Source: Planktothrix sp. PCC 11201 (GTDB lineage Bacteria; Cyanobacteriota; Cyanobacteriia; Cyanobacteriales; Microcoleaceae). From it: a stretch of 57,297 nucleotides of DNA. The notes under the pieces are model-generated. The model ran no database searches, was not told the origin of the DNA, and worked only from the letters and a program-made list of their open reading frames with translations. Where the stretch lies: positions 221,443 to 278,739 of the forward strand of contig NZ_LT797693.1 of NCBI RefSeq assembly GCF_900009135.1. Direction: 5' to 3'. A program made the position numbers and the translations under genes. Position 1 is the first letter of the stretch; each line of letters starts with the position of its first letter. This document shows positions 1-57,297 of the stretch, in pieces.

Positions 1-58
1 CCTACTTCCCCTGCTCCCCCTGCCTCCCCTGCTCCCCAGGTTCGGAAATTGCGATCGC
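1..58. repeat. CTGCTCCCC-type short repeat plus HIP1 octamer
   Basis: Positions 7-40 consist of near-tandem CCCCTGCTCCCC units on the plus strand. A HIP1 palindrome GCGATCGC, typical of cyanobacterial genomes, lies at 51-58. A related CTGCTCCCC tract lies inside the cheA coding region near 44460-44510. No gene is seen here. Confidence 0.75.
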
Positions 59-96
59 AAAATCAGCAACAACCGAACGTAATCCTGTTAATAACT

Positions 97-127
97 TTGA
101 TACCCTATAGGTTAGGGAGCATACTAT
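97..127 (+). promoter_or_regulatory. possible sigma70-type promoter of the J-protein gene
   Basis: TTGATA at 97-102 is followed by CATACT (120-125, 17-nt spacing) or the overlapping TACTAT (122-127). A strong purine-rich ribosome binding site, AGGAGAGGGG, lies at 161-170 just before the ATG at 175. The promoter call is by eye only. Confidence 0.3.
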
Positions 128-174
128 CCAACAACGAGTAGCCTAGGGATCACTGTATTGAGGAGAGGGGAAGA

Positions 175-1194
175 ATGTCTGCGACTGACTATAAAGACTA
201 CTACACGACTTTAGGACTCAATAAAACCGCGACGGCCGATGATATCAAAAAAGCCTATCGGAAACTAGCCCGCAAATATCACCCCGACATGAATCCGGGG
301 AATAAACAAGCTGAGGCGAGTTTCAAGGATGTCAACGAAGCCTACGAGGTGTTATCCGACGCCGATAAACGCCGCAAATATGATCAGTTTGGTCAATATT
401 GGAATCAAGCCGGGGCCACAGGTTGGCCAGGTGGTGCGGGTGCGGGTCAAGACGTTAGCGGATTTGATTTTAGTCAATTTAACAGTTTTGATGATTTTAT
501 TAATAGTCTTTTAGGTCGTGCCGCCACGGGTACAGGAGCTAGACCCGGAAGTAGTAGCAGTCGTAGTTATTCCTATCGGACTCAAACGGGAAACCCTTCG
601 GGATTTGGGGGGAGTCCCTACGGTAATGATTTTGCCTCGGGATTTAACCCTCGCAATCCTCCGTCAGTTGCGGATACGGAAGCAATTATTACCCTAACTC
701 TGGCTGAAGCCTTTCATGGGGTGCAGAAACGCTATTCCACCGGGGAGGTAACGATTCCGGCGGGAGTCAAGCCAGGAAGCCGGATTCGGGTTCGAGGCCA
801 AGGTCAACTTGACCCCTACAGTCAACAACGGGGGGATTTATACCTGAAAGTGGAAATTCAACCCCATAGCTTTTTTCAATTTGACGGGGATAATCTAGTT
901 TGTGAAGTCCCGGTTACGCCCGATGAAATGGTTTTAGGCACATCAATTGAAATTCCGACGCCCGATGGGATGGTCACAATGAATATTCCCGCCGGAATTC
1001 GTTCGGGACAGTCGCTACGATTACGGGGCAAAGGATGGCCAAAACCAAAAGGGGGCGGTCGCACGGATCAATTAGTTAAAATTATTGTGGTGCCACCCAA
1101 AGAAATGAGTCCCAGTGAACGGGAATATTATGAGAAAATTCGTGCCAGTCGCACGTTTAATCCCCGCAATAGTTTAAAAGACATTAAGCTCTGA
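175..1194 (+). CDS. class B J-domain co-chaperone (DnaJ/CbpA-like)
   Basis: Cytosolic Hsp40-type co-chaperone that should stimulate a DnaK ATPase and deliver clients. Residues 7-72 form the J domain, with the HPD signature at residues 36-38. A Gly/Phe/Ser-rich linker spans about 75-165, and two DnaJ C-terminal beta domains about 166-320. The four CXXCXGXG zinc repeats of class A DnaJ are absent, so this is a class B (CbpA/DnaJ1-like) protein of normal length (339 aa). The AGGAGAGGGG ribosome binding site supports the ATG at 175. It is monocistronic: the next gene is a transposon. The last 13 bases including the stop are repeated 111 bp downstream. Confidence 0.93.
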
Positions 1195-1306
1195 AGGGGA
1201 ATAGGCCATAGGGAGTAAATTTTTTGATTTTTATTGACATAAATACAAAAAATGCTTACTTTTGTATCTTGACAAAACACACAAAATGTGCATATTAAGC
1301 TCTGAA
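1183..1306 (+). repeat. 13-bp direct repeat of the J-protein gene 3' end
   Basis: ATTAAGCTCTGAA at 1183-1195 contains the stop codon of the J-protein gene. It recurs exactly at 1294-1306. The 98 bp between them are AT-rich and contain an 8-bp inverted repeat, ATACAAAA (1243-1250) with TTTTGTAT (1260-1267). This could be a small insertion or local duplication; it could also act as a terminator, though no clean U-tract follows. Confidence 0.6.
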
Positions 1307-1347
1307 AGCCTCAAAGTCAGCAATTTTACTGATCAAACTTGTTAACT

Positions 1348-1611
1348 TTATAGATTTTCAAACTTTAGTAATATTGCCATAATAGGCGCACAGTAGCAGA
1401 GAGATGTATCCTGTAGCTCTGAGATTATATAAATCCTCTTTAGTAATTCAGGGGAACCGAATATAGACTCAATCTGGTGGCATCGCTCTTTGAAGATGTG
1501 GTAGCGGGTTCGTAAGTAGGGGTTAAAGTCAAACAAGGTCGGAATTCCCGTTTTTGTGAAATCCGATTCACCCCTACACTTTTTTTTCAGATAGCAGGGA
1601 ATAGGAATCAT
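1348..1611 (-). other. unrecognised 87-codon ORF, possibly a gene remnant
   Basis: An open frame of 87 codons on the minus strand, with a protein-like composition and a balanced Cys/Arg/Ile mix. I do not recognise the family. It sits between the J-protein gene and the left end of the tnpB element, in a stretch that otherwise has no gene (1195-1722). Its start abuts the inferred element boundary near 1611. It may be a truncated gene interrupted by the element, or chance. Confidence 0.25.
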
Positions 1612-1722
1612 CAGAAAATTGGGTTTGAAACCCCGTCATGCCGCGATAGCGGAGGACGGCTTTTAAATTTAATTTAAACACAATCTCCCCATTTTCACCA
1701 ACTATGTGCTGGAATGTGAGAT

Positions 1723-2895
1723 ATGGAAAAAGCACACAGTTACCGATTTTACCCTACACCTGAACAAGAGTCGCTATTGCGACGCACGTTAGGCTGTGTA
1801 AGATTAGTTTACAATAAGGCACTCCATGAACGAACTCAAGCATGGTATGAAAAGCAAGAAAGAATAGGTTATAGTCAAACGTCTTCAATGTTAACTAATT
1901 GGAAAAAACAGGAAGATTTAGACTTTTTAAATCAGGTAAGTTGTGTCCCTTTACAACAAGGATTAAGACACTTACAAACAGCCTTTACTAACTTTTTTGC
2001 TGGTCGTACTCAATATCCTAATTTTAAGAAAAAACATCAAGGAGGTAGTGCGGAATTTACTAAGTCTGCTTTTAAGTTTAAAAACGGACAAATCTACTTA
2101 GCGAAATCCTTAGAACCCTTAGCGATTGGATGGTCAAGACAAATTCCAAAAGATTGTGAACCGAGTACCGTAACCGTCAGATTACATCCTTCGGGACGTT
2201 GGCATATTTCAATAAGATTTGATGACCCAACCATTAAGCCTTTACCTGTAACAGATAAAGCCATAGGAATTGACTTAGGAATTAGTAGGCTTGTAATTAC
2301 GAGTGACGGGCAAAAAATAGCCAATCCTCAACATTTTAAAAAACATTATCAGAGATTACGTCAGGCACAAAAAAGTCTGTCTCGAAAACAGAAAGGGTCA
2401 AAGAATCGGGAAAAAGCGAGAATTAAAGTAGCTAGAATTCACGCAAAAATTACCGATACCAGAAAAGACCATTTACACAAGCTAACGACTCAATTAGTCC
2501 GTGAAAACCAAACGATTGTGGTTGAGAACTTAGCGGTCAAGAATATGGTCAAAAATCCCAAATTGGCACAGGCAATAGCCGATGTTAGTTGGGGAGAAAT
2601 CACCCGACAATTAGCCTATAAATGCCGTTGGTATGGGAGAAACTACATCGAAATAGATAGGTGGTTTCCTAGTTCAAAACGGTGTAGTAGTTGTGGGCAT
2701 ATTGTGGAAAAAATGCCGTTAAATATTCGAGAATGGGACTGTCCCAACTGTGGGACTCACCATGACCGAGATCTTAACGCCAGTAAAAATATTTTGGCGG
2801 CCGGGCTGGCCGTGTCAGTCTGTGGAGCGAGTGTAAGACCTGAACAGAGTAAATCTGTGAAGGCAACTGCTAAGAAGCAGAAACCTAAATTGTGA
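1723..2895 (+). CDS. tnpB: TnpB, RNA-guided RuvC nuclease of an IS605-type element
   Basis: Compact Cas12-ancestor nuclease, known in the family to be guided by an omegaRNA transcribed from the element's right end. An N-terminal helical domain (about 1-100) is followed by RuvC-I with Asp184 in IGIDLG, RuvC-II with Glu268 in VVENL, and a four-cysteine zinc ribbon (Cys321, 324, 340, 343). RuvC-III has Asp350 in DRDLNASKNI. All catalytic and zinc residues are present at 390 aa, so it should be active. No Y1 transposase partner lies beside it. The other two tnpB loci in the window are broken. Confidence 0.95.
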   Translation: MEKAHSYRFYPTPEQESLLRRTLGCVRLVYNKALHERTQAWYEKQERIGYSQTSSMLTNWKKQEDLDFLNQVSCVPLQQGLRHLQTAFTNFFAGRTQYPNFKKKHQGGSAEFTKSAFKFKNGQIYLAKSLEPLAIGWSRQIPKDCEPSTVTVRLHPSGRWHISIRFDDPTIKPLPVTDKAIGIDLGISRLVITSDGQKIANPQHFKKHYQRLRQAQKSLSRKQKGSKNREKARIKVARIHAKITDTRKDHLHKLTTQLVRENQTIVVENLAVKNMVKNPKLAQAIADVSWGEITRQLAYKCRWYGRNYIEIDRWFPSSKRCSSCGHIVEKMPLNIREWDCPNCGTHHDRDLNASKNILAAGLAVSVCGASVRPEQSKSVKATAKKQKPKL

Positions 2896-2938
2896 AGTTT
2901 AGGAATCACCGTCCGTTTTACGGCGGTGAGGATGTCAA
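2780..2938 (+). ncRNA. probable omegaRNA region overlapping the tnpB 3' end
   Basis: In IS605-type TnpB systems the guide RNA scaffold covers the tnpB 3' end plus the right-end hairpin, and the guide is read from flanking DNA. Here the hairpin TCACCG...CGGTGA ends just before GTCAA (2934-2938). A guide would therefore come from the DNA immediately beyond 2938, upstream of crtO. Its 5' limit is arbitrary; this is inferred from position only. Confidence 0.4.
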
Positions 2939-2994
2939 ATAGAAAGTTCCAATCTGTTGATACACTCAACAAAGTGATCAATAATTGGTTTTTT

Positions 2995-4680
2995 ATGTCT
3001 ACTTATGATGTGATTATCATTGGTGCAGGCCATAATGGGTTAGTTTGTGCAGCCTATCTTCTCAAAGCCGGATATAGTGTTTTACTATTAGAAAAACGTT
3101 CCGTTCCCGGGGGTGCGGCCACAACGGAAGAAGTCATGGCAGAAGACGCTCCAGGATTTAAGTTTAACCTCTGTGCCATTGATCATGAATTTATCCATCT
3201 TGGCCCGGTGGTACAGGAATTAGAATTAACCAAATATGGCTTAGAGTATTTATATTGTGACCCGGTGGTGTTTTGTCCGCACCCCGATGGACGGTATTTT
3301 TTAGCCCATCGCTCTGTGGAAAAAACCTGTGCGGAAATTGCCCGATATAGCGAAAGAGATGCTCAAAAATATCAGGAATTTGTGGAATATTGGCAAAGGT
3401 TAATGAGTGCGGTTAGTCCTTTATTTAATGCCCCTCCGACGGCAATTATTGAGATTGCTAAAAACTTTGATCGAGATTCTTTGATGGATTTATTAGCCGT
3501 ATTAGGAGGAACGGATAAAATCTTAGATTTTGTCAGAACTATGTTAATTAGTCCAGAGGATTTAATTAATGAATGGTTTGATACGGAAATTGTCAAAGCA
3601 CCTTTGGCGAGATTAGCCTCTGAAATCGGTGCTCCTCCCTCTCAAAAAGGCATTTCTGTGGGGGCGAGTATGTTAGCCATGCGTCATGACCCTGGGATGT
3701 CTCGCCCTCGGGGTGGCACAGGGGCCTTAACTCAAGCGTTGGTCAATTTAGTTAAACATTTGGGAGGAGTTATCCTAACAGAAACTCCGGTAGAAAAAAT
3801 ATTAATTGATGACGGTCGTGCTGTTGGGGTTAGGGTGTCAGACCATCAAGAATATCGGGCTAAACGGGGTGTGATTTCTAATATTGATGCTCGACGTTTA
3901 TTTTTACAATGTGTTGACCCGACGGATATTGATGCGGCTGATCCGAATTTAAGAGAAAGATTAGAACGGAAAATTATTAATAATAATGAAACTATTCTTA
4001 AAATTGATTGTGCTTTATCCGAACCCCTCCGATTTGAGGGTTATAATCATCAAGATAGCTATTTAATGGGCTCGGTTTTAATTGCTGATTCGGTGAATCA
4101 TGTGGAAAAAGCCCATAATTTATGTACTGTGGGGGAAATTCCCGATCAAGATCCGTCGGTTTATTTAGTTGTGCCCACGGTTTTAGATCCCTCCATGGCT
4201 CCTGAAGGAAAACACACCTTATGGATTGAATTTTTTGCCCCCTATCAAATAGCAGGAGCCGAAGGAACGGGGTTAAATGGAACCGGATGGACGGATGAGT
4301 TAAAATATAAGGTAGCGGATCGGGTGCTCGATAAAATTGCTGAATACGCTCCAAATATCAAGCATTCAGTTTTAGCCCGTCGGGTAGAAAGTCCGGCAGA
4401 ATTAGGAGAACGTTTAGGATCTTATAAAGGTAATTGCTATCATATTGATATGACCTTAGATCAAATGATTTTTTTCCGTCCCCTGCCCGAATTAGCTAAT
4501 TATACAACCCCCATTCAAGGTTTATTTTTAACGGGTGCAGGGACTCATCCAGGCGGTTCAATTTCCGGGATGCCCGGTCGCAATTGCGCTCGGGTATTTC
4601 TCCAGGCTCAAAAACCTCTAAATCAGGTTTTAAAGCAGACTCAAAATACTCTCAAGTCTGTCTGGAGTCGATTAAGGTAA
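2995..4680 (+). CDS. crtO: beta-carotene ketolase, CrtO type
   Basis: FAD-dependent carotenoid oxidoreductase of the phytoene-desaturase superfamily, which introduces the 4-keto group of echinenone/canthaxanthin from beta-carotene. The N-terminal dinucleotide-binding motif VIIIGAGHNGL begins at about residue 6. GAPPSQKG, DARRLFLQ, the HTLWIEFFAPY block and the C-terminal LTGAGTHPGGSISGMPGRN match the cyanobacterial CrtO pattern. I chose the ATG at 2995 (561 aa) because the FAD motif follows directly. The frame stays open upstream to a GTG in the IS right end (2926), but that extension is transposon-derived. No clear Shine-Dalgarno precedes 2995. Insertion of the element close upstream may have replaced the native promoter. 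Confidence 0.92.
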   Translation: MSTYDVIIIGAGHNGLVCAAYLLKAGYSVLLLEKRSVPGGAATTEEVMAEDAPGFKFNLCAIDHEFIHLGPVVQELELTKYGLEYLYCDPVVFCPHPDGRYFLAHRSVEKTCAEIARYSERDAQKYQEFVEYWQRLMSAVSPLFNAPPTAIIEIAKNFDRDSLMDLLAVLGGTDKILDFVRTMLISPEDLINEWFDTEIVKAPLARLASEIGAPPSQKGISVGASMLAMRHDPGMSRPRGGTGALTQALVNLVKHLGGVILTETPVEKILIDDGRAVGVRVSDHQEYRAKRGVISNIDARRLFLQCVDPTDIDAADPNLRERLERKIINNNETILKIDCALSEPLRFEGYNHQDSYLMGSVLIADSVNHVEKAHNLCTVGEIPDQDPSVYLVVPTVLDPSMAPEGKHTLWIEFFAPYQIAGAEGTGLNGTGWTDELKYKVADRVLDKIAEYAPNIKHSVLARRVESPAELGERLGSYKGNCYHIDMTLDQMIFFRPLPELANYTTPIQGLFLTGAGTHPGGSISGMPGRNCARVFLQAQKPLNQVLKQTQNTLKSVWSRLR

Positions 4681-4793
4681 GGCCGTATTGGAAGAATTGA
4701 GGAGATCAACAAGATGGCTAGATTAATCTTTTTGATTGTTCCAATTCCCTGCTATAACAGAGGTACAGTTAGCAATTTATCACCCCAAATGTT

Positions 4794-5336
4794 ATGAAGC
4801 CACCTGAAACCAGTGCTAATTCTATATTAATGAGTCCCCGGGAATTATTAGACCGTTATGCGGCTGGAAAACGAGGTTTTATTGGTGTGAATTTGCAAGG
4901 GGCTGATTTAAGGGGGGCTGTATTAAAAGGGATTTTACTGTGGCAAGCTAATCTCAAATCCGCGAATTTAAGTGGGGCAGATTTAACTAATGCTCATTTA
5001 TTTGCTAACTTAATTCAAACGAATTTAAGTGGTGCTGATTTATCAGGTACTAAACTCATTTATGCGGATTTAAGGAAAGCAGATTTAACCTGTGCTAAGT
5101 TATTTAAAACCAATTTGAAAGGGGCGGATTTAAGGGGGGCGGATTTAAGGGGGGCTAAGTTAATTTATACTGATTTGGATGGTGCTAATTTAAAAGGTGC
5201 TAATTTAAAAGGGGTAATTTTATTTGCTGTTAATTTGAATCAAGCGAATTTGGTGGGAACTGATTTGAGCGAAACTACCCTGATTAAAAGTGATACTAAG
5301 TCGGCTATTTTATCAGAATCAGAGGAAAATAATTAA
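4794..5336 (+). CDS. pentapeptide-repeat protein
   Basis: 180 aa, with about residues 30-165 made of A(D/N)LXX pentapeptides such as GADLRGADLRGAKL. These fold as a right-handed quadrilateral beta helix. There is no signal peptide or membrane segment, so it is probably cytosolic. Cyanobacteria carry many such proteins and the function of most is unknown. The leading 20 residues (MSPRELLDRYAAGKRGF) resemble the usual cap of this cyanobacterial subgroup. It sits alone between crtO (same strand, 113 bp gap) and a convergent gene. The repeated GGGGCTGATTTAAG-like DNA within it reflects the protein repeat. Confidence 0.9.
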   Translation: MKPPETSANSILMSPRELLDRYAAGKRGFIGVNLQGADLRGAVLKGILLWQANLKSANLSGADLTNAHLFANLIQTNLSGADLSGTKLIYADLRKADLTCAKLFKTNLKGADLRGADLRGAKLIYTDLDGANLKGANLKGVILFAVNLNQANLVGTDLSETTLIKSDTKSAILSESEENN

Positions 5337-5360
5337 ATTAAAACTTTAGGTAAAAAATTC

Positions 5361-6242
5361 TTATAATATTTTTAAACTAAAAATAGTTTCTAATGTTAAT
5401 TGGAGATTGGTTTTAAGTTGGTTTTGTGAATAGCGATCGCTTAAATAATCCAGATGTTTATGTTCTCCGGTAGAAACTATCAATAAGCGTTTTTCTGCCT
5501 GTGCTTTTGTAAAAGCAGTTGGAATATTTCCTCGATTTAGTAATATTATTTTAGCTAATTTTGCCCAATAATCTTGATTTCCTAATAGATGAAAAAACTG
5601 ATCAACATCATTTAACCCGGGAGATAATCCAAACACACCTCCGTAGGAAATAATCATCAATTTACAACGGGGAAGATATTGTTTTAAATAGGGTAGGGAG
5701 GCTAAAGCCATTCCTGTCCCGGTACTTCCAGATAAAAATATTAATTGACTATGGGTTGATTTGGGTAAACCGATGCGGTTTAATAGACAGTGAGCAATAT
5801 CTTTTCCATAGTAATTTGTGAATCCTAAAATTAAAACGGTTTGCCAAAAGTTATGCAAAGACATCACCCAGAAAGGTAGGGTTTTGAGATATAAAATATT
5901 CCAAAGTTTAAAGATTATTAAGGTTTTATTAGAAAAATGTTTCCAGGGGAAAGGTTCTGCAATAATAGTATCAATAGCATAGACTTGGCTAATTTTATTA
6001 ATCAATTCGATTTGCTCTGGATCTAAACTTTCTTGAGTATAGTTACTAATTCCAGTAATGAAAACTAACGCCGTTTCCCAGGGTTGGGTTGCGGTTGGGA
6101 TGGTGGGGGATTGTTGCTGCCAAGTATACCACCATAACAGGGTTTCTAAGGCTGTGAATAATAGAATTAGGGCGATCGCAGTTAATACAATTGTGATGAT
6201 TAATAACATGGGCAATAGAGAATAGATAAAATCTTCAATCAA
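5361..6242 (-). CDS. membrane-anchored protein of unknown function, alpha/beta-hydrolase-like
   Basis: I do not recognise a named family. A strongly hydrophobic N-terminal segment (about residues 8-37) predicts one membrane anchor, with the rest in a soluble domain. FLSGSTGTGMA near residue 175 fits the small-X-Ser-X-small nucleophile elbow of alpha/beta hydrolases. A downstream Asp and His (GEHKHLD near 270) could complete a triad; this is inference. The frame opens with TTG at 6242; the first in-frame ATG is at 6209, inside the hydrophobic segment, so the start is uncertain. It is convergent with the pentapeptide gene and divergent from the TPR/GT41 gene 73 bp away. Confidence 0.7.
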   Translation of the reverse strand: MIEDFIYSLLPMLLIITIVLTAIALILLFTALETLLWWYTWQQQSPTIPTATQPWETALVFITGISNYTQESLDPEQIELINKISQVYAIDTIIAEPFPWKHFSNKTLIIFKLWNILYLKTLPFWVMSLHNFWQTVLILGFTNYYGKDIAHCLLNRIGLPKSTHSQLIFLSGSTGTGMALASLPYLKQYLPRCKLMIISYGGVFGLSPGLNDVDQFFHLLGNQDYWAKLAKIILLNRGNIPTAFTKAQAEKRLLIVSTGEHKHLDYLSDRYSQNQLKTNLQLTLETIFSLKIL

Positions 6243-6315
6243 CAGGCTAAAATCATAAACTATTGATCCCGTTAGCCGTTAAAATTATAGGTGATACCTT
6301 CATCGCACCGTCCTA

Positions 6316-8505
6316 ATGTCCGTGAATCCGAATCAATCCTCTGATCCGTTGACCGCAATACAGCCTGATAGTCCCCAAGGGTGGATACAATTGGCGGAAA
6401 CCTATTATGCTCAGAAATTTTATGAACAAGCGATCGCAGCCTGTCAAAAAGCGATCGCGATCGAGCCGAATGAGTCACTAACCTATGTGACCATGGGGAA
6501 TATTTATCAAGCCCAGGGTCAAATTCCAGAGGCGATTCGATCCTATCAACAAGCATTACAAATTAACCCTAATTTAGCCCAAGCTCATGTTAATTTGGGG
6601 AGTATGTTTTATCGACAAGGACAACTGGAATTAGCGATTAATAGTTATCGTCAGGCGGTCGATTTACAGCCGGATTTAGCCGCCGTCCATTGGAACTTAG
6701 CTCAAGTTTTAAAACATTTAGGACAGGACGAGGAGGCTCAACTTTCAGAGCAACGCGCCTTAGTCTTAAATCCTGAATTGGGAGGGGCTGATCTTCTATT
6801 TAATCAAGGGAATCAATTGGCGTTTCAGGGAAAAATTGAAGAAGCGATCGCCCTTTGGCAAAAAGCCGTTGAGTTGAGGCCAGATTTTGCTGAAGCCTAT
6901 GGTCAAATGGGGATGGTTTTACGACATCAGGGGAAATATAAAGAGGCAATTCCTTTATTACAAAAAGCCCTGGAAATTAAACCTAATTTGCCCTTAGCTC
7001 ATCAACATTTATGTGGCATTTATCGTGATAGTAGTAATTTAGCTGCCGCCCGTCAAGCGGTGGATCGGTATGTAGAATGTTGTCGTGAAATTGACCCGAT
7101 TATGGCGGCAATTTATAGCATTAGCACCTATCAAGTCTCGGGGTTAAATCATATCGCTAAGGATAGGTTTTTGAAATTGGAATCCCAACTGTATTCTAAA
7201 TTAGATCGAACGACTGTAGTAGAAATTAAATCGCTCTATTCTAATTTACTTTTTAGTATGCCTTATTTAAGGGATGATTTGGATAAAAATATTAAGCTCC
7301 ATCATCGAATTACTAAAAAATATATTGAGAAAATTCTCAAACCCAAATATCAAAATATTTCTGATGCTATTCCAGCTACATTTCCCCATTCTCCGTTAAG
7401 AATTGGAATTTTATCCAGCCATTTTAATCGTCATTCGGTGGGTTGGTGTAGTTTGGATGTGTTGCGGGAGTTATCGAATTTACCAGTTAAACTCTATCTT
7501 TATTGTACGGATCGTCTCCAGGTGGATGATCGGACTCCGTTATTTGAAGCGATCGCCAATAAATTTTTCATCCCTAAATACTATCCGAATGGATTACCAA
7601 CACCTGAAGAAATTATTCAAGAAATTACTAATGATCAAATTGATATTATTTTGGATTTAGATGCTTTGAGTTTACCAATTCATGGGGATATTTTTTATCA
7701 GAAACCCGCTCCTATTTGTATCTCTTGGTTGGGATTTGATGCGTTGCAAATCTCTAATCAAACTTATTTTTTAGGGGATGAATTTACCCATCCCAAAGGG
7801 ACGGAAAAATATTACACCGAACAATTGTTAAAAATGCCGCATTCCTTTATGGCAGTTTCTGGGTTTAACCGAGTTGAAACTGATCCAATTAAATTTCGAC
7901 AAACCCATCGAATTAGTTCGGATCAAATTGTTTATTTATGTGTGGCGTCGGGTCGGAAATTTAATTTTGAATTAGCTAAAGCTCAAGTCGAAATTCTCAA
8001 ACAAGTTCCCGATAGTATTTTAATTTATAAGGGTTTGGCGGATCAAGAAGTGGTAATTTCCACCTATCGTCAAGTTTGTGATCAGTTGGGAGTGGGGAAA
8101 CATCGGATTAAATTCTTGCCGCGTTTTCCCAAGGAAGAAGAACACCGTCAAGTTTATGCTATTGCGGATGTTTTCTTGGACTCCTATCCCTATAATGGCG
8201 GGACTCATAGTTTAGAAGCGCTTTGGTTTAATGTTCCTGTGGTGACTCGAAAAGGGGAACAATTTTTATCAAGGATGGGTTATTCTTTTTTACAAGGATT
8301 ATCAATTGAAGAAGGCATTGCTGAGTCTTGGAAGGACTATATTAACTGGGGGGTGCGTTTCGGTCAGGATCGGGTTTTGAGAACATTAGTTCAAGAAAAG
8401 TTAATTCAATCTAAGCAATCTGAATCTTTGGCTGCTCTTTGGAATCCTCAACAATTTGCTCAGAATTTGTATGATGTTTTACAACAATTAATTGTTCAAA
8501 ATTGA
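6316..8505 (+). CDS. TPR protein with GT41 (SPINDLY/OGT-like) glycosyltransferase domain
   Basis: 729 aa. Residues about 18-260 are tetratricopeptide repeats (AEAYGQMGMVLRHQGKYKEA and similar). From about 355 to the end is a family-41 glycosyltransferase domain, with LRIGILSSHFNRHSVG, ISWLGFDALQ and the donor-binding block DSYPYNGGTHSLEALW near 620. Eukaryotic relatives attach O-GlcNAc or O-fucose to Ser/Thr. Bacterial homologues glycosylate surface or cytosolic proteins, and the substrate here cannot be told. Two HIP1 sites lie at 6430-6437 and 6451-6458. It is monocistronic, and a palindrome that may serve as terminator follows at 8561. Confidence 0.9.
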   Translation: MSVNPNQSSDPLTAIQPDSPQGWIQLAETYYAQKFYEQAIAACQKAIAIEPNESLTYVTMGNIYQAQGQIPEAIRSYQQALQINPNLAQAHVNLGSMFYRQGQLELAINSYRQAVDLQPDLAAVHWNLAQVLKHLGQDEEAQLSEQRALVLNPELGGADLLFNQGNQLAFQGKIEEAIALWQKAVELRPDFAEAYGQMGMVLRHQGKYKEAIPLLQKALEIKPNLPLAHQHLCGIYRDSSNLAAARQAVDRYVECCREIDPIMAAIYSISTYQVSGLNHIAKDRFLKLESQLYSKLDRTTVVEIKSLYSNLLFSMPYLRDDLDKNIKLHHRITKKYIEKILKPKYQNISDAIPATFPHSPLRIGILSSHFNRHSVGWCSLDVLRELSNLPVKLYLYCTDRLQVDDRTPLFEAIANKFFIPKYYPNGLPTPEEIIQEITNDQIDIILDLDALSLPIHGDIFYQKPAPICISWLGFDALQISNQTYFLGDEFTHPKGTEKYYTEQLLKMPHSFMAVSGFNRVETDPIKFRQTHRISSDQIVYLCVASGRKFNFELAKAQVEILKQVPDSILIYKGLADQEVVISTYRQVCDQLGVGKHRIKFLPRFPKEEEHRQVYAIADVFLDSYPYNGGTHSLEALWFNVPVVTRKGEQFLSRMGYSFLQGLSIEEGIAESWKDYINWGVRFGQDRVLRTLVQEKLIQSKQSESLAALWNPQQFAQNLYDVLQQLIVQN

Positions 8506-8560
8506 TTGTACAAAAGGACTCGCGGTGATTATTAATCCCCAAAAATATCTATATTCCCCT

Positions 8561-8588
8561 GTAGGGGGACGGCGCGCCTTGCCCCTAC
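8561..8588. repeat. REP-like GC-rich palindrome between convergent genes
   Basis: GTAGGGGGACGGCGCG continues into CGCCTTGCCCCTAC, an imperfect inverted repeat with GTAGGGG/CCCCTAC ends. It lies between the convergent GT41 and lactate permease genes and may act as a bidirectional terminator. The GTAGGGGC...GCCCCTAC ends resemble the repeat at 18467-18527. Confidence 0.65.
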
Positions 8589-8622
8589 GATGAATTGGAT
8601 GTCAAATATAACACTGATCTAT

Positions 8623-10296
8623 TTAAAACCCCAGAATAAACACAGCAACCAGACCAATCAATCCCGCAAATATTAAATAAAAAGTCACGGGTAGGAGTAA
8701 CTGACGTAACAAAATCCCCTCGCGCCCAATCAATCCCACCGTAGCCACCGCAGCCACAATATTAGAGACAGCCAGCATATTACCCGCCGCCGCCCCCACA
8801 CATTGTAGGGCTAGAATCACCGATGTCGAGAGGCCACTCTGTTCTGCCACCCCGAACTGAAACAAAGAAAACATCATGTTGCTGACGGTGGTACTTCCGG
8901 CGACAAAAGAACCGATCATCCCAATCACTGGGGCAAAGAATGGCCAGACTTGACCGACTAGCTGGGAAATCCCATCGGCTAAAGTTAGGGGCATACTGGC
9001 CAGTCCCGAACTATTCACACCGGAGTTAATAAATACTTTCGCCATCGGTACGGAAGCCCCAATCGCTAAAGCCGTTCCCAGTAACTTTTGTAGGGCTTGG
9101 GCGATCGCTCTTTGTATCTGCTCCCCCTTCATTTGATGTAAGAAGTAGGTGATGATCACCACCACAATAAATAGAGTGGCGGGAAGAAACAGGGGTTGAA
9201 CCGAAATACTAATCTCCGTCCCCAAAATATTAGAAAATGGGATTTGGACAGATTGCAACCACCGACGCAAGGGCAGGACTCGCAACCGGGACAGCACCAG
9301 CAAAATCCCTAAAAGCAGGTATGGTGTCCAGGCTTGCAGGGCTTTCATCGGAACCGTGGTCTGGGAAATTTCTGGCGTGGACGTTCCCAGCCAAGCTGGT
9401 GACCACTGATCGCGTTCGGGAAAATCCCAGAGGGTTTTCGGCTTGAGAAATCCTTTCTTAGCAGCAGGAATCACGATCAACATTCCCACCAAACCGCCCA
9501 TCAGGGAGGGAAATTCTGGCCCGATGAAGATGGCGGTCAGGGCATAGGGAATGGCAAAGGCGAGTCCGGCAAATAGGGCGAACCCCGCCGCAGGTAAGGC
9601 GTCTTTCCAGGATTTGGCATCTCCAAAATAGGCCGTCACCACCCCAATTAACAGCAGGGGCATGAAAACCCCAATCACTCCTTGAATCAGTCCGATCTGG
9701 GCTGCAATAATGCCGATATAATCGGAGAAATCTAACCCTAAACGGGCAATTTCCTGCTCTACGGCGGTGCTCCCTTCTAATCCATTGTTAATTCCGATTA
9801 AAACTGGTGTTCCGATGGCACCAAAGGCCGATGGTGTACTTTGAATAATCAGTGCAGCCATAACCGCGGCCATGGCGGGAAATCCAATCGCTACCAACAG
9901 GGGTACACAAATCACGGCGGGTGTTCCAAAACCGGAAGCTCCCTCGATAAAACTACCAAATAACCAGGCAATCAGAATTACTTGAATTCGGCGATCGCGG
10001 GAAATCCCTAATAATCCTTGGCGGATTTTGCTAATCGCCCCGGACTCTTGCAAGGTATTGAGTAATAGAATTGCACCAAATACAATGTAGAGAATTTCCA
10101 GGGTAACGATTAGTCCTTCCACCGTTGATGCTGCAACATGAACCAAGGGAACTTTCCAGATCACCATTGCCAGGGCGGCTGTTACAACATAAGCTACGGG
10201 CATCGCTTGAGTGGCGGGACGATTGGCAACAACTAATAGAAAAAAAGCGGTTAAAATTGGGGCAAAGGCGAGTAATGAGTAGAGAAATAATTCCAT
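8623..10296 (-). CDS. lctP: L-lactate permease (LctP/LldP family)
   Basis: 557-aa integral membrane protein of the lactate permease family, which imports L-lactate, D-lactate or glycolate with protons. It has about 12-14 hydrophobic segments. Family motifs are visible: [13 protein letters not shown] near residue 115, [17 protein letters not shown] near 150, and the C-terminal [16 protein letters not shown] near 465. Length is normal. No lactate or glycolate oxidase gene is adjacent, so the substrate is not fixed by context. It is divergent from dprA with a 102-bp gap. Confidence 0.92.
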
Positions 10297-10398
10297 AGAA
10301 TGACTAATATTTGTTTCACTAATTTAGGTTAAATATCTTGTAGCATTATTAGGTAAGAGAATCAAGCTATTGATCAAGAATAGAGGAGTCTATTTTTT

Positions 10399-11529
10399 GT
10401 GAAAGAACGAACATACTGGTTAGCATGGTCACAGATTAATGGGTTAGGTTCTATATTAATTCAGCGTCTTAAACAGCATTTTCAAGAATTAGAAATTGCC
10501 TGGAAAGCAACGGTTAATGAGTTAATAGAAGTTGAAGGTTTTGGCAAGCCAAAAGCCGAGAAAATTGTTCAACAGCGATCGCAAATTAATCCCCAAGAAT
10601 TATTAGAACAACATACCGCTAAAAACCCCTGTTTTTGGACTCCTGCCGATGCCGAATATCCCCGATTATTATTAGAAATTCCCACCTTTCCTGCGGTTTT
10701 ATATTATCGGGGAAGGGTTGAAACCCAGGAAAATCAGGGGATTACTCCGACGGTGGCGATCGTGGGAACCCGCACTCCCACGGAATATGGGTGTCGTTGG
10801 ACTCGTCAAATTAGTACGACCCTAACCCGTCGAGGATTTACGATTGTTTCGGGGATGGCGGCGGGAATTGATACCCAAGCTCACCGCAGTTGTTTGGAGG
10901 TCGGAGGACGAACCATTGCAGCGTTAGGAACTGGGGTAGATATTGCCTATCCCAAGGAAAACCGTCAACTTTGTGAAGCGGTGATTAATCAAGGATTATT
11001 AGTCAGTGAATATCCCTCGGGAACTAAACCGAATCCCAGTCATTTTCCCCAACGAAATCGGATTATTGCGGGGTTAAGTCGAGCCGTTTTTGTGATGGAA
11101 GCTCCCCAAAAATCCGGGGCATTAATTACGGCTCATGTTGCTAATGAATTCTGTCGAGATGTTTATGTTTTACCCGGTCGTTTGGATGATCAAAATTCTC
11201 AGGGGTGTTTGAAATTAATTAATGGTGGGGCGAGTTTAATTCCGGTTGATTTAGACGAGTTACTGGAACAATTAGGAGCAATACCACCTTTAGATGAACC
11301 CCAACAATTATCTTTATTTGAAATTCCGGTTCAACCCTCAAAATCTATACCCGATTTAGACCCTGAATTATCTAAAGTATTGCAGGCTATTTCATCGGAA
11401 CCTATGGCTTTTGATCAAATTATTGTTAATCTGAATTTAGATGCTGGCAATGTATCAGCAGCATTATTACAATTAGAATTATTAGAATTAGTGGAACAAT
11501 TACCAGGGATGCGATATCGAAGATTATAG
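10399..11529 (+). CDS. dprA: DNA processing protein DprA/Smf
   Basis: ssDNA-binding protein that loads RecA on incoming DNA in natural transformation. An N-terminal helix-hairpin-helix-like region (about 1-60) is followed by the Rossmann domain, with GTRTPTEYG near 122, SGMAAGIDTQAH near 153 and HFPQRNRIIAGLS near 222. A C-terminal winged-helix domain spans about 315-376. The start is GTG at 10399, preceded by GAGGAG at 10383-10388 (10-nt spacing). 376 aa is normal. The gene is followed by a heptamer tandem repeat. Confidence 0.96.
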   Translation: MKERTYWLAWSQINGLGSILIQRLKQHFQELEIAWKATVNELIEVEGFGKPKAEKIVQQRSQINPQELLEQHTAKNPCFWTPADAEYPRLLLEIPTFPAVLYYRGRVETQENQGITPTVAIVGTRTPTEYGCRWTRQISTTLTRRGFTIVSGMAAGIDTQAHRSCLEVGGRTIAALGTGVDIAYPKENRQLCEAVINQGLLVSEYPSGTKPNPSHFPQRNRIIAGLSRAVFVMEAPQKSGALITAHVANEFCRDVYVLPGRLDDQNSQGCLKLINGGASLIPVDLDELLEQLGAIPPLDEPQQLSLFEIPVQPSKSIPDLDPELSKVLQAISSEPMAFDQIIVNLNLDAGNVSAALLQLELLELVEQLPGMRYRRL

Positions 11530-11570
11530 CGCTACGCATTACAGTTAGGATACTTCTAAATCCAGCAAAC

Positions 11571-11670
11571 CTATTCCCTATTCCCTATTCCCTATTCCCT
11601 ATTCCCTATTCCCTATTCCCTATTCCCTATTCCCTATTCCCTATTCCCTGTTCCCTATTCCCTGTTCCCT
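11571..11670 (+). repeat. CTATTCC heptanucleotide tandem repeat
   Basis: About fourteen copies of the 7-mer CTATTCC in tandem, with two copies changed to CTGTTCC near the right end. It lies between dprA and the convergent Uma2 gene. This is a short tandem repeat of the STRR kind known in filamentous cyanobacteria, likely length-variable between strains. A looser reverse-complement relative (GGGAATAGG) occurs near 50516-50550. Confidence 0.93.
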
Positions 11671-11702
11671 ACCTATCTGTAACACTAATTTCAGGTAGTT
11701 TT

Positions 11703-12350
11703 TTACAACTGATGACTGATGACTGTTTCCGTTCTTAATTCTCGTAACATTTTGCTAGTTCCTGCATCAATTGCTTTTTGAACTAATTGGGGAATAAGTT
11801 CCGTGAGGGATAATTCAGGAAAGGTAGGACTATTAACAGTTTCAGTGTAACCTTGAGCAGAAAGTAAGTAAATTTTTAACTGTTGATTTCGATAAATCCA
11901 AACTTCAGGAACTCCGATGGCTTCGTAGACATCTAAAGTCGTTTTAGAGGTAACATCCGCTTCTATTGCTAAGTCTGGCGGTGGATACTGTTTTAAATCT
12001 AAGTTGGTACAACCTTGCACCCGTTGGGCATTTTCGATATAAAAGCAGGTATCAGGTTCTATTCCGCCAATGGGTGGACGTTTGAGGGTCGTTGAACCAA
12101 AATCCTCCCAGTCCCGCCCTTGAATATCAAGAATCGTTTTAAGGATATCGGCAATAATCCGATGGGGACGTTCATGTAGTGCCAAAGGGGACATAATTTC
12201 TAGGGTTCCCTGGTAGTAGGTAACGCGACTGTTGCGTTTTTCTCCTAAGTCAATCAAAATCTGCTCGAAATCTTGCCAGGACAGGTTAGAAATAGTAATC
12301 TGGCTACCCGGAGTGAGTTTAATAGCTTGAATAGGAAAAGTTACACTCAT
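11703..12350 (-). CDS. Uma2-family (DUF820) PD-(D/E)XK nuclease-like protein
   Basis: 215 aa. Family features: RVTYYQGTLEIMSP near residue 42, HERPHRIIADIL near 59, EPDTCFYIEN near 97 and DLAIEADVTSKT near 125 (the D...E-X-D/K nuclease-like core). Cyanobacterial genomes encode dozens of Uma2 proteins, often near mobile DNA. The fold is that of restriction endonucleases, but activity and role are not established for most. It is a stand-alone gene between dprA and the ABC-F gene. The ATG at 12350 fits the usual MSVTF-type start. Confidence 0.88.
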   Translation of the reverse strand: MSVTFPIQAIKLTPGSQITISNLSWQDFEQILIDLGEKRNSRVTYYQGTLEIMSPLALHERPHRIIADILKTILDIQGRDWEDFGSTTLKRPPIGGIEPDTCFYIENAQRVQGCTNLDLKQYPPPDLAIEADVTSKTTLDVYEAIGVPEVWIYRNQQLKIYLLSAQGYTETVNSPTFPELSLTELIPQLVQKAIDAGTSKMLRELRTETVISHQL

Positions 12351-12429
12351 GTTTTTGCCTTGTGTTAATTCCTGGGCTGTTTGCTTAATATTAATCCTCG
12401 GAACCTATCCCACATCTTAGGTGAGGATA

Positions 12430-14130
12430 TTATTTTCGTTTATTATTTGCTTTTTTCTTGGCATCCTTAGCCGCCTTTTTAGCAGCTTTCTCCGCTTCCA
12501 ATTTGGCTAACTGTGCCTGTTCTTTCTCCTCCGCTAGTTTATCGAGATAATAGTGATAATCCCCTAAATAAACCCGAAACTCTCCGTCGCGAATTTCGAC
12601 AATTTTATTAGCAACTTTAGAAATAAAATACCGATCATGGGAAACAATTAAAACTGTTCCATCGTAATGTTGGATTGCTTCCTCTAACATTTCTTTAGCG
12701 GGAATATCTAAATGGTTGGTGGGTTCATCTAAAATTAAACAGTTCACCGGTTGGAGTAATAATTTTGCTAAGGCTAACCGGGCTTTTTCCCCTCCACTTA
12801 ACGCATTAACCTGTTTTAAAACCGTATCTCCACTAAATAAAAACCGTCCCAACAAAGTCCGAACTTCTTCATTTTTCCATTCGGGAACTTCATCATGGAT
12901 GGTATCCATAACGGTTTTTTCTAAATCTAAGGCTTCCGCTTGATTCTGTTCAAAATATCCGGGAATAACGTTATGTTCTCCTAAACCAACCTTGCCTTCG
13001 GTGGCTTCTTCTAAACCCATAATTAAACGCAGGAGGGTAGATTTTCCGCAACCATTCGGCCCTAAAAAGGCAATGCGATCGCCCCGTTCCACTAATAAAT
13101 CCGTCCCTAAAAACAAAACTTTGTTATCATAAAAATGGGTTAAATCTTGAATATTGACGACTTCTCGACCACTTCTCACCGCAGCCGGAAATCGAAATTT
13201 TAGGGTCGGAGAAGAAGAACTGGGGGCTTCAATTCGTTCTATTTTATCCAGTTGTTTCTCTCGGCTTTTAGCTTGGGTACTGCGGGTGGCACTAGCTCGA
13301 AATCGTTCTACAAAAGCCTGTTGTTTTTCTAACTCTTTTTGCTGACGGTCATAGGCACTTAATTGAGCTAATGCAGCTTCTTCTTTTTGTTGTAAATAAG
13401 CCGAATAATTCCCTAAATAGGTTTTAGAAACTCCTTGTTCTGTTTCCACAATTTGGGTACAGAGACGATCCAAAAACTCTCGGTCGTGGGAAACAATAAC
13501 CATTGGCGTTGTTAAGCCTTTAAGATAAACTTCTAACCATTCAATGGTTTCTAAATCCAAATGGTTTGTCGGTTCATCTAATAATAATAAATCCGGTTCT
13601 TGGAGTAAAATTTTACCTAAACTCATACGCATTTGCCAACCGCCACTAAAGGCACTGACTAAGCGATCGCCATCTTCCGACTCAAACCCCATTTCCGGTA
13701 AGATTTTCTCAATTTGAGATTCTAAGGTATACCCCCCAATCGCTTCAAAGTCTCGATGTAAACGATCTAATTTTTTGATTAATTGATCTAACTCCTCTGG
13801 GGTAGCGGTTTGCATTTCATGTTGTACCTGGGTCAAGGATTCTTGAATTTGATTAGCGGCTTCAAATACTGTCCAAAACTCCTCCCGCACCGTATGGGTG
13901 GGGTTGACTTCAAATTCTTGGGTTAAATAGGCAATTTTCAAACTTGCTGGACGAATAATTTCCCCCGAAGTCGGTTCCATTTCTCCCGCAATAATTTTTA
14001 ATTGCGTTGATTTTCCCGCCCCATTTACCCCGACCAAACCAACGCGATCGCCCGGTTTAACCTCCCAATTCACATCTTTAAGAACTAAACCTGTAGAATA
14101 AATTTTACTGATATGCTCAAGCCGTAACAT
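12430..14130 (-). CDS. ABC-F family ATPase
   Basis: Two ABC domains in one cytosolic chain without membrane segments, as in ribosome-associated ABC-F proteins (EttA/Uup/YdiF type). Walker A motifs are GVNGAGKST (about residue 34) and GPNGCGKST (about 355). Signatures SGGWQMR and SGGEKAR, and twin LDEPTNHLD Walker B motifs, are present. A charged linker lies between (about 240-320). The C-terminal tail is Lys/Ala-rich. I start at the ATG 14130 (566 aa), preceded by GGAG at 7-nt spacing. The frame extends two codons to a TTG at 14136. The subtype is not resolvable by eye. Confidence 0.94.
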   Translation of the reverse strand: MLRLEHISKIYSTGLVLKDVNWEVKPGDRVGLVGVNGAGKSTQLKIIAGEMEPTSGEIIRPASLKIAYLTQEFEVNPTHTVREEFWTVFEAANQIQESLTQVQHEMQTATPEELDQLIKKLDRLHRDFEAIGGYTLESQIEKILPEMGFESEDGDRLVSAFSGGWQMRMSLGKILLQEPDLLLLDEPTNHLDLETIEWLEVYLKGLTTPMVIVSHDREFLDRLCTQIVETEQGVSKTYLGNYSAYLQQKEEAALAQLSAYDRQQKELEKQQAFVERFRASATRSTQAKSREKQLDKIERIEAPSSSSPTLKFRFPAAVRSGREVVNIQDLTHFYDNKVLFLGTDLLVERGDRIAFLGPNGCGKSTLLRLIMGLEEATEGKVGLGEHNVIPGYFEQNQAEALDLEKTVMDTIHDEVPEWKNEEVRTLLGRFLFSGDTVLKQVNALSGGEKARLALAKLLLQPVNCLILDEPTNHLDIPAKEMLEEAIQHYDGTVLIVSHDRYFISKVANKIVEIRDGEFRVYLGDYHYYLDKLAEEKEQAQLAKLEAEKAAKKAAKDAKKKANNKRK

Positions 14131-14276
14131 TGCCAATCTCCTTGACTATAATAAGATGAATATTGTCTTAATAAATTGAAGTAAACTTAAATATTTTTAA
14201 CCTTATTAACTCTATTTTTTAAGGCTAAATTTTAAGTCAAAAACTTTTTTAACCTCTGAAGTATTAGCTTTAATTT

Positions 14277-14678
14277 TTACCTCCCTTTACTGTTTTTATA
14301 GGTTTCTACCGCCTTCTGAATAATTTGTTTAAAATCTTCAGTATCCCAAGGCTTGGTAATACACTTGAAAATATCAGCCGCCGCCATGGTTACAGAATCG
14401 ACATCTAAAGCATCTTCAGAATAACCCGTGAGCAGAATCCTAATGGTATCAGGAAAAAGCTGGGTGACTCGGCTAAAAAACTCAATCCCGGTCATTTCGG
14501 GCATACTTTGGTCAGAAATGATTACCGCCATTTCTCCTTCCTGATCAAGAATATCCATCGCCCCCGAAGGACTATCGGCTCTAAATACCTGAAATTCCCG
14601 CCGGAATGTCCGATAGAGCAGATCGAGATTATCTCGCTCATCATCAACCACCATGAGTTTCAGTTTGCTTCCAGGCAT
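14277..14678 (-). CDS. single-domain response regulator (REC only)
   Basis: 133-aa CheY-like receiver. The acidic pair is Asp12-Asp13, the phosphoacceptor Asp56 in ISDQSMP, the switch Thr84 in LLTGYS and Lys109 in ITKPWD. There is no output domain, so it should signal by protein contact. No histidine kinase is adjacent. The MP-x-MTG and TKPWD spellings resemble receivers of RpfG/HD-GYP-type regulators, but no HD domain follows. It lies downstream of prfA beyond a strong terminator, so it is probably transcribed separately. Confidence 0.93.
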   Translation of the reverse strand: MPGSKLKLMVVDDERDNLDLLYRTFRREFQVFRADSPSGAMDILDQEGEMAVIISDQSMPEMTGIEFFSRVTQLFPDTIRILLTGYSEDALDVDSVTMAAADIFKCITKPWDTEDFKQIIQKAVETYKNSKGR

Positions 14679-14700
14679 ACTTTTATCTCTGATAAAAACT

Positions 14701-14737
14701 TATTTATAAAAAAGGCGAGACTCCAAAGAGTTCTCGC
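14701..14737 (-). terminator. intrinsic terminator downstream of prfA
   Basis: On the minus strand GCGAGAACTC-TTTG-GAGTCTCGC forms a stem with one bulged base (plus coordinates 14715-14737), followed by TTTTTTATAAAT. It closes the ribosomal superoperon after prfA and separates it from the response-regulator gene. Confidence 0.82.
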
Positions 14738-14805
14738 ACTTTCCGCATCCAGGGCTTACTCAATTAGTGAATATAATCACAACATCAAAGCCAAAACTCT
14801 TTCAA

Positions 14806-15915
14806 TTACACGGAAACTGGACTGGATGTGGAATTTGCTAATTCGGCTAATCTTTCCTCTTGATCCTTAACAATACAGGCACTGAGTACACTTTCCAAAC
14901 TTCCTTCCAAAATCGTAGCTAGAGTGAAGTTTTCACCTAAGCGGTGATCCGTAACTCGACTATCTTTATAGTTATAAGTCCGAATTTTTTCAGAACGTGA
15001 CCCGGTTCCCACCTGGGAACGTCGCATGGAAGTTACGGCCTCCTGTTGTTCCCGCAGTTTGGCTTCGTACAACTTGGCGCGTAAAATCTGCATTGCCCGT
15101 TCTCGGTTTTTTAGTTGACTCCGTTCTTCCGTACAGAAAATCCGAATCCCCGAAGGTTTATGGAACAGGTCAACGGCCGTTTCCACCTTGTTGACATTTT
15201 GGCCACCTGCCCCCCCGGAACGAGCCGTGGTCATCTCAATATCCTTGGGGTCAATAGCTATTTCCACTTCATCAACTTCAGGCATGATCGCCACCGTTGC
15301 AGTAGAAGTATGAACCCGACCGCCCGCTTCCGTTACCGGAACCCTCTGAACTCGATGAACTCCCGCCTCAAACTTGAGTTTGCTGTAAACACTGTCCCCT
15401 TGAATTTCTAAAATAGCCTCCTTAAAGCCCCCCATATCGGCGACGGACTCACTGACCATACTCACCCGCCAGCCCTGACTTTCGGCATATCGGGTGTACA
15501 TTCGGACTAAATCTCCCGCCCAAATACTGGCTTCTTCCCCTCCAGTTCCCGCCCGAATTTCCAACATGATATTTTTATCATCGTTAGGGTCACGGGGCAG
15601 TAACAGGACTTTCAGAAGAATTTCCAGCCGACTAATTTTAGCTTCCAACTCCGCCACTTCCAAAGAAGCCATTTCCCGCATTTCCAGGTCATCCCCGGCT
15701 TCTTTCATGACCTGACGAGAGCCGAGAAGTTCTTCTTGAGCCGTTTTCCAGTCCTGATAAGCTAAAACAATTTCTTCCATCGAGGAACGAGCCATAGCCA
15801 CCCGTTGAAATTCATCGGGGTCAGTGGCCACATCAGGGTCAGCTAAACGGAGGGTTAACTCATTAAAGGTTTGTTCAATCGATTTGAGTTTATCGACAAG
15901 ATAAGCATCAGCCAT
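14806..15915 (-). CDS. prfA: peptide chain release factor 1
   Basis: Class I release factor that reads UAA/UAG and triggers peptidyl-tRNA hydrolysis. The codon-recognition tripeptide is PVT at 193-195 and the catalytic GGQ at 237-239 ([10 protein letters not shown]). The length of 369 aa is normal. It is the last gene of the ribosomal superoperon, 201 bp after rpmE, and is followed by a terminator. The upstream gap contains CAGTTGTC repeats (15919-15951). Confidence 0.97.
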
Positions 15916-15918
15916 AAT

Positions 15919-15951
15919 CTCAGTTGTCCTTTGTCAGTTGTCAGTTGTCAG
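15919..15951 (+). repeat. CAGTTGTC repeat tract
   Basis: Four imperfect units of CAGTTGTC lie directly upstream of prfA. They are a variant of the ATCAGTTATCAGT family scattered through this operon. The rest of 15952-16116 shows no gene. Confidence 0.6.
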
Positions 15952-16116
15952 AAATTCAAGATTTATTTAGCCGCCCAGGTTATCTAAATCTGATTGAGAG
16001 CCTAGATGGGATGAATTCAACTTGAAATCAGCCCTGTTTGCTCTAATGATTTAAAGCAGTCAGTTGAAGGAGCGTTAACGCTACAGACAACTAACGACGG
16101 ACAAACGACAACCTTG

Positions 16117-16344
16117 CTATTTCTGGGATTGCTTATCTTCGGTCATACCATATTTCCGCAGGAAGCGCTCAACTCGTCCCTCTGTGTCTAGGATTTTTTG
16201 ATTCCCGGTGTAGAAAGGATGATTTCCTGACCACACATCAACATTAAGTCGAGGCTGGGTAGAACCAACGGTGGTGACTAATACACCGTTACAATAGACT
16301 TCGGCTTCTGGATACCATTCAGGGTGAATACCAGGTTTAGGCAT
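16117..16344 (-). CDS. rpmE: ribosomal protein bL31
   Basis: 75 aa, large-subunit protein on the central protuberance/B1 bridge. IHPEWYPEA at the start and SGNHPFYTGNQK in the middle are typical. It has only one cysteine (Cys18), so this is the zinc-free type of L31. By contrast, bL36 in the same operon keeps its CCCH zinc ligands. It sits between rpsI and prfA as in other cyanobacteria, but is separated from rpsI by a tnpB remnant. Confidence 0.95.
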   Translation of the reverse strand: MPKPGIHPEWYPEAEVYCNGVLVTTVGSTQPRLNVDVWSGNHPFYTGNQKILDTEGRVERFLRKYGMTEDKQSQK

Positions 16345-16374
16345 GGTTTTGACGTTTTAATTTTTACGAGTTGT

Positions 16375-16680
16375 TAACTAACAATTGTGAACTACCCACA
16401 CTGACTTGAAGTACCAAGTACAGTGTCGGCTTCTGTACTCACAGGAGAATGCCTCAAGACAGACTTGCGTCCCCCTTTTGGTCTAACATCCCCTCCTACA
16501 GCAGAAACGGCTGCACCATCCGTCTTTAGCATTCTAATGCCTTCTATTCTAATATTAATAGCTACGTTTCCATCTCGGTCGTGATCAGTACCACAACATC
16601 TCACTGACTTGATAGAAACAATCTCTGTTCCCACCACTAACCTGGGTAAAGGTAGAGCGGTGGACTTCCCGGCGGTGTAA
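16375..16680 (-). pseudogene. tnpB remnant inserted between rpsI and rpmE
   Basis: Minus-strand frame 16392-16637 encodes a TnpB C-terminus. RCCGTDHDRDGNVAINIR contains the second zinc-ribbon knuckle and the RuvC-III Asp. The tail AVSAVGGDVRPKGGRKS is known from cyanobacterial TnpB proteins. Everything upstream (RuvC-I/II and most of the zinc ribbon) is missing, so it is not functional. The tail's 3' flank (GTGTGGGTAGTTCAC on the minus strand, near 16383-16397) probably is the old right end. It belongs to a different tnpB subfamily from the intact copy at 1723. Confidence 0.85.
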
Positions 16681-16681
16681 G

Positions 16682-17095
16682 TTAACGTTTGGAGTATTGA
16701 GGAGCTTTACGCGCTTTGCGTAAACCATATTTTTTCCGCTCCGTAGCCCGGGGGTCACGGGTTAAGTACCCTTCGGTTTTCAGAGGTTTGCGGTTATCTG
16801 GGTTAAGTTCACACAGGGCACGAGCCACTCCTAAACGGATGGACTCGGCTTGACCAGTTAAACCACCACCACTGGCATTGACCAAAATATCATAGTCATT
16901 TTCCAAGCCCAGGGTTTCTAAGGGAGACTTGGCCGCGACTAAATAGCCCTGGTTGTATTGTAGGTACAAATCCCCATCTTTACCATTAATGGTTAATTTA
17001 CCAGTACCCGGAACTAGGCGAACTCTTGCTACGGAAGACTTCCGACGGCCAGTTCCCCAGTAAACGGCGCGTGTTGCATTATCAGTTGCTTGCAT
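16682..17095 (-). CDS. rpsI: ribosomal protein uS9
   Basis: 137-aa small-subunit protein whose C-terminal Arg touches P-site t[15 protein letters not shown] near the start and the terminal [12 protein letters not shown] are diagnostic. Its ATG overlaps the rplM stop codon by one base (TAATG). GGAGG lies inside the end of rplM, so the two genes are probably translationally coupled. Confidence 0.97.
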
Positions 17096-17553
17096 TAATT
17101 ACCTCCTGTTGGAATAGTATTGATGGTTAAGGTTTCAGGTTTTTGAGCCTGATGGGGATGATCAGGCCCCGCATAAACTTTGAGTTTAGTGAACAGGTTG
17201 CGTCCTAAAGCATTTTTGGGTAACATCCCCTTAATCGCCTGCTCAATAATTCGTTCTGGGATGCGGGCCTGTAATTTTTCAAAGGTTTCGGTCTTCATCC
17301 CACCCGGTCTACCGGAGTGACGACGATATAGTTTTTGACTGCGTTTTTTACCGGTGACCTCAATTTTTTCCGCATTTACAATAATTACAAAGTCACCCGT
17401 GTCCATGTGGGGGGTGTAAATGGGTTTATTTTTGCCCCGAATAATTCGGGCAACTTCAGTGGCTAAACGCCCCAAACGTTGGTCAGCCGCATCGATAACA
17501 TACCATTTGGGTTCTAGGGAAGCTTCTGAAGGCAGGAAGGTTTTTGTGCTCAT
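17095..17553 (-). CDS. rplM: ribosomal protein uL13
   Basis: 152-aa early-assembly large-subunit protein. [16 protein letters not shown] near residue 17, the [11 protein letters not shown] strand and the MLPKNALGR motif near 110 identify it. It is followed by rpsI with a 1-base stop/start overlap and preceded by truA with a 74-bp gap. Confidence 0.97.
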
Positions 17554-17627
17554 TCTTGATTGTCCTTAAATTTAAGAATAAATGGGGTGTTAGCCTTTGA
17601 GGGATTAAACTTTACTCCGCCAGTGCA

Positions 17628-18431
17628 TCAACCAACGACAAGTTTAGGAAAGGTATCAAACCAAATGTCAGGCGGAAAGGGAAACTCTGGATAACCGACT
17701 CGCAATAAGCAAAGTCCCTGGGCGGGTGCTGCATATTTAACAACTTCTCGGCGTTCTTGAGTCCAGATGTCCCGAAATTCCTCTAGGGAGCGTTCCCCGT
17801 TTCCCACCTGTACCAGTAACCCGACTAACAATCTCATCATCCCGTATAGAAATCCACTGGCTTGTACTTCGATATGGATGAAGGAATTTTGGCGTTGACA
17901 ACTGACAAACTGTACATCTACCCAAGCATGGGGGCGAGAGGTTCCACTCCGTTGAAACGCCGATAAGTGGTGATATCCCACTAACTGTTCTAGGGCGGCT
18001 TGGACTAACTGTTCATCCAAAGGATGATGATAGTAATGCCAACTGAAAGGCCGGACAAATAGGTTGGGTCGAGCATCTGTATAGAGGGTGTACCGATATC
18101 GACGCCATTTGGCTGAAAACCTAGCGTGCCAGGAGCTAGGAACAGAGGCAGATGCCCGAATCAACACATCCTCCGATAAACGGTTATTGAGAATGGTCGC
18201 CCAACGATAGTCAGGAATATAGCTAGGGGCATTAAAATGAGCCACTTGTGCCGCCGCATGAACTCCCGTATCGGTGCGACCCGCTGCGTGGAGTGTCACT
18301 GGAGCCTGAGTTACCGTTGCGATCGCGGTTTCAATTTCCTGCTGCACTGTCCGTTGATTCGGTTGTCGCTGCCAACCTTGAAAGTGAGTTCCCTGATACT
18401 GAATCACTAAGGCAATACGCTGTTGATCCAT
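17628..18431 (-). CDS. truA: tRNA pseudouridine(38-40) synthase TruA
   Basis: Isomerises uridines 38-40 of the anticodon stem-loop in many tRNAs. The catalytic Asp lies in AGRTDTGVHA (residue 54 from the chosen start). YQGTHFQGWQRQ near residue 13 and the C-terminal FLYGMMRLLVGLL segment are typical. I start at the ATG 18431 (267 aa); a GTG lies one codon upstream at 18434. truA between rplQ and rplM is the conserved cyanobacterial arrangement. Confidence 0.96.
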   Translation of the reverse strand: MDQQRIALVIQYQGTHFQGWQRQPNQRTVQQEIETAIATVTQAPVTLHAAGRTDTGVHAAAQVAHFNAPSYIPDYRWATILNNRLSEDVLIRASASVPSSWHARFSAKWRRYRYTLYTDARPNLFVRPFSWHYYHHPLDEQLVQAALEQLVGYHHLSAFQRSGTSRPHAWVDVQFVSCQRQNSFIHIEVQASGFLYGMMRLLVGLLVQVGNGERSLEEFRDIWTQERREVVKYAAPAQGLCLLRVGYPEFPFPPDIWFDTFPKLVVG

Positions 18432-18436
18432 CACAT

Positions 18437-18623
18437 AAATCAGTTATCAGTAAACAGTTATCAGTTGTAGGGGCGGGTTCATCGAGATTTAGGTAACTAA
18501 CAAAGATATAAAAGAACCCGCCCCTACCAGTTATCAGTTAAGGAGTTATCAGGTAAGGAATTTAATTATTAACTCCTGCACTGATAACTGTTTACTATTA
18601 ACTGTTAACTGATAACTGTTTAC
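18437..18623. repeat. composite repeat in the truA-rplQ gap
   Basis: ATCAGTTATCAG units (18439-18466 and 18528-18623) flank a GC-rich inverted repeat, GTAGGGGCGGGTTC at 18467-18480 and its exact complement at 18514-18527. The 33-bp interior is AT-rich. The arrangement looks like a small MITE-like unit nested in the ATCAGT repeat. No gene is present. Confidence 0.85.
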
Positions 18624-18970
18624 ACCAATTCAATAATTGCCATTTCGGCATTATCTCCCCGACGGCTCACGGTTCTAACAATCCGGGTGTAACCCCCATT
18701 GCGAGAGCCATACCGTGATGGAGCCGCATCAAATAACGAGTGAACCAGTTGTTTGTCATAGATATACCCCATGGCTTGGCGACGGGCTGCCAAGGAGCCG
18801 TCTTTAGCCAGGGTAATCATTTTTTCTGCTTCCGATTGTACCGCTTTGGCTCTAACTTTAGTGGTGGTGATTCGGCCATGGCGAATCAGTTCTGTAGCCA
18901 GCGATCGCAGCAATGCTTTTCGCTGATCAGCAGGTTTGCCCAATTGGGGAACACGACAACGATGACGCAT
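18620..18970 (-). CDS. rplQ: ribosomal protein bL17
   Basis: 116 aa. [29 protein letters not shown] at the N-terminus and the terminal [12 protein letters not shown] are typical of bL17, which lines the exit-tunnel side of the large subunit. It directly follows rpoA in the operon. The 162-bp gap to rpoA contains ATCAGT repeats and a GACG-type palindrome. Confidence 0.96.
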
Positions 18971-19004
18971 AATTACCTTCTGGTAGAAAATGATTGAGTG
19001 GTTT

Positions 19005-19132
19005 TATCAGTTATCAGTTAAAAGTAATCAGTTAAAAGTAATCAGTGCAAGAGTTAATGAGCTATCTTTAACTCTTTACCTGACGACTGGTACAGAAGAC
19101 GTGCCATGGGGCGTCTCTACACTGATAACTGA
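19005..19132. repeat. ATCAGT repeats and palindrome between rpoA and rplQ
   Basis: ATCAGTTATCAGTTAAAAGTAATCAG-type units run 19005-19047. An imperfect palindrome, AGAAGACGTGCCATGG then GGCGTCTCTAC, covers 19094-19120. Further ATCAGT units continue into the 3' end of rpoA. No gene is seen. Confidence 0.75.
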
Positions 19133-20092
19133 TCACTGATTACTGACGACTGATTTAGATGCCCTTTCTTGAGGCAGTGTAATTCCTAGGCGTTTTTGTA
19201 ACGCCTCGATAACCTCCTCCGCAGACTTCTGACCGAAGTTTTTAATTTCTAATAGGTCTTCCTGAGTATAATCTCGTAAGTCTGCGACCGAGTTAATTTG
19301 AGCGCGTTTGAGACAGTTATAAGCCCGAACAGATAACTGTAGTTCTTCAATCGGGATTTGACTGGTTGGATCAACATCATTATTTTGGTCACTTTTGATT
19401 GATTCCAAGGTGATGTCTTTCAACGGAGTGAACAAGTCCACCAGAATGGTCGCGGATTGACTGATGGCTTCTTGGGGCGTTAAACTCCCATTTGTCCAAA
19501 TCTCCATGATCAGGCGGTCTTTTTCTAAAGTTCCGCCGACCCGTGCATCCTCAACGGTGTAATTCACTTTCCGTACTGGCATGAACACGGCATCAATTTG
19601 GAGAAAATCCAAAGCAATTGCCTCGTCCCGATTGCGTTCAACGGCGCGATACCCAGTCCCCTTATCAACTTGGACTTCCATTTCCAAGGTTGATCCTGGG
19701 GATAGGGTAGCGATATATTGGTTTTTGTCTACGACCTCAACTTCTGAAGGCAGCTTAAAATGACCCGCCGTTACCGTCGCTGGACCTTGAACTTCTAAGC
19801 GACCAATTTGTTTTTGGTGGGTATAGCTTTTGAGTACAACTTCTTTCAGGTTCAGCAAAATCTCTAAAACATCTTCCCTAACCCCTCGAATCGTTGCAAA
19901 CTCATGATTAACATTGGCAAACCTTGCTGATGTAATCGCCGTTCCTTCTAAGTTCGAGAGTAAAACCCGTCTTAGAGCATTACCAACCGTTGTCCCTTGA
20001 CCCCGTTCTAACGGTTCTAAGACGAATTTTCCGTACTGACTCCGGTCTGTATCAGTGTTCGATTCAATACACTCAATCTTAAACTGCGCCAC
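19133..20092 (-). CDS. rpoA: RNA polymerase alpha subunit
   Basis: Alpha subunit nucleates RNA polymerase assembly. Its N-terminal domain (EPLERGQGTTVGNALRRVLL) dimerises. Its C-terminal domain (IPIEELQLSVRAYNCLKRAQI, about residues 245-310) binds DNA UP elements and activators. I choose the GTG at 20092 (319 aa, VAQFKIEC...) because GGGAGG lies about 7 nt upstream and family members begin at this point; the frame stays open to an ATG at 20146. The last residues, SVVSNQ, are encoded by ATCAGT-type repeat DNA rather than family-conserved sequence. Confidence 0.96.
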   Translation of the reverse strand: MAQFKIECIESNTDTDRSQYGKFVLEPLERGQGTTVGNALRRVLLSNLEGTAITSARFANVNHEFATIRGVREDVLEILLNLKEVVLKSYTHQKQIGRLEVQGPATVTAGHFKLPSEVEVVDKNQYIATLSPGSTLEMEVQVDKGTGYRAVERNRDEAIALDFLQIDAVFMPVRKVNYTVEDARVGGTLEKDRLIMEIWTNGSLTPQEAISQSATILVDLFTPLKDITLESIKSDQNNDVDPTSQIPIEELQLSVRAYNCLKRAQINSVADLRDYTQEDLLEIKNFGQKSAEEVIEALQKRLGITLPQERASKSVVSNQ

Positions 20093-20227
20093 CGATGGAC
20101 CTCCCTTCTCCATTGAACCCCAAAATGAATTGACAGTATAAGGCAAAGAATGAAACTAAACTTGAGTATTCATTCTTCCTCGACAAGACACTAACTTCCA
20201 CGTCTGTAACGCTATCAAAAGCTTTAA

Positions 20228-20620
20228 TTAAACGCGACGTCGTTTGGGAGGACGGCAACCATTATGGGGAATTGGAGTAATGTCTCGAATCAAGGTGATT
20301 TCTAAACCAGCCCCTTGCAAGGCTCGAATCGCAGTTTCTCTACCTGCACCTGGCCCGCTGACCATCACTTCAACCTGACGCATTCCTTGATCATTAGCTC
20401 GGCGTCCGGCGTTTTCTGCGGCGGTTTGAGCAGCAAAAGGAGTTCCTTTTTTCGCCCCTTTAAACCCCGTAGACCCCGCAGAAGCCCAGGAAATGACTTC
20501 CCCATTCGGATCGGTAATCGTTACAATCGTATTGTTGAAGGTGGATTGAATGTAGGCCAACCCATTCGGGACATTACGTTTTTGCTTTTTAGGCCCTGTT
20601 TTTTTCGTTTGTCGCGCCAT
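20228..20620 (-). CDS. rpsK: ribosomal protein uS11
   Basis: 130 aa, platform of the 30S subunit near the mRNA exit. It has a basic N-terminus, [18 protein letters not shown] in the middle and the conserved end [12 protein letters not shown]. It lies between rpsM and rpoA as usual. No rpsD gene is in the cluster. Confidence 0.97.
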
Positions 20621-20712
20621 AGTAATCTCGTTTACGATTTTCTTTGCGGTGAGTTGAGGAGATCTGCTTGGGTTTAACCAGCAGTTCTTGTAAGTTGAAA
20701 CGCCTGGCTTAA

Positions 20713-21093
20713 TTATTTCTTAGCTGCCGCTTTTTTCTTACCAGCAACGGTACGGCGAACACCCCGACGGGTTCTAGCGTTCGTCCGGGTGCGTTGACCC
20801 CGCACAGGTAAACCTAAACGATGGCGACGACCCCGATAGGTGCCGATATCCATGAGGCGCTTAATGTTCATCGCCTCCACCCGTCGCAGATCTCCCTCTA
20901 CCTGATACAGTTGGATGGCTGCCCGTAGGGCTGCCACATCAGCATCATTTAGATCTTTAATCCGGGTATCAGGATTAACACCCGAGTCTTTAAGAATTTG
21001 TTGAGACCGCGAAAGTCCAATTCCATAAATGTAAGTCAGACCAATTTCAACACGCTTATCTCGTGGAAGGTCTACTCCGGCTATCCGTGCCAC
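20713..21093 (-). CDS. rpsM: ribosomal protein uS13
   Basis: 126 aa, 30S head protein contacting the P-site tRNA and 50[25 protein letters not shown] and [17 protein letters not shown] are diagnostic. The Lys/Ala-rich end (KKKAAAKK) is the usual extended tail. It is preceded by a 314-bp gap holding hairpins. Confidence 0.97.
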
Positions 21094-21407
21094 AATGAAC
21101 GTCTCCCTTTAAAATGTAACTAACGACAATGCCTAAATCATGCAGTAAAATGATAGGCAATTAATGGATTCCCAATTTGCTGAATGGCCCGAGGCTACGC
21201 ACGCAGGTTGAAGCTACTGTACTGATTTCAACTGCACATTCTTTCCTTTGATCTGGGAAGGAATGGGATTGTAGCTACTTTTGAGACTTAACAAGGGTTG
21301 AAGCTTGTTCAGGTAAGGGCTTGAATCACAGAATTTTAATTGGTAAGCGTCTGTTTTTCTAGTTTCAGCAAGACTCATAATCCGTCCCTAGTGGACGACC
21401 TAGGGTG
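21094..21407. other. rpmJ-rpsM spacer with nested dyads, no gene
   Basis: This 314-bp spacer has an inner imperfect hairpin, CATTCTTTCC with GGAAGGAATG (21237-21265). It is enclosed by AGCTAC at 21212-21217 and GTAGCT at 21271-21276. On the minus strand it forms the leader of rpsM-rpsK-rpoA. A regulatory role, for example r-protein feedback, is only inferred. Confidence 0.45.
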
Positions 21408-21521
21408 TTAACCTTGGCGCTGCTTATGCTTGGGATTAGAACAAATCACCATTACCCGTCCGCGACGGCGGATAACACGACACTTTTCACAAATTTTGCG
21501 GACTGATGCTCGAACTTTCAT
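21408..21521 (-). CDS. rpmJ: ribosomal protein bL36
   Basis: A 37-codon gene found by translating the gap between infA and rpsM. It begins [14 protein letters not shown] and ends NPKHKQRQG. The zinc ligands Cys11, Cys14, Cys27 and His32 are all present, so it is the zinc-binding type. It is the smallest large-subunit protein and lies near 23S rRNA helices 89-97. The order infA-rpmJ-rpsM is the conserved one. Confidence 0.97.
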
Positions 21522-21624
21522 GCCAATTAGAGCGACGCTACAACAAATTTATTATTATATCACTGAAAGCTGATTTTTATCTATTCTAACCCTTAACCTT
21601 TGGGATAAGGGGTAAGATTTCCGT

Positions 21625-21849
21625 CTATTTTTTGCGTAAACGATAGGTGATTCTGCCTTTGGTCAAGTCATAGGGGGTTAATTCCACTTTGACTCGATCT
21701 CCAGGTAAAATTTTAATGTAATTCCTGCGGATTTTTCCCGAGATGTGGGCCAAGACATTAAATCCATTATCTAGGTCTACGCGAAACATAGCATTGGGAA
21801 GGGATTCAGTGACTGTCCCTTCCATTTCAATCAGATCCTGTTTAGCCAA
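21625..21849 (-). CDS. infA: translation initiation factor IF-1
   Basis: 74-aa OB-fold protein that occupies the 30S A site during initiation. [21 protein letters not shown] through the end LRKK is the standard cyanobacterial sequence. The start codon is TTG at 21849, with GAGG about 10 nt upstream. No alternative ATG gives the conserved N-terminus. A rare start codon on an initiation-factor gene is notable. It is separated from adk by 314 bp. Confidence 0.95.
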
Positions 21850-22163
21850 GTTGTTTTTACCTCAATTCAACAATCCGTCCCGTCGATCAACAAATGACCG
21901 AGATTTGCTCATCTGATGACATTCAGAAATCCGAGTTTAAACGTATTTCTTAACATATTTTATCAAAAATCGGAGCGTAATCTCTGTTTTTTGTCAATCT
22001 CTTAGCTTTAATTTTCATTAAAACCCAAGGTAAAACCATAGGTGAGGGGCGGACAATTGACTGTATTTGCAGTAATAACTTCAGCCCAATCACTTTCAAC
22101 TTAGCACTTGTAGCTTTGTTGATTCCTAAAAGGGGTTGCAACTTGACCGACCCAGAATTTTTA
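21850..22163. other. adk-infA spacer, no convincing gene
   Basis: 314 bp between the two operon genes. A 75-codon minus-strand frame here (21950-22177) overlaps the adk 3' end and has no recognisable motif, so I do not call it. An infA-proximal promoter could lie here, but I cannot identify one. Confidence 0.4.
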
Positions 22164-22733
22164 CTAAGCAGAAACAACCTGTTTCAACTCTTGAGTAATC
22201 TCATCCATGGAACGGTTGCCATTGATAGATTGGAGTTGATTGCGATCAAGATAGTAATTAATTAAGGGAGCCGTTTGTTCCCGATACACTTGTAAACGGT
22301 GACGAATAACTTCCTCGTGGTCATCCTTCCGTCCTCTGGCTAACAATCGTTCTACCAGAATCTGATCAGGAACATCCAGGTTAATCACCTTCAGATCTCC
22401 GATGCTGTTTTTAGCTTCCCTGTCAACCTTCAGAATAAGGGCTGCGACAAAATCAGCCTGAGAAATATTCCTCGGAAACCCATCCAAAATCCAACCGTTC
22501 TGAGCATCGGACTCCTCAAGACGATGTTCCACCATATCCAAAATCAATTGATCGGGGACTAATTCACCTTGAGCCATATAGTCCTTAGCTTTTTGACCCA
22601 GATCAGTTTCTTCACCGACATGGGTGCGTAAAATTTCACCCGTCGAGATGTGAGGAACCCCAAAACTCGCAGCTATAATGGCTGCTTGAGTCCCTTTGCC
22701 TGCCCCTGGGGGCCCGAGAAAAATCAAACGCAC
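22164..22733 (-). CDS. adk: adenylate kinase
   Basis: Converts AMP + ATP to 2 ADP in the cytosol. P-loop GPPGAGKGTQ at residues 7-16, the AMP-binding ISTGEILR and the DGFPRN motif near 84-89 are present. The LID is short (RGRKDDHEEVIRHRL), so this is the 189-aa short form. The start is GTG at 22733, overlapping the secY TAG stop by one base (TAGTG), which suggests translational coupling. Confidence 0.96.
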   Translation of the reverse strand: MRLIFLGPPGAGKGTQAAIIAASFGVPHISTGEILRTHVGEETDLGQKAKDYMAQGELVPDQLILDMVEHRLEESDAQNGWILDGFPRNISQADFVAALILKVDREAKNSIGDLKVINLDVPDQILVERLLARGRKDDHEEVIRHRLQVYREQTAPLINYYLDRNQLQSINGNRSMDEITQELKQVVSA

Positions 22734-24040
22734 TATCGTTTCACCATCCCTTCATATCGTTGAGAAATCACATAGGTTTGCACCTGTTTCGCCGTATCAA
22801 TGGCTACACCCACCAAAATCAGCAGAGATGTGGCACCAAAGCCCCGAAAAGTGGGAACCCGTGTGGCCCCCTCAACGATCGTGGGGATAATGGCAACCAA
22901 ACCTAAAAAGATAGCTCCCAAAAACGTCAATCGATTTAAAACTCGCTCAATATACTCACTGGTGGTGCGACCCGGACGAATCCCCGGAACACTCGCCCCC
23001 ATTTTCTTCAGGTTCTGTGCCATATCTACAGGATTCATAATTAATGAAGCGTAGAAATAGCTAAAGAACACAATCAGTACCAAATAGAAAGCTGCATACA
23101 GCCAGGGAGTCGATCCACTAGGAGTTAGGGCCGTTGCTATTTGAATCAGAACTGGATTGTTAGTAAATTGAGACAGAGAAGCGGGCAAAACTAAAACCGC
23201 CGAGGCAAAAATAATTGGCATCACACCCCCTTGATTTAATCGCAGAGGCAAATAGCTGGTTTTTTCTCGGTATAATTTTCTGCCAACTTGCCGACGGGCG
23301 GAAACAATCGGAATTCGACGAGTTCCCTCCTGAACAAAAACAATCCCAACGATCATCGCCAGGAAAACAATCAACAGAAGAATCACCCGACCGACAATTG
23401 CTTGATCTCCACTTTGGGCTAATTCTAGGGTCTGACCCAAAGAAGTGGGTAAAACCGCTACGATACCCAGAAAAATCAGTAAAGAAGCACCGTTACCAAT
23501 CCCGCGTTCAGTAATTAGTTCCGAGAGCCACATCACAAACATTGATCCGGCGACAAGTGCCAGAACCACTTGAACTTGGAATAGGGGGCCAGGGTTATTG
23601 GCAAAGGGATTAATCCAAATCGAGATCCCCACGCTTTGTAACACTGCCCACCCTAAAGCCACATAGCGAGTAATTTGGGAAATCTTCCGGCGTCCGGCTT
23701 CTCCCTCATTTTTTTGTAGGTCTTCCAGACTGGGTAAAGCCGCCGTCATCAACTGCATGATGATGGAGGCATTAATATAGGGCAAAATCCCCAGGGCAAA
23801 AATTCCCAGAGCCGAAAGGCCACCTCCAGAAAATAAATCGAGGAATCCAATCACCGGGTTATTTTGAATTGCCGCTCGGAAACTGGCCGTATCAATACCG
23901 GGAATCGGTAGAAACACGCCCACACGCACCAGGAGCAGTAAGCCAATGGTGACTAGAATTCGACCTCTTAGACCAGCAGCTTGAGCCATCTGCAAGAAAG
24001 TTTCCTGTGCAGTTGGCGCTTTGTCTCGACTAACGACCAT
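22733..24040 (-). CDS. secY: preprotein translocase subunit SecY
   Basis: Core channel of the Sec translocon in the plasma and thylakoid membranes, with ten predicted transmembrane helices over 435 aa. The plug region LDLFSGGGLSALGIFALGI near 68-86 and the cytosolic loop motif GIRPGRTTSEYI near 348 are conserved. It lies between rplO and adk as usual. Its upstream gap carries ATCAGT repeats. Confidence 0.97.
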   Translation of the reverse strand: MVVSRDKAPTAQETFLQMAQAAGLRGRILVTIGLLLLVRVGVFLPIPGIDTASFRAAIQNNPVIGFLDLFSGGGLSALGIFALGILPYINASIIMQLMTAALPSLEDLQKNEGEAGRRKISQITRYVALGWAVLQSVGISIWINPFANNPGPLFQVQVVLALVAGSMFVMWLSELITERGIGNGASLLIFLGIVAVLPTSLGQTLELAQSGDQAIVGRVILLLIVFLAMIVGIVFVQEGTRRIPIVSARRQVGRKLYREKTSYLPLRLNQGGVMPIIFASAVLVLPASLSQFTNNPVLIQIATALTPSGSTPWLYAAFYLVLIVFFSYFYASLIMNPVDMAQNLKKMGASVPGIRPGRTTSEYIERVLNRLTFLGAIFLGLVAIIPTIVEGATRVPTFRGFGATSLLILVGVAIDTAKQVQTYVISQRYEGMVKR

Positions 24041-24053
24041 GAAGGACTACCTC

Positions 24054-24170
24054 AATCAGTTATCAGTAATCAGTTATCAGTCATCAGTTAAGAGTTAAGA
24101 GTTAAGAGTTAATAGCCAACAACTATTAACTATTCCACCGATAACTGTTTACTGTTGACTAATAACTGAC
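24054..24170. repeat. ATCAGT/AGAGTTA repeats spanning the rplO-secY junction
   Basis: ATCAGTTATCAGTAATCAG units run from 24055, followed by three AAGAGTT copies (24089-24108). An inverted set (ATAACTGTTTACTGTTGAC) continues inside the rplO 3' end to about 24170. The repeat therefore contributes the last codons of L15. Confidence 0.8.
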
Positions 24171-24600
24171 AAGTCCCGCCTGCGGCTTCAATTTTGGTAC
24201 GAGCACCTTGAGTAAATGCAGCCGCTTCTATGCTAAGGGCGACATTGAGTTCCCCATGCCCTAAAATTTTTAGAGGGCCACGACTTGCGGTTAGGAGTCC
24301 CGCTTCTAGTAGGTAAGCTAGAGTAACCTCTGTATTGGCAGACAGGGATGACAATTCACCTACATTAATCGTAGTGTAATGTTTCCGATTAACTTGAGGA
24401 AATCCCTTAAGTTTGGGAAGGCGTCGATACAGAGGGTTTTGACCGCCTTCAAAACCAGGGCGGGTGCTGTGACCGGAACGGGAATTTTGCCCCCGCATCC
24501 CTTTACCACAGCTTGCACCTTGACCAGCAGAGATCCCACGACCTAGGCGACGTCCGCGTTTGCGAGAGCCTGGTTTGGGTATAGCATCGTTGAGTCTCAT
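24130..24600 (-). CDS. rplO: ribosomal protein uL15
   Basis: 156 aa, a late central assembly protein of 50[44 protein letters not shown] and the C-terminal [17 protein letters not shown] are typical. The final residues [11 protein letters not shown] read through ATCAGT repeat DNA and replace the usual short end. rpsE lies upstream with a 39-bp gap. Confidence 0.96.
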
Positions 24601-24639
24601 GATTGCTTATACTTGAACAGTTTCAGATGGACAACGGAA

Positions 24640-25182
24640 TTAAGCATAAAGATGCTCAATGGGAACTCCCCGCTCTTTAGCTACATCCGCGAGGGTGCGT
24701 AATGATTGCAAAGCGTCAATGGTGGCTCTGGCGTTATTCAGAGGATTACTAGAACCGAGTTGTTTAGCCAAGATATTCCGAACGCCAGCGAGTTCTAAAA
24801 CGGTACGGACGGCTCCACCGGCAATTACCCCCGTCCCAGGAGAGGCTGGACGCATCATCACTTGAGCACCTCCCCCTGCCCCGTTGATCGGATGGGGAAT
24901 AGAGTTGGATTTGGTTAAAGGAACCTCGATCACGTTTTTGCGGCCATCGGCAACGCCTTTTTTAACGGCTCCAATCACATCGGCGGCTTTACCCACACCT
25001 ACGCCAACTTGACCCTTTTCATTCCCGACGATGACTACAGCCCGAAAGCTGAGTTTTTTACCGCCCTTCACCACCTTAGTGACACGACGGATTTGTACAA
25101 CCCGTTCTTGCCACTCGACTTCTTTTTCTTTGGTGCGGCTACCTTTTTTGTTGTTGCGCCGCTGTTGCTGCTGCTCTGCCAT
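24640..25182 (-). CDS. rpsE: ribosomal protein uS5
   Basis: 180 aa, involved in translational fidelity. It has a Lys/Gln-rich N-terminal extension (about 1-20), the S5 double-stranded-RNA-binding fold ([19 protein letters not shown]), and [10 protein letters not shown] and [19 protein letters not shown] motifs. The order rplR-rpsE-rplO is standard. The usual bacterial rpmD (L30) between rpsE and rplO is absent, as is normal in cyanobacteria. Confidence 0.97.
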
Positions 25183-25238
25183 AGTTTGAATATCCTGAAC
25201 AACGTTGATTTCAGTAGGGGCAAGGTCTCCTAGCCCGA

Positions 25239-25340
25239 TCAGTCATCAGTAATCAGTAATCATTTAGGTTGTTGTCGTCATTCATGGTTGATTAACAATA
25301 ACTTCTATTTTATTTGATTGACTGTTTACTGTTTACTATT
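25239..25340. repeat. ATCAGT repeats between rplR and rpsE
   Basis: ATCAGTCATCAGTAATCAGT lies at 25239-25258 and an inverted-sense TTGACTGTTTACTGTTTACT at about 25317-25336. They flank an AT-rich core without a gene. The right member abuts the rplR stop codon. Confidence 0.7.
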
Positions 25341-25701
25341 AGAAGTCTAATCCAGCTTCTCGGGCTGCATCAGCTAGAGCTTTAACGCGACCGTGATATA
25401 TATATCCACCCCGATCAAATACCACCTTCTTAATGCCTTTAGCCACAGCCCGTTCAGCAATTAATTGCCCGATTTTGACAGAAGCATCACAGGTTGCCCC
25501 GGATGAATCTGCGGATTTAAAATCAGGTTCTACGGTAGAGGCTGCGACTAAGGTGTGATGTTTTGTATCATCAATCACCTGCACATAAATGTGATGGTTG
25601 GAGCGAAACACTGCTAATCTAGGCCGTTCAGCGGTTCCAAAGACCTTGACCCGAACTCTCCGATGACGACGATCCCGGGATTCTTGACGAGTTAGTTTCA
25701 T
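25339..25701 (-). CDS. rplR: ribosomal protein uL18
   Basis: 120 aa, binds 5S rRNA in the central protuberance. [25 protein letters not shown] and the end [25 protein letters not shown] are diagnostic. It begins 3 nt after the rplF stop, so it is co-translated. Confidence 0.97.
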
Positions 25702-25704
25702 AGT

Positions 25705-26253
25705 TTATTTTTTCCCACCCTTACCAGTTTTACCAGCTTTACGTCTGACCACTTCGCCTTGATAACGAATGCCTTTGCCTTTATAGGGTTCAGGGGGACG
25801 CACGGCACGAACCTTGGCGGCCATATTGCCGACAATTTCCTTGTCAATCCCGCTAATAATCACATTAGTGTTATTTTCAACAGCAACGCGAATACCTTCC
25901 GGGGGAATCATTTCCACGGGTTTGCTATAACCGACGTTTAACACCAGGTTTGTACCTTGCACCGCTGCCCGATAACCGACCCCTTGGATTTCTAAACGGC
26001 GTTCAAAGCCATTAGAAACCCCTTCAACCATATTAGATACCAGGGTTCGACAGAGGCCATGGCGTTGACGAGCCGTGCGAGACTCGGAGGCTCGTTTGAC
26101 GTTAACGATTCCTCCGTCCTGTTCGACCACAACTTCAGGGGGAAGCACACGGGAGAGTTCACCCTTGGGGCCTTTAACTATAACCTGTTGACCATTAATG
26201 GTTAGGGTGACGGCGGGGGGTACAGAAATTGGACGTTTACCAATCCTAGACAT
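25705..26253 (-). CDS. rplF: ribosomal protein uL6
   Basis: 182 aa, lies at the factor-binding stalk base near the sarcin-ricin loop. [26 protein letters not shown] and [15 protein letters not shown] near 155 are characteristic. It is followed closely by rplR. The 144-bp gap to rpsH shows no other gene. Confidence 0.97.
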
Positions 26254-26397
26254 AGTTATTTATTTCAATTCTCGAATAGAAAAGGGTTGGATTAGTTCTA
26301 ATCGCGCTCGTTTGACTGTTCACCGAGACACCGAGACAAAATATATGGCTTTGAAACCAGTAAACCCGAAGTCTGACAAGCGAGATGCGCGAACTTT

Positions 26398-26799
26398 TTA
26401 CCAGATGTAGCAAAGCACTTCACCACCAACACCTTGGCGTCGGGCTTCTCGGTCAGTCATGACCCCACAAGACGTAGAAATAATTGCTACACCGATGCCA
26501 CCTAAGACGCGAGGGAGTTCTTTGCGGTTGCGATACACTCGCAAACCCGGTCGGCTGACTCGCTGTAATTTCTGGATGGTTGGAGCTTTGGTTTTGGAGT
26601 TGTACTTGAGGGAGACCACCAAGTATTTTTTAATGCCTTCGCCTGTTTCCTCAAAGTCTGCAATAAAGCCCTCTTGTTTGAGAACTTGGGCTATACTACG
26701 AGTCATTCTTGTAGAAGGAATTTGTGTAGTTTGATGCCGCGCCATGCAAGAATTGCGAATGCGCGTCAACATATCCGCAATGGTATCGTTTGCCGCCAT
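26398..26799 (-). CDS. rpsH: ribosomal protein uS8
   Basis: 133 aa, binds 16S rRNA helix 21. [22 protein letters not shown] and the C-terminal [27 protein letters not shown] are diagnostic. It follows rplE with an 18-bp gap. rpsN (S14), present at this position in many bacteria, is not here, as in other cyanobacteria. Confidence 0.97.
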
Positions 26800-26817
26800 A
26801 GTTTCCTCGTTACTTTA

Positions 26818-27369
26818 CTACACACCGCTTTCCCGAAAAGGCATTCCCATTTCTTTGAGCAAGGCTCGCCCTTCTTCATCGGTTTTTGCCGTGGTGACAA
26901 TTGAAATATCTAAGCCTCGAATTTGATCAATACTGTCATAGCTGATTTCAGGAAAGATCAGTTGTTCTCGGACACCCAAACTGTAGTTACCCCGACCATC
27001 AAAACTTTTTCCACTCACACCCCGAAAGTCACGAATCCGAGGCAGGGATAAATTTATCAGTCGGTCTAAGAAGGCATACATCCGTTCTGCACGCAGGGTC
27101 ACCATCACACCAACGGGCATTCCTTTGCGAACTTTGAATCCAGCAATGGCTTTTGTGGCTCTTGTGACCACGGGTTTTTGTCCGGTAATCACCGCCAATT
27201 CATTCAGGGAGGACTCTAATGCTTTAGCATTTTGAGAGGCTTCACCTAAACCCCGATTGATTGTGACTTTAACAATCTTAGGAACCTGATGGATGTTCTC
27301 ATATTGGAACTGCTCCATCATTTTTGGGACGATTTTGTCCAAGTAGACAGTCTTGAGTTTAGCTACCAT
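26818..27369 (-). CDS. rplE: ribosomal protein uL5
   Basis: Binds 5S rRNA and bridges to the 30S head. Family blocks: [22 protein letters not shown] near the start, [33 protein letters not shown] and [15 protein letters not shown] start at the ATG 27369 (183 aa, [11 protein letters not shown]), which matches the usual length. The frame is open to 27417, but the extra 16 residues have no counterpart. Confidence 0.96.
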
Positions 27370-27461
27370 AGTGAGTTGCTCTTTATAAATCCTGGGCTTT
27401 GTCAGGATGGTTGACAATTGAGGGTTGACCGTTAACGTTTAACAGTTAGCGGACAATGGGT

Positions 27462-27815
27462 TTAATCGATAATTTCACCCGTTTTTTTCAGCATTCTCAC
27501 CTTACGTCCGTCTTCGGTAAAGGTGTAACACACCCGACTGGCAACGTTTTCTTTGGTGGAATACAGCATCACATTAGAACTGTGAACTGGGGCTTCAAAA
27601 GTCGTAATCTGACCGGATTCTCCCTCTTGACGAGGTTTAACGTGCTTGGTTCTCACGTTAACATCCTTAACAACGACTTTACTGGCTTTGGGAAGAACCC
27701 GAATAATCTCTCCGACTTTTCCTTTATCGCTACCCGTAATCACCTGCACGGTATCGCCTTTTTTTACGTGCATTTTATAGCGTGCGGGCTGATTAGATGT
27801 GGTTTTTTTGGACAT
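27462..27815 (-). CDS. rplX: ribosomal protein uL24
   Basis: 117-aa assembly initiator with a KOW motif ([20 protein letters not shown] near 18-37). Its ATG overlaps the rplN TAA stop by one base (TAATG), with GGAGG just upstream inside rplN, which suggests translational coupling. Confidence 0.97.
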
Positions 27816-28183
27816 TACAGAACCTCCGGTGCAAGGGAAACAATTTTCGTGAAATTCTTATCCCGTAGTTCCCGAGCTACAGGGCCGAATACACGAGTGC
27901 CTCTGGGATTACCGTCTGCGTTGATAATCACAGCCGCATTGTCATCAAACCGAATGCTCATGCCACTATCTCGACGTAAACTATGACGAGTACGGACGAT
28001 TACAGCCCGAACTACATCGGATCTTTTCACCGCCATATTGGGAATAGCATCTTTGACCACCGCAATGATCACATCGCCGATTCCGCCATAGCGACAGTTA
28101 CCCCCTTTTAAAACGCGAATACACATTAGTTTCCGCGCACCGCTATTGTCAGCAACATTGAGAATTGTTTGGACTTGAATCAT
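27815..28183 (-). CDS. rplN: ribosomal protein uL14
   Basis: 122 aa, contacts the 30S subunit at bridge B5/B8. [24 protein letters not shown] and [29 protein letters not shown] are the standard ends. The 1-base overlap with rplX couples the two genes. Confidence 0.97.
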
Positions 28184-28221
28184 GATCTCCCGTTTTTCTT
28201 TCTCAAGTAATACCCAAATCC

Positions 28222-28479
28222 CTACAGATTGGTTTTGTCATTACCGCCTAGAATTTCGACCACATTCCAGCGCTTTGTTTTGCTTAAAGGGCGAGTTTCA
28301 GAAATACGAACTCTATCCCCTTCTTGACATTGGTTGTTTTCGTCGTGGGCTTTATATCGTTTCGTTTTGACAACAATTTTGCCGTATTTAGGATGGGGAG
28401 AACGGTTTTCTACCGTTACAACCACCGTTTTATCCATTTTGTTACTCACGACCAAGCCAACTTTTTCTTTTACTGCCAT
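28222..28479 (-). CDS. rpsQ: ribosomal protein uS17
   Basis: 85-aa OB-fold primary 16S binder. [31 protein letters not shown] and the [19 protein letters not shown] block are diagnostic. The 118-bp gap to rpmC is filled with ATCAGT repeats. Confidence 0.97.
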
Positions 28480-28497
28480 AGTGCAAATCTCTCCAAA

Positions 28498-28635
28498 ATC
28501 AGTTATCAGTCACCAGTCATCAATCATCAGTTATCAGTTTTTGGTTTTTGGTTTTTAGTTATCAGTTCTGTTCCCAGAGTTGATAACGATTAACTTTTCA
28601 CTGATCACTAATTACTGATAACTGATTACTGATTT
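28498..28635. repeat. ATCAGT repeat tract in the rpmC-rpsQ gap
   Basis: Units of ATCAGTTATCAGTCACCAG at 28498-28540 face inverted units ACTGATCACTAATTACTGAT at 28600-28633. TTTTTGG copies and GTTATCAG lie between them. The right half is the 3' coding end of rpmC. No gene lies inside the gap. Confidence 0.85.
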
Positions 28636-28825
28636 GGCGTTCCCGTTCCACCGTTTTTAATTGGGCTAAACGATGGCGCGTATGCTTGAACTCGTGGGGT
28701 TTTTCTAAACGCCCGGTTGCTTTGAGTAATCGCAGGTTAGCCAATTGTTTTTTGATGTCTAAGATTTGCTCAGACAGTTCTTCATCATTTAACTGTCTTG
28801 CTTCTTCGATTTTAGGAAAAGACAT
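28598..28825 (-). CDS. rpmC: ribosomal protein uL29 with repeat-derived C-terminus
   Basis: 75-aa protein at the polypeptide exit, near signal recognition particle and trigger factor docking. Residues 1-64 (MSFPKIEEARQLNDEEL through AQLKTVERERQ) are the canonical two-helix L29. The last 11 residues (ISNQLSVISDQ) and the stop are translated from ATCAGT repeat DNA at 28598-28633 and look like a recent extension. Gene order between rplP and rpsQ is normal. Confidence 0.95.
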   Translation of the reverse strand: MSFPKIEEARQLNDEELSEQILDIKKQLANLRLLKATGRLEKPHEFKHTRHRLAQLKTVERERQISNQLSVISDQ

Positions 28826-28883
28826 AACAGAGTCGGTGTGTGATTGACAGTTAGCCGTTAACGGTTAATGGTTAACAGCACCT

Positions 28884-29309
28884 TTATTGAGCTTCTTCGT
28901 CCACGGGGCGGGCAATAAATTTGGTTTTGATCGGTAATTTAAATGCCGCTAACCGCATTGCTTCTCGGGCAATTTCTTCGGTAACTCCGGCAATTTCAAA
29001 TAATACGCGACCGGGTTTAACCACAGCCACCCAATACTCAGGAGCACCTTTACCAGAACCCATCCGGGTTTCTGCGGCTCTCATGGTCACGGGTTTATCA
29101 GGGAAAATCCGAATCCAAATTTTTCCACCCCGACGAATATAGCGAGTCATGGCTCGACGGGCTGCTTCGATTTGGCGAGAGGTAATCCAACAGGGTTCTA
29201 AAGCTTGCAGTGCGAAATCACCGAAATTTAGATCATTACCGCGGGTCGCTTGACCTCTCATGCGGCCACGCTGTTGTTTGCGGAATTTTGTTCTTCTTGG
29301 ACTTAACAT
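28884..29309 (-). CDS. rplP: ribosomal protein uL16
   Basis: 141 aa, near the A-site tRNA elbow. [37 protein letters not shown] and [18 protein letters not shown] are diagnostic. It lies between rpsC and rpmC. The gap to rpmC carries TTAACGGTTAATGG-type repeats. Confidence 0.97.
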
Positions 29310-29320
29310 GATCGAATCCG

Positions 29321-29370
29321 ATAATCAGTAATAACGTATCCGCATTATCAGTTATCAGTAAATAGATAAC
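29321..29370. repeat. ATCAGT tract between rplP and rpsC
   Basis: It contains a 26-bp sequence starting ACGTATCCGCATTATCAG (29334-29359) that recurs exactly at 30541-30566, upstream of rplV. This shows that the repeat family spreads or is homogenised as longer units, not only as 6-mers. Confidence 0.8.
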
Positions 29371-29384
29371 AGACAACAATCCTT

Positions 29385-30113
29385 TTATCCTTCGTTAGAA
29401 CGGTCGTCATATTTTTGACGACGAGGTTGCCGATTCCGACGGGGTTGATTGGTCGGAGAATTCGCTAATTCCTCTTGTCCTGGGATAATTTCGCCCTTAA
29501 AGACCCAAACTTTAACGCCGAGAATGCCGTAAATAGTCAACGCTGTGCAGTAAGCGTAGTCAATATCAGCCCGTAGGGTATGTAAAGGTACTCTCCCTTC
29601 GCGAGTCCATTCAGTTCGAGCGATTTCTGCTCCGTTCAACCGACCGCTGACTTGAATTTTGATTCCTTCAATTCCGGCTTTCTGTGCCCGGGTAATGGCT
29701 TGACGCACGACTCGACGGAAGGAAACCCGTTTTTCCAGTTGTTGGGCGATATACTCGGCAATTAAGGTAGCATCCGCATCAACCTTGGCAACTTCCACCA
29801 CGTTGATCCGAATTTGGCGATTATTGCCGAGTTTTTTCTGGAGACCCAGACGCAGGGTTTCAATTCCTGCTCCCCCACGACCCACCACCACACCCGGTCT
29901 GGCGGTATGAATTTCTAAGTCAACTTGATCGGCTTTGCGTTCAATTCGGATTTTAGAAATTCCGGCATTACTCAATTCCTTGCGAACATACTCCCGAATC
30001 GTATGGTCTTCTTGTAACAGTTCAGGATACTGTTTGGAATCCGCAAACCAACGAGATCGATGTTCTTGGGTAATTCCTAACCGGAACCCAATAGGATTAA
30101 TTTTTTGTCCCAT
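29385..30113 (-). CDS. rpsC: ribosomal protein uS3
   Basis: 242 aa, part of the mRNA entry channel and helicase. [25 protein letters not shown], the KH motif [14 protein letters not shown] near 72 and [10 protein letters not shown] near 199 are conserved. The C-terminal tail (about 212-242) is Arg/Asn/Pro-rich. It lies between rplV and rplP. Confidence 0.97.
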
Positions 30114-30178
30114 GTTTCAATTCTTTTTTAGAAAAGAGTTAGAATGTCCCACTCGCACTTGCTGCTGATTGCAATTCC

Positions 30179-30535
30179 CTACTCCGTGGCTGGAGCGACG
30201 GCAACCACAATATGACAAGTCGGCTTTCTAATTTGGTAGGCACGACCCTGGGCGCGAGGTCTAAACCGTTTAATGGTTGGCCCTTGATCCGCGTAAGCCT
30301 GGGAAATCACTAAACTGGCTGGATCTAAACCAGAATTGTGTTCTGCGTTGGCAACCGCAGAGCGTAAAACTTTGAGAATTGGCTCACAAGACCGATAAGG
30401 CATGAATTCCAAAATAATCAAAGCTTCCCGGTAGGATCGTCCTCGAATCTGATCCAAGACTCGTCTGACTTTATGAGGTGACATCCGAATGTAACGAGCG
30501 ATCGCCTTCACCTCGGCGCTAGTATCTATAGCCAT
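30179..30535 (-). CDS. rplV: ribosomal protein uL22
   Basis: 118 aa, whose beta hairpin lines the exit tunnel at the macrolide-binding constriction. [21 protein letters not shown] and [20 protein letters not shown] are diagnostic. It is preceded by a 135-bp gap to rpsS that is rich in ATCAGT repeats. Confidence 0.97.
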
Positions 30536-30540
30536 AGTTC

Positions 30541-30676
30541 ACGTATCCGCATTATCAGTTATCAGTTATCAGTTCATCGGACGTGCTTCATAGCCAGCGA
30601 TGCCCGTGGGCTATTAGCGCGTCTTCATCAGTTATCAGTGAATAAAATATTTACTGTTTACTGTTTACTGTTAACG
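30541..30676. repeat. ATCAGT tract in the rpsS-rplV gap
   Basis: The left unit 30541-30575 shares 26 bp with 29334-29359. The right unit runs 30627-30676 with TTTACTGTTTACTG, up to the rpsS stop. The central 50 bp are a GC-richer, weakly palindromic segment. No gene is seen. Confidence 0.8.
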
Positions 30677-30949
30677 GCGGGCTTTTTTGTCACTTTTAGC
30701 GTGACCTCGGAAGGTACGAGTTGGAGCGAATTCTCCCAATTTGTGACCCACCATTTGTTCCGTCAGAAACACAGGAACGTGTTGTCTGCCGTTGTGGACG
30801 GCGATCGTATGACCCACCATTTGAGGAATAATCGTTGATGCTCTTGACCAGGTTTTAATTACCTGTTTTTCTCCTTTAGCATTGAGTTTTTCAACTTTGC
30901 TCAGAAGATGATCAGCCACAAAGGGGCCTTTTTTAAGTGAACGAGACAT
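30671..30949 (-). CDS. rpsS: ribosomal protein uS19
   Basis: 92 aa from the ATG at 30949 ([16 protein letters not shown]), the canonical start and length. The frame is open to 31024 but those codons lie in the spacer. [31 protein letters not shown] is the conserved core, a 30S head protein. It lies between rplB and rplV. Confidence 0.96.
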
Positions 30950-31029
30950 AGTTAATTTATTAACCGTTAAGGTGTCAAGGTGTTGCAGTGTTGACTGTTG
31001 ACCGAATGAACCGTCAACGGCCAACCCGA

Positions 31030-31893
31030 TTAAGTTTGCCGTCCACCTTTACCCCGTTTCGAGGACTTCCGACGACGACGAACAATCAAAGCGGTACTGC
31101 GTTTTTTCTTGTTCCGAGTCTTCGCGCCTAGGGCGGGTTTACCCCAAGGAGTAACGGGGCCAGAACGACCGATAGGAGCGCGTCCTTCACCACCACCATG
31201 GGGGTGATCCACCGGGTTCATGACACTACCGCGAACTTCAGGACGACGACCTTTCCAGCGCTTACGACCGGCTTTCCCGATACTGATGTTCCGAGCATCA
31301 ATATTTCCCACCTGTCCAATGGTGGCGTAGGATTTAGCTGGGATTTTGCGTTGTTCGCCTGAAGGTAATTTCAGGGTCACATAGTCCCCTTCTTTCGCCA
31401 GGACTTGGGCTGTAGTACCTGCGGCTCGAACGATTTGTCCCCCTTTACCTGGAATCAATTCCACGTTATGCACGTCCGTCCCTAACGGAATTTTCGATAA
31501 GGGCAGGGCATTCCCGACTTCGATCGGAGCTTCTGGGCCAGAAACAATCATGGTTCCGACTTTGAGTCCTAACGGATGCAGGATGTAACGCTTTTCCCCA
31601 TCGGTGTAATACACCAGGGCAATTCGAGCATTGCGGTTGGGATCGTACTCAATCTCCGCGACTTTAGCGAGGATTTCGTGCTTATCGCGACGAAAATCAA
31701 CGATTCGATACAGCTTTTTGTGTCCGCCACCCCGATGACGGCAGGTAATCACGCCCCGGTTGTTTCTTCCCTTATCCCGGTGTTTGGAAGTGGTTAAAGA
31801 ACGTTCCGGTTCAGAACGGGTAATTTCTGCAAAATCAGAAACAGTATGTTGGCGAGTACCGGGAGTATAGGGTCGGTATGAACGAATTCCCAT
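31030..31893 (-). CDS. rplB: ribosomal protein uL2
   Basis: 287-aa primary 23S binder needed for subunit association and peptidyl-transferase assembly. [18 protein letters not shown] near 46 and [16 protein letters not shown] near 228 (with the conserved His) are diagnostic. The C-terminus is strongly basic. It follows rplW; the 121-bp gap has ATCAGT repeats. Confidence 0.97.
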
Positions 31894-31908
31894 TATCTAA
31901 TCCTTACT

Positions 31909-32013
31909 AATCAGTAATCAGTAATCAGTTATCAGTTATCAGTCAAGAAAAAATGCAAGATTTAATGTTTAATTCTTACAATATTTACTGTTTACTGATG
32001 ACCAACAACTGAC
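31909..32013. repeat. ATCAGT tract between rplB and rplW
   Basis: ATCAGTAATCAGTAATCAGT units run 31909-31943. Inverted-sense units TTTACTGTTTACTGATGACC follow at about 31984-32003, just before the rplW stop. No gene is present. Confidence 0.8.
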
Positions 32014-32014
32014 T

Positions 32015-32320
32015 CTACACCCCAGGGAACAATACTTTCCGCAGAGGCTCCCCATCCTCTAGGGTAATAATTGCCCGTTTGTAACCTGTTTTAAAGCCCA
32101 CAAATTTACCGACCCGACGACGTTTACGAGGCGGAATATGGGTATTAACGGCTTTGACTTTCACGGGGAATAACAGTTCAATGGCTTGTTTGATCATCGG
32201 CTTAGTTGCGTGCCGATCAACATCAAAGGTGAACTGATTGATTTCCATTAACCTCGTGGCTTTTTCGGTCACAATCGGACGCTTCACCAAATCAATCAGA
32301 TCGCCGGGATCATGTTGCAT
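32015..32320 (-). CDS. rplW: ribosomal protein uL23
   Basis: 101 aa, docks trigger factor and SRP at the tunnel exit. [25 protein letters not shown] and the basic [23 protein letters not shown] loop are typical. Its start overlaps the end of rplD by 11 bp, with GGAGG upstream in rplD, implying coupling. Confidence 0.97.
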
Positions 32321-32948
32321 CTCCGTAAACCTCCTGAATTTTGGCTAGGGCAGCAGCGGTTGTTACAATTCTGTCAGCAGCTAGGACGTCATAAACGTTT
32401 AAGCTATCGGACAAGCACATTCTCAATCTGGGAATGTTACGACCGGACAGATAAATATTCGGTTGTTTCTCTGACAGTACCAAGAGGACTTTTGAGTCGG
32501 GTTCAATGCCCCAACGGGTCATCGCCGATACTAGGTCTTTGGTTTTCGGCCGAGAAAACTGATCCGCAAAGTCTTCCACCACAATCAGATCCTCAGCCCG
32601 GCTTTGAAAGGCGGTGCGTAGGGCTAACTGTCTTTCTTTGCGATTCATCTTCTGGGAATAGTCTCTGGGTTTGGGCCCAAAGATCACCCCGCCCCCTCGC
32701 CATAGGGGAGAACGAATAGAACCGGCTCTAGCACGACCCGTGCCTTTTTGACGCCAGGGTTTACGACCGCCCCCCCGAACTTCCGCCCGGGTTTTGGTGC
32801 AGGCTGTGCCTTGACGAGCATTGGCTAGTTGCCGGACTACGGCTCTATGAACAATATGACTGGCATTTTCGGGAGATGCGACTTTCAGATCAAGGGTCGC
32901 TTCTCCAACGCTTTCACCCTGCCAATTTCGGACTACACAATCAACCAT
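32310..32948 (-). CDS. rplD: ribosomal protein uL4
   Basis: 212 aa. The long tunnel-lining loop [20 protein letters not shown] near 62-81 and the C-terminal [18 protein letters not shown] are diagnostic. In E. coli L4 also represses its own operon; whether this happens here is unknown. GGAG precedes the ATG at 32948. It overlaps rplW. Confidence 0.97.
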
Positions 32949-32962
32949 AGTTATCTCCTTGA

Positions 32963-33652
32963 CTACTTACCACCGACGATATTAGCGGGGGCGATGCTCA
33001 ACAAACCACCGGGCTTGCCAGGAACCGCTCCTTTGACTAACAGGAGGTTACGTTCAGGATCGATACGCACAACGATTAATTTGCGTGTGGTCACTTGGCT
33101 GGCTCCATACTGTCCGGCCATGCGTTTTCCAGGATAAACACGGCCAGGAGTGGTTCCTGGGCCGATCGAACCGGGTTGACGATGGTTTTTAGAACCGTGG
33201 GCCATGGGGCCCCGTTTGAAGTTATGCCGTTTTTGATAACCGGAGAAGCCACGACCCATACTGGTTCCACTGACATCCACCAGTTGTCCCGGGGTGAAAA
33301 TATCAGCTTTGAGTTGTTGGCCTAATTCAAAAGATTCGGGTTCGCTCACCCGGTATTCTTTCAGGTGACGTACACAGGTGCCGCCGGATTTGGCTAAATG
33401 TCCTTGTTCCGCATTGCTGAGATACTTATTGACCTCTTTGTCGGGAGTTTTTTTTGTATTAAGCTTGCGTTTGTTATCAGGAACTTCACCGTATCCCAGT
33501 TGGATAGCTGTGTAGCCGTCGGTTTGTTTGGTCTTAATCTGGGTCACAATGCAAGGCCCGGCTTGAATGACGGTGACAGGAATTGCTTTCCCGCTTTCCA
33601 CTTCAAAGATTTGGGTCATGCCAACCTTTGTGCCGAGGATACCTACAGACAC
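32963..33652 (-). CDS. rplC: ribosomal protein uL3
   Basis: 229 aa, first gene of the superoperon. [14 protein letters not shown] and [21 protein letters not shown] (near 135) are diagnostic of L3, which lies close to the peptidyl-transferase centre. The start is GTG at 33652, with GAGAGG about 10 nt upstream. rpsJ (S10) does not precede it; in cyanobacteria rpsJ sits with tufA elsewhere. Confidence 0.96.
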
Positions 33653-34268
33653 TTAAACTAGCCTCTCTTTTCTAAGTATTACAATAAAATTCGGATCGAC
33701 TTTAAGGAAGAATCCGCTTGTAACAGATGAACAAGACATTTGCTAAAATGGCTTGTAGATGTTTAAACACACCAAAACCCTATCCCACCGTTTAAGGGGG
33801 ATAAACCCTGGAGAGTTTAGAACAGTTTCAGGCTATTAACAAGTTCTAAGCTGTTGGCAAATTGAGGATTGCCCTCAATACTGCACTTATGTCGCCCGGA
33901 CTTGAGCAGCAAGCTACTCAGTATCCTTTGCTGATATATCTCAAACCCCTTGCAGATTCCTTGGCTCGCGCCGAATTCGTTTAGAATTTAAGACTCAGTC
34001 GGTTGCTGTTTCCTTACGGATTCGGCTTAACTGCTCTACTCCTAATCACTAACTTCTTTGGGGTGAACACCGTTAACGTTATGTCCTCACAGCCTCTGAA
34101 ATTTAGTATTTTAGAAGCTCACAGTATTTGACCGATTAGCGACAATTTTTAATTGTAGGGTAATTTTAACAAACTGTCAATAACCAATACGGATTCTGAT
34201 CGCAATTGTGTCAAAATATCTCAAGCGAAGATTCAGCAAGATGCAGTTAAGAGGTTAATCACTAAGTT
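33653..34268. promoter_or_regulatory. divergent rplC/ndhN control region
   Basis: This 616-bp region between divergent genes must hold the superoperon promoter and leader and the ndhN promoter. A perfect hairpin, ATTGAGG-ATTGC-CCTCAAT, lies at 33861-33879. A TAATAC box lies close to rplC on the minus strand (near 33676-33681). I see no ORF, tRNA or known riboswitch. Promoter assignments are guesses. Confidence 0.45.
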
Positions 34269-34745
34269 ATGGCATTGATTACAACAGGAAGCAAGCTGAT
34301 TAGAGATTTAGAAACATACAAGGCTTTAGGAATGTATGTTCCCCTCGAAGGTGGGTTTGAAGGACGGTATCGTCGTCGGTTACGCGCCCATGGATATACG
34401 ACCTATAGCCTAACCGCCAGGGGTTTAGGAGATTTAGCGGCTTATTTAACCGGGGTGCATGGGGTTCGTCCTGCCCATTTAGGGAAAAAAAGTAGTGGGA
34501 ATGAAGCGGCTGTTGGGGATGTTTATTATATCCCCCCGATTTTAAATACCCAGTTAGAGCAACTGCCACCTAAATCGAAAGGTTTAGTCCTGTGGATGAT
34601 TGAAGGTCATATTTTGTCGAGTCAAGAGATTACGTTTCTGACTCAGTTACCCCAACAAGAACCCCGGGTCAAGTTGGTGGTAGAAATGGGTGGAGCGCGG
34701 GCGGTGCAGTGGACGCCGCTCAAGGATGTAAATGTTGCGGCTTGA
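34269..34745 (+). CDS. ndhN: NAD(P)H-quinone oxidoreductase subunit N
   Basis: 158-aa peripheral subunit of cyanobacterial/plastid NDH-1, located in the ferredoxin-binding oxygenic-specific domain of the thylakoid complex. MALITTGSKLIRDLETYKALGMYVPLEGGFEGRYRRRLRAHGY is the highly conserved start, and the gene is the normal length. It is monocistronic with a strong terminator. Confidence 0.97.
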   Translation: MALITTGSKLIRDLETYKALGMYVPLEGGFEGRYRRRLRAHGYTTYSLTARGLGDLAAYLTGVHGVRPAHLGKKSSGNEAAVGDVYYIPPILNTQLEQLPPKSKGLVLWMIEGHILSSQEITFLTQLPQQEPRVKLVVEMGGARAVQWTPLKDVNVAA

Positions 34746-34779
34746 ACACTGTGATTAATTTTGGGGTTGATTTTAAGCT

Positions 34780-34812
34780 AAATAAGTTGGGTGAACACCC
34801 AACTTATTTTTC
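34780..34812 (+). terminator. intrinsic terminator of ndhN
   Basis: A perfect 14-bp stem, AAATAAGTTGGGTG (34780-34793), pairs with CACCCAACTTATTT (34796-34809) across an AA turn, followed by TTTCT. It lies 35 bp after the ndhN stop. The A-rich 5' side could let it work in both directions. Confidence 0.9.
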
Positions 34813-35043
34813 TAACAAAAACACCGTGATTAATCAATAAATATATTTAGGATTAAAATATTTATTAAATTTTTCTCCATCATGAACAATGGCAAAATCT
34901 TTAAGGAAATATATTGAAAACCAAAATCATCCTCAACCCAGTAGTCCCTAACCGCAATTCATCTCACACTGCCCTATCGGGTCAGACGTGAGGCTTCGGC
35001 GCGAAGATGCTAAAACGCCTATTCTTGTGTCACCATAGAAAGT

Positions 35044-36309
35044 GTGAACACTTATAATTCCCCTTTAACAGCTTTACAACGGGGTAACTGGTTCAAACTC
35101 ATTTGCGGGGCCAGTTATCAACATTTGCCTGCCATCCGAAATTTAACCTTAGCCTACACCTTAGCTGGGGCCGACTGTATCGATGTGGCGGCTGACCCGG
35201 CGGTGATTACAGTAGCTCAGGAGGCTTTAAACCGGGCTGAATTTTTGGGTGTACAGGCTCAAAACCTGGGATTTGGCTATCGCTATCGCCCATGGTTAAT
35301 GGTCAGCTTGAATGATGGTGAAGACCCGCATTTTCGGAAGGCACAGTTTGAGGCTACCGCTTGTCCTGAAAGTTGTTGGCGACCTTGTGAAACGGTTTGT
35401 CCTACGGGAGCGATCGCATTTTCCCCCCTAAAATCCGGTGTCATCGATGAACTGTGTTATGGCTGCGGACGCTGTATTTCCATCTGTCCAGTGGATTTGA
35501 TTGATGCTCGGTCTTATGTTTTTCGCCCAGATGAAATTGCACCCCTGGTATTACAAACCGGGATAGATGCCTTAGAAATTCATACTCAAGTGGGACGGGA
35601 AAAAGATTTTCAACGACTCTGGAATAGTATCCAACCCTATTTAGAAAAACTCAAACTGGTAGCAATTAGCTGCCCGGATGGGGAGGGGGTCGTGAACTAT
35701 CTGAAAACCTTATCTGAAATGATCCTACCCCTGAATTGTCCCTTAATCTGGCAAACCGATGGCCGACCGATGAGTGGCGATATTGGGGCGGGGACAACCT
35801 GGGCGAGTGTGAAGTTGTGCCAAAAAATTTTGGCGGCGAATTTACCTGGATATGTACAGCTTGCGGGTGGCACAAACGATTATACTGTAGCCAAGCTCAA
35901 ATCCCTTGGGCTTTTACCGTCAACAGTTATCGATGATCCTGTGCTTAACTCCGTTTTTCCAAATCCTGATCAACAAACTCAGACCATCGGTGGAAAACAG
36001 TTACGGTCAGTTAATTCTGGTCATCAGGTGGCGGGTGTTGCCTATGGTAGCTATGCCCGTGTCCTGTTGTCACCCCTTTTAGAACAGTTAGAATCCCGAT
36101 CCACGACCGAACCTCAAAGGGGTACTTTTCATCGGCAGGACACCCAAACCCAAAGACTTCAGCCTTTAAGTCAGGACAAGCCATTTCCCCCAGTAGAGAT
36201 GCAACATTCTGTGTCTGTACTGGAAGCTCACCCTGAGTTGCTGTGGCAAGCGGTTGGTAAAGCCTCAACCCTTGTCTCCCAAATTAAATCAGTTATCAGT
36301 GATCAGTAA
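35044..36309 (+). CDS. ldpA: LdpA, light-dependent period iron-sulfur protein
   Basis: Redox-sensing Fe-S protein that in Synechococcus adjusts circadian period to light by acting on KaiA/CikA. Two Cys clusters are visible: Cys107, 111, 115, 119 (CPESCWRPCETVCP) and Cys138, 141, 144, 148 (CYGCGRCISICP). The start is GTG at 35044, giving 421 aa. The C-terminal stretch beyond about 330 is low-conservation. The last residues (IKSVISDQ) are read from ATCAGT repeat DNA. The gene runs into the repeat preceding the Ycf45-type ATPase gene. Confidence 0.93.
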   Translation: MNTYNSPLTALQRGNWFKLICGASYQHLPAIRNLTLAYTLAGADCIDVAADPAVITVAQEALNRAEFLGVQAQNLGFGYRYRPWLMVSLNDGEDPHFRKAQFEATACPESCWRPCETVCPTGAIAFSPLKSGVIDELCYGCGRCISICPVDLIDARSYVFRPDEIAPLVLQTGIDALEIHTQVGREKDFQRLWNSIQPYLEKLKLVAISCPDGEGVVNYLKTLSEMILPLNCPLIWQTDGRPMSGDIGAGTTWASVKLCQKILAANLPGYVQLAGGTNDYTVAKLKSLGLLPSTVIDDPVLNSVFPNPDQQTQTIGGKQLRSVNSGHQVAGVAYGSYARVLLSPLLEQLESRSTTEPQRGTFHRQDTQTQRLQPLSQDKPFPPVEMQHSVSVLEAHPELLWQAVGKASTLVSQIKSVISDQ

Positions 36310-36422
36310 TCAGTTATCAGTGAATACGATCACAAGTTTTGCTGATAAAAAGACTCATATATAACCACCAAAATATGACTGATTCATCACTGATAACTGA
36401 TAACTGTTTACTGATAACTGAT
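36288..36422. repeat. imperfect 36-bp inverted repeat of ATCAGT units before the R3H-ATPase start
   Basis: The arms are 36288-36323 (ATCAGTTATCAGTGATCAG...) and 36387-36422. The second arm is the complement of the first at about 33 of 36 positions, with a 63-bp interior. The left arm encodes the LdpA C-terminus. The right arm ends 6 nt before the ATG at 36429. Confidence 0.88.
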
Positions 36423-36428
36423 AAGAGT

Positions 36429-38168
36429 ATGCAAATTACAGACGACCTGAACAAATTACTCTCCATTGTTCCTGATGAGATTCGGCAGAATTTGCAACGG
36501 CATCCACAACGCGACAGTCTGATTGAGATCGTGATGGATTTGGGACGTCTTCCAGAGGCTCGTTTTCCGTCCAAAGCAGAATATCTCTCGGCTATACCTG
36601 TCTCCTTGGACGATCTGGAACATTGTATTGTGCAGATTGGGGAATTTAGCGGGGATAACCGGGCAGGGATTGAGCAAACCTTACATCGAATTAGTGCGAT
36701 TCGCAACCGGACGGGAAAGGTGATTGGTTTAACCTGTCGGGTGGGTCGAGCCGTCTTTGGCAAGATTGGCATGATCCGAGATTTGGTGGAAACGGGTCAA
36801 TCTATTCTCTTGCTCGGTCGTCCAGGGGTGGGAAAAACCACAGCATTGCGAGAAATTACTCGTGTGTTAGCAGATGAACTGGAAAAACGAGTAGTTATTA
36901 TTGATACCTCTAACGAAATTGCTGGAGATGGAGATATTCCCCATCCAGCTATTGGGCGGGCGCGTCGGATGCAGGTGGCTCGTCCTGAACTGCAACATCA
37001 AGTCATGATTGAGGCGGTGGAGAACCATATGCCGGAGGTGATCGTGATTGATGAAATTGGGACAGAACTAGAGGCTTTAGCGGCGCGAACCATCGCCGAA
37101 CGTGGGGTACAGTTGATTGGTACGGCCCACGGAAACCGGATTGAGAATTTAATGAAAAACCCCACCCTTGCCGATTTGATTGGAGGAATTCAAGCGGTGA
37201 CCCTAGGGGATGAGGAGGCTCGACGTCGGGGTTCCCAAAAGACGGTCTTGGAACGCAAAGCCCCTCCGACCTTTGATGTAGCGGTGGAAATGTTGGAACA
37301 GCAACGGTGGGTGGTGCATGAATCCGTGGCGACTACGATTGATCATCTGTTACGCGGAATGCAGCCGATCTTGCAGGTCAGAACTATGAATGATCAGGGT
37401 GAAGTCGAAATTTTTGAAGAACGATATACTCCCGTCAACCCCATTCCCAGCCCCGGACGCTCAACGATGAAATCCCGGGAACCTGTGGCTACAATGCCTG
37501 GTGTTCGAGGGTTGCGAGGTTCAGGGAAAATGATGCCTTTGCCTGTAGAAAACCCGGCATCGGAATCTCAATATTTTGAACAACTCCTGGAACAGTCTTT
37601 TTCTGGGGTGATTCCTTTACATCCTGATGAAGAATTCACCTTCATTAATAAATTAGGGGAGGGTTCACCGTTAAATATTTATCCCTATGGGGTTCCTCGT
37701 CATCAAATTGAACAAGTCATCCAAATGTTGTCTTTACCGGTGATTTTGACTAAGGATATTGATAGTGCGGATGTGGTGTTGGCGTTGCGATCGCATATTA
37801 GAAATCAATCCAAAATCCGCCATGTTGCTAAAACTCGCCAAGTTCCGATTCATACGATAAAATCACCGAACAACCATCAAATTGCCCGAGCCCTGCGACG
37901 TCTGTTACAAATGGAAGATCCCAGTACCCCAGAAATTGCGGATTTGAATTTGTTTGCGGCGAGTGGTTCTTCCGATGAAATTGAAGCCTTAGAAGAAGCC
38001 CGTTTGGCGGTGGAACAAATTGTGATTCCCAAAGGACAACCGGTAGAATTACTGCCTCGGTCTCCCCAAGTCAGAAAAATGCAGCATGAATTGGTGGAAC
38101 ATTATCGGTTGAAATCTAATAGTTTTGGGGAGGAACCCAACCGTCGTTTAAGAATTTATCCAGCCTAA
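36429..38168 (+). CDS. ycf45: AAA ATPase with C-terminal R3H domain (Ycf45 family)
   Basis: 579 aa from the ATG at 36429 (MQITDDLNKLL); upstream in-frame codons to 36339 are ATCAGT repeat translation, so I reject that start. Walker A is GRPGVGKTTAL near residue 138 and Walker B VIVIDEIGTE near 205. An R3H-like single-stranded nucleic-acid-binding end (VEHYRLKSNSFGEEPNRRLRIYP) lies at about 557-578. The family includes plastid Ycf45 and resembles SpoIIIAA-type ATPases; its cellular role is unclear. Confidence 0.9.
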   Translation: MQITDDLNKLLSIVPDEIRQNLQRHPQRDSLIEIVMDLGRLPEARFPSKAEYLSAIPVSLDDLEHCIVQIGEFSGDNRAGIEQTLHRISAIRNRTGKVIGLTCRVGRAVFGKIGMIRDLVETGQSILLLGRPGVGKTTALREITRVLADELEKRVVIIDTSNEIAGDGDIPHPAIGRARRMQVARPELQHQVMIEAVENHMPEVIVIDEIGTELEALAARTIAERGVQLIGTAHGNRIENLMKNPTLADLIGGIQAVTLGDEEARRRGSQKTVLERKAPPTFDVAVEMLEQQRWVVHESVATTIDHLLRGMQPILQVRTMNDQGEVEIFEERYTPVNPIPSPGRSTMKSREPVATMPGVRGLRGSGKMMPLPVENPASESQYFEQLLEQSFSGVIPLHPDEEFTFINKLGEGSPLNIYPYGVPRHQIEQVIQMLSLPVILTKDIDSADVVLALRSHIRNQSKIRHVAKTRQVPIHTIKSPNNHQIARALRRLLQMEDPSTPEIADLNLFAASGSSDEIEALEEARLAVEQIVIPKGQPVELLPRSPQVRKMQHELVEHYRLKSNSFGEEPNRRLRIYPA

Positions 38169-38189
38169 GTCAGTAATCAGTCATCAGTT

Positions 38190-38349
38190 ATCAGTTAAGA
38201 GTTATTAGTCATCAGTTAACAGTTAAAAGTTATTAGTCATCAGTTAACAGTTAATTAACTAATAACTCTTAAAATGATAACTCTTAAAATGATAACTGAT
38301 GACTGATTACTGATGACTGTTAACTGATGACTAATAACTCTTAACTGAT
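38190..38349. repeat. perfect 34-bp inverted repeat abutting the cheR start codon
   Basis: The arm 38190-38223 (ATCAGTTAAGAGTTATTAG...) is exactly complementary over 34 bp to the arm 38316-38349. The 92-bp interior is itself built from related GTTATTAGTCATCAG and TAACTCTTAAAATGA direct repeats. The right arm ends 6 nt before the cheR ATG. No purine-rich ribosome binding site is visible between arm and ATG. Confidence 0.93.
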
Positions 38350-38355
38350 TATTGT

Positions 38356-39912
38356 ATGGAACCTGAATTAATCAAACTTTTTATTAATCTTATTACAAGT
38401 CAAACCGGGTTATTTATTCGTTTGCAGGACTACGGTATACTGGCTGAAAAAATCAAGATCAGAGTTAAATTTTTAAAATTACCAAACCCTCAAGTTTACT
38501 TAAAGTTATTAAGTAACGATAGCCCCCAGAGTCGAGAGGAGTGGAAACAATTAATTCCTTTAATTACAACAATTGAAAGTTATTTTTTTAGAGATCAAGG
38601 TCAAGTTAATCTCTTGCGAACTGTCGTTTTACCAGAGTTAATTAAATTGCGGCAAGACACAAAAAGTTTAACCCTGTGGAGTGCCGGTTGTTCGACAGGA
38701 GAAGAACCCTACACCCTGTCTATTTTGCTTCAACAGTTGATTCCAGACTGGGGAAGTTGGAATCTTCAGATTCTAGGGACTGATGTGAATGAACAGGCCT
38801 TAACAAAAGCCAGTCAAGGCTTATATACAGCTTGGTCTTTTCGCCTGGTGGACTCAGCACTCAAAAATCGATATTTTATGCGACAAGGAGAAAATTGGAA
38901 AATTAATTCGTTGACTCAAAGTTCTGTTCAATTTTTTAATTTGAATTTAGTTAAAGATTCCTATTGTTATCCTAATTATACCCCGATTCAAGATGTGGAT
39001 TTAATTATTTGTCGGAATGTTTTTGTTTATTTTGAAAAAGAATATATTAATCAAGTAATTTCTAAGTTTTTTAATGTTTTAAAACCAGGAGGTTATTTAA
39101 TTACAGGACACGCTGAATTACAAGGCACAGAAAATATTGAAAAATTTCAAGCCAAAATTTATCCTGAATCCATGATTTATCAACGACCTATTGATTTATT
39201 TAAAGAACCCTTGACTATTCCCCCCAGATTAATTATTGATGTGGATAATCGCTGGAATAATCTATTATATTCTTCTCGGAAATATCAGGAGCCATACCCC
39301 AAAACCAGCCAGGGCGAGAATCATCCATCTGAAATTTTCAATTTACCCCAAAAAAGCTTAGAAGAAGCAAAAATATATTTCAAAAACAAACAGTATCCGG
39401 CTGCTATTCAAAAGGCTGAACAATTTATTCAAACTCCTGAATACGCTTTAAAAAATCGGAACTTCACAATTGGAGAACAAGAAAAAAATCATCACCTAAA
39501 ATCCAAAACTAAATTTGATGCCTATTATTTATTAGCACAATCCTGGGCGAATTTAGGACAATATGAACAAGCCATATCCTACTGCAAAAAAGCTATTGAA
39601 ATAGATTCTTTATCTATATTACCCTATTATTTACTCTTACATATAGCTCAGGAACAGGAGGATTTAGTCGGAGCAAAGTTATTGTCCAAACGAATTATTT
39701 ATCTGCTTCCCTCCTCAATTCCAGCCTATCTGGAACTCGCATCAATTTATGAACGGGAAGCAGATCATACCCGAGCAGCTAAAATGTATAGTAACGCTTT
39801 AGCTCTCCTCAAATCCTTACCTCCGACCATGGGGATTGAACATTTAGACGGAGTTACAGCTCAAGATTTAATTGTTTTTTTAGAAAATAAACATTTGGCT
39901 ATTGACCGTTGA
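38356..39912 (+). CDS. cheR: CheR-type chemoreceptor methyltransferase with TPR tail (WspC-like)
   Basis: Methylates glutamates on chemoreceptors using SAM. It has the CheR N-terminal helices (about 1-85), SAM-binding LWSAGCSTGEEPYTL at 107-121, GTDVNEQALTKA near 142 and CRNVFVYFEKEYI near 220. A tetratricopeptide region spans about 385-505 (YYLLAQSWANLGQYEQAISYCKKA). The total of 518 aa matches CheR-TPR fusions like WspC. It is the first gene of a five-gene plus-strand chemosensory operon. No cheB lies nearby. Confidence 0.93.
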   Translation: MEPELIKLFINLITSQTGLFIRLQDYGILAEKIKIRVKFLKLPNPQVYLKLLSNDSPQSREEWKQLIPLITTIESYFFRDQGQVNLLRTVVLPELIKLRQDTKSLTLWSAGCSTGEEPYTLSILLQQLIPDWGSWNLQILGTDVNEQALTKASQGLYTAWSFRLVDSALKNRYFMRQGENWKINSLTQSSVQFFNLNLVKDSYCYPNYTPIQDVDLIICRNVFVYFEKEYINQVISKFFNVLKPGGYLITGHAELQGTENIEKFQAKIYPESMIYQRPIDLFKEPLTIPPRLIIDVDNRWNNLLYSSRKYQEPYPKTSQGENHPSEIFNLPQKSLEEAKIYFKNKQYPAAIQKAEQFIQTPEYALKNRNFTIGEQEKNHHLKSKTKFDAYYLLAQSWANLGQYEQAISYCKKAIEIDSLSILPYYLLLHIAQEQEDLVGAKLLSKRIIYLLPSSIPAYLELASIYEREADHTRAAKMYSNALALLKSLPPTMGIEHLDGVTAQDLIVFLENKHLAIDR

Positions 39913-39972
39913 CTGTTGGCTATTTACTGATAACTATGTACTAATCTGATAACTATTTACTAATCACTGATT
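39908..39972. repeat. TTTACTGATAACT tract between cheR and the cheW gene
   Basis: TTGACTGTTGGC, TTTACTGATAACTATG and CTGATAACTATTTACT units fill the whole 60-bp gap up to the ATG at 39973. No standard ribosome binding site is visible. Confidence 0.7.
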
Positions 39973-41055
39973 ATGGCTTATTTAATTTTTGCACTGAAGT
40001 CAATGTGTTATGCGATCATGGCTTCCGTGGTTGAAGAAATTTTTTTCCTACCGGAATTAACTCCAATTCCCGCCGCTCCTGCTGATTTAGTGGGTTTAAT
40101 TAATTTGCGTGGAGAGTTACTTCCCGTGATTGATTTAACCATTCGATTAGGTTATCCTGAACCGAATTATGCTTTATCTGATAGCGTGATCATTTTAAAA
40201 TTTAATAATATTAGATTAGGGATTATTGTCACCCAAGTTTCTGAAGTCAAGATGATTGCTAACGATGAAATTAAAACTGAATTAGCCTATAATTTTCAAC
40301 AGGAATTTGATCAGATTCACCCCTCTTATTATCTTCAAGGAGTGGCTCAAGTCGATGAGCATTTGGTCATGGTTTTAAATCCAGAAACCCTGATTCAATA
40401 TATTAGTCACTCTCTCCCAGATTTTAATTTAGAGAAAATCAATCCCGAAGGAAACCAATCTCCTATCCATGGAGAATCCTCAAGAAAAAATAATTTTAGA
40501 AAACTACAAAACTATATTTTTTCGACCGATGCGACCCCAGAAGAACGTCAGATTTTTCAAGAGCGGGCTAAAAATTTAAGGCATCCTATTGACGACCAAG
40601 ATTTTGCTGGGTTAGTTCCTTTAGCAGTGATCAGTTTAAATGGAGAATATTTTGGGGTTAACCTAGAGATTATCCGAGAGTTTACAGATATTCATCATAT
40701 TACACCGATTCCTTGTACTCCCCCCCATATTGTGGGAAATATGAATTTACGCGGGGAAATATTAACCTTAGTGAATATTCGGGGTCTCGTGAATTTGCCT
40801 TTACAAACCTCTCAGGTATTATCCAAGGCTATGATTGTTAAAATTAATGATATTGTGGCTGGAATTATAGTAGAGGGAATTTTTGATGTCATATACTTAA
40901 AAGAATCCGAGATTAAAACCATTCCCACGGCAGTTCATCTCAAACAGGATGAATACCTACAAGGGACAGCTTTTTATCAAGACAAAATGATCAGCATTCT
41001 GAATGTGGCAAAAATTATGACTCAAGGAGAATTATTTGTTGATCAAGAGGTTTAA
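39973..41055 (+). CDS. double CheW-domain coupling protein
   Basis: 360 aa with two CheW folds. The first is at about 1-145 ([25 protein letters not shown]). The second is at about 210-355 ([25 protein letters not shown]), joined by a charged linker. CheW couples receptors to CheA. Two domains in one chain could bind the two MCPs encoded next or bridge arrays, and could stand for the separate WspB and WspD of Wsp systems. It ends 63 bp before the first MCP. Confidence 0.93.
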
Positions 41056-41117
41056 TCCCGGATAAGATAGATTTGATGAATTTTATAGTCAACCATCAAC
41101 CATCAAAAAAAAATTAT

Positions 41118-42563
41118 ATGTTTAACAATTTGAAATTAAGAGAAAAGTTGTTGTTAGGGTATAGTATCCCAGTGTTTTTATTTATGGGATTAACCACATT
41201 CGTTTATACCAATATTAGTCAAGTATCTAATACTTTCAAAGAGGCGGAAAGGGTTCAAGAGGTAATTTTAAAAGTCAACGTTATAGAACGTGGTGCTCAG
41301 GGGATGGTTCGCAGCTTAAGGGGATATTTAGCACTAAAAAATCAAGATTTTGTAGCGGAATATAATTCCGGTTTAGTCCTTTATCGAGAAGCGGCTAAAA
41401 CATTAGAATCCTTAGTTTATCGTCCAGAGCAAAAACAACGGTTACAAAAACTTGATAACTTAGTGAATGAATATGATCAAATGGCACAACAAGCTTTTAT
41501 CCTAGCCAATCAAGGAAAATTGTCTGAAGCCATTGAAAAAGCTCGGGGTGGAACTCAATATGTACTCAATTTTGATCGAATTAGCGATGAATTTTCGACA
41601 ACAGAAGCTAGTCTTTTAAATCAGGAAAGAACGAAAACAAAAGAATCATTGGAAGGATTATTGACAATGCTCGTGTTTGGAGCCTTGCTAATTTTGGTTA
41701 CGGTGATTGTTATTGCCCTATTAATTTCGGTTAATATTGGTGGAACTATTCATCAAGCCACACAAGTTATCGCCACTTCTTCCACCGAAATTGCTGCTAC
41801 CCTCGCGGAACAAGAACGAACCGCCAATCAACAAGCAAGTTCTGTTCATGAAACTACAACAACGATGGATGAATTGAGTTCTTCCTCTCAATCAACGGCG
41901 GAACAAGCGGAGTCTGCGACCTATGGAGCTAGACAGGTTTTAGGATTAACAGAAGGAGGAAAACAAGCAGTTAATAGTACCTTAGAAGGGATGGAAAATC
42001 TGCAACAAAAAGTTGAAGCGATTGCCCAACAAATTATCCGTTTAAGTGAACAAACTAATCAAATTGGGAATATTTCTGAATTGGTGAGTGATTTAGCAAA
42101 TCAAACCAATATGTTAGCCCTGAATGCTGCTGTAGAGGCGGTTAGAGCCGGAGAACATGGGAAAGGATTTGCGGTTGTTGCCACTGAAATCCGAAAACTA
42201 GCAGATGAAAGCAAAAAATCTGCCTTAAAAATTAATATCCTTGTTGCTGATATTTTAACTTCCATTAATTCAACGGTCATGGCAACGGAGGAAGGGACAA
42301 AAACTGTTTTATCTAATGCAGAACTTACCCGGGAAACCGCAGATGCTTTTGCTGGGGTTGCGGAAGCGGTGAATAATGTAGTATTGAATAATCAGCAAAT
42401 TTCCCTTAATGTTAAGCAACAAGCGATCGCCATTGGACAGGTTTTAGACGCGATGAATGCTTTAAGTCAGGGCGTGGGTGAAACCGCTAATGGATTAAAC
42501 CAAGCTAAAATTGGAATGCAAAAATTGAATGAAGTCGCGTTAAATTTGAACTCAATTGTTTAA
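41118..42563 (+). CDS. methyl-accepting chemotaxis protein, CHASE3-like sensor
   Basis: 481 aa from the ATG at 41118; an upstream ATG at 41073 adds 15 polar residues from CAACCAT repeat DNA and is less likely. TM1 is at about 11-31 and TM2 at about 185-208. The periplasmic helical domain between them has [14 protein letters not shown], typical of CHASE3. A HAMP domain is not evident: the signalling coiled coil begins right after TM2. The hairpin tip is [27 protein letters not shown]. Confidence 0.93.
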
Positions 42564-42583
42564 TATAGCAATAGCACCGGAAT

Positions 42584-43990
42584 ATGTTAAAATTCAAGGG
42601 TTTAAGGTACTGGATTATTGCCGGTTATTTAATGCCAATTTTGCTCTCTATATTAGTAGCTGGAGTTGTATCCTCCAATGTTGAAAAAGTTCGTAAAACC
42701 ACCCTAGAAGTCCAAACATCTGGTGATGCCATGCAAGCGATTAATAACTTGGCTTTAGCCACAAAAGACTTAACGATTGCCGCCCGTGGATATATTTTAG
42801 TTAAAAATCCTCAATCCCATAAGTTGTATAAAACTGCTGAATCTCTTTATCAAAAAGCATTGGTAGATGTTAAAAGACTCATTCCCAATCCTGAAGTGAT
42901 TCAAGATTTAGATAGTTTAACTGCATCGGTAGATGAATTAGAACAATACTATTCCTCATTATTTAAATTAATTAATGATAATCAAGTTGACCAAGCCTTA
43001 GAGATTTGGAAGCAAGGAAAAGGTACGGAACTATCAACAACGGTTTTGGAGAAAACTCAAAAATTTATCGCTTTAGAAACTCAACAAGTAGAGGTATACC
43101 ATCAACGGCAAAATGATTCTTTAGATCACCTGATGAATGCAGTTTGGATCGGAACCGGAGCAACGGTATTTTGTTCGGTTTTCTTGGGAATTGGACTCAT
43201 TACCCTCATCTTCAAACGGATTAATCAAGAAGCCTCTCAAATTTTGCAAGCCTCTCAAGAATTAGTCAGTATTATGGAATCTCAAGAACGAGTTACTGTT
43301 CAACAGGCAAGTTCAGTGAATGAAACCACAGCTAGTATGGATGAATTAGGGGCATCAAGTCGCCAATCTGCCGAACAAGCGTCAACGGCCTCCGCCGGAG
43401 CTAATCAAGTTTTACTCCTAGCGGGTGGTGAGCAAAAATCATCTTTTCAAACGGGTAATAACTTCAGTTTGAAAATAAAAATGGAACAATTACAACAGCA
43501 AATTATGCGTTTAAGTGAACATTTAGGAAAAATTTATAGTATTACCAATGCGGTCACGGATTTGGCAAGTCAAACTAATATGTTGGCTTTAAATGCTTCT
43601 GTAGAAGCTGTTAGAGCCGGAGAAAATGGTAAAGGATTTGGGGTTATAGCATCTGAAATTCGTAAACTAGCCGATCAAAGTCGCAAATCAGCCGAAAAAA
43701 TTAGTTCAATTGTTACCGATATTCAAATAGCGACTAATTCAACCGTGAGGGTGACAGAGGAAGGCTCGAAATCCGTTGAAGATATTGTTCATGCGATTAA
43801 TGATGTTGCGATTAATTTACAACAAATTTCCCTGAATACCAGACAGCAATCGATTGCGGTTGAACAAGTGGTTGATGCCATGAGTAACTTAAATTTTGTT
43901 TCAACAGAAATGGCAACCAGCATCAACCAAACCAAACAGGGAGTTCAAAAGTTAAATGAAACTGCCAAAAATCTGCAAACTCTGGTTTAA
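42584..43990 (+). CDS. second methyl-accepting chemotaxis protein
   Basis: 468 aa, paralogous to the preceding MCP (20-bp gap). It has TM1 at about 8-28, a CHASE3-like periplasmic domain with [16 protein letters not shown]2 at about 185-207 and no evident HAMP. The tip is [25 protein letters not shown]. Against the first MCP, the C-terminal helix arm is 14 residues (two heptads) shorter. The matching N-terminal arm contains a non-helical-looking Gly/Ser/Asn stretch ([13 protein letters not shown]), so it may belong to a shorter signalling class. Confidence 0.93.
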
Positions 43991-44029
43991 TCAGTCAAAA
44001 TTGAATTACACTGACAGGATCAAACACTT

Positions 44030-46450
44030 ATGATGATTGAAGACGATGAGCTGCGGGAAGTTTTTAAAACCGCTAGTGAAGAACATTTACAGAATTTAGA
44101 TGAAGGATTATTATATCTGGAAAAAAATCCCAATGATGCAGCTAAACTAGAAGAATTATTGCGAGAAGCCCATAGCCTGAAAGGGGATGCGGGGATGTTA
44201 GGGGTCAAAGATGTTGCCACTTTATCCCATCAAATCGAACACCTATTAGGGGGGTTAAAACGTCAAGAAACGACTCTCACAGTAGATTTAGTGGATCGAA
44301 TTTCCTATGGAATTGATGCGATCCGTCAATTAGTTGATGCGGCGGTGACCGGAGAACCCTGTGGGATTAATGCCTTTCACAGTTTAGCCTATTTGATGGG
44401 GGCTAAACCCGAAACACCGACGGATGCAATTTCAGCCATACCGACGCTAACCCCCGAACCTGCTCCCCCTGCCACCCCTGCTCCCCCCGCTCCCCCCGCT
44501 CCCGATGAAACCCCAATTCCTGTAGCGACCGTGGCTGAAGCGATGAATCCTACGCCTCCGGTGACGGCCAGTCGCGACTCTGCTTATAAAATTGAAACCA
44601 TTCGAGTCCCGACGCGTAATTTAGATGGGTTAATGACTCAAACGGGAGAATTAACAGTAACAAAAATTCGGATTGCCCACCGGTTAAATGAAATTGAAGA
44701 CCTGGTGAGTTTATGGGAAGAATGGAGTCGAGATGCGTTTGTGAATCGGTTTGTAGTTCATGACCTAGAAAATAACCTCAATCGTCATATTTCCGAAAAG
44801 GGAACAATCGGGCAACTCCAGAATTATTATCATCGTAGTACGGAACGTTTAGAACAGTTAGGATCTTTAATTAATCAACTGAGAAATACCTTTTCTGAAG
44901 ATATTGCCCGTTTAGATATTATTAGTGATGAACTTGAAGATGGGGTCAGAACCTTACGTTTATTACCCCTAGCAACTATTTTTAATTTGTTTCCTCGCAT
45001 GGTACGCGATTTAGCGCGGCAACAAGGAAAAGAAATTGAATTAGTGATTTCTGGTGGAGAAACCCGTGCGGATAAACGGATTTTAGAAGAAATGAAAGAT
45101 CCGTTGATGCACATTTTAAGAAATGCGATTGATCATGGGATTGAAACTCCAGAAGAACGGCAAACTTCAGGGAAAACGGCGATCGCTAAAATCGAGTTAC
45201 GGGGGTACCAAACCGCGACCCACGTTGTCTTAGAAGTTTGTGATGATGGTCGGGGATTAGATATTGAAAAAATCAAACAAACTGCTTTAAAACGGGGAAT
45301 TTGCCAACAGGAAGAATTATTGGGAATGACTCCACAACAAATCCATAGTTTAATTTTTGCCCCAGGTTTTACCACCCGAACGGTGGTCACCGAAGTATCG
45401 GGACGGGGAGTAGGAATGGATGTGGTGCGAACTAATGTGGAACATTTAAAAGGCATTATTCAAGTTGAATCTTCCCCAGGAAAGGGTTGTTTATTTCGGA
45501 TTCAATTGGGAACTACCTTAGCAACGGCTCATGTTTTAATTGTATCGGTTCAGGGAATTTCCTATGCCATTCCTGTCGAATTTGTCCAAATGACGCGACT
45601 GGTTCTAGCTGATGAAATTTTTGCGATTGAAGGCCGAGAAACGATTATTTTTGAAGACCAACCAATTTCCGTAGCTCAACTAGCTGATTTATTAGAAATT
45701 CGTGGGATTCCCCCTCAGATTGAAGCGGAACCTACGGTTTCTAAAGAATCCAAATCTCGTTTTTCTATTTTCCCATCTTTTATTGACAAAAATCCCAGTT
45801 CTTCAACGATGGATATTGCTTCACCCTGCATTATTTTAAAAGTGGGAGAAGAAAAATTAGGATTATTTGTTGATGCTTTAATTGATGAGCAGGATGTGGT
45901 TTTAAAACCTCAAAGCCAACTATTAAAACGGGTCAGAAATGTGGCGGGAGCCACGATTTTAGGAACGGGAGAAGTCTGTATTATTTTAAGTCCTCAAGAT
46001 TTAATTAAATCCATTCGCAAACAAGCGGGTGTGATCAGTTCCCCCATCGTCCGATCTCCTCTAATTATTCAGAATCATTCTGCTGTTAAACCGGTTATTT
46101 TATTAGTCGAAGATTCGATCGCCACTCGCACCCAAGAAAAACGAATTTTAGAAGCCGCTGGCTATGAAGTGGTGACGGCGGTGGATGGATTAGATGGGTT
46201 TAATAAACTGAGCACTCGTGCTTTTGATGCGGTGGTTTCTGATATTCAGATGCCTAATTTAGATGGGTTAAGTTTAGCCAAAAAAATTCGACAGCATCAT
46301 GAATATAGAGAACTACCGATTATTTTGGTCACTTCCCTAGCTTCCGATGAAGATAAGCGCAAAGGTGCAGAAGCGGGGGCAAATGCTTATATTACTAAGG
46401 CATCTTTCAATCAAGAAGTTTTGATCGAGACCCTAAAAAGATTAGTTTGA
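44030..46450 (+). CDS. cheA: hybrid CheA histidine kinase with C-terminal receiver
   Basis: 806 aa. An Hpt domain with phosphorylatable His48 (REAHSLKGDAG) is followed by a proline-rich linker at about 143-165 encoded by a CTGCTCCCC repeat. Next come the dimerisation and HATPase domain (HILRNAIDHGIE N-box, DDGRGLD, GRGVGMDVVR), then a CheW-like domain (about 485-660). The receiver spans about 690-806, with Asp738 in SDIQMPNLDG and Lys790 in ITKASF. This Hpt-kinase-CheW-REC order is that of WspE, PilL and FrzE. It is the last gene of the operon; output must leave through the REC domain or an unlinked regulator. Confidence 0.95.
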   Translation: MMIEDDELREVFKTASEEHLQNLDEGLLYLEKNPNDAAKLEELLREAHSLKGDAGMLGVKDVATLSHQIEHLLGGLKRQETTLTVDLVDRISYGIDAIRQLVDAAVTGEPCGINAFHSLAYLMGAKPETPTDAISAIPTLTPEPAPPATPAPPAPPAPDETPIPVATVAEAMNPTPPVTASRDSAYKIETIRVPTRNLDGLMTQTGELTVTKIRIAHRLNEIEDLVSLWEEWSRDAFVNRFVVHDLENNLNRHISEKGTIGQLQNYYHRSTERLEQLGSLINQLRNTFSEDIARLDIISDELEDGVRTLRLLPLATIFNLFPRMVRDLARQQGKEIELVISGGETRADKRILEEMKDPLMHILRNAIDHGIETPEERQTSGKTAIAKIELRGYQTATHVVLEVCDDGRGLDIEKIKQTALKRGICQQEELLGMTPQQIHSLIFAPGFTTRTVVTEVSGRGVGMDVVRTNVEHLKGIIQVESSPGKGCLFRIQLGTTLATAHVLIVSVQGISYAIPVEFVQMTRLVLADEIFAIEGRETIIFEDQPISVAQLADLLEIRGIPPQIEAEPTVSKESKSRFSIFPSFIDKNPSSSTMDIASPCIILKVGEEKLGLFVDALIDEQDVVLKPQSQLLKRVRNVAGATILGTGEVCIILSPQDLIKSIRKQAGVISSPIVRSPLIIQNHSAVKPVILLVEDSIATRTQEKRILEAAGYEVVTAVDGLDGFNKLSTRAFDAVVSDIQMPNLDGLSLAKKIRQHHEYRELPIILVTSLASDEDKRKGAEAGANAYITKASFNQEVLIETLKRLV
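44458..44512 (+). repeat. CTGCTCCCC-type repeat inside cheA
   Basis: Tandem GCTCCCCCTGCC/GCTCCCCCCGC units encode the linker PAPPATPAPPAPPAP. The same DNA motif occurs in non-coding DNA at 7-40. The repeat is therefore expressed as a Pro/Ala hinge between Hpt and kinase core. Confidence 0.8.
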
Positions 46451-46462
46451 CATTTAGTTCAT

Positions 46463-46479
46463 AAGCTGCGTAGCAGCTT
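46463..46479. terminator. short hairpin after the chemosensory operon
   Basis: AAGCTGC-GTA-GCAGCTT is a perfect 7-bp hairpin 13 bp after the cheA stop. There is no U-tract, so termination is uncertain. Outer copies of TTAGTTCA flank it. Confidence 0.4.
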
Positions 46480-46507
46480 AGTTCACCCAGGCTGTCATCC
46501 CCTGTTC

Positions 46508-46777
46508 CTACTTACTAGCCCTACCAACCATGTAGCTAAGAAGTCCGATCACAGTAGAAGAAAGAGCCGCGATCGCAAATCTGATTTCACCTTCAGAAGT
46601 GGTACCTTTTTGTAGAATGGTAAAGGAGTAAAAATCAATTAATAAAATTATAACCAGAGCAACTATAAATACAGTAATATCTTTTACCCAAAAAGATATC
46701 CGCTTCTGCTTTCGCTTGATTTCCTGATCTTTTTCGCGGTTTTTTAGTTCAAAATCTGCATCTTCTGTCATAACCAT
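46508..46777 (-). CDS. small two-helix membrane protein, unknown function
   Basis: 89 aa; I do not recognise the family. The N-terminus is highly charged (about 1-28, ADFELKNREKDQEIKRKQKR), predicted helical and cytosolic. TM1 is at about 31-53 (KDITVFIVALVIILLIDFYSF) and TM2 at about 67-86 (IRFAIAALSSTVIGLLSYMVG). Two start ATGs lie two codons apart. It is convergent with cheA and upstream of the Nudix gene on the opposite end. An accessory membrane protein or a holin-like peptide is possible but unsupported. Confidence 0.6.
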   Translation of the reverse strand: MVMTEDADFELKNREKDQEIKRKQKRISFWVKDITVFIVALVIILLIDFYSFTILQKGTTSEGEIRFAIAALSSTVIGLLSYMVGRASK

Positions 46778-46882
46778 AAATATTTGATTATCGTCCTATT
46801 TAGATTAACACTTTCCCTGATCCTAGATTTTGATATAAGTTTACTATCGTTTGATTATTTTGTCAATTTGCGCTAATTTTTC

Positions 46883-47311
46883 CTAAAAATATTGTAAAAA
46901 CTGTTCAGGAAATAGAATTAATTCTCCTGATTTAAACTGTTCTATGGGAACCCATAACGCTTTTTTCTTGCGTTTCTTTTCCATAAATTTCAGTTCTTCT
47001 AGTTCATATAATTTCAGATCGACAAAATCACATCTATATAGTTGAATTAATTCATGTTGGATGTTATTCTCGTAAACAAAAATATTTTCCAAACAGCCTA
47101 AATAATCAATATTGGTTAATTCTGCTTGAATTTCTTCTTGAAATTCTCGCTTTAAGGCATCCAGACTTGATTCTCCAAAATCAATTCCTCCTCCTAAAGC
47201 TCGATAGAAAGTTTGTTGTTTACTGGTATCATAGCCTTGGGAAACAAAAATGCGATCGCTATTTTGAATTAATCCTAATGCTAAAACTCGAATTTTACTG
47301 GATTTAGACAT
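46883..47311 (-). CDS. Nudix hydrolase
   Basis: 142 aa with a complete Nudix box at residues 41-61 (GGIDFGESSLDALKREFQEE, fitting GX5EX7REUXEE). It should hydrolyse a nucleoside diphosphate-linked substrate, but the substrate cannot be told. The frame is normal length for a single-domain MutT-like protein. It follows the DUF3531-like gene by 50 bp on the same strand. Confidence 0.9.
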   Translation of the reverse strand: MSKSSKIRVLALGLIQNSDRIFVSQGYDTSKQQTFYRALGGGIDFGESSLDALKREFQEEIQAELTNIDYLGCLENIFVYENNIQHELIQLYRCDFVDLKLYELEELKFMEKKRKKKALWVPIEQFKSGELILFPEQFLQYF

Positions 47312-47360
47312 AAGATAAAAGCAGGAAAATATCGAGACGCGACTGAGCGCGCCCCTAGGA

Positions 47361-47813
47361 TTAATTATAATCGCCTACACTAGATTGATAAATGTCTTTT
47401 TCAATTGGCCAATCTTCATTTTCACCGCCAATAATAATTTTTTCAATGGTGACATATTCTTGGCTGAGTTGACGAAAGGTGTTAATTAAAACATCAAGGG
47501 CAAAAGCATCACTGGTTCCCAAATCAAACCAACAACGCGCCCAGATACCTTGATATTCTATTTCCCCCATATTGTGCATCAGTGCCATCATACTATTATC
47601 CACAATGGCATCATCATAGGTCATATAATTTAGGTCAATTCCCGTGTCCTGAACCTGTAGATTTTCGGCGTTAAATCCTCCCATTTTTCCTAATAAAAAC
47701 CAGGAATCAAATACTTCCTCAATATAATCCCGTTCACTGCGGGAAGGGACGGTTTGAAATTGTAGCCAAATCCAAATATCAAAAGGATTACATTCTCTAA
47801 ACAAAACTTCCAT
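47361..47813 (-). CDS. DUF3531-like cyanobacterial/plant protein
   Basis: 150 aa, acidic and Trp-rich (FRECNPFDIWIWLQF, ERDYIEEVFDSWFLLGKMGGFNAENLQVQ). These blocks match my recollection of DUF3531, conserved in cyanobacteria and plastids with unknown function. No signal peptide or membrane segment is present. It starts 9 bp after the stop of the TPR gene, so the two probably form an operon with the Nudix gene downstream. Confidence 0.7.
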   Translation of the reverse strand: MEVLFRECNPFDIWIWLQFQTVPSRSERDYIEEVFDSWFLLGKMGGFNAENLQVQDTGIDLNYMTYDDAIVDNSMMALMHNMGEIEYQGIWARCWFDLGTSDAFALDVLINTFRQLSQEYVTIEKIIIGGENEDWPIEKDIYQSSVGDYN

Positions 47814-47822
47814 AATTAAAAG

Positions 47823-48851
47823 CTATAATGGTGGTAATTGATTGGCAGTTGGCCCCCAAAGACCATTGGCATTTTTAATTGTATCTCGCAAGGGATCACA
47901 GGGACGGCTTTGATTATCAATTCGGTTTAAATTTTTGCATTGTTCATAAAATATTTGAGCCACTAATCGTTTAGGAAGTCGATCGGATTGACCCAAAGAT
48001 TGAGTAAAATATTTTTGAGCTTCTTTTAGCTGGGCCGGGGTTGTGGTTTGATTTTCTGTTTTTAATTTTTTCCCCTGGTCAGCTAAGATTTGCGCCTTTA
48101 AATATAATACTTCTGGATGGTTAGGAGCTTCTGATAGGGCTTTGTCTGTATAAGCTAAGGCTTGATCCGGTTGACCTAAATTTTTGTAGCCAATGGCAAT
48201 TCCTCGATAGACTAAATAACGAGGTTCCGCCTGTTTTTCTAATTTATTAATTGCTTTGTTAGAGTCAGAAAAGGGAAGATTTAAGGACAATAATAAATCC
48301 ATATAACCTTGAATTAAATTGAGTTCGGGATCTTGAGAATCAATTTTTTGAGCGACATCTAAAAACTTTAACACCTCTTGTAATTTGTTGAGTGCTTTAG
48401 GAGCACCTTTGAGTGTACCTTCAGTGACTAAAGTATGGCCTCCCTGTAAAAATAAACCGACCGCCACATAGAGATTCCCGCGTAAAGGATCTTTTGTACT
48501 CAATAACTTGGCAGTTTCTAGGGTTTTATCACCATAGGTTTTTAAAGCCGTAAAATCCTGATCTTGGTAAGCTAAAGAAGCCAAAAGAGCATAAACTAAA
48601 GGTTCATTCGGTTCTTGAGATTGCGCTTGTTCCAAATATTCCTTGGCTTGTTTATAATTCCCCTGGGCAAACATGGATTTAAAAGCAGATTCCGTTTGAT
48701 TTCCAATCGGACGAGGATCATTTTTACGGAAGGGATCAGCAGCAAAAACAAGATTTATCCCTAAACTAAATACAATTAAACCTGTATTAATTCCTAGGAT
48801 AAATTTTTTCAGAAATAGTTTTGGGTTTTTAAAATAAGAATAAATCATCAT
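47823..48851 (-). CDS. exported TPR protein, Sll0314/Alr1548-like
   Basis: 342 aa. An N-terminal signal peptide with hydrophobic core (about 14-33) and likely cleavage after VFA precedes DPFRKNDPRPIGNQTE, the family hallmark. TPR-like helices follow at about 55-300 (YRGIAIGYKNLGQPDQALAYTDKAL). It is probably periplasmic or lumenal and its function is unknown. It is the first gene of a likely three-gene minus-strand operon. Confidence 0.85.
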   Translation of the reverse strand: MMIYSYFKNPKLFLKKFILGINTGLIVFSLGINLVFAADPFRKNDPRPIGNQTESAFKSMFAQGNYKQAKEYLEQAQSQEPNEPLVYALLASLAYQDQDFTALKTYGDKTLETAKLLSTKDPLRGNLYVAVGLFLQGGHTLVTEGTLKGAPKALNKLQEVLKFLDVAQKIDSQDPELNLIQGYMDLLLSLNLPFSDSNKAINKLEKQAEPRYLVYRGIAIGYKNLGQPDQALAYTDKALSEAPNHPEVLYLKAQILADQGKKLKTENQTTTPAQLKEAQKYFTQSLGQSDRLPKRLVAQIFYEQCKNLNRIDNQSRPCDPLRDTIKNANGLWGPTANQLPPL

Positions 48852-49064
48852 TTTTAATCAATGAGTAAACAGCTAAGGAGTGATTGAATTGGAAAAACAC
48901 AAAAAGTTAACTGTTAATCAATCAACTGATGACTGATAAATATGTTATAATCTAAGGTAATTAGTGATTTGACCATTGCCTTTGCCTCGCTTCTGGGTTG
49001 GACTATCATTTATTGACGTCTTATCCCCTGTTGCCCGTTGCCTGTTCCCTGCTATATTTTTCCG

Positions 49065-49748
49065 ATGCTTTATATCAAAAACTTAGTTTATCATCCCGCC
49101 GCTAGTGACAACTCGATTTTAACCCAAGTTAACTTAGAATTGGCACCGCAGCAAATGGGACTGGTTATTGGGCCTAGTGGATCGGGGAAAAGCACACTAC
49201 TAGAGATTTTATCGGGTTTGGCCACAAAAACCCAGGGAAATATTCGCTGGAGGGAGCAAGAATTAACCCCAGAACACCTACAACAACTGGTGGGTTTAGT
49301 GTTTCAATTTCCAGAACGACATTTTTGTGGCGGAACAATTTTAGAGGAATTGCGCCTGGGTCATCCCGAAATCGATGCAGAACAGGTTGATAAAGCCTTA
49401 GAGGAAGTGGGACTAAGCCATTTATCTTTACAGATTGCGCCCCATTCTCTTAGTGGGGGACAGCAACGACGTCTAGCTTTGGCAGTACAATTAATTCGTC
49501 AACCCCATATTCTGATGTTAGATGAACCCACCGCCGGGTTAGACTGGTCAATGCGACAACAATTGATTAGTTTATTAGGTAAATTAAAAAAACATTGGAC
49601 GTTATTAGTCGTTACCCATGATGCCCGAGAATTATTAGGTTTGGCTGACCGATGTTGGTCATTAAAACATGGTCATTTAACCCCCTTAGATGTCAATGCC
49701 ATGGCAATCGCAGAAAAACAAAAAATTGCCGCTTCTCCTCCCGTTTAA
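49065..49748 (+). CDS. ABC transporter ATP-binding protein (ECF/cobalt-type)
   Basis: 227 aa from the ATG at 49065; the open frame to 49038 is CCTGTTCCC-type spacer repeat. Walker A is GPSGSGKSTLLE near residue 36, with Q-loop VFQFPERHFCGG, signature LSGGQQRRLAL, Walker B ILMLDEPTAGLD and switch His VTHD. The QFPE spelling fits ECF/CbiO-type ATPases and the plastid ABCI11/NAP14 family. No membrane subunit is adjacent, so the substrate is unknown. rsmG follows after 13 bp. Confidence 0.9.
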   Translation: MLYIKNLVYHPAASDNSILTQVNLELAPQQMGLVIGPSGSGKSTLLEILSGLATKTQGNIRWREQELTPEHLQQLVGLVFQFPERHFCGGTILEELRLGHPEIDAEQVDKALEEVGLSHLSLQIAPHSLSGGQQRRLALAVQLIRQPHILMLDEPTAGLDWSMRQQLISLLGKLKKHWTLLVVTHDARELLGLADRCWSLKHGHLTPLDVNAMAIAEKQKIAASPPV

Positions 49749-49761
49749 TTTTGAGTCAATT

Positions 49762-50511
49762 ATGAATGAAATTTCCTCTCCCCAATTACCTGATATGACT
49801 GCCGTTTGGCAAGAAACCTTAAATTGGCAACCCACTCCCCAACAACAGATTTTATTCCAACAATTATTTGAGTTAATTATTCAGTTTAATCAACAGCTTA
49901 ACCTAACTCGCCTGACTGAACCCCAAGAATTTTGGGAAAAACATTTATGGGATTCCCTCCGAGGAATTTCTTTTTTATTATCAGAAAAAAATTCCCTATC
50001 CCCGGGGACAAAATTTATTGATATTGGCACAGGTGGGGGTTTTCCTGGCATCCCTTTGGCTGTAATTTTCCCGGAATCTTCCGTCACCCTTTTAGACTCA
50101 ACTCGGAAAAAAATTACGGCATTAACCACCATTTTAGAAGAATTAAAGATCAATAATACCATTCCTTGGGTGGGTCGGGCGGAAGCTCTTGGTCAACATC
50201 CAAAACATCGAGAATCCTACGATTTTGCCCTATTAAGAGCCGTTGCTCCTCCCTCAGTTAGTGCTGAATATGCACTGCCTTTATTAAAGGTGGGAGGGAC
50301 GGCAATTCTCTATCGCGGTCATTGGACACCGGAAGAAGAACAACAGTTAATCTCGGCGGTTAAACAGTTAGGGGGAGTGCTAGAATCTGTGGATGGGTTT
50401 ACCACCCCTTTAACCCAAAGTATTCGCCATTGTTTATATTTAAAAAAAGTCAGACCCACAGCTAAACAATATCCTCGGGCTATTGGTATTCCCGGTCAAA
50501 AACCATTGTAA
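49762..50511 (+). CDS. rsmG: 16S rRNA m7G527 methyltransferase RsmG (GidB)
   Basis: Makes m7G527 in the 530 loop using SAM; loss gives low-level streptomycin resistance in other bacteria. Motifs: FNQQLNLTRLTEPQEFWEKHLWDSL near 35-60, SAM site FIDIGTGGGFPGIPLA near 83 and LLDSTRKKITAL near 105. I choose the ATG at 49762 (249 aa) because the upstream frame to 49690 overlaps the ABC gene and lacks family sequence. Confidence 0.95.
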   Translation: MNEISSPQLPDMTAVWQETLNWQPTPQQQILFQQLFELIIQFNQQLNLTRLTEPQEFWEKHLWDSLRGISFLLSEKNSLSPGTKFIDIGTGGGFPGIPLAVIFPESSVTLLDSTRKKITALTTILEELKINNTIPWVGRAEALGQHPKHRESYDFALLRAVAPPSVSAEYALPLLKVGGTAILYRGHWTPEEEQQLISAVKQLGGVLESVDGFTTPLTQSIRHCLYLKKVRPTAKQYPRAIGIPGQKPL

Positions 50512-50515
50512 TCGA

Positions 50516-50630
50516 GGGAATAGGCAATTGGGAATAGGCAATTGGGAAGATATAAAATTAAGCAATTAGGAAGATATAAAATATTGAACTCCTATTACCT
50601 ATTACCCATTACCCATTATCCATCACCGAT
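50516..50630 (+). repeat. GGGAATAGGCAATT and GGAAGATATAAAAT direct repeats
   Basis: GGGAATAGGCAATT occurs twice (about 50517-50545). GGAAGATATAAAAT occurs twice (about 50546-50582), followed by TATTACC/CCATTACC units. This is a cluster of low-complexity intergenic repeats after rsmG with no gene in it. Confidence 0.75.
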
Positions 50631-50665
50631 TGCCGAGGATAACTGAAAAAGCCTATTCCCCCTTC

Positions 50666-50681
50666 TGTGATTTGTGTCACA
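50666..50681 (+). promoter_or_regulatory. CRP-type (SyCRP1-like) binding site
   Basis: TGTGA-TTTGTG-TCACA is a perfect TGTGAN6TCACA palindrome, the consensus of E. coli CRP and of cyanobacterial SyCRP1. The downstream TATTAT (50702-50707) predicts a start near 50714. That places the site centre at about -40.5, the class II activator position. No -35 hexamer is seen, as expected for an activated promoter. The target would be the DHp gene at 50831. Confidence 0.72.
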
Positions 50682-50701
50682 ACATTAGCTCAATTTTAAA
50701 C

Positions 50702-50746
50702 TATTATTTCAGATGTACCAACATCACAGAAGCTTGTGATCAAGCT
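50702..50746 (+). promoter_or_regulatory. -10 box and leader hairpin of the DHp gene
   Basis: TATTAT at 50702-50707 is the likely -10 box. The leader contains AGCTTG-TGAT-CAAGCT (50731-50746). ATCACAGAAG (50723-50732) is the exact complement of CTTCTGTGAT (50662-50671) in the CRP site, a 10-bp inverted repeat spanning the promoter. The ATG at 50831 has GGAGGAG just upstream (50818-50824). Confidence 0.5.
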
Positions 50747-50830
50747 CATCGAAGTTAGGAGATTAACTTCACTGGGTTTTTGGGGTCAATCCCCGATGAT
50801 TAGATTGAGTAAATCAGGAGGAGTGAGCCA

Positions 50831-51379
50831 ATGCCACCGCTAAATCTAGTCTTAAATTTAGAGCAAGACTTTACCACTGTTCAGGAGATGATCACCGAAA
50901 TTCATCATTATTTAAGAACTCCTGTTTCTATTATTGCATCCTCATCTTATTTGCTTCAAGTTTCTCTGAGCCAACAGAAAAAATCGTCTCAGTCTCCCTC
51001 GAAATATATCGCTCTGATACAAGATGCGGCTCAATGTTTGGAAACCAGTTGTCATCGGATGGTCACCAGAATGAATCAAGCTAATTTTGATAGTTGGGCT
51101 TTAAATCGGATTCGTTTTTATTTGGATAAAATGATCTATTTTTGCCAAACCGTTTTGGGAAATTCAGAAACGATTTCCCATTCAAACTATCACCATAAAC
51201 TCATGGATGAGACTGAAAAATATGAAATCATTAATTTAGTTGTGGGTTTAAATCAATGGGCAATGCAGATGACAGATGTGTTAAGTTCAGATTCTTTTCA
51301 CAATTATGTTCAACAGTTTTCTGAAGGTCTATTTATCAAGTCTCGCTTTAATGATTTTGAGGAGTATCAATCGGCATGA
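50831..51379 (+). CDS. orphan protein with histidine-kinase DHp-like segment
   Basis: 182 aa; I do not recognise a named family. Residues 20-43 (EIHHYLRTPVSIIASSSYLLQ) closely resemble a histidine-kinase H-box (normally H-E-L-R-T-P), with His25/His26 as phosphoacceptor candidates and Tyr in place of Glu. A second helix with LIQDAAQCLETSCHRMVTRMNQ would complete a DHp hairpin. No HATPase domain or receiver follows; residues 95-182 are helical and Trp/Phe-containing. It could be a phosphotransfer or kinase-inhibitor protein. It is monocistronic behind a CRP-type site. Confidence 0.75.
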   Translation: MPPLNLVLNLEQDFTTVQEMITEIHHYLRTPVSIIASSSYLLQVSLSQQKKSSQSPSKYIALIQDAAQCLETSCHRMVTRMNQANFDSWALNRIRFYLDKMIYFCQTVLGNSETISHSNYHHKLMDETEKYEIINLVVGLNQWAMQMTDVLSSDSFHNYVQQFSEGLFIKSRFNDFEEYQSA

Positions 51380-51418
51380 ATATAGAAATCTCTAATTTTA
51401 ATTATAATATAAAAAATA

Positions 51419-51443
51419 AAGACATGGTTTAATACCATGTCTT
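51419..51443 (-). terminator. intrinsic terminator of thrC-moaD-like operon
   Basis: AAGACATGGT (51419-51428), loop TTAAT and ACCATGTCTT (51434-51443) form a 10-bp stem. Read on the minus strand it is followed by TTTATTTTTTATA, ending the operon. The plus-strand side lacks a good U-tract. Confidence 0.85.
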
Positions 51444-51473
51444 CGGAAAATTTCTATTAATATTTCAACTGAA

Positions 51474-51749
51474 TCAACCACCAGCAACCGCCGGAACAAT
51501 ACTAACTTCATCCCCAGACTTCAGTTCGGTTTTTGTTCCTTCTAAGAAGCGAATATCTTCACTATTCACATAGAAATTCAAGAATCTCCGTGGCTCTCCG
51601 CTATCATCACAGAGACTTTTTTTAATCCCTGGACAACTAACTTCTAAGGAATCAATTAATTCAGAAACGCTAGAACCTGTACATTCAATTGTTGCTTGAT
51701 TATTAGTAAACTTTTGCAGGGGTGTGGGAATTAAAACTTTAACGGTCAT
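51474..51749 (-). CDS. MoaD/ThiS-like ubiquitin-fold sulfur-carrier protein
   Basis: 91-aa beta-grasp protein ending in VPAVAGG. The C-terminal Gly-Gly is the feature that is adenylated and thiocarboxylated in MoaD, ThiS and Cys[14 protein letters not shown] at the N-terminus and the [16 protein letters not shown] end match CysO/MoaD-type proteins. It lies 64 bp downstream of thrC on the same strand and before a shared terminator. No moaE, thiG or MoeB-like activator is adjacent. Pairing with a PLP enzyme recalls CysO-CysM of Mycobacterium. Confidence 0.9.
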
Positions 51750-51813
51750 AGGTTCAACAGGACGATAAATTAATGGTTTGGGTTGAGTAGAAACGTTTTA
51801 GACGATTTTAAAC

Positions 51814-53118
51814 CTATACTAACACTTGTTGCCATTCCAGACGGTCTAAAGTGCGAGCGCGTTCAATTGCTCGTTCAAAACTTTCTAATTTTGGTTCGAT
51901 GGTTAGGGGTTCACCGACATAACCTTGAATGGCTTCTTGAGTTTTTAAGCCATTCCCCGTAATATAAACAACGGTGGTTTCTTCAGGATCAATTTTACCC
52001 GCTTCCACCAATTTTTTCAAAACCGCAATAGTTGTTCCCCCGGCGGTTTCTGTAAAAATACCTTCGGTTTCAGCCAATAATTTCATTCCTTGAATCACTT
52101 CTTCATCATTAACCGATTCAATATTTCCGTTAGTTTTATTCGCTAATTCAACAGCATAAACTCCATCGGCGGGGTTGCCAATAGCAATGGATTTAGCAAT
52201 AGTATTCGGTTTAACCGGAGTAATAAAATCCCGTCCTTCTTTAAACGCCGTAGCAACGGGAGAACAACCTTCCGCTTGAGCACCACTGAAACGCACGGGT
52301 TTGTCATCAACTAAACCCACTTTGACAAATTCTTGGAAGCCTTTATGAATTTTGGTAAACAGGGAACCCGAAGCAATGGGGGCCACAATATGGTCAGGTA
52401 ATTTCCAGCCCAGTTGTTCGATGACTTCATAACCTAGGGTTTTGGAACCTTCAGAATAGTAGGGACGCAGGTTAATATTCACAAATCCCCAGCCGTGGGT
52501 ATTCGCAACTTCTGAACAGAGGCGGTTGACCTGATCGTAATTGCCCTTAACAGCCATTAAAATCGGGTTGTAGATTAAAGTTCCCAGGATTTTACCCGCT
52601 TCTAAATCTGCTGGAATGAACACACAACAGTCCAGACCCGCTCGGGCGGCAATGGCGGCCGTGGAGTTGGCCAAATTTCCGGTACTGGCACAGGAAACCG
52701 TGGAAAATCCTAATTCTCTAGCGCGACTCAAGGCAACCGACACCACCCGATCTTTGAAGCTGAGGGTGGGCATATTCACAGCATCGTTTTTAATATACAG
52801 ATTCTTTAAACCCAGACGACGGGCCAATCGTTCGGACTTAATCAGGGGAGTCATCCCAGTACCGACATCAATCACATTCTCAGTAGCGACAGGCAGAAAC
52901 TTCCGATAACGCCAAATCGAGTTGGGGCCAGCTTCAATCGTAGCGCGAGTCACGGTTTGGCGGAGCAGGTCATAGTTGTACTGAACTTCTAAGGGGCCAA
53001 AACAGACTTCACAAACGTGCTTGGCTTCGGGGGCGTATTCTTCGCCACACTCTTTACATTTTAATTTGTCAAAGGTAGCGCCAGTGAGTGTTAAGTTGTT
53101 GGTTGTTGCCTGAGTCAT
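51814..53118 (-). CDS. thrC: threonine synthase
   Basis: 434-aa PLP fold-type II enzyme that converts O-phosphohomoserine to threonine. An N-terminal zinc ribbon (Cys21, 24, 36, 39) precedes the PLP lysine, Lys122 in TLSFKDRVV. The CASTGNLANSTAAIAARAG phosphate loop follows near 145 and EGIFTETAGGTT near 345. Length and domain layout fit the cyanobacterial/plant-type enzyme. It is followed by the MoaD-like gene. Its 5' region has an unusual structured leader. Confidence 0.93.
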   Translation of the reverse strand: MTQATTNNLTLTGATFDKLKCKECGEEYAPEAKHVCEVCFGPLEVQYNYDLLRQTVTRATIEAGPNSIWRYRKFLPVATENVIDVGTGMTPLIKSERLARRLGLKNLYIKNDAVNMPTLSFKDRVVSVALSRARELGFSTVSCASTGNLANSTAAIAARAGLDCCVFIPADLEAGKILGTLIYNPILMAVKGNYDQVNRLCSEVANTHGWGFVNINLRPYYSEGSKTLGYEVIEQLGWKLPDHIVAPIASGSLFTKIHKGFQEFVKVGLVDDKPVRFSGAQAEGCSPVATAFKEGRDFITPVKPNTIAKSIAIGNPADGVYAVELANKTNGNIESVNDEEVIQGMKLLAETEGIFTETAGGTTIAVLKKLVEAGKIDPEETTVVYITGNGLKTQEAIQGYVGEPLTIEPKLESFERAIERARTLDRLEWQQVLV

Positions 53119-53187
53119 GACCTGTTCTCCACTGTGAATCTGATACTGCGGTGTTGAAATTAAGGTATCACAACCCAGAAAATGTCG

Positions 53188-53253
53188 TCAACAATACCCG
53201 ACCTTTTTTGTCGGGATTAAATGAGATGCAACGGTGCTAGGTTTAGGACTCAC
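53188..53253 (-). other. possible 21-codon leader ORF upstream of thrC
   Basis: On the minus strand GTG at 53253 opens a 21-codon frame (VSPKPSTVASHLIPTKKVGYC) ending in TGA at 53188. It is preceded by GGAGG about 7 nt upstream. It starts inside the structured element 53237-53313 and ends before the thrC ATG. It has only two Thr codons, so classical attenuation is not obvious. It may be chance. Confidence 0.22.
53197..53215. other. CCCGAC/GTCGGG hairpin in the thrC leader
   Basis: CCCGAC (53197-53202) pairs with GTCGGG (53210-53215) around a T-rich loop. It resembles a terminator stem but lacks a U-tract on the thrC strand. It lies about 80 nt upstream of the thrC start. Confidence 0.5.
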
Positions 53254-53313
53254 CGCTCCGCCTCCTGAATCCCTTGATCGATTTGGTGAGAATCCGGTGA
53301 TTTACAAACCTAG
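53237..53313. promoter_or_regulatory. structured element in the thrC-murC intergenic region
   Basis: The outer 8-bp stem is CTAGGTTT (53237-53244) with AAACCTAG (53306-53313). The inner stem is GGACTCACC (53246-53254) with GGTGAG-AA-TCC (53285-53295). The loop carries CTCCGCCTCC, i.e. GGAGGCGGAG on the thrC strand. A second TCACC on the thrC strand can compete for the same GGTGAG, a switch-like arrangement. It matches no riboswitch I know. Confidence 0.6.
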
Positions 53314-53479
53314 GGGTATATAGTATACAACTACTGATAAGACTCAATTTGCCTAAAATTTAAAGATATTAGCGCAAAATGCCATCTGAAAAATGTGGCA
53401 CAGGGAGTATCGGTAAAAAACAATTCTTGATATGATGTCGCGTGTTATTGGTGTGGTGTGGTGTGATGAGGAGTAATTG

Positions 53480-55075
53480 ATGCCAATTTCTGTAGATTTC
53501 AGTGGCAGGCCTTTTCACTTTATCGGGATCGGCGGGATTGGAATGTCAGCCCTAGCCTATATCCTAGCGAAGCGAAAGCTACCTATTTATGGCTCGGATA
53601 TTCAACGCAGCCATATTACTCAACGCCTGCAAGATTTAGGCGCCCAAATTTTTTGCCATCAACAGGCAAGCAATTTTGAGTATGTCAAACAATCCCCAAA
53701 TCAAGGGAATCAAAAGCCAAGTTCTGCAACGGAACTAGAATTATCCGCCACTCAAAATGGCTTGAAAACTGCCCTAGCTAGGGTAAAAGTCGAAAGTTTA
53801 AATGGCAAGGGAAAGAACACCCCGGGGATGGAATTACCTCAAGTTATTTGTTCGACCGCCATTAGTGCTGAAAATTTAGAATATCAAGCCGCTCAGGAGT
53901 TAGGCTGTCCGATTTTTCATCGTTCCGATTTACTAGCTGCCTTAATTCAAGACTATCAAAGTATTGCTGTGGCTGGAACCCACGGCAAAACCACCACCAG
54001 CAGCATGATTGCCATGATGTTGCTGGGGGCAGGTCTTGATCCCACCATTTTAATTGGGGGAGAAGTCAATGCCTGGGAGGGCAATGCCCGCATGGGTCAA
54101 GGGCCCTATATGGTGGCGGAAGCCGATGAATCCGACGGTTCCCTCGTCAAAATCAAGGCTCAAATTGGTGTAATTACCAATATTGAGTTAGACCATCCCG
54201 ATCACTACGAAAGCTTAGAACAGGTAATCAATACCTTCAAAATCTTTGAACACAACTGTAAAACCTTAGTAGCCTGCATTGATTGTGAAACGGTACGGGA
54301 GCAAATCCAACCCGGGATCACCTACAGTTTAAATCCTGACTCCGATGCCGATTACCAAGTCAGGGATGTGGAATATCGTGCCAATGGGATCTTAGCTCCG
54401 GTTTGGGAGCGAGGCAATTTCCTCGGAGAACTAGAGTTAAAGTTGCTCGGGCAACATAATCTCAGCAATGCCTTAGCTGCGATCGCGGTAGGACGGCAGT
54501 TAGGCCTAGAGTTTTCCGTCATAGCCAAGGCATTAGCAGACTTTGAAGGGGCAAAACGTCGTTTTGAGCATCGAGGCTGTTTTAATAACATCCTGTTTGT
54601 GGACGACTACGCCCATCATCCGAGTGAAATCCGCGCCACCCTCGCCGCTGCCCGTCTGCGGATGCAAGACAGTGCCTTAAACACCCAACCCCACCTTCAG
54701 CGTATTGTTGCTATTTTTCAGCCCCATCGGTATAGTCGAACTCATGCCTTTCTTCAAGACTTCGCTCAGTGTTTCACCGATGCCGATGTGGTAGTTCTGA
54801 CCGAAATTTATAGTGCCGGAGAACCGAATATCTGGGACATTGATGGCCAGAAAGTCGCAGACTTGATTGGTGATTACCACCCTCAAGTATTGTACCAGCC
54901 CTCTATGAATGACGTTAAGGGCAGTTTGGCTCAACTCCTACAGCCCGGTGATTTAGCTATATTTCTCGGTGCGGGTAACCTCAATAAAATTATTCCAGAG
55001 GTGATGGAATTTTATCAGGGTTCCCAGAACACGGTTGGGACTGAGCCAGGGTGCTTCTCACGCTTAATGGACTGA
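53480..55075 (+). CDS. murC: UDP-N-acetylmuramate--L-alanine ligase
   Basis: Adds the first L-Ala of the peptidoglycan stem with ATP. N-terminal FIGIGGIGMSALAYIL (14-29), ATP loop GTHGKTTT (167-174), DHPDHYESLEQV near 245 and DDYAHHPSEIRATL near 375 are present. I start at the ATG 53480 (531 aa), with GAGGAG at 53468-53473; a TTG lies one codon upstream. Residues about 70-118 form an extra, low-complexity, Gln/Asn/Lys-rich insertion between the Rossmann strands, not typical of MurC. murB follows 51 bp downstream. Confidence 0.95.
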   Translation: MPISVDFSGRPFHFIGIGGIGMSALAYILAKRKLPIYGSDIQRSHITQRLQDLGAQIFCHQQASNFEYVKQSPNQGNQKPSSATELELSATQNGLKTALARVKVESLNGKGKNTPGMELPQVICSTAISAENLEYQAAQELGCPIFHRSDLLAALIQDYQSIAVAGTHGKTTTSSMIAMMLLGAGLDPTILIGGEVNAWEGNARMGQGPYMVAEADESDGSLVKIKAQIGVITNIELDHPDHYESLEQVINTFKIFEHNCKTLVACIDCETVREQIQPGITYSLNPDSDADYQVRDVEYRANGILAPVWERGNFLGELELKLLGQHNLSNALAAIAVGRQLGLEFSVIAKALADFEGAKRRFEHRGCFNNILFVDDYAHHPSEIRATLAAARLRMQDSALNTQPHLQRIVAIFQPHRYSRTHAFLQDFAQCFTDADVVVLTEIYSAGEPNIWDIDGQKVADLIGDYHPQVLYQPSMNDVKGSLAQLLQPGDLAIFLGAGNLNKIIPEVMEFYQGSQNTVGTEPGCFSRLMD

Positions 55076-55126
55076 TTTATCTGCAATCGGTGATTTACAT
55101 CCAAGTTCTAAGGTATTCATTTTGAT

Positions 55127-56089
55127 ATGGTCATGACACTCTCTTATGACTCCCCCAGTCAAACAAACTGCTCTGAGCCCCACGACCTAGCCCTACCTGA
55201 AACGGACTGTTTGATTCAATCTTTAGTTCCTTTAACCACCTTCACCTCCTTTCGGGTCGGAGGGCCAGCCGAGTGGTACATCGCGCCTAAGGGGGTAGAA
55301 CAACTTCAAGAAGCTCTCTTATGGGCTGATACTCAAGGATTACCGATCACCCTCCTCGGGGCTGGATCAAATTTATTAATTAGTGACCAAGGGTTATCTG
55401 GATTAGTGATTGCGACTCGTCACCTGCGTCATGTTGACTTTGATTCAGAAACGGGGTTACTGACTGCCGGGGCGGGAACCTCCCTTCCCCGTTTAGCCTG
55501 GAAAGCCGCTCGTTTAGGATGGCGGGGACTAGAATGGGCCGTGGGCATCCCCGGAACCATGGGGGGGGCGGTGGTAATGAATGCAGGTGCCCACCGATCC
55601 TGCACCGCAGAAATTTTAGTCCATACCCATGTCCTATCCAAGTCTGGGGAATTACAAGTTTTAACCCCGGAAGATTTAGCCTATCGCTATCGCACCTCGA
55701 TTTTGCAAGGGGGCGATCGGTTTGTGACTCAAGCCACTTTCCAGTTGGAACCCGGTCATGATCCGCAAAAGGTTCTCGCTGATACAACCGCCCATTTTAA
55801 TCAACGTCGCAATAGCCAACCCTATCATCTACCCAGTTGTGGCAGTGTTTTCCGTAACCCTGGTCTGAAAACGGCGGGGTGGTTAATTGAACAAACGGGT
55901 TTAAAAGGTTACAGCATTGGTCAAGCTCAAGTAGCCGAGCGCCATGCTAATTTTATTCTCAATTGTGGGGGGGCAACGGCCAGTGATATTTTTTCGTTAA
56001 TTCGTCATGTTCAAGAACAAGTTGAACGGCGTTGGTCGTTTTTATTGGAACCCGAGGTGAGAATTATGGGGGATTTCCACGGGTTTTGA
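55127..56089 (+). CDS. murB: UDP-N-acetylenolpyruvoylglucosamine reductase
   Basis: FAD/NADPH enzyme making UDP-MurNAc, the substrate of Mur[16 protein letters not shown] near 38, [10 protein letters not shown] near 82, [17 protein letters not shown] near 140 and SCGSVFRNP near 235 are conserved, and LEPEVRIMG ends the chain. The length of 320 aa is normal. It forms an operon with murC in the usual order. A second in-frame ATG two codons in is equally possible as start. Confidence 0.96.
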
Positions 56090-56214
56090 TTCCCAATGCG
56101 GATCGCAGCAGGGACGATCTCCTCCCCCAAAATGCAGTTGATCCGCCAAAAAATGCTACTATAGCTTACTTATCTTGACTATACAAAGCGTTTTCAGCGC
56201 TCGATGAACAAACT

Positions 56215-56562
56215 ATGACACAAGAAAAGGGATTTGGTTTCGGTCTGGGCAAAATGAAGGAACTGGCTGAAGCGTTTAAAAAGGCGCAGCAAGTTCAAGA
56301 AGGGGCAAAAAAGCTCCAAGAAGACCTGGATCAGTTGGAAATTTTGGGGGAAGCGGGGGGGGGCTTAGTTAAGGTATATCTCAGTGGAAACCAAGAACCC
56401 CGTCGGGTGGAAATTTCACCGGATGTTTTAGGCGAGGGCGCTGAGGTGATCTCTGATCTGGTTCTGGTTGCCATGCAGGAAGCTTATGGTAACTCCACTG
56501 CCACCATGCGCGAACGGATGGAAGAACTGACCGGGGGTTTGAATTTACCCGGGTTAGGTTAG
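56215..56562 (+). CDS. YbaB/EbfC-family nucleoid-associated protein
   Basis: 115-aa small DNA-binding dimer. [29 protein letters not shown] gives the long N-terminal helix. [21 protein letters not shown] and the ALNxA-like helix [18 protein letters not shown] complete the fold. EbfC proteins coat DNA and influence gene expression. It is 125 bp after murB and is a conserved cyanobacterial neighbour. Confidence 0.93.
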
Positions 56563-56650
56563 AGTGTACAGCAATAACCCATAAACCTCAAACAAGGCAG
56601 TGCCAGCGTCCTCGCTGGCTGTGTTTTTAGGTTAAAGGTAGAACAAATTA

Positions 56651-57153
56651 TCGGAAAAATGGGTTTAAAACCCCTAAGTTCTACTTAGGCTTTTTATTGT
56701 AAACCTTTGTTAAAATATCAGCCAATCTTGTGCCCAAAGATATAGTATAAAAAATCAGGCGAGAGGTAAGGCAATGTTAGTATTTGAGTTCAAAACTTAC
56801 GGAAAAGCCAGTCAGATTGAAGCAGTAAAGGAAGCAATTCGTACAGCACAATTTGTCCGCTCTGTGTCGATATACCAGCAAAGAATGCTCTAGTTGCGGT
56901 GAAATTGTTCAGAAAACGCTATCCACTAGAACCCATGTTTGTAGGTGCGGTTGTGTCATGGATAGAGATGAAAATGCAGCTAGAAATATCCTGAGTCGAG
57001 GATTGAGTACCGTAGGGCATACGGGAACTTTCATGCTAGACATGAGCAACGCTTTGGGAGAATCGACCTCTACTCGGGCTGGAGAAATCCTGTTCGAGCA
57101 AGTTGGCTCTATGAACAAAGAATCCCCACGCCTTTAGGCACAGGGAGTGTCAA
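56651..57153 (+). mobile_element. internally deleted tnpB element
   Basis: The left end has GGGTTT-AA-AACCCC (56661-56674) and the hairpin CCTAAGT-TCT-ACTTAGG (56673-56689), matching in layout the left end of the element at 1611. The right end ends with GTCAA at 57149-57153, after a CCCC-ACGCC-TTTA-GGC-ACA-GGG hairpin (about 57124-57145). The body keeps only the two ends of tnpB. At about 500 bp it is a non-autonomous derivative that could be mobilised by transposase in trans. Confidence 0.8.
56774..57137 (+). pseudogene. tnpB with large internal deletion
   Basis: The ATG at 56774 encodes a TnpB N-terminus (MLVFEFKTYGKASQIEAVKEA, 29 residues) that continues into SVSIYQQRML and a stop. A different frame then carries the C-terminus (YTSKECSSCGEIVQK, CGCVMDRDENAARNIL) up to 57137. 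About 300 internal codons, including RuvC-I and RuvC-II, are gone. The deletion joint is near 56858-56875 and is out of frame, so no active nuclease is made. Confidence 0.88.
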
Positions 57154-57297
57154 AACATTGATAATAGGACTTGACCATTGGGCATAATCGTATTGTAAAT
57201 CATGGCATCTTCATGATTAAACCCGATGGCATCGGTTAGGTTAGCATCGGTTAAATTAGCGGCTTTAAAATTGGCTTTGTGTAAATCGGTATCGCGT
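57150..57297 (-). CDS. pentapeptide-repeat protein, 3' end (partial)
   Basis: Runs off the right edge. The 48 visible codons read LHKANFKAANLTDANLTDAIGF, then MPNGQVLLSMF and TGA. A(N/D)LXX repeats followed by a TIMPNGQ motif are typical of the end of cyanobacterial pentapeptide proteins. The stop codon (57150-57152) lies inside the right end of the adjacent tnpB element, so the gene's natural 3' end may have been replaced by the insertion. Confidence 0.8.
   Translation of the reverse strand, partial: RDTDLHKANFKAANLTDANLTDAIGFNHEDAMIYNTIMPNGQVLLSMF

Follow-up and report, generated by a model that had tools for sequence, protein, structure and literature searches.

A CRP-type site upstream of a Planktothrix gene for a probable remote HisKA relative with a possible role in receiver dephosphorylation

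Analysis of a 57,297-nucleotide stretch of the Planktothrix sp. PCC 11201 genome (hereafter the window) revealed a gene for a 182-residue DHp-like protein placed behind a perfect CRP-type palindrome (Table 1). In the reading that we tentatively prefer, a possible rather than a probable one, gene and site would together form a Planktothrix-specific part in which a kinase-derived DHp remnant, regulated by cAMP-CRP, acts as a phosphatase or sink for receiver domains. That the protein works as a kinase is unlikely, because the acidic residue essential to kinase activity is a tyrosine and no ATPase domain was found.

Table 1. Coordinates in the window of the gene and of the elements around it
Feature	Position	Strand	Remarks
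Perfect CRP-type palindrome TGTGATTTGTGTCACA	50666..50681	+	Pattern scan; perfect site also at 5 of 7 orthologous loci
TATTAT, -10-like box	50702..50707	+	20 nt after the CRP site; same gap at 3 of 5 perfect-site loci
Conserved 118-nt leader	50713..50830	+	5' end close to or at the presumed transcription start, about 50714
Second, weaker CRP-like element TGTGATCAAGCTCATC	50735..50750	+	Inside the leader, inferred; 2 mismatches
Third, poor CRP-like element GGAGATTAACTTCACT	50758-50773		Recurs at -73/-74 in all seven leaders, with 3 mismatches
Shine-Dalgarno-like AGGAGGAG	50816..50823	+	Precedes the ATG
Gene of the 182-aa DHp-like protein	50831..51379	+	H-box residues 25-31, HHYLRTP (His26, Tyr27, Thr30)
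Terminator-like hairpin with T-run	51418..51444	-	Inferred 3' end of the convergent ORF transcript; bounds the unit

The palindrome matches TGTGAN6TCACA at every defined base, as the original prediction had stated, and is the sole perfect match in the window, where 0.04 are expected; at least one perfect site was present in 4 of 100 dinucleotide shuffles of the window. The whole genome holds five palindromic perfect places versus one for a reversed-pattern control, and the ten Planktothrix genomes together hold 69 versus 20 control places, with one genome (G009) showing the reverse of the genus trend at 4 true places versus 11 control places. Cyanobacterial CRP promoters mostly place their TAN3T -10 box some 22 bp beyond the site, according to the part of the published account used here (PMC2633013), close to the 20 nt seen in the window. 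With the transcription start assumed to lie 7 nt beyond TATTAT, at 50714, the centre of the palindrome falls at -40.5. No sigma-70-like promoter was listed by the promoter scan on the + strand at the TATTAT region, which is consistent with the absence of a -35 box. Given this assumed start, the sequences of the window and of two relatives fit a class II layout, with a centre near -41.5, a -10 box and no -35 box. The class II spacing proposed originally may apply to the window but is not a general rule, being seen in three of the seven orthologues. The promoter claim is well founded as a claim about sequence.

A stronger argument than these counts for the site being more than a chance match is its conservation across genomes. 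Perfect sites lie at -165, -165, -165, -163 and -219 from the ATG in five of the seven gene-bearing Planktothrix genomes, and their central bases differ between two lineages. The TAN3T box at a gap of 20 is confined to the window's clade, and the spacing from site to box in G005 and G008 differs from that clade. Compared with G008, the site of G005 stands 56 nt farther from the ATG, with an insertion between site and leader (locus L004). With an unchanged start, this 56-nt insertion would put the site at about -94.5, near a location suitable for class I activation in E. coli. The conservation of the site in relatives, proposed as a check of the original prediction, fails at the two remaining loci, G002 and G003 (L006, L007), where no perfect CRP site was found upstream of the gene and the DNA upstream of the leader looks unrelated to that at the other loci. 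The promoter region of these two genomes looks replaced as far as the neighbourhood of the 5' edge of the leader, as though by a natural promoter swap.

The leader itself is 118-119 nt long at all seven loci and can be aligned with at most one indel in each. When the window's clade is compared with the other loci, it diverges by 20-34%, and synonymous sites, with the G007 orthologue left out, diverge by 43-57%. In the G002/G003 alignment, read by eye, the 5' edge of the leader falls at about 50713-50714, which fits transcription starting there. A CRP-like element with 2-3 mismatches also recurs at -96 or -97 at seven of the seven loci. The leader elements may be further CRP contacts, or may be chance matches held in place by the conservation of the leader; the window contains 26 CRP-like places with at most 2 mismatches.

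With respect to a SyCRP1-type regulon, the genome encodes a CRP homologue (locus L021) in which a cNMP-binding domain and a Crp-type HTH domain both score over the Pfam cut-offs. This protein resembles catabolite gene activators of solved structure as well as further members of the CRP family, and it is found in all ten genomes of the genus at 96-100% identity. Its recognition helix, ARETVTRVL, is CRP-like, and we take the RETVTR within it to correspond to the helix with which E. coli CAP contacts DNA. The genome also shows 22 matches to the Guanylate_cyc domain (PF00211). Elsewhere in the same genome, another perfect CRP site, TGTGATCATCATCACA, was observed at G000:C11:111322-111337 (L014; L018:8323-8338); it precedes a DUF2949 ORF by about 140 bp, and a divergent ORF starts about 210 bp on its other side. 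The 16-mer occurs in nine of the ten genomes, its gene context having been read in the window's genome alone, and the site with its DUF2949 ORF may belong to the core targets of the Planktothrix CRP.

As the next ORF downstream of the gene (51474-51749, - strand) is convergent, the gene is apparently monocistronic and its promoter has apparently a single target, which bears out the claim that only one gene lies downstream of the promoter. Orthologues are present in seven of the ten Planktothrix genomes. Outside the genus, none was found at E ≤ 1e-5 in a sample of 290 other genomes of the class, and a search of 49 other relatives returned two matches at E ≤ 0.001, both of them kinases. Genomes G001, G004 and G009 have the same junction, recognized by eye from an rsmG-like ORF and the convergent small ORF, without the gene; G004 is only 73% complete, with the junction there intact. 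This absence indicates that the gene is dispensable. The six readable copies all encode 182 residues with no indel or stop, and dN/dS over 15 orthologue pairs is 0.09-0.41, indicating purifying selection. The count is six of seven because G007 (P. paucivesiculata; L003/L012) was excluded from the protein counts and from dN/dS, an assembly gap (N) at L012:3001-3690 covering the H-box and making it unreadable. Conservation of the gene among relatives, a further check that had been suggested, is thus borne out within the genus: as judged from sequence, the gene is kept by selection where present and, among the genomes searched, is limited to Planktothrix.

The best profile match of the protein is to Pfam HisKA (PF00512), at 18.4 bits versus a gathering score of 26.9, and HisKA reached E ≤ 0.1 in only two of six family members. 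NCBIfam returned only two matches at E ≤ 10, both kinase models (E 0.0009 and 0.0016) and far below their cut-offs. No ATPase (HATPase_c/CA) or receiver model of either collection matched at E ≤ 10, and neither Hpt (PF01627) nor HPTransfase, which we take to be PF10090, matched at E ≤ 10, nor at E ≤ 0.1 in the six members, within the limits that HMMER filters place on weak matches. The search of HisKA and Hpt models called for by the original prediction therefore favors HisKA, but below the cut-off, and finds no Hpt. The genome itself contains 106 HisKA matches, and kinases with long reading frames are abundant in it; no own-genome kinase matched the family profile at E ≤ 10.

Profile-profile comparisons with sets of own-genome kinases were conducted using hhalign with 200 column shuffles each, and in all four comparisons 0 of 200 shuffles reached the observed score. 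Against 21 short-frame kinases the score was 32.8 (shuffle maximum 20.8); against 19 of these, leaving out L124 and L125, which had been fetched as look-alikes of query hits, it was 33.6 (27.4); against all 51 kinases read it was 33.5 (25.9), with 22.3 for the reversed profile; and against the 30 best HisKA kinases it was 28.7 (27.4), a small margin. The hhalign probabilities are just 49-53%, and 18% for the 30 best. The set of 21 was drawn from 26 own-genome HisKA matches in frames of at most 520 aa, five weak partial ones being dropped, and was picked after the 30 best-scoring kinases had given 18%. A set of 17 kinases found with the query itself, and hence selection-biased, scored 67.8 versus 25.0 in 59 shuffles, with a probability of 96.7%; this biased alignment spans residues 20-114, reaching the second DHp helix and the FC..L segment. 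Residues 115-182 have no assigned relative, and residues 85-182 alone give an hhalign probability of 1%.

In addition, 33 of 56 non-orthologous weak matches in relatives were read, comprising 23 loci saved automatically and 10 hand-picked as their ranges cover the H-box. Among the former, 14 are kinases whose H-box histidine aligns with residue 26 or 27, and the remaining nine are not kinases in register; the hand-picked ones are all kinases in register (10 of 10). Taken by the shuffle test, the relationship to HisKA, with the H-box histidine in register, goes beyond chance, and we regard it as probably real but remote.

The original prediction had described an H-box look-alike, HHYLRTP, in a protein with no ATPase or receiver domain. 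Both features are seen, but a working H-box of the common type is not supported. While His26 and Thr30 are invariant in six of the six readable orthologues, the acidic residue that follows the histidine is replaced in all six by Tyr27, and Pro31 of the H-box is Ser in G002 and G003. Own-genome kinases that were read carry Glu or Asp after the histidine in 50 of 51 cases. At the other end of the protein, the C-terminal GLNQWAMQMTDVLSS is near-invariant among the orthologues. In the portions of the sources consulted, the acidic residue is needed for kinase activity and the Thr or Asn for phosphatase activity (PMC3510030), the phosphatase motif is given as E/DxxT/N, and phosphatase activity was assayed on the isolated DHp of HK853 (PMC5727384). 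With the acidic position of E/DxxT/N lost, efficient phosphatase chemistry may be spoiled here as well.

Predicted structures are in keeping with a helical protein. The monomer model has four long helices at low confidence (pLDDT 61), and models from three sequences are all helical, likewise with low confidence. Foldseek gave no match at E ≤ 0.001, the folds listed being mostly generic helical bundles; its non-significant rows include two CheA P1 (Hpt) structures at E 0.67.

A link between the DHp-like protein and a chemosensory operon in the same window had also been considered in the original prediction, on the premise that the operon lacks an obvious output partner. The operon (38356-46450) comprises a CheR with TPR, a double CheW, two MCP-like ORFs (called MCP by eye) and a CheA. 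That premise is weak because the CheA (44030-46450), which has Hpt and CheW domains, carries a C-terminal receiver of its own, and we found no evidence here for the link. Further along the window, the ORF at 56853-57137 presumably resembles the zinc-ribbon end of an IS605-type TnpB.

Under the preferred reading, a monocistronic gene would be expressed under a SyCRP1-type cAMP-CRP regulator, and its product would go back to a cyanobacterial HisKA kinase, one closest to the receiver-HisKA type, of which the DHp part remained after a cut inside the former ATP-binding domain, the fragment being kept by selection. cAMP-CRP would raise transcription; the protein, from which no self-phosphorylation is expected, would form a helical bundle and bind one or more receiver domains; and receiver phosphate would be removed by a phosphatase or buffered by a sink, such that cAMP damps a two-component pathway. 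That no receiver is encoded adjacent to the gene counts against this, as do Ser31 in G002 and G003, the lost acidic residue of E/DxxT/N, the two loci without a perfect site, the restriction of the -10 spacing to the window's clade, the sub-threshold HisKA scores and low hhalign probabilities, the unassigned residues 115-182 and the dispensability of the gene. We consider a phosphatase or sink the least strained guess, with a role as kinase partner close behind. The narrower proposition, that a kinase was trimmed and its kinase residue disabled within one genus to give a natural, free-standing receiver phosphatase or sink of DHp origin that is produced when cAMP demands it, seems unlikely as a whole.

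As a kinase partner or inhibitor, the protein would join a full-length HisKA kinase in mixed dimers or bundles and lower or redirect the activity of that kinase, leaving the receiver untouched, a role that we judge somewhat unlikely. DHp domains dimerise, the many HisKA matches of the genome would be available for pairing, the eroded chemistry flanking the histidine (Tyr27, and Ser31 in two species) would suit a scaffold, and the near-invariant GLNQWAMQMTDVLSS is what an interface might look like. Nevertheless, the failure of the family profile to match any own-genome kinase leaves no obvious pairing partner, and the invariance of His26 and Thr30 would be unexpected if packing alone mattered. 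The same invariant histidine might instead serve a phosphotransferase shuttle of the Spo0B/ChpT type, taking phosphate from the receiver of a hybrid kinase and handing it to another receiver. Abundant long-frame kinases and the two CheA P1 structures among the non-significant Foldseek rows speak for such a shuttle, as does an H-box histidine kept without kinase function, which ChpT also shows in the part of its description used here (PMC3433190). Tyr27 in place of the acidic residue, the lack of any Hpt or HPTransfase match and of a hybrid kinase or regulator adjoining the gene make it quite unlikely, and ChpT, by the same partial account, has an alpha/beta Bergerat-type domain where the rest of the present protein is predicted, at low confidence, to be helical (PMC3433190).

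Two further explanations would dispense with a DHp function. A helical protein unrelated to HisKA, regulated by CRP and carrying HHYLRTP by chance, would agree with the sub-threshold Pfam score, the generic bundles listed by Foldseek and the 30 best HisKA kinases scoring barely above the best of 200 shuffles. We consider it quite unlikely, as the in-register alignments score above every one of 200 shuffles in each of the four comparisons with own-genome kinases and the query-selected kinases, a biased set, align into the second DHp helix and FC..L segment. Very unlikely is a decaying kinase fragment that is transcribed from an old promoter with little function. The divergent H-box and missing domains, the absence of the gene from three of ten genomes and the loss of the site at two of seven loci would suit decay; the uninterrupted 182 codons of the six readable orthologues, the dN/dS values and the conserved leader argue against it.

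If the phosphatase or sink reading is true, a kinase fragment has become a stand-alone regulator and a route for cAMP into the two-component pathways of Planktothrix, and a direct connection between the cAMP-CRP system and two-component signaling was invented inside one cyanobacterial genus. Natural comparisons are on offer between relatives that carry the gene at this junction and those that lack it there, and between orthologues with and without the CRP site. The signaling claim is plausible in outline, and what it concerns is a variant of known parts confined to one genus rather than a system of a new kind.

Finally, each of these parts has a known counterpart. The SyCRP1 regulon of Synechocystis shares TGTGAN6TCACA followed by a -10 box, about 22 bp downstream there and with a gap of 20 here; the targets named in the part of that report used here are pilus operons and others, with no gene like the present one among them (PMC2633013). 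The isolated DHp of HK853 is likewise a DHp without CA, with phosphatase activity assayed on a receiver (PMC5727384, in part); it is engineered and has E/DxxT/N intact, whereas the present gene is natural and has lost the acidic residue. ChpT and Spo0B are kinase-like proteins that keep the H-box without kinase catalysis and possibly work alike, but ChpT, as partly described, retains a CA-like alpha/beta domain (PMC3433190), in contrast to the roughly 100 predicted-helix residues and missing HPTransfase match found here. Closest in sequence are the HisKA DHp domains of cyanobacterial receiver-HisKA kinases, which share the H-box register, the length of the two-helix hairpin and, when query-selected kinases are compared, similarity over residues 20-114, and from which the Planktothrix protein differs in having no receiver or CA found, a tyrosine after the histidine and a score below threshold.
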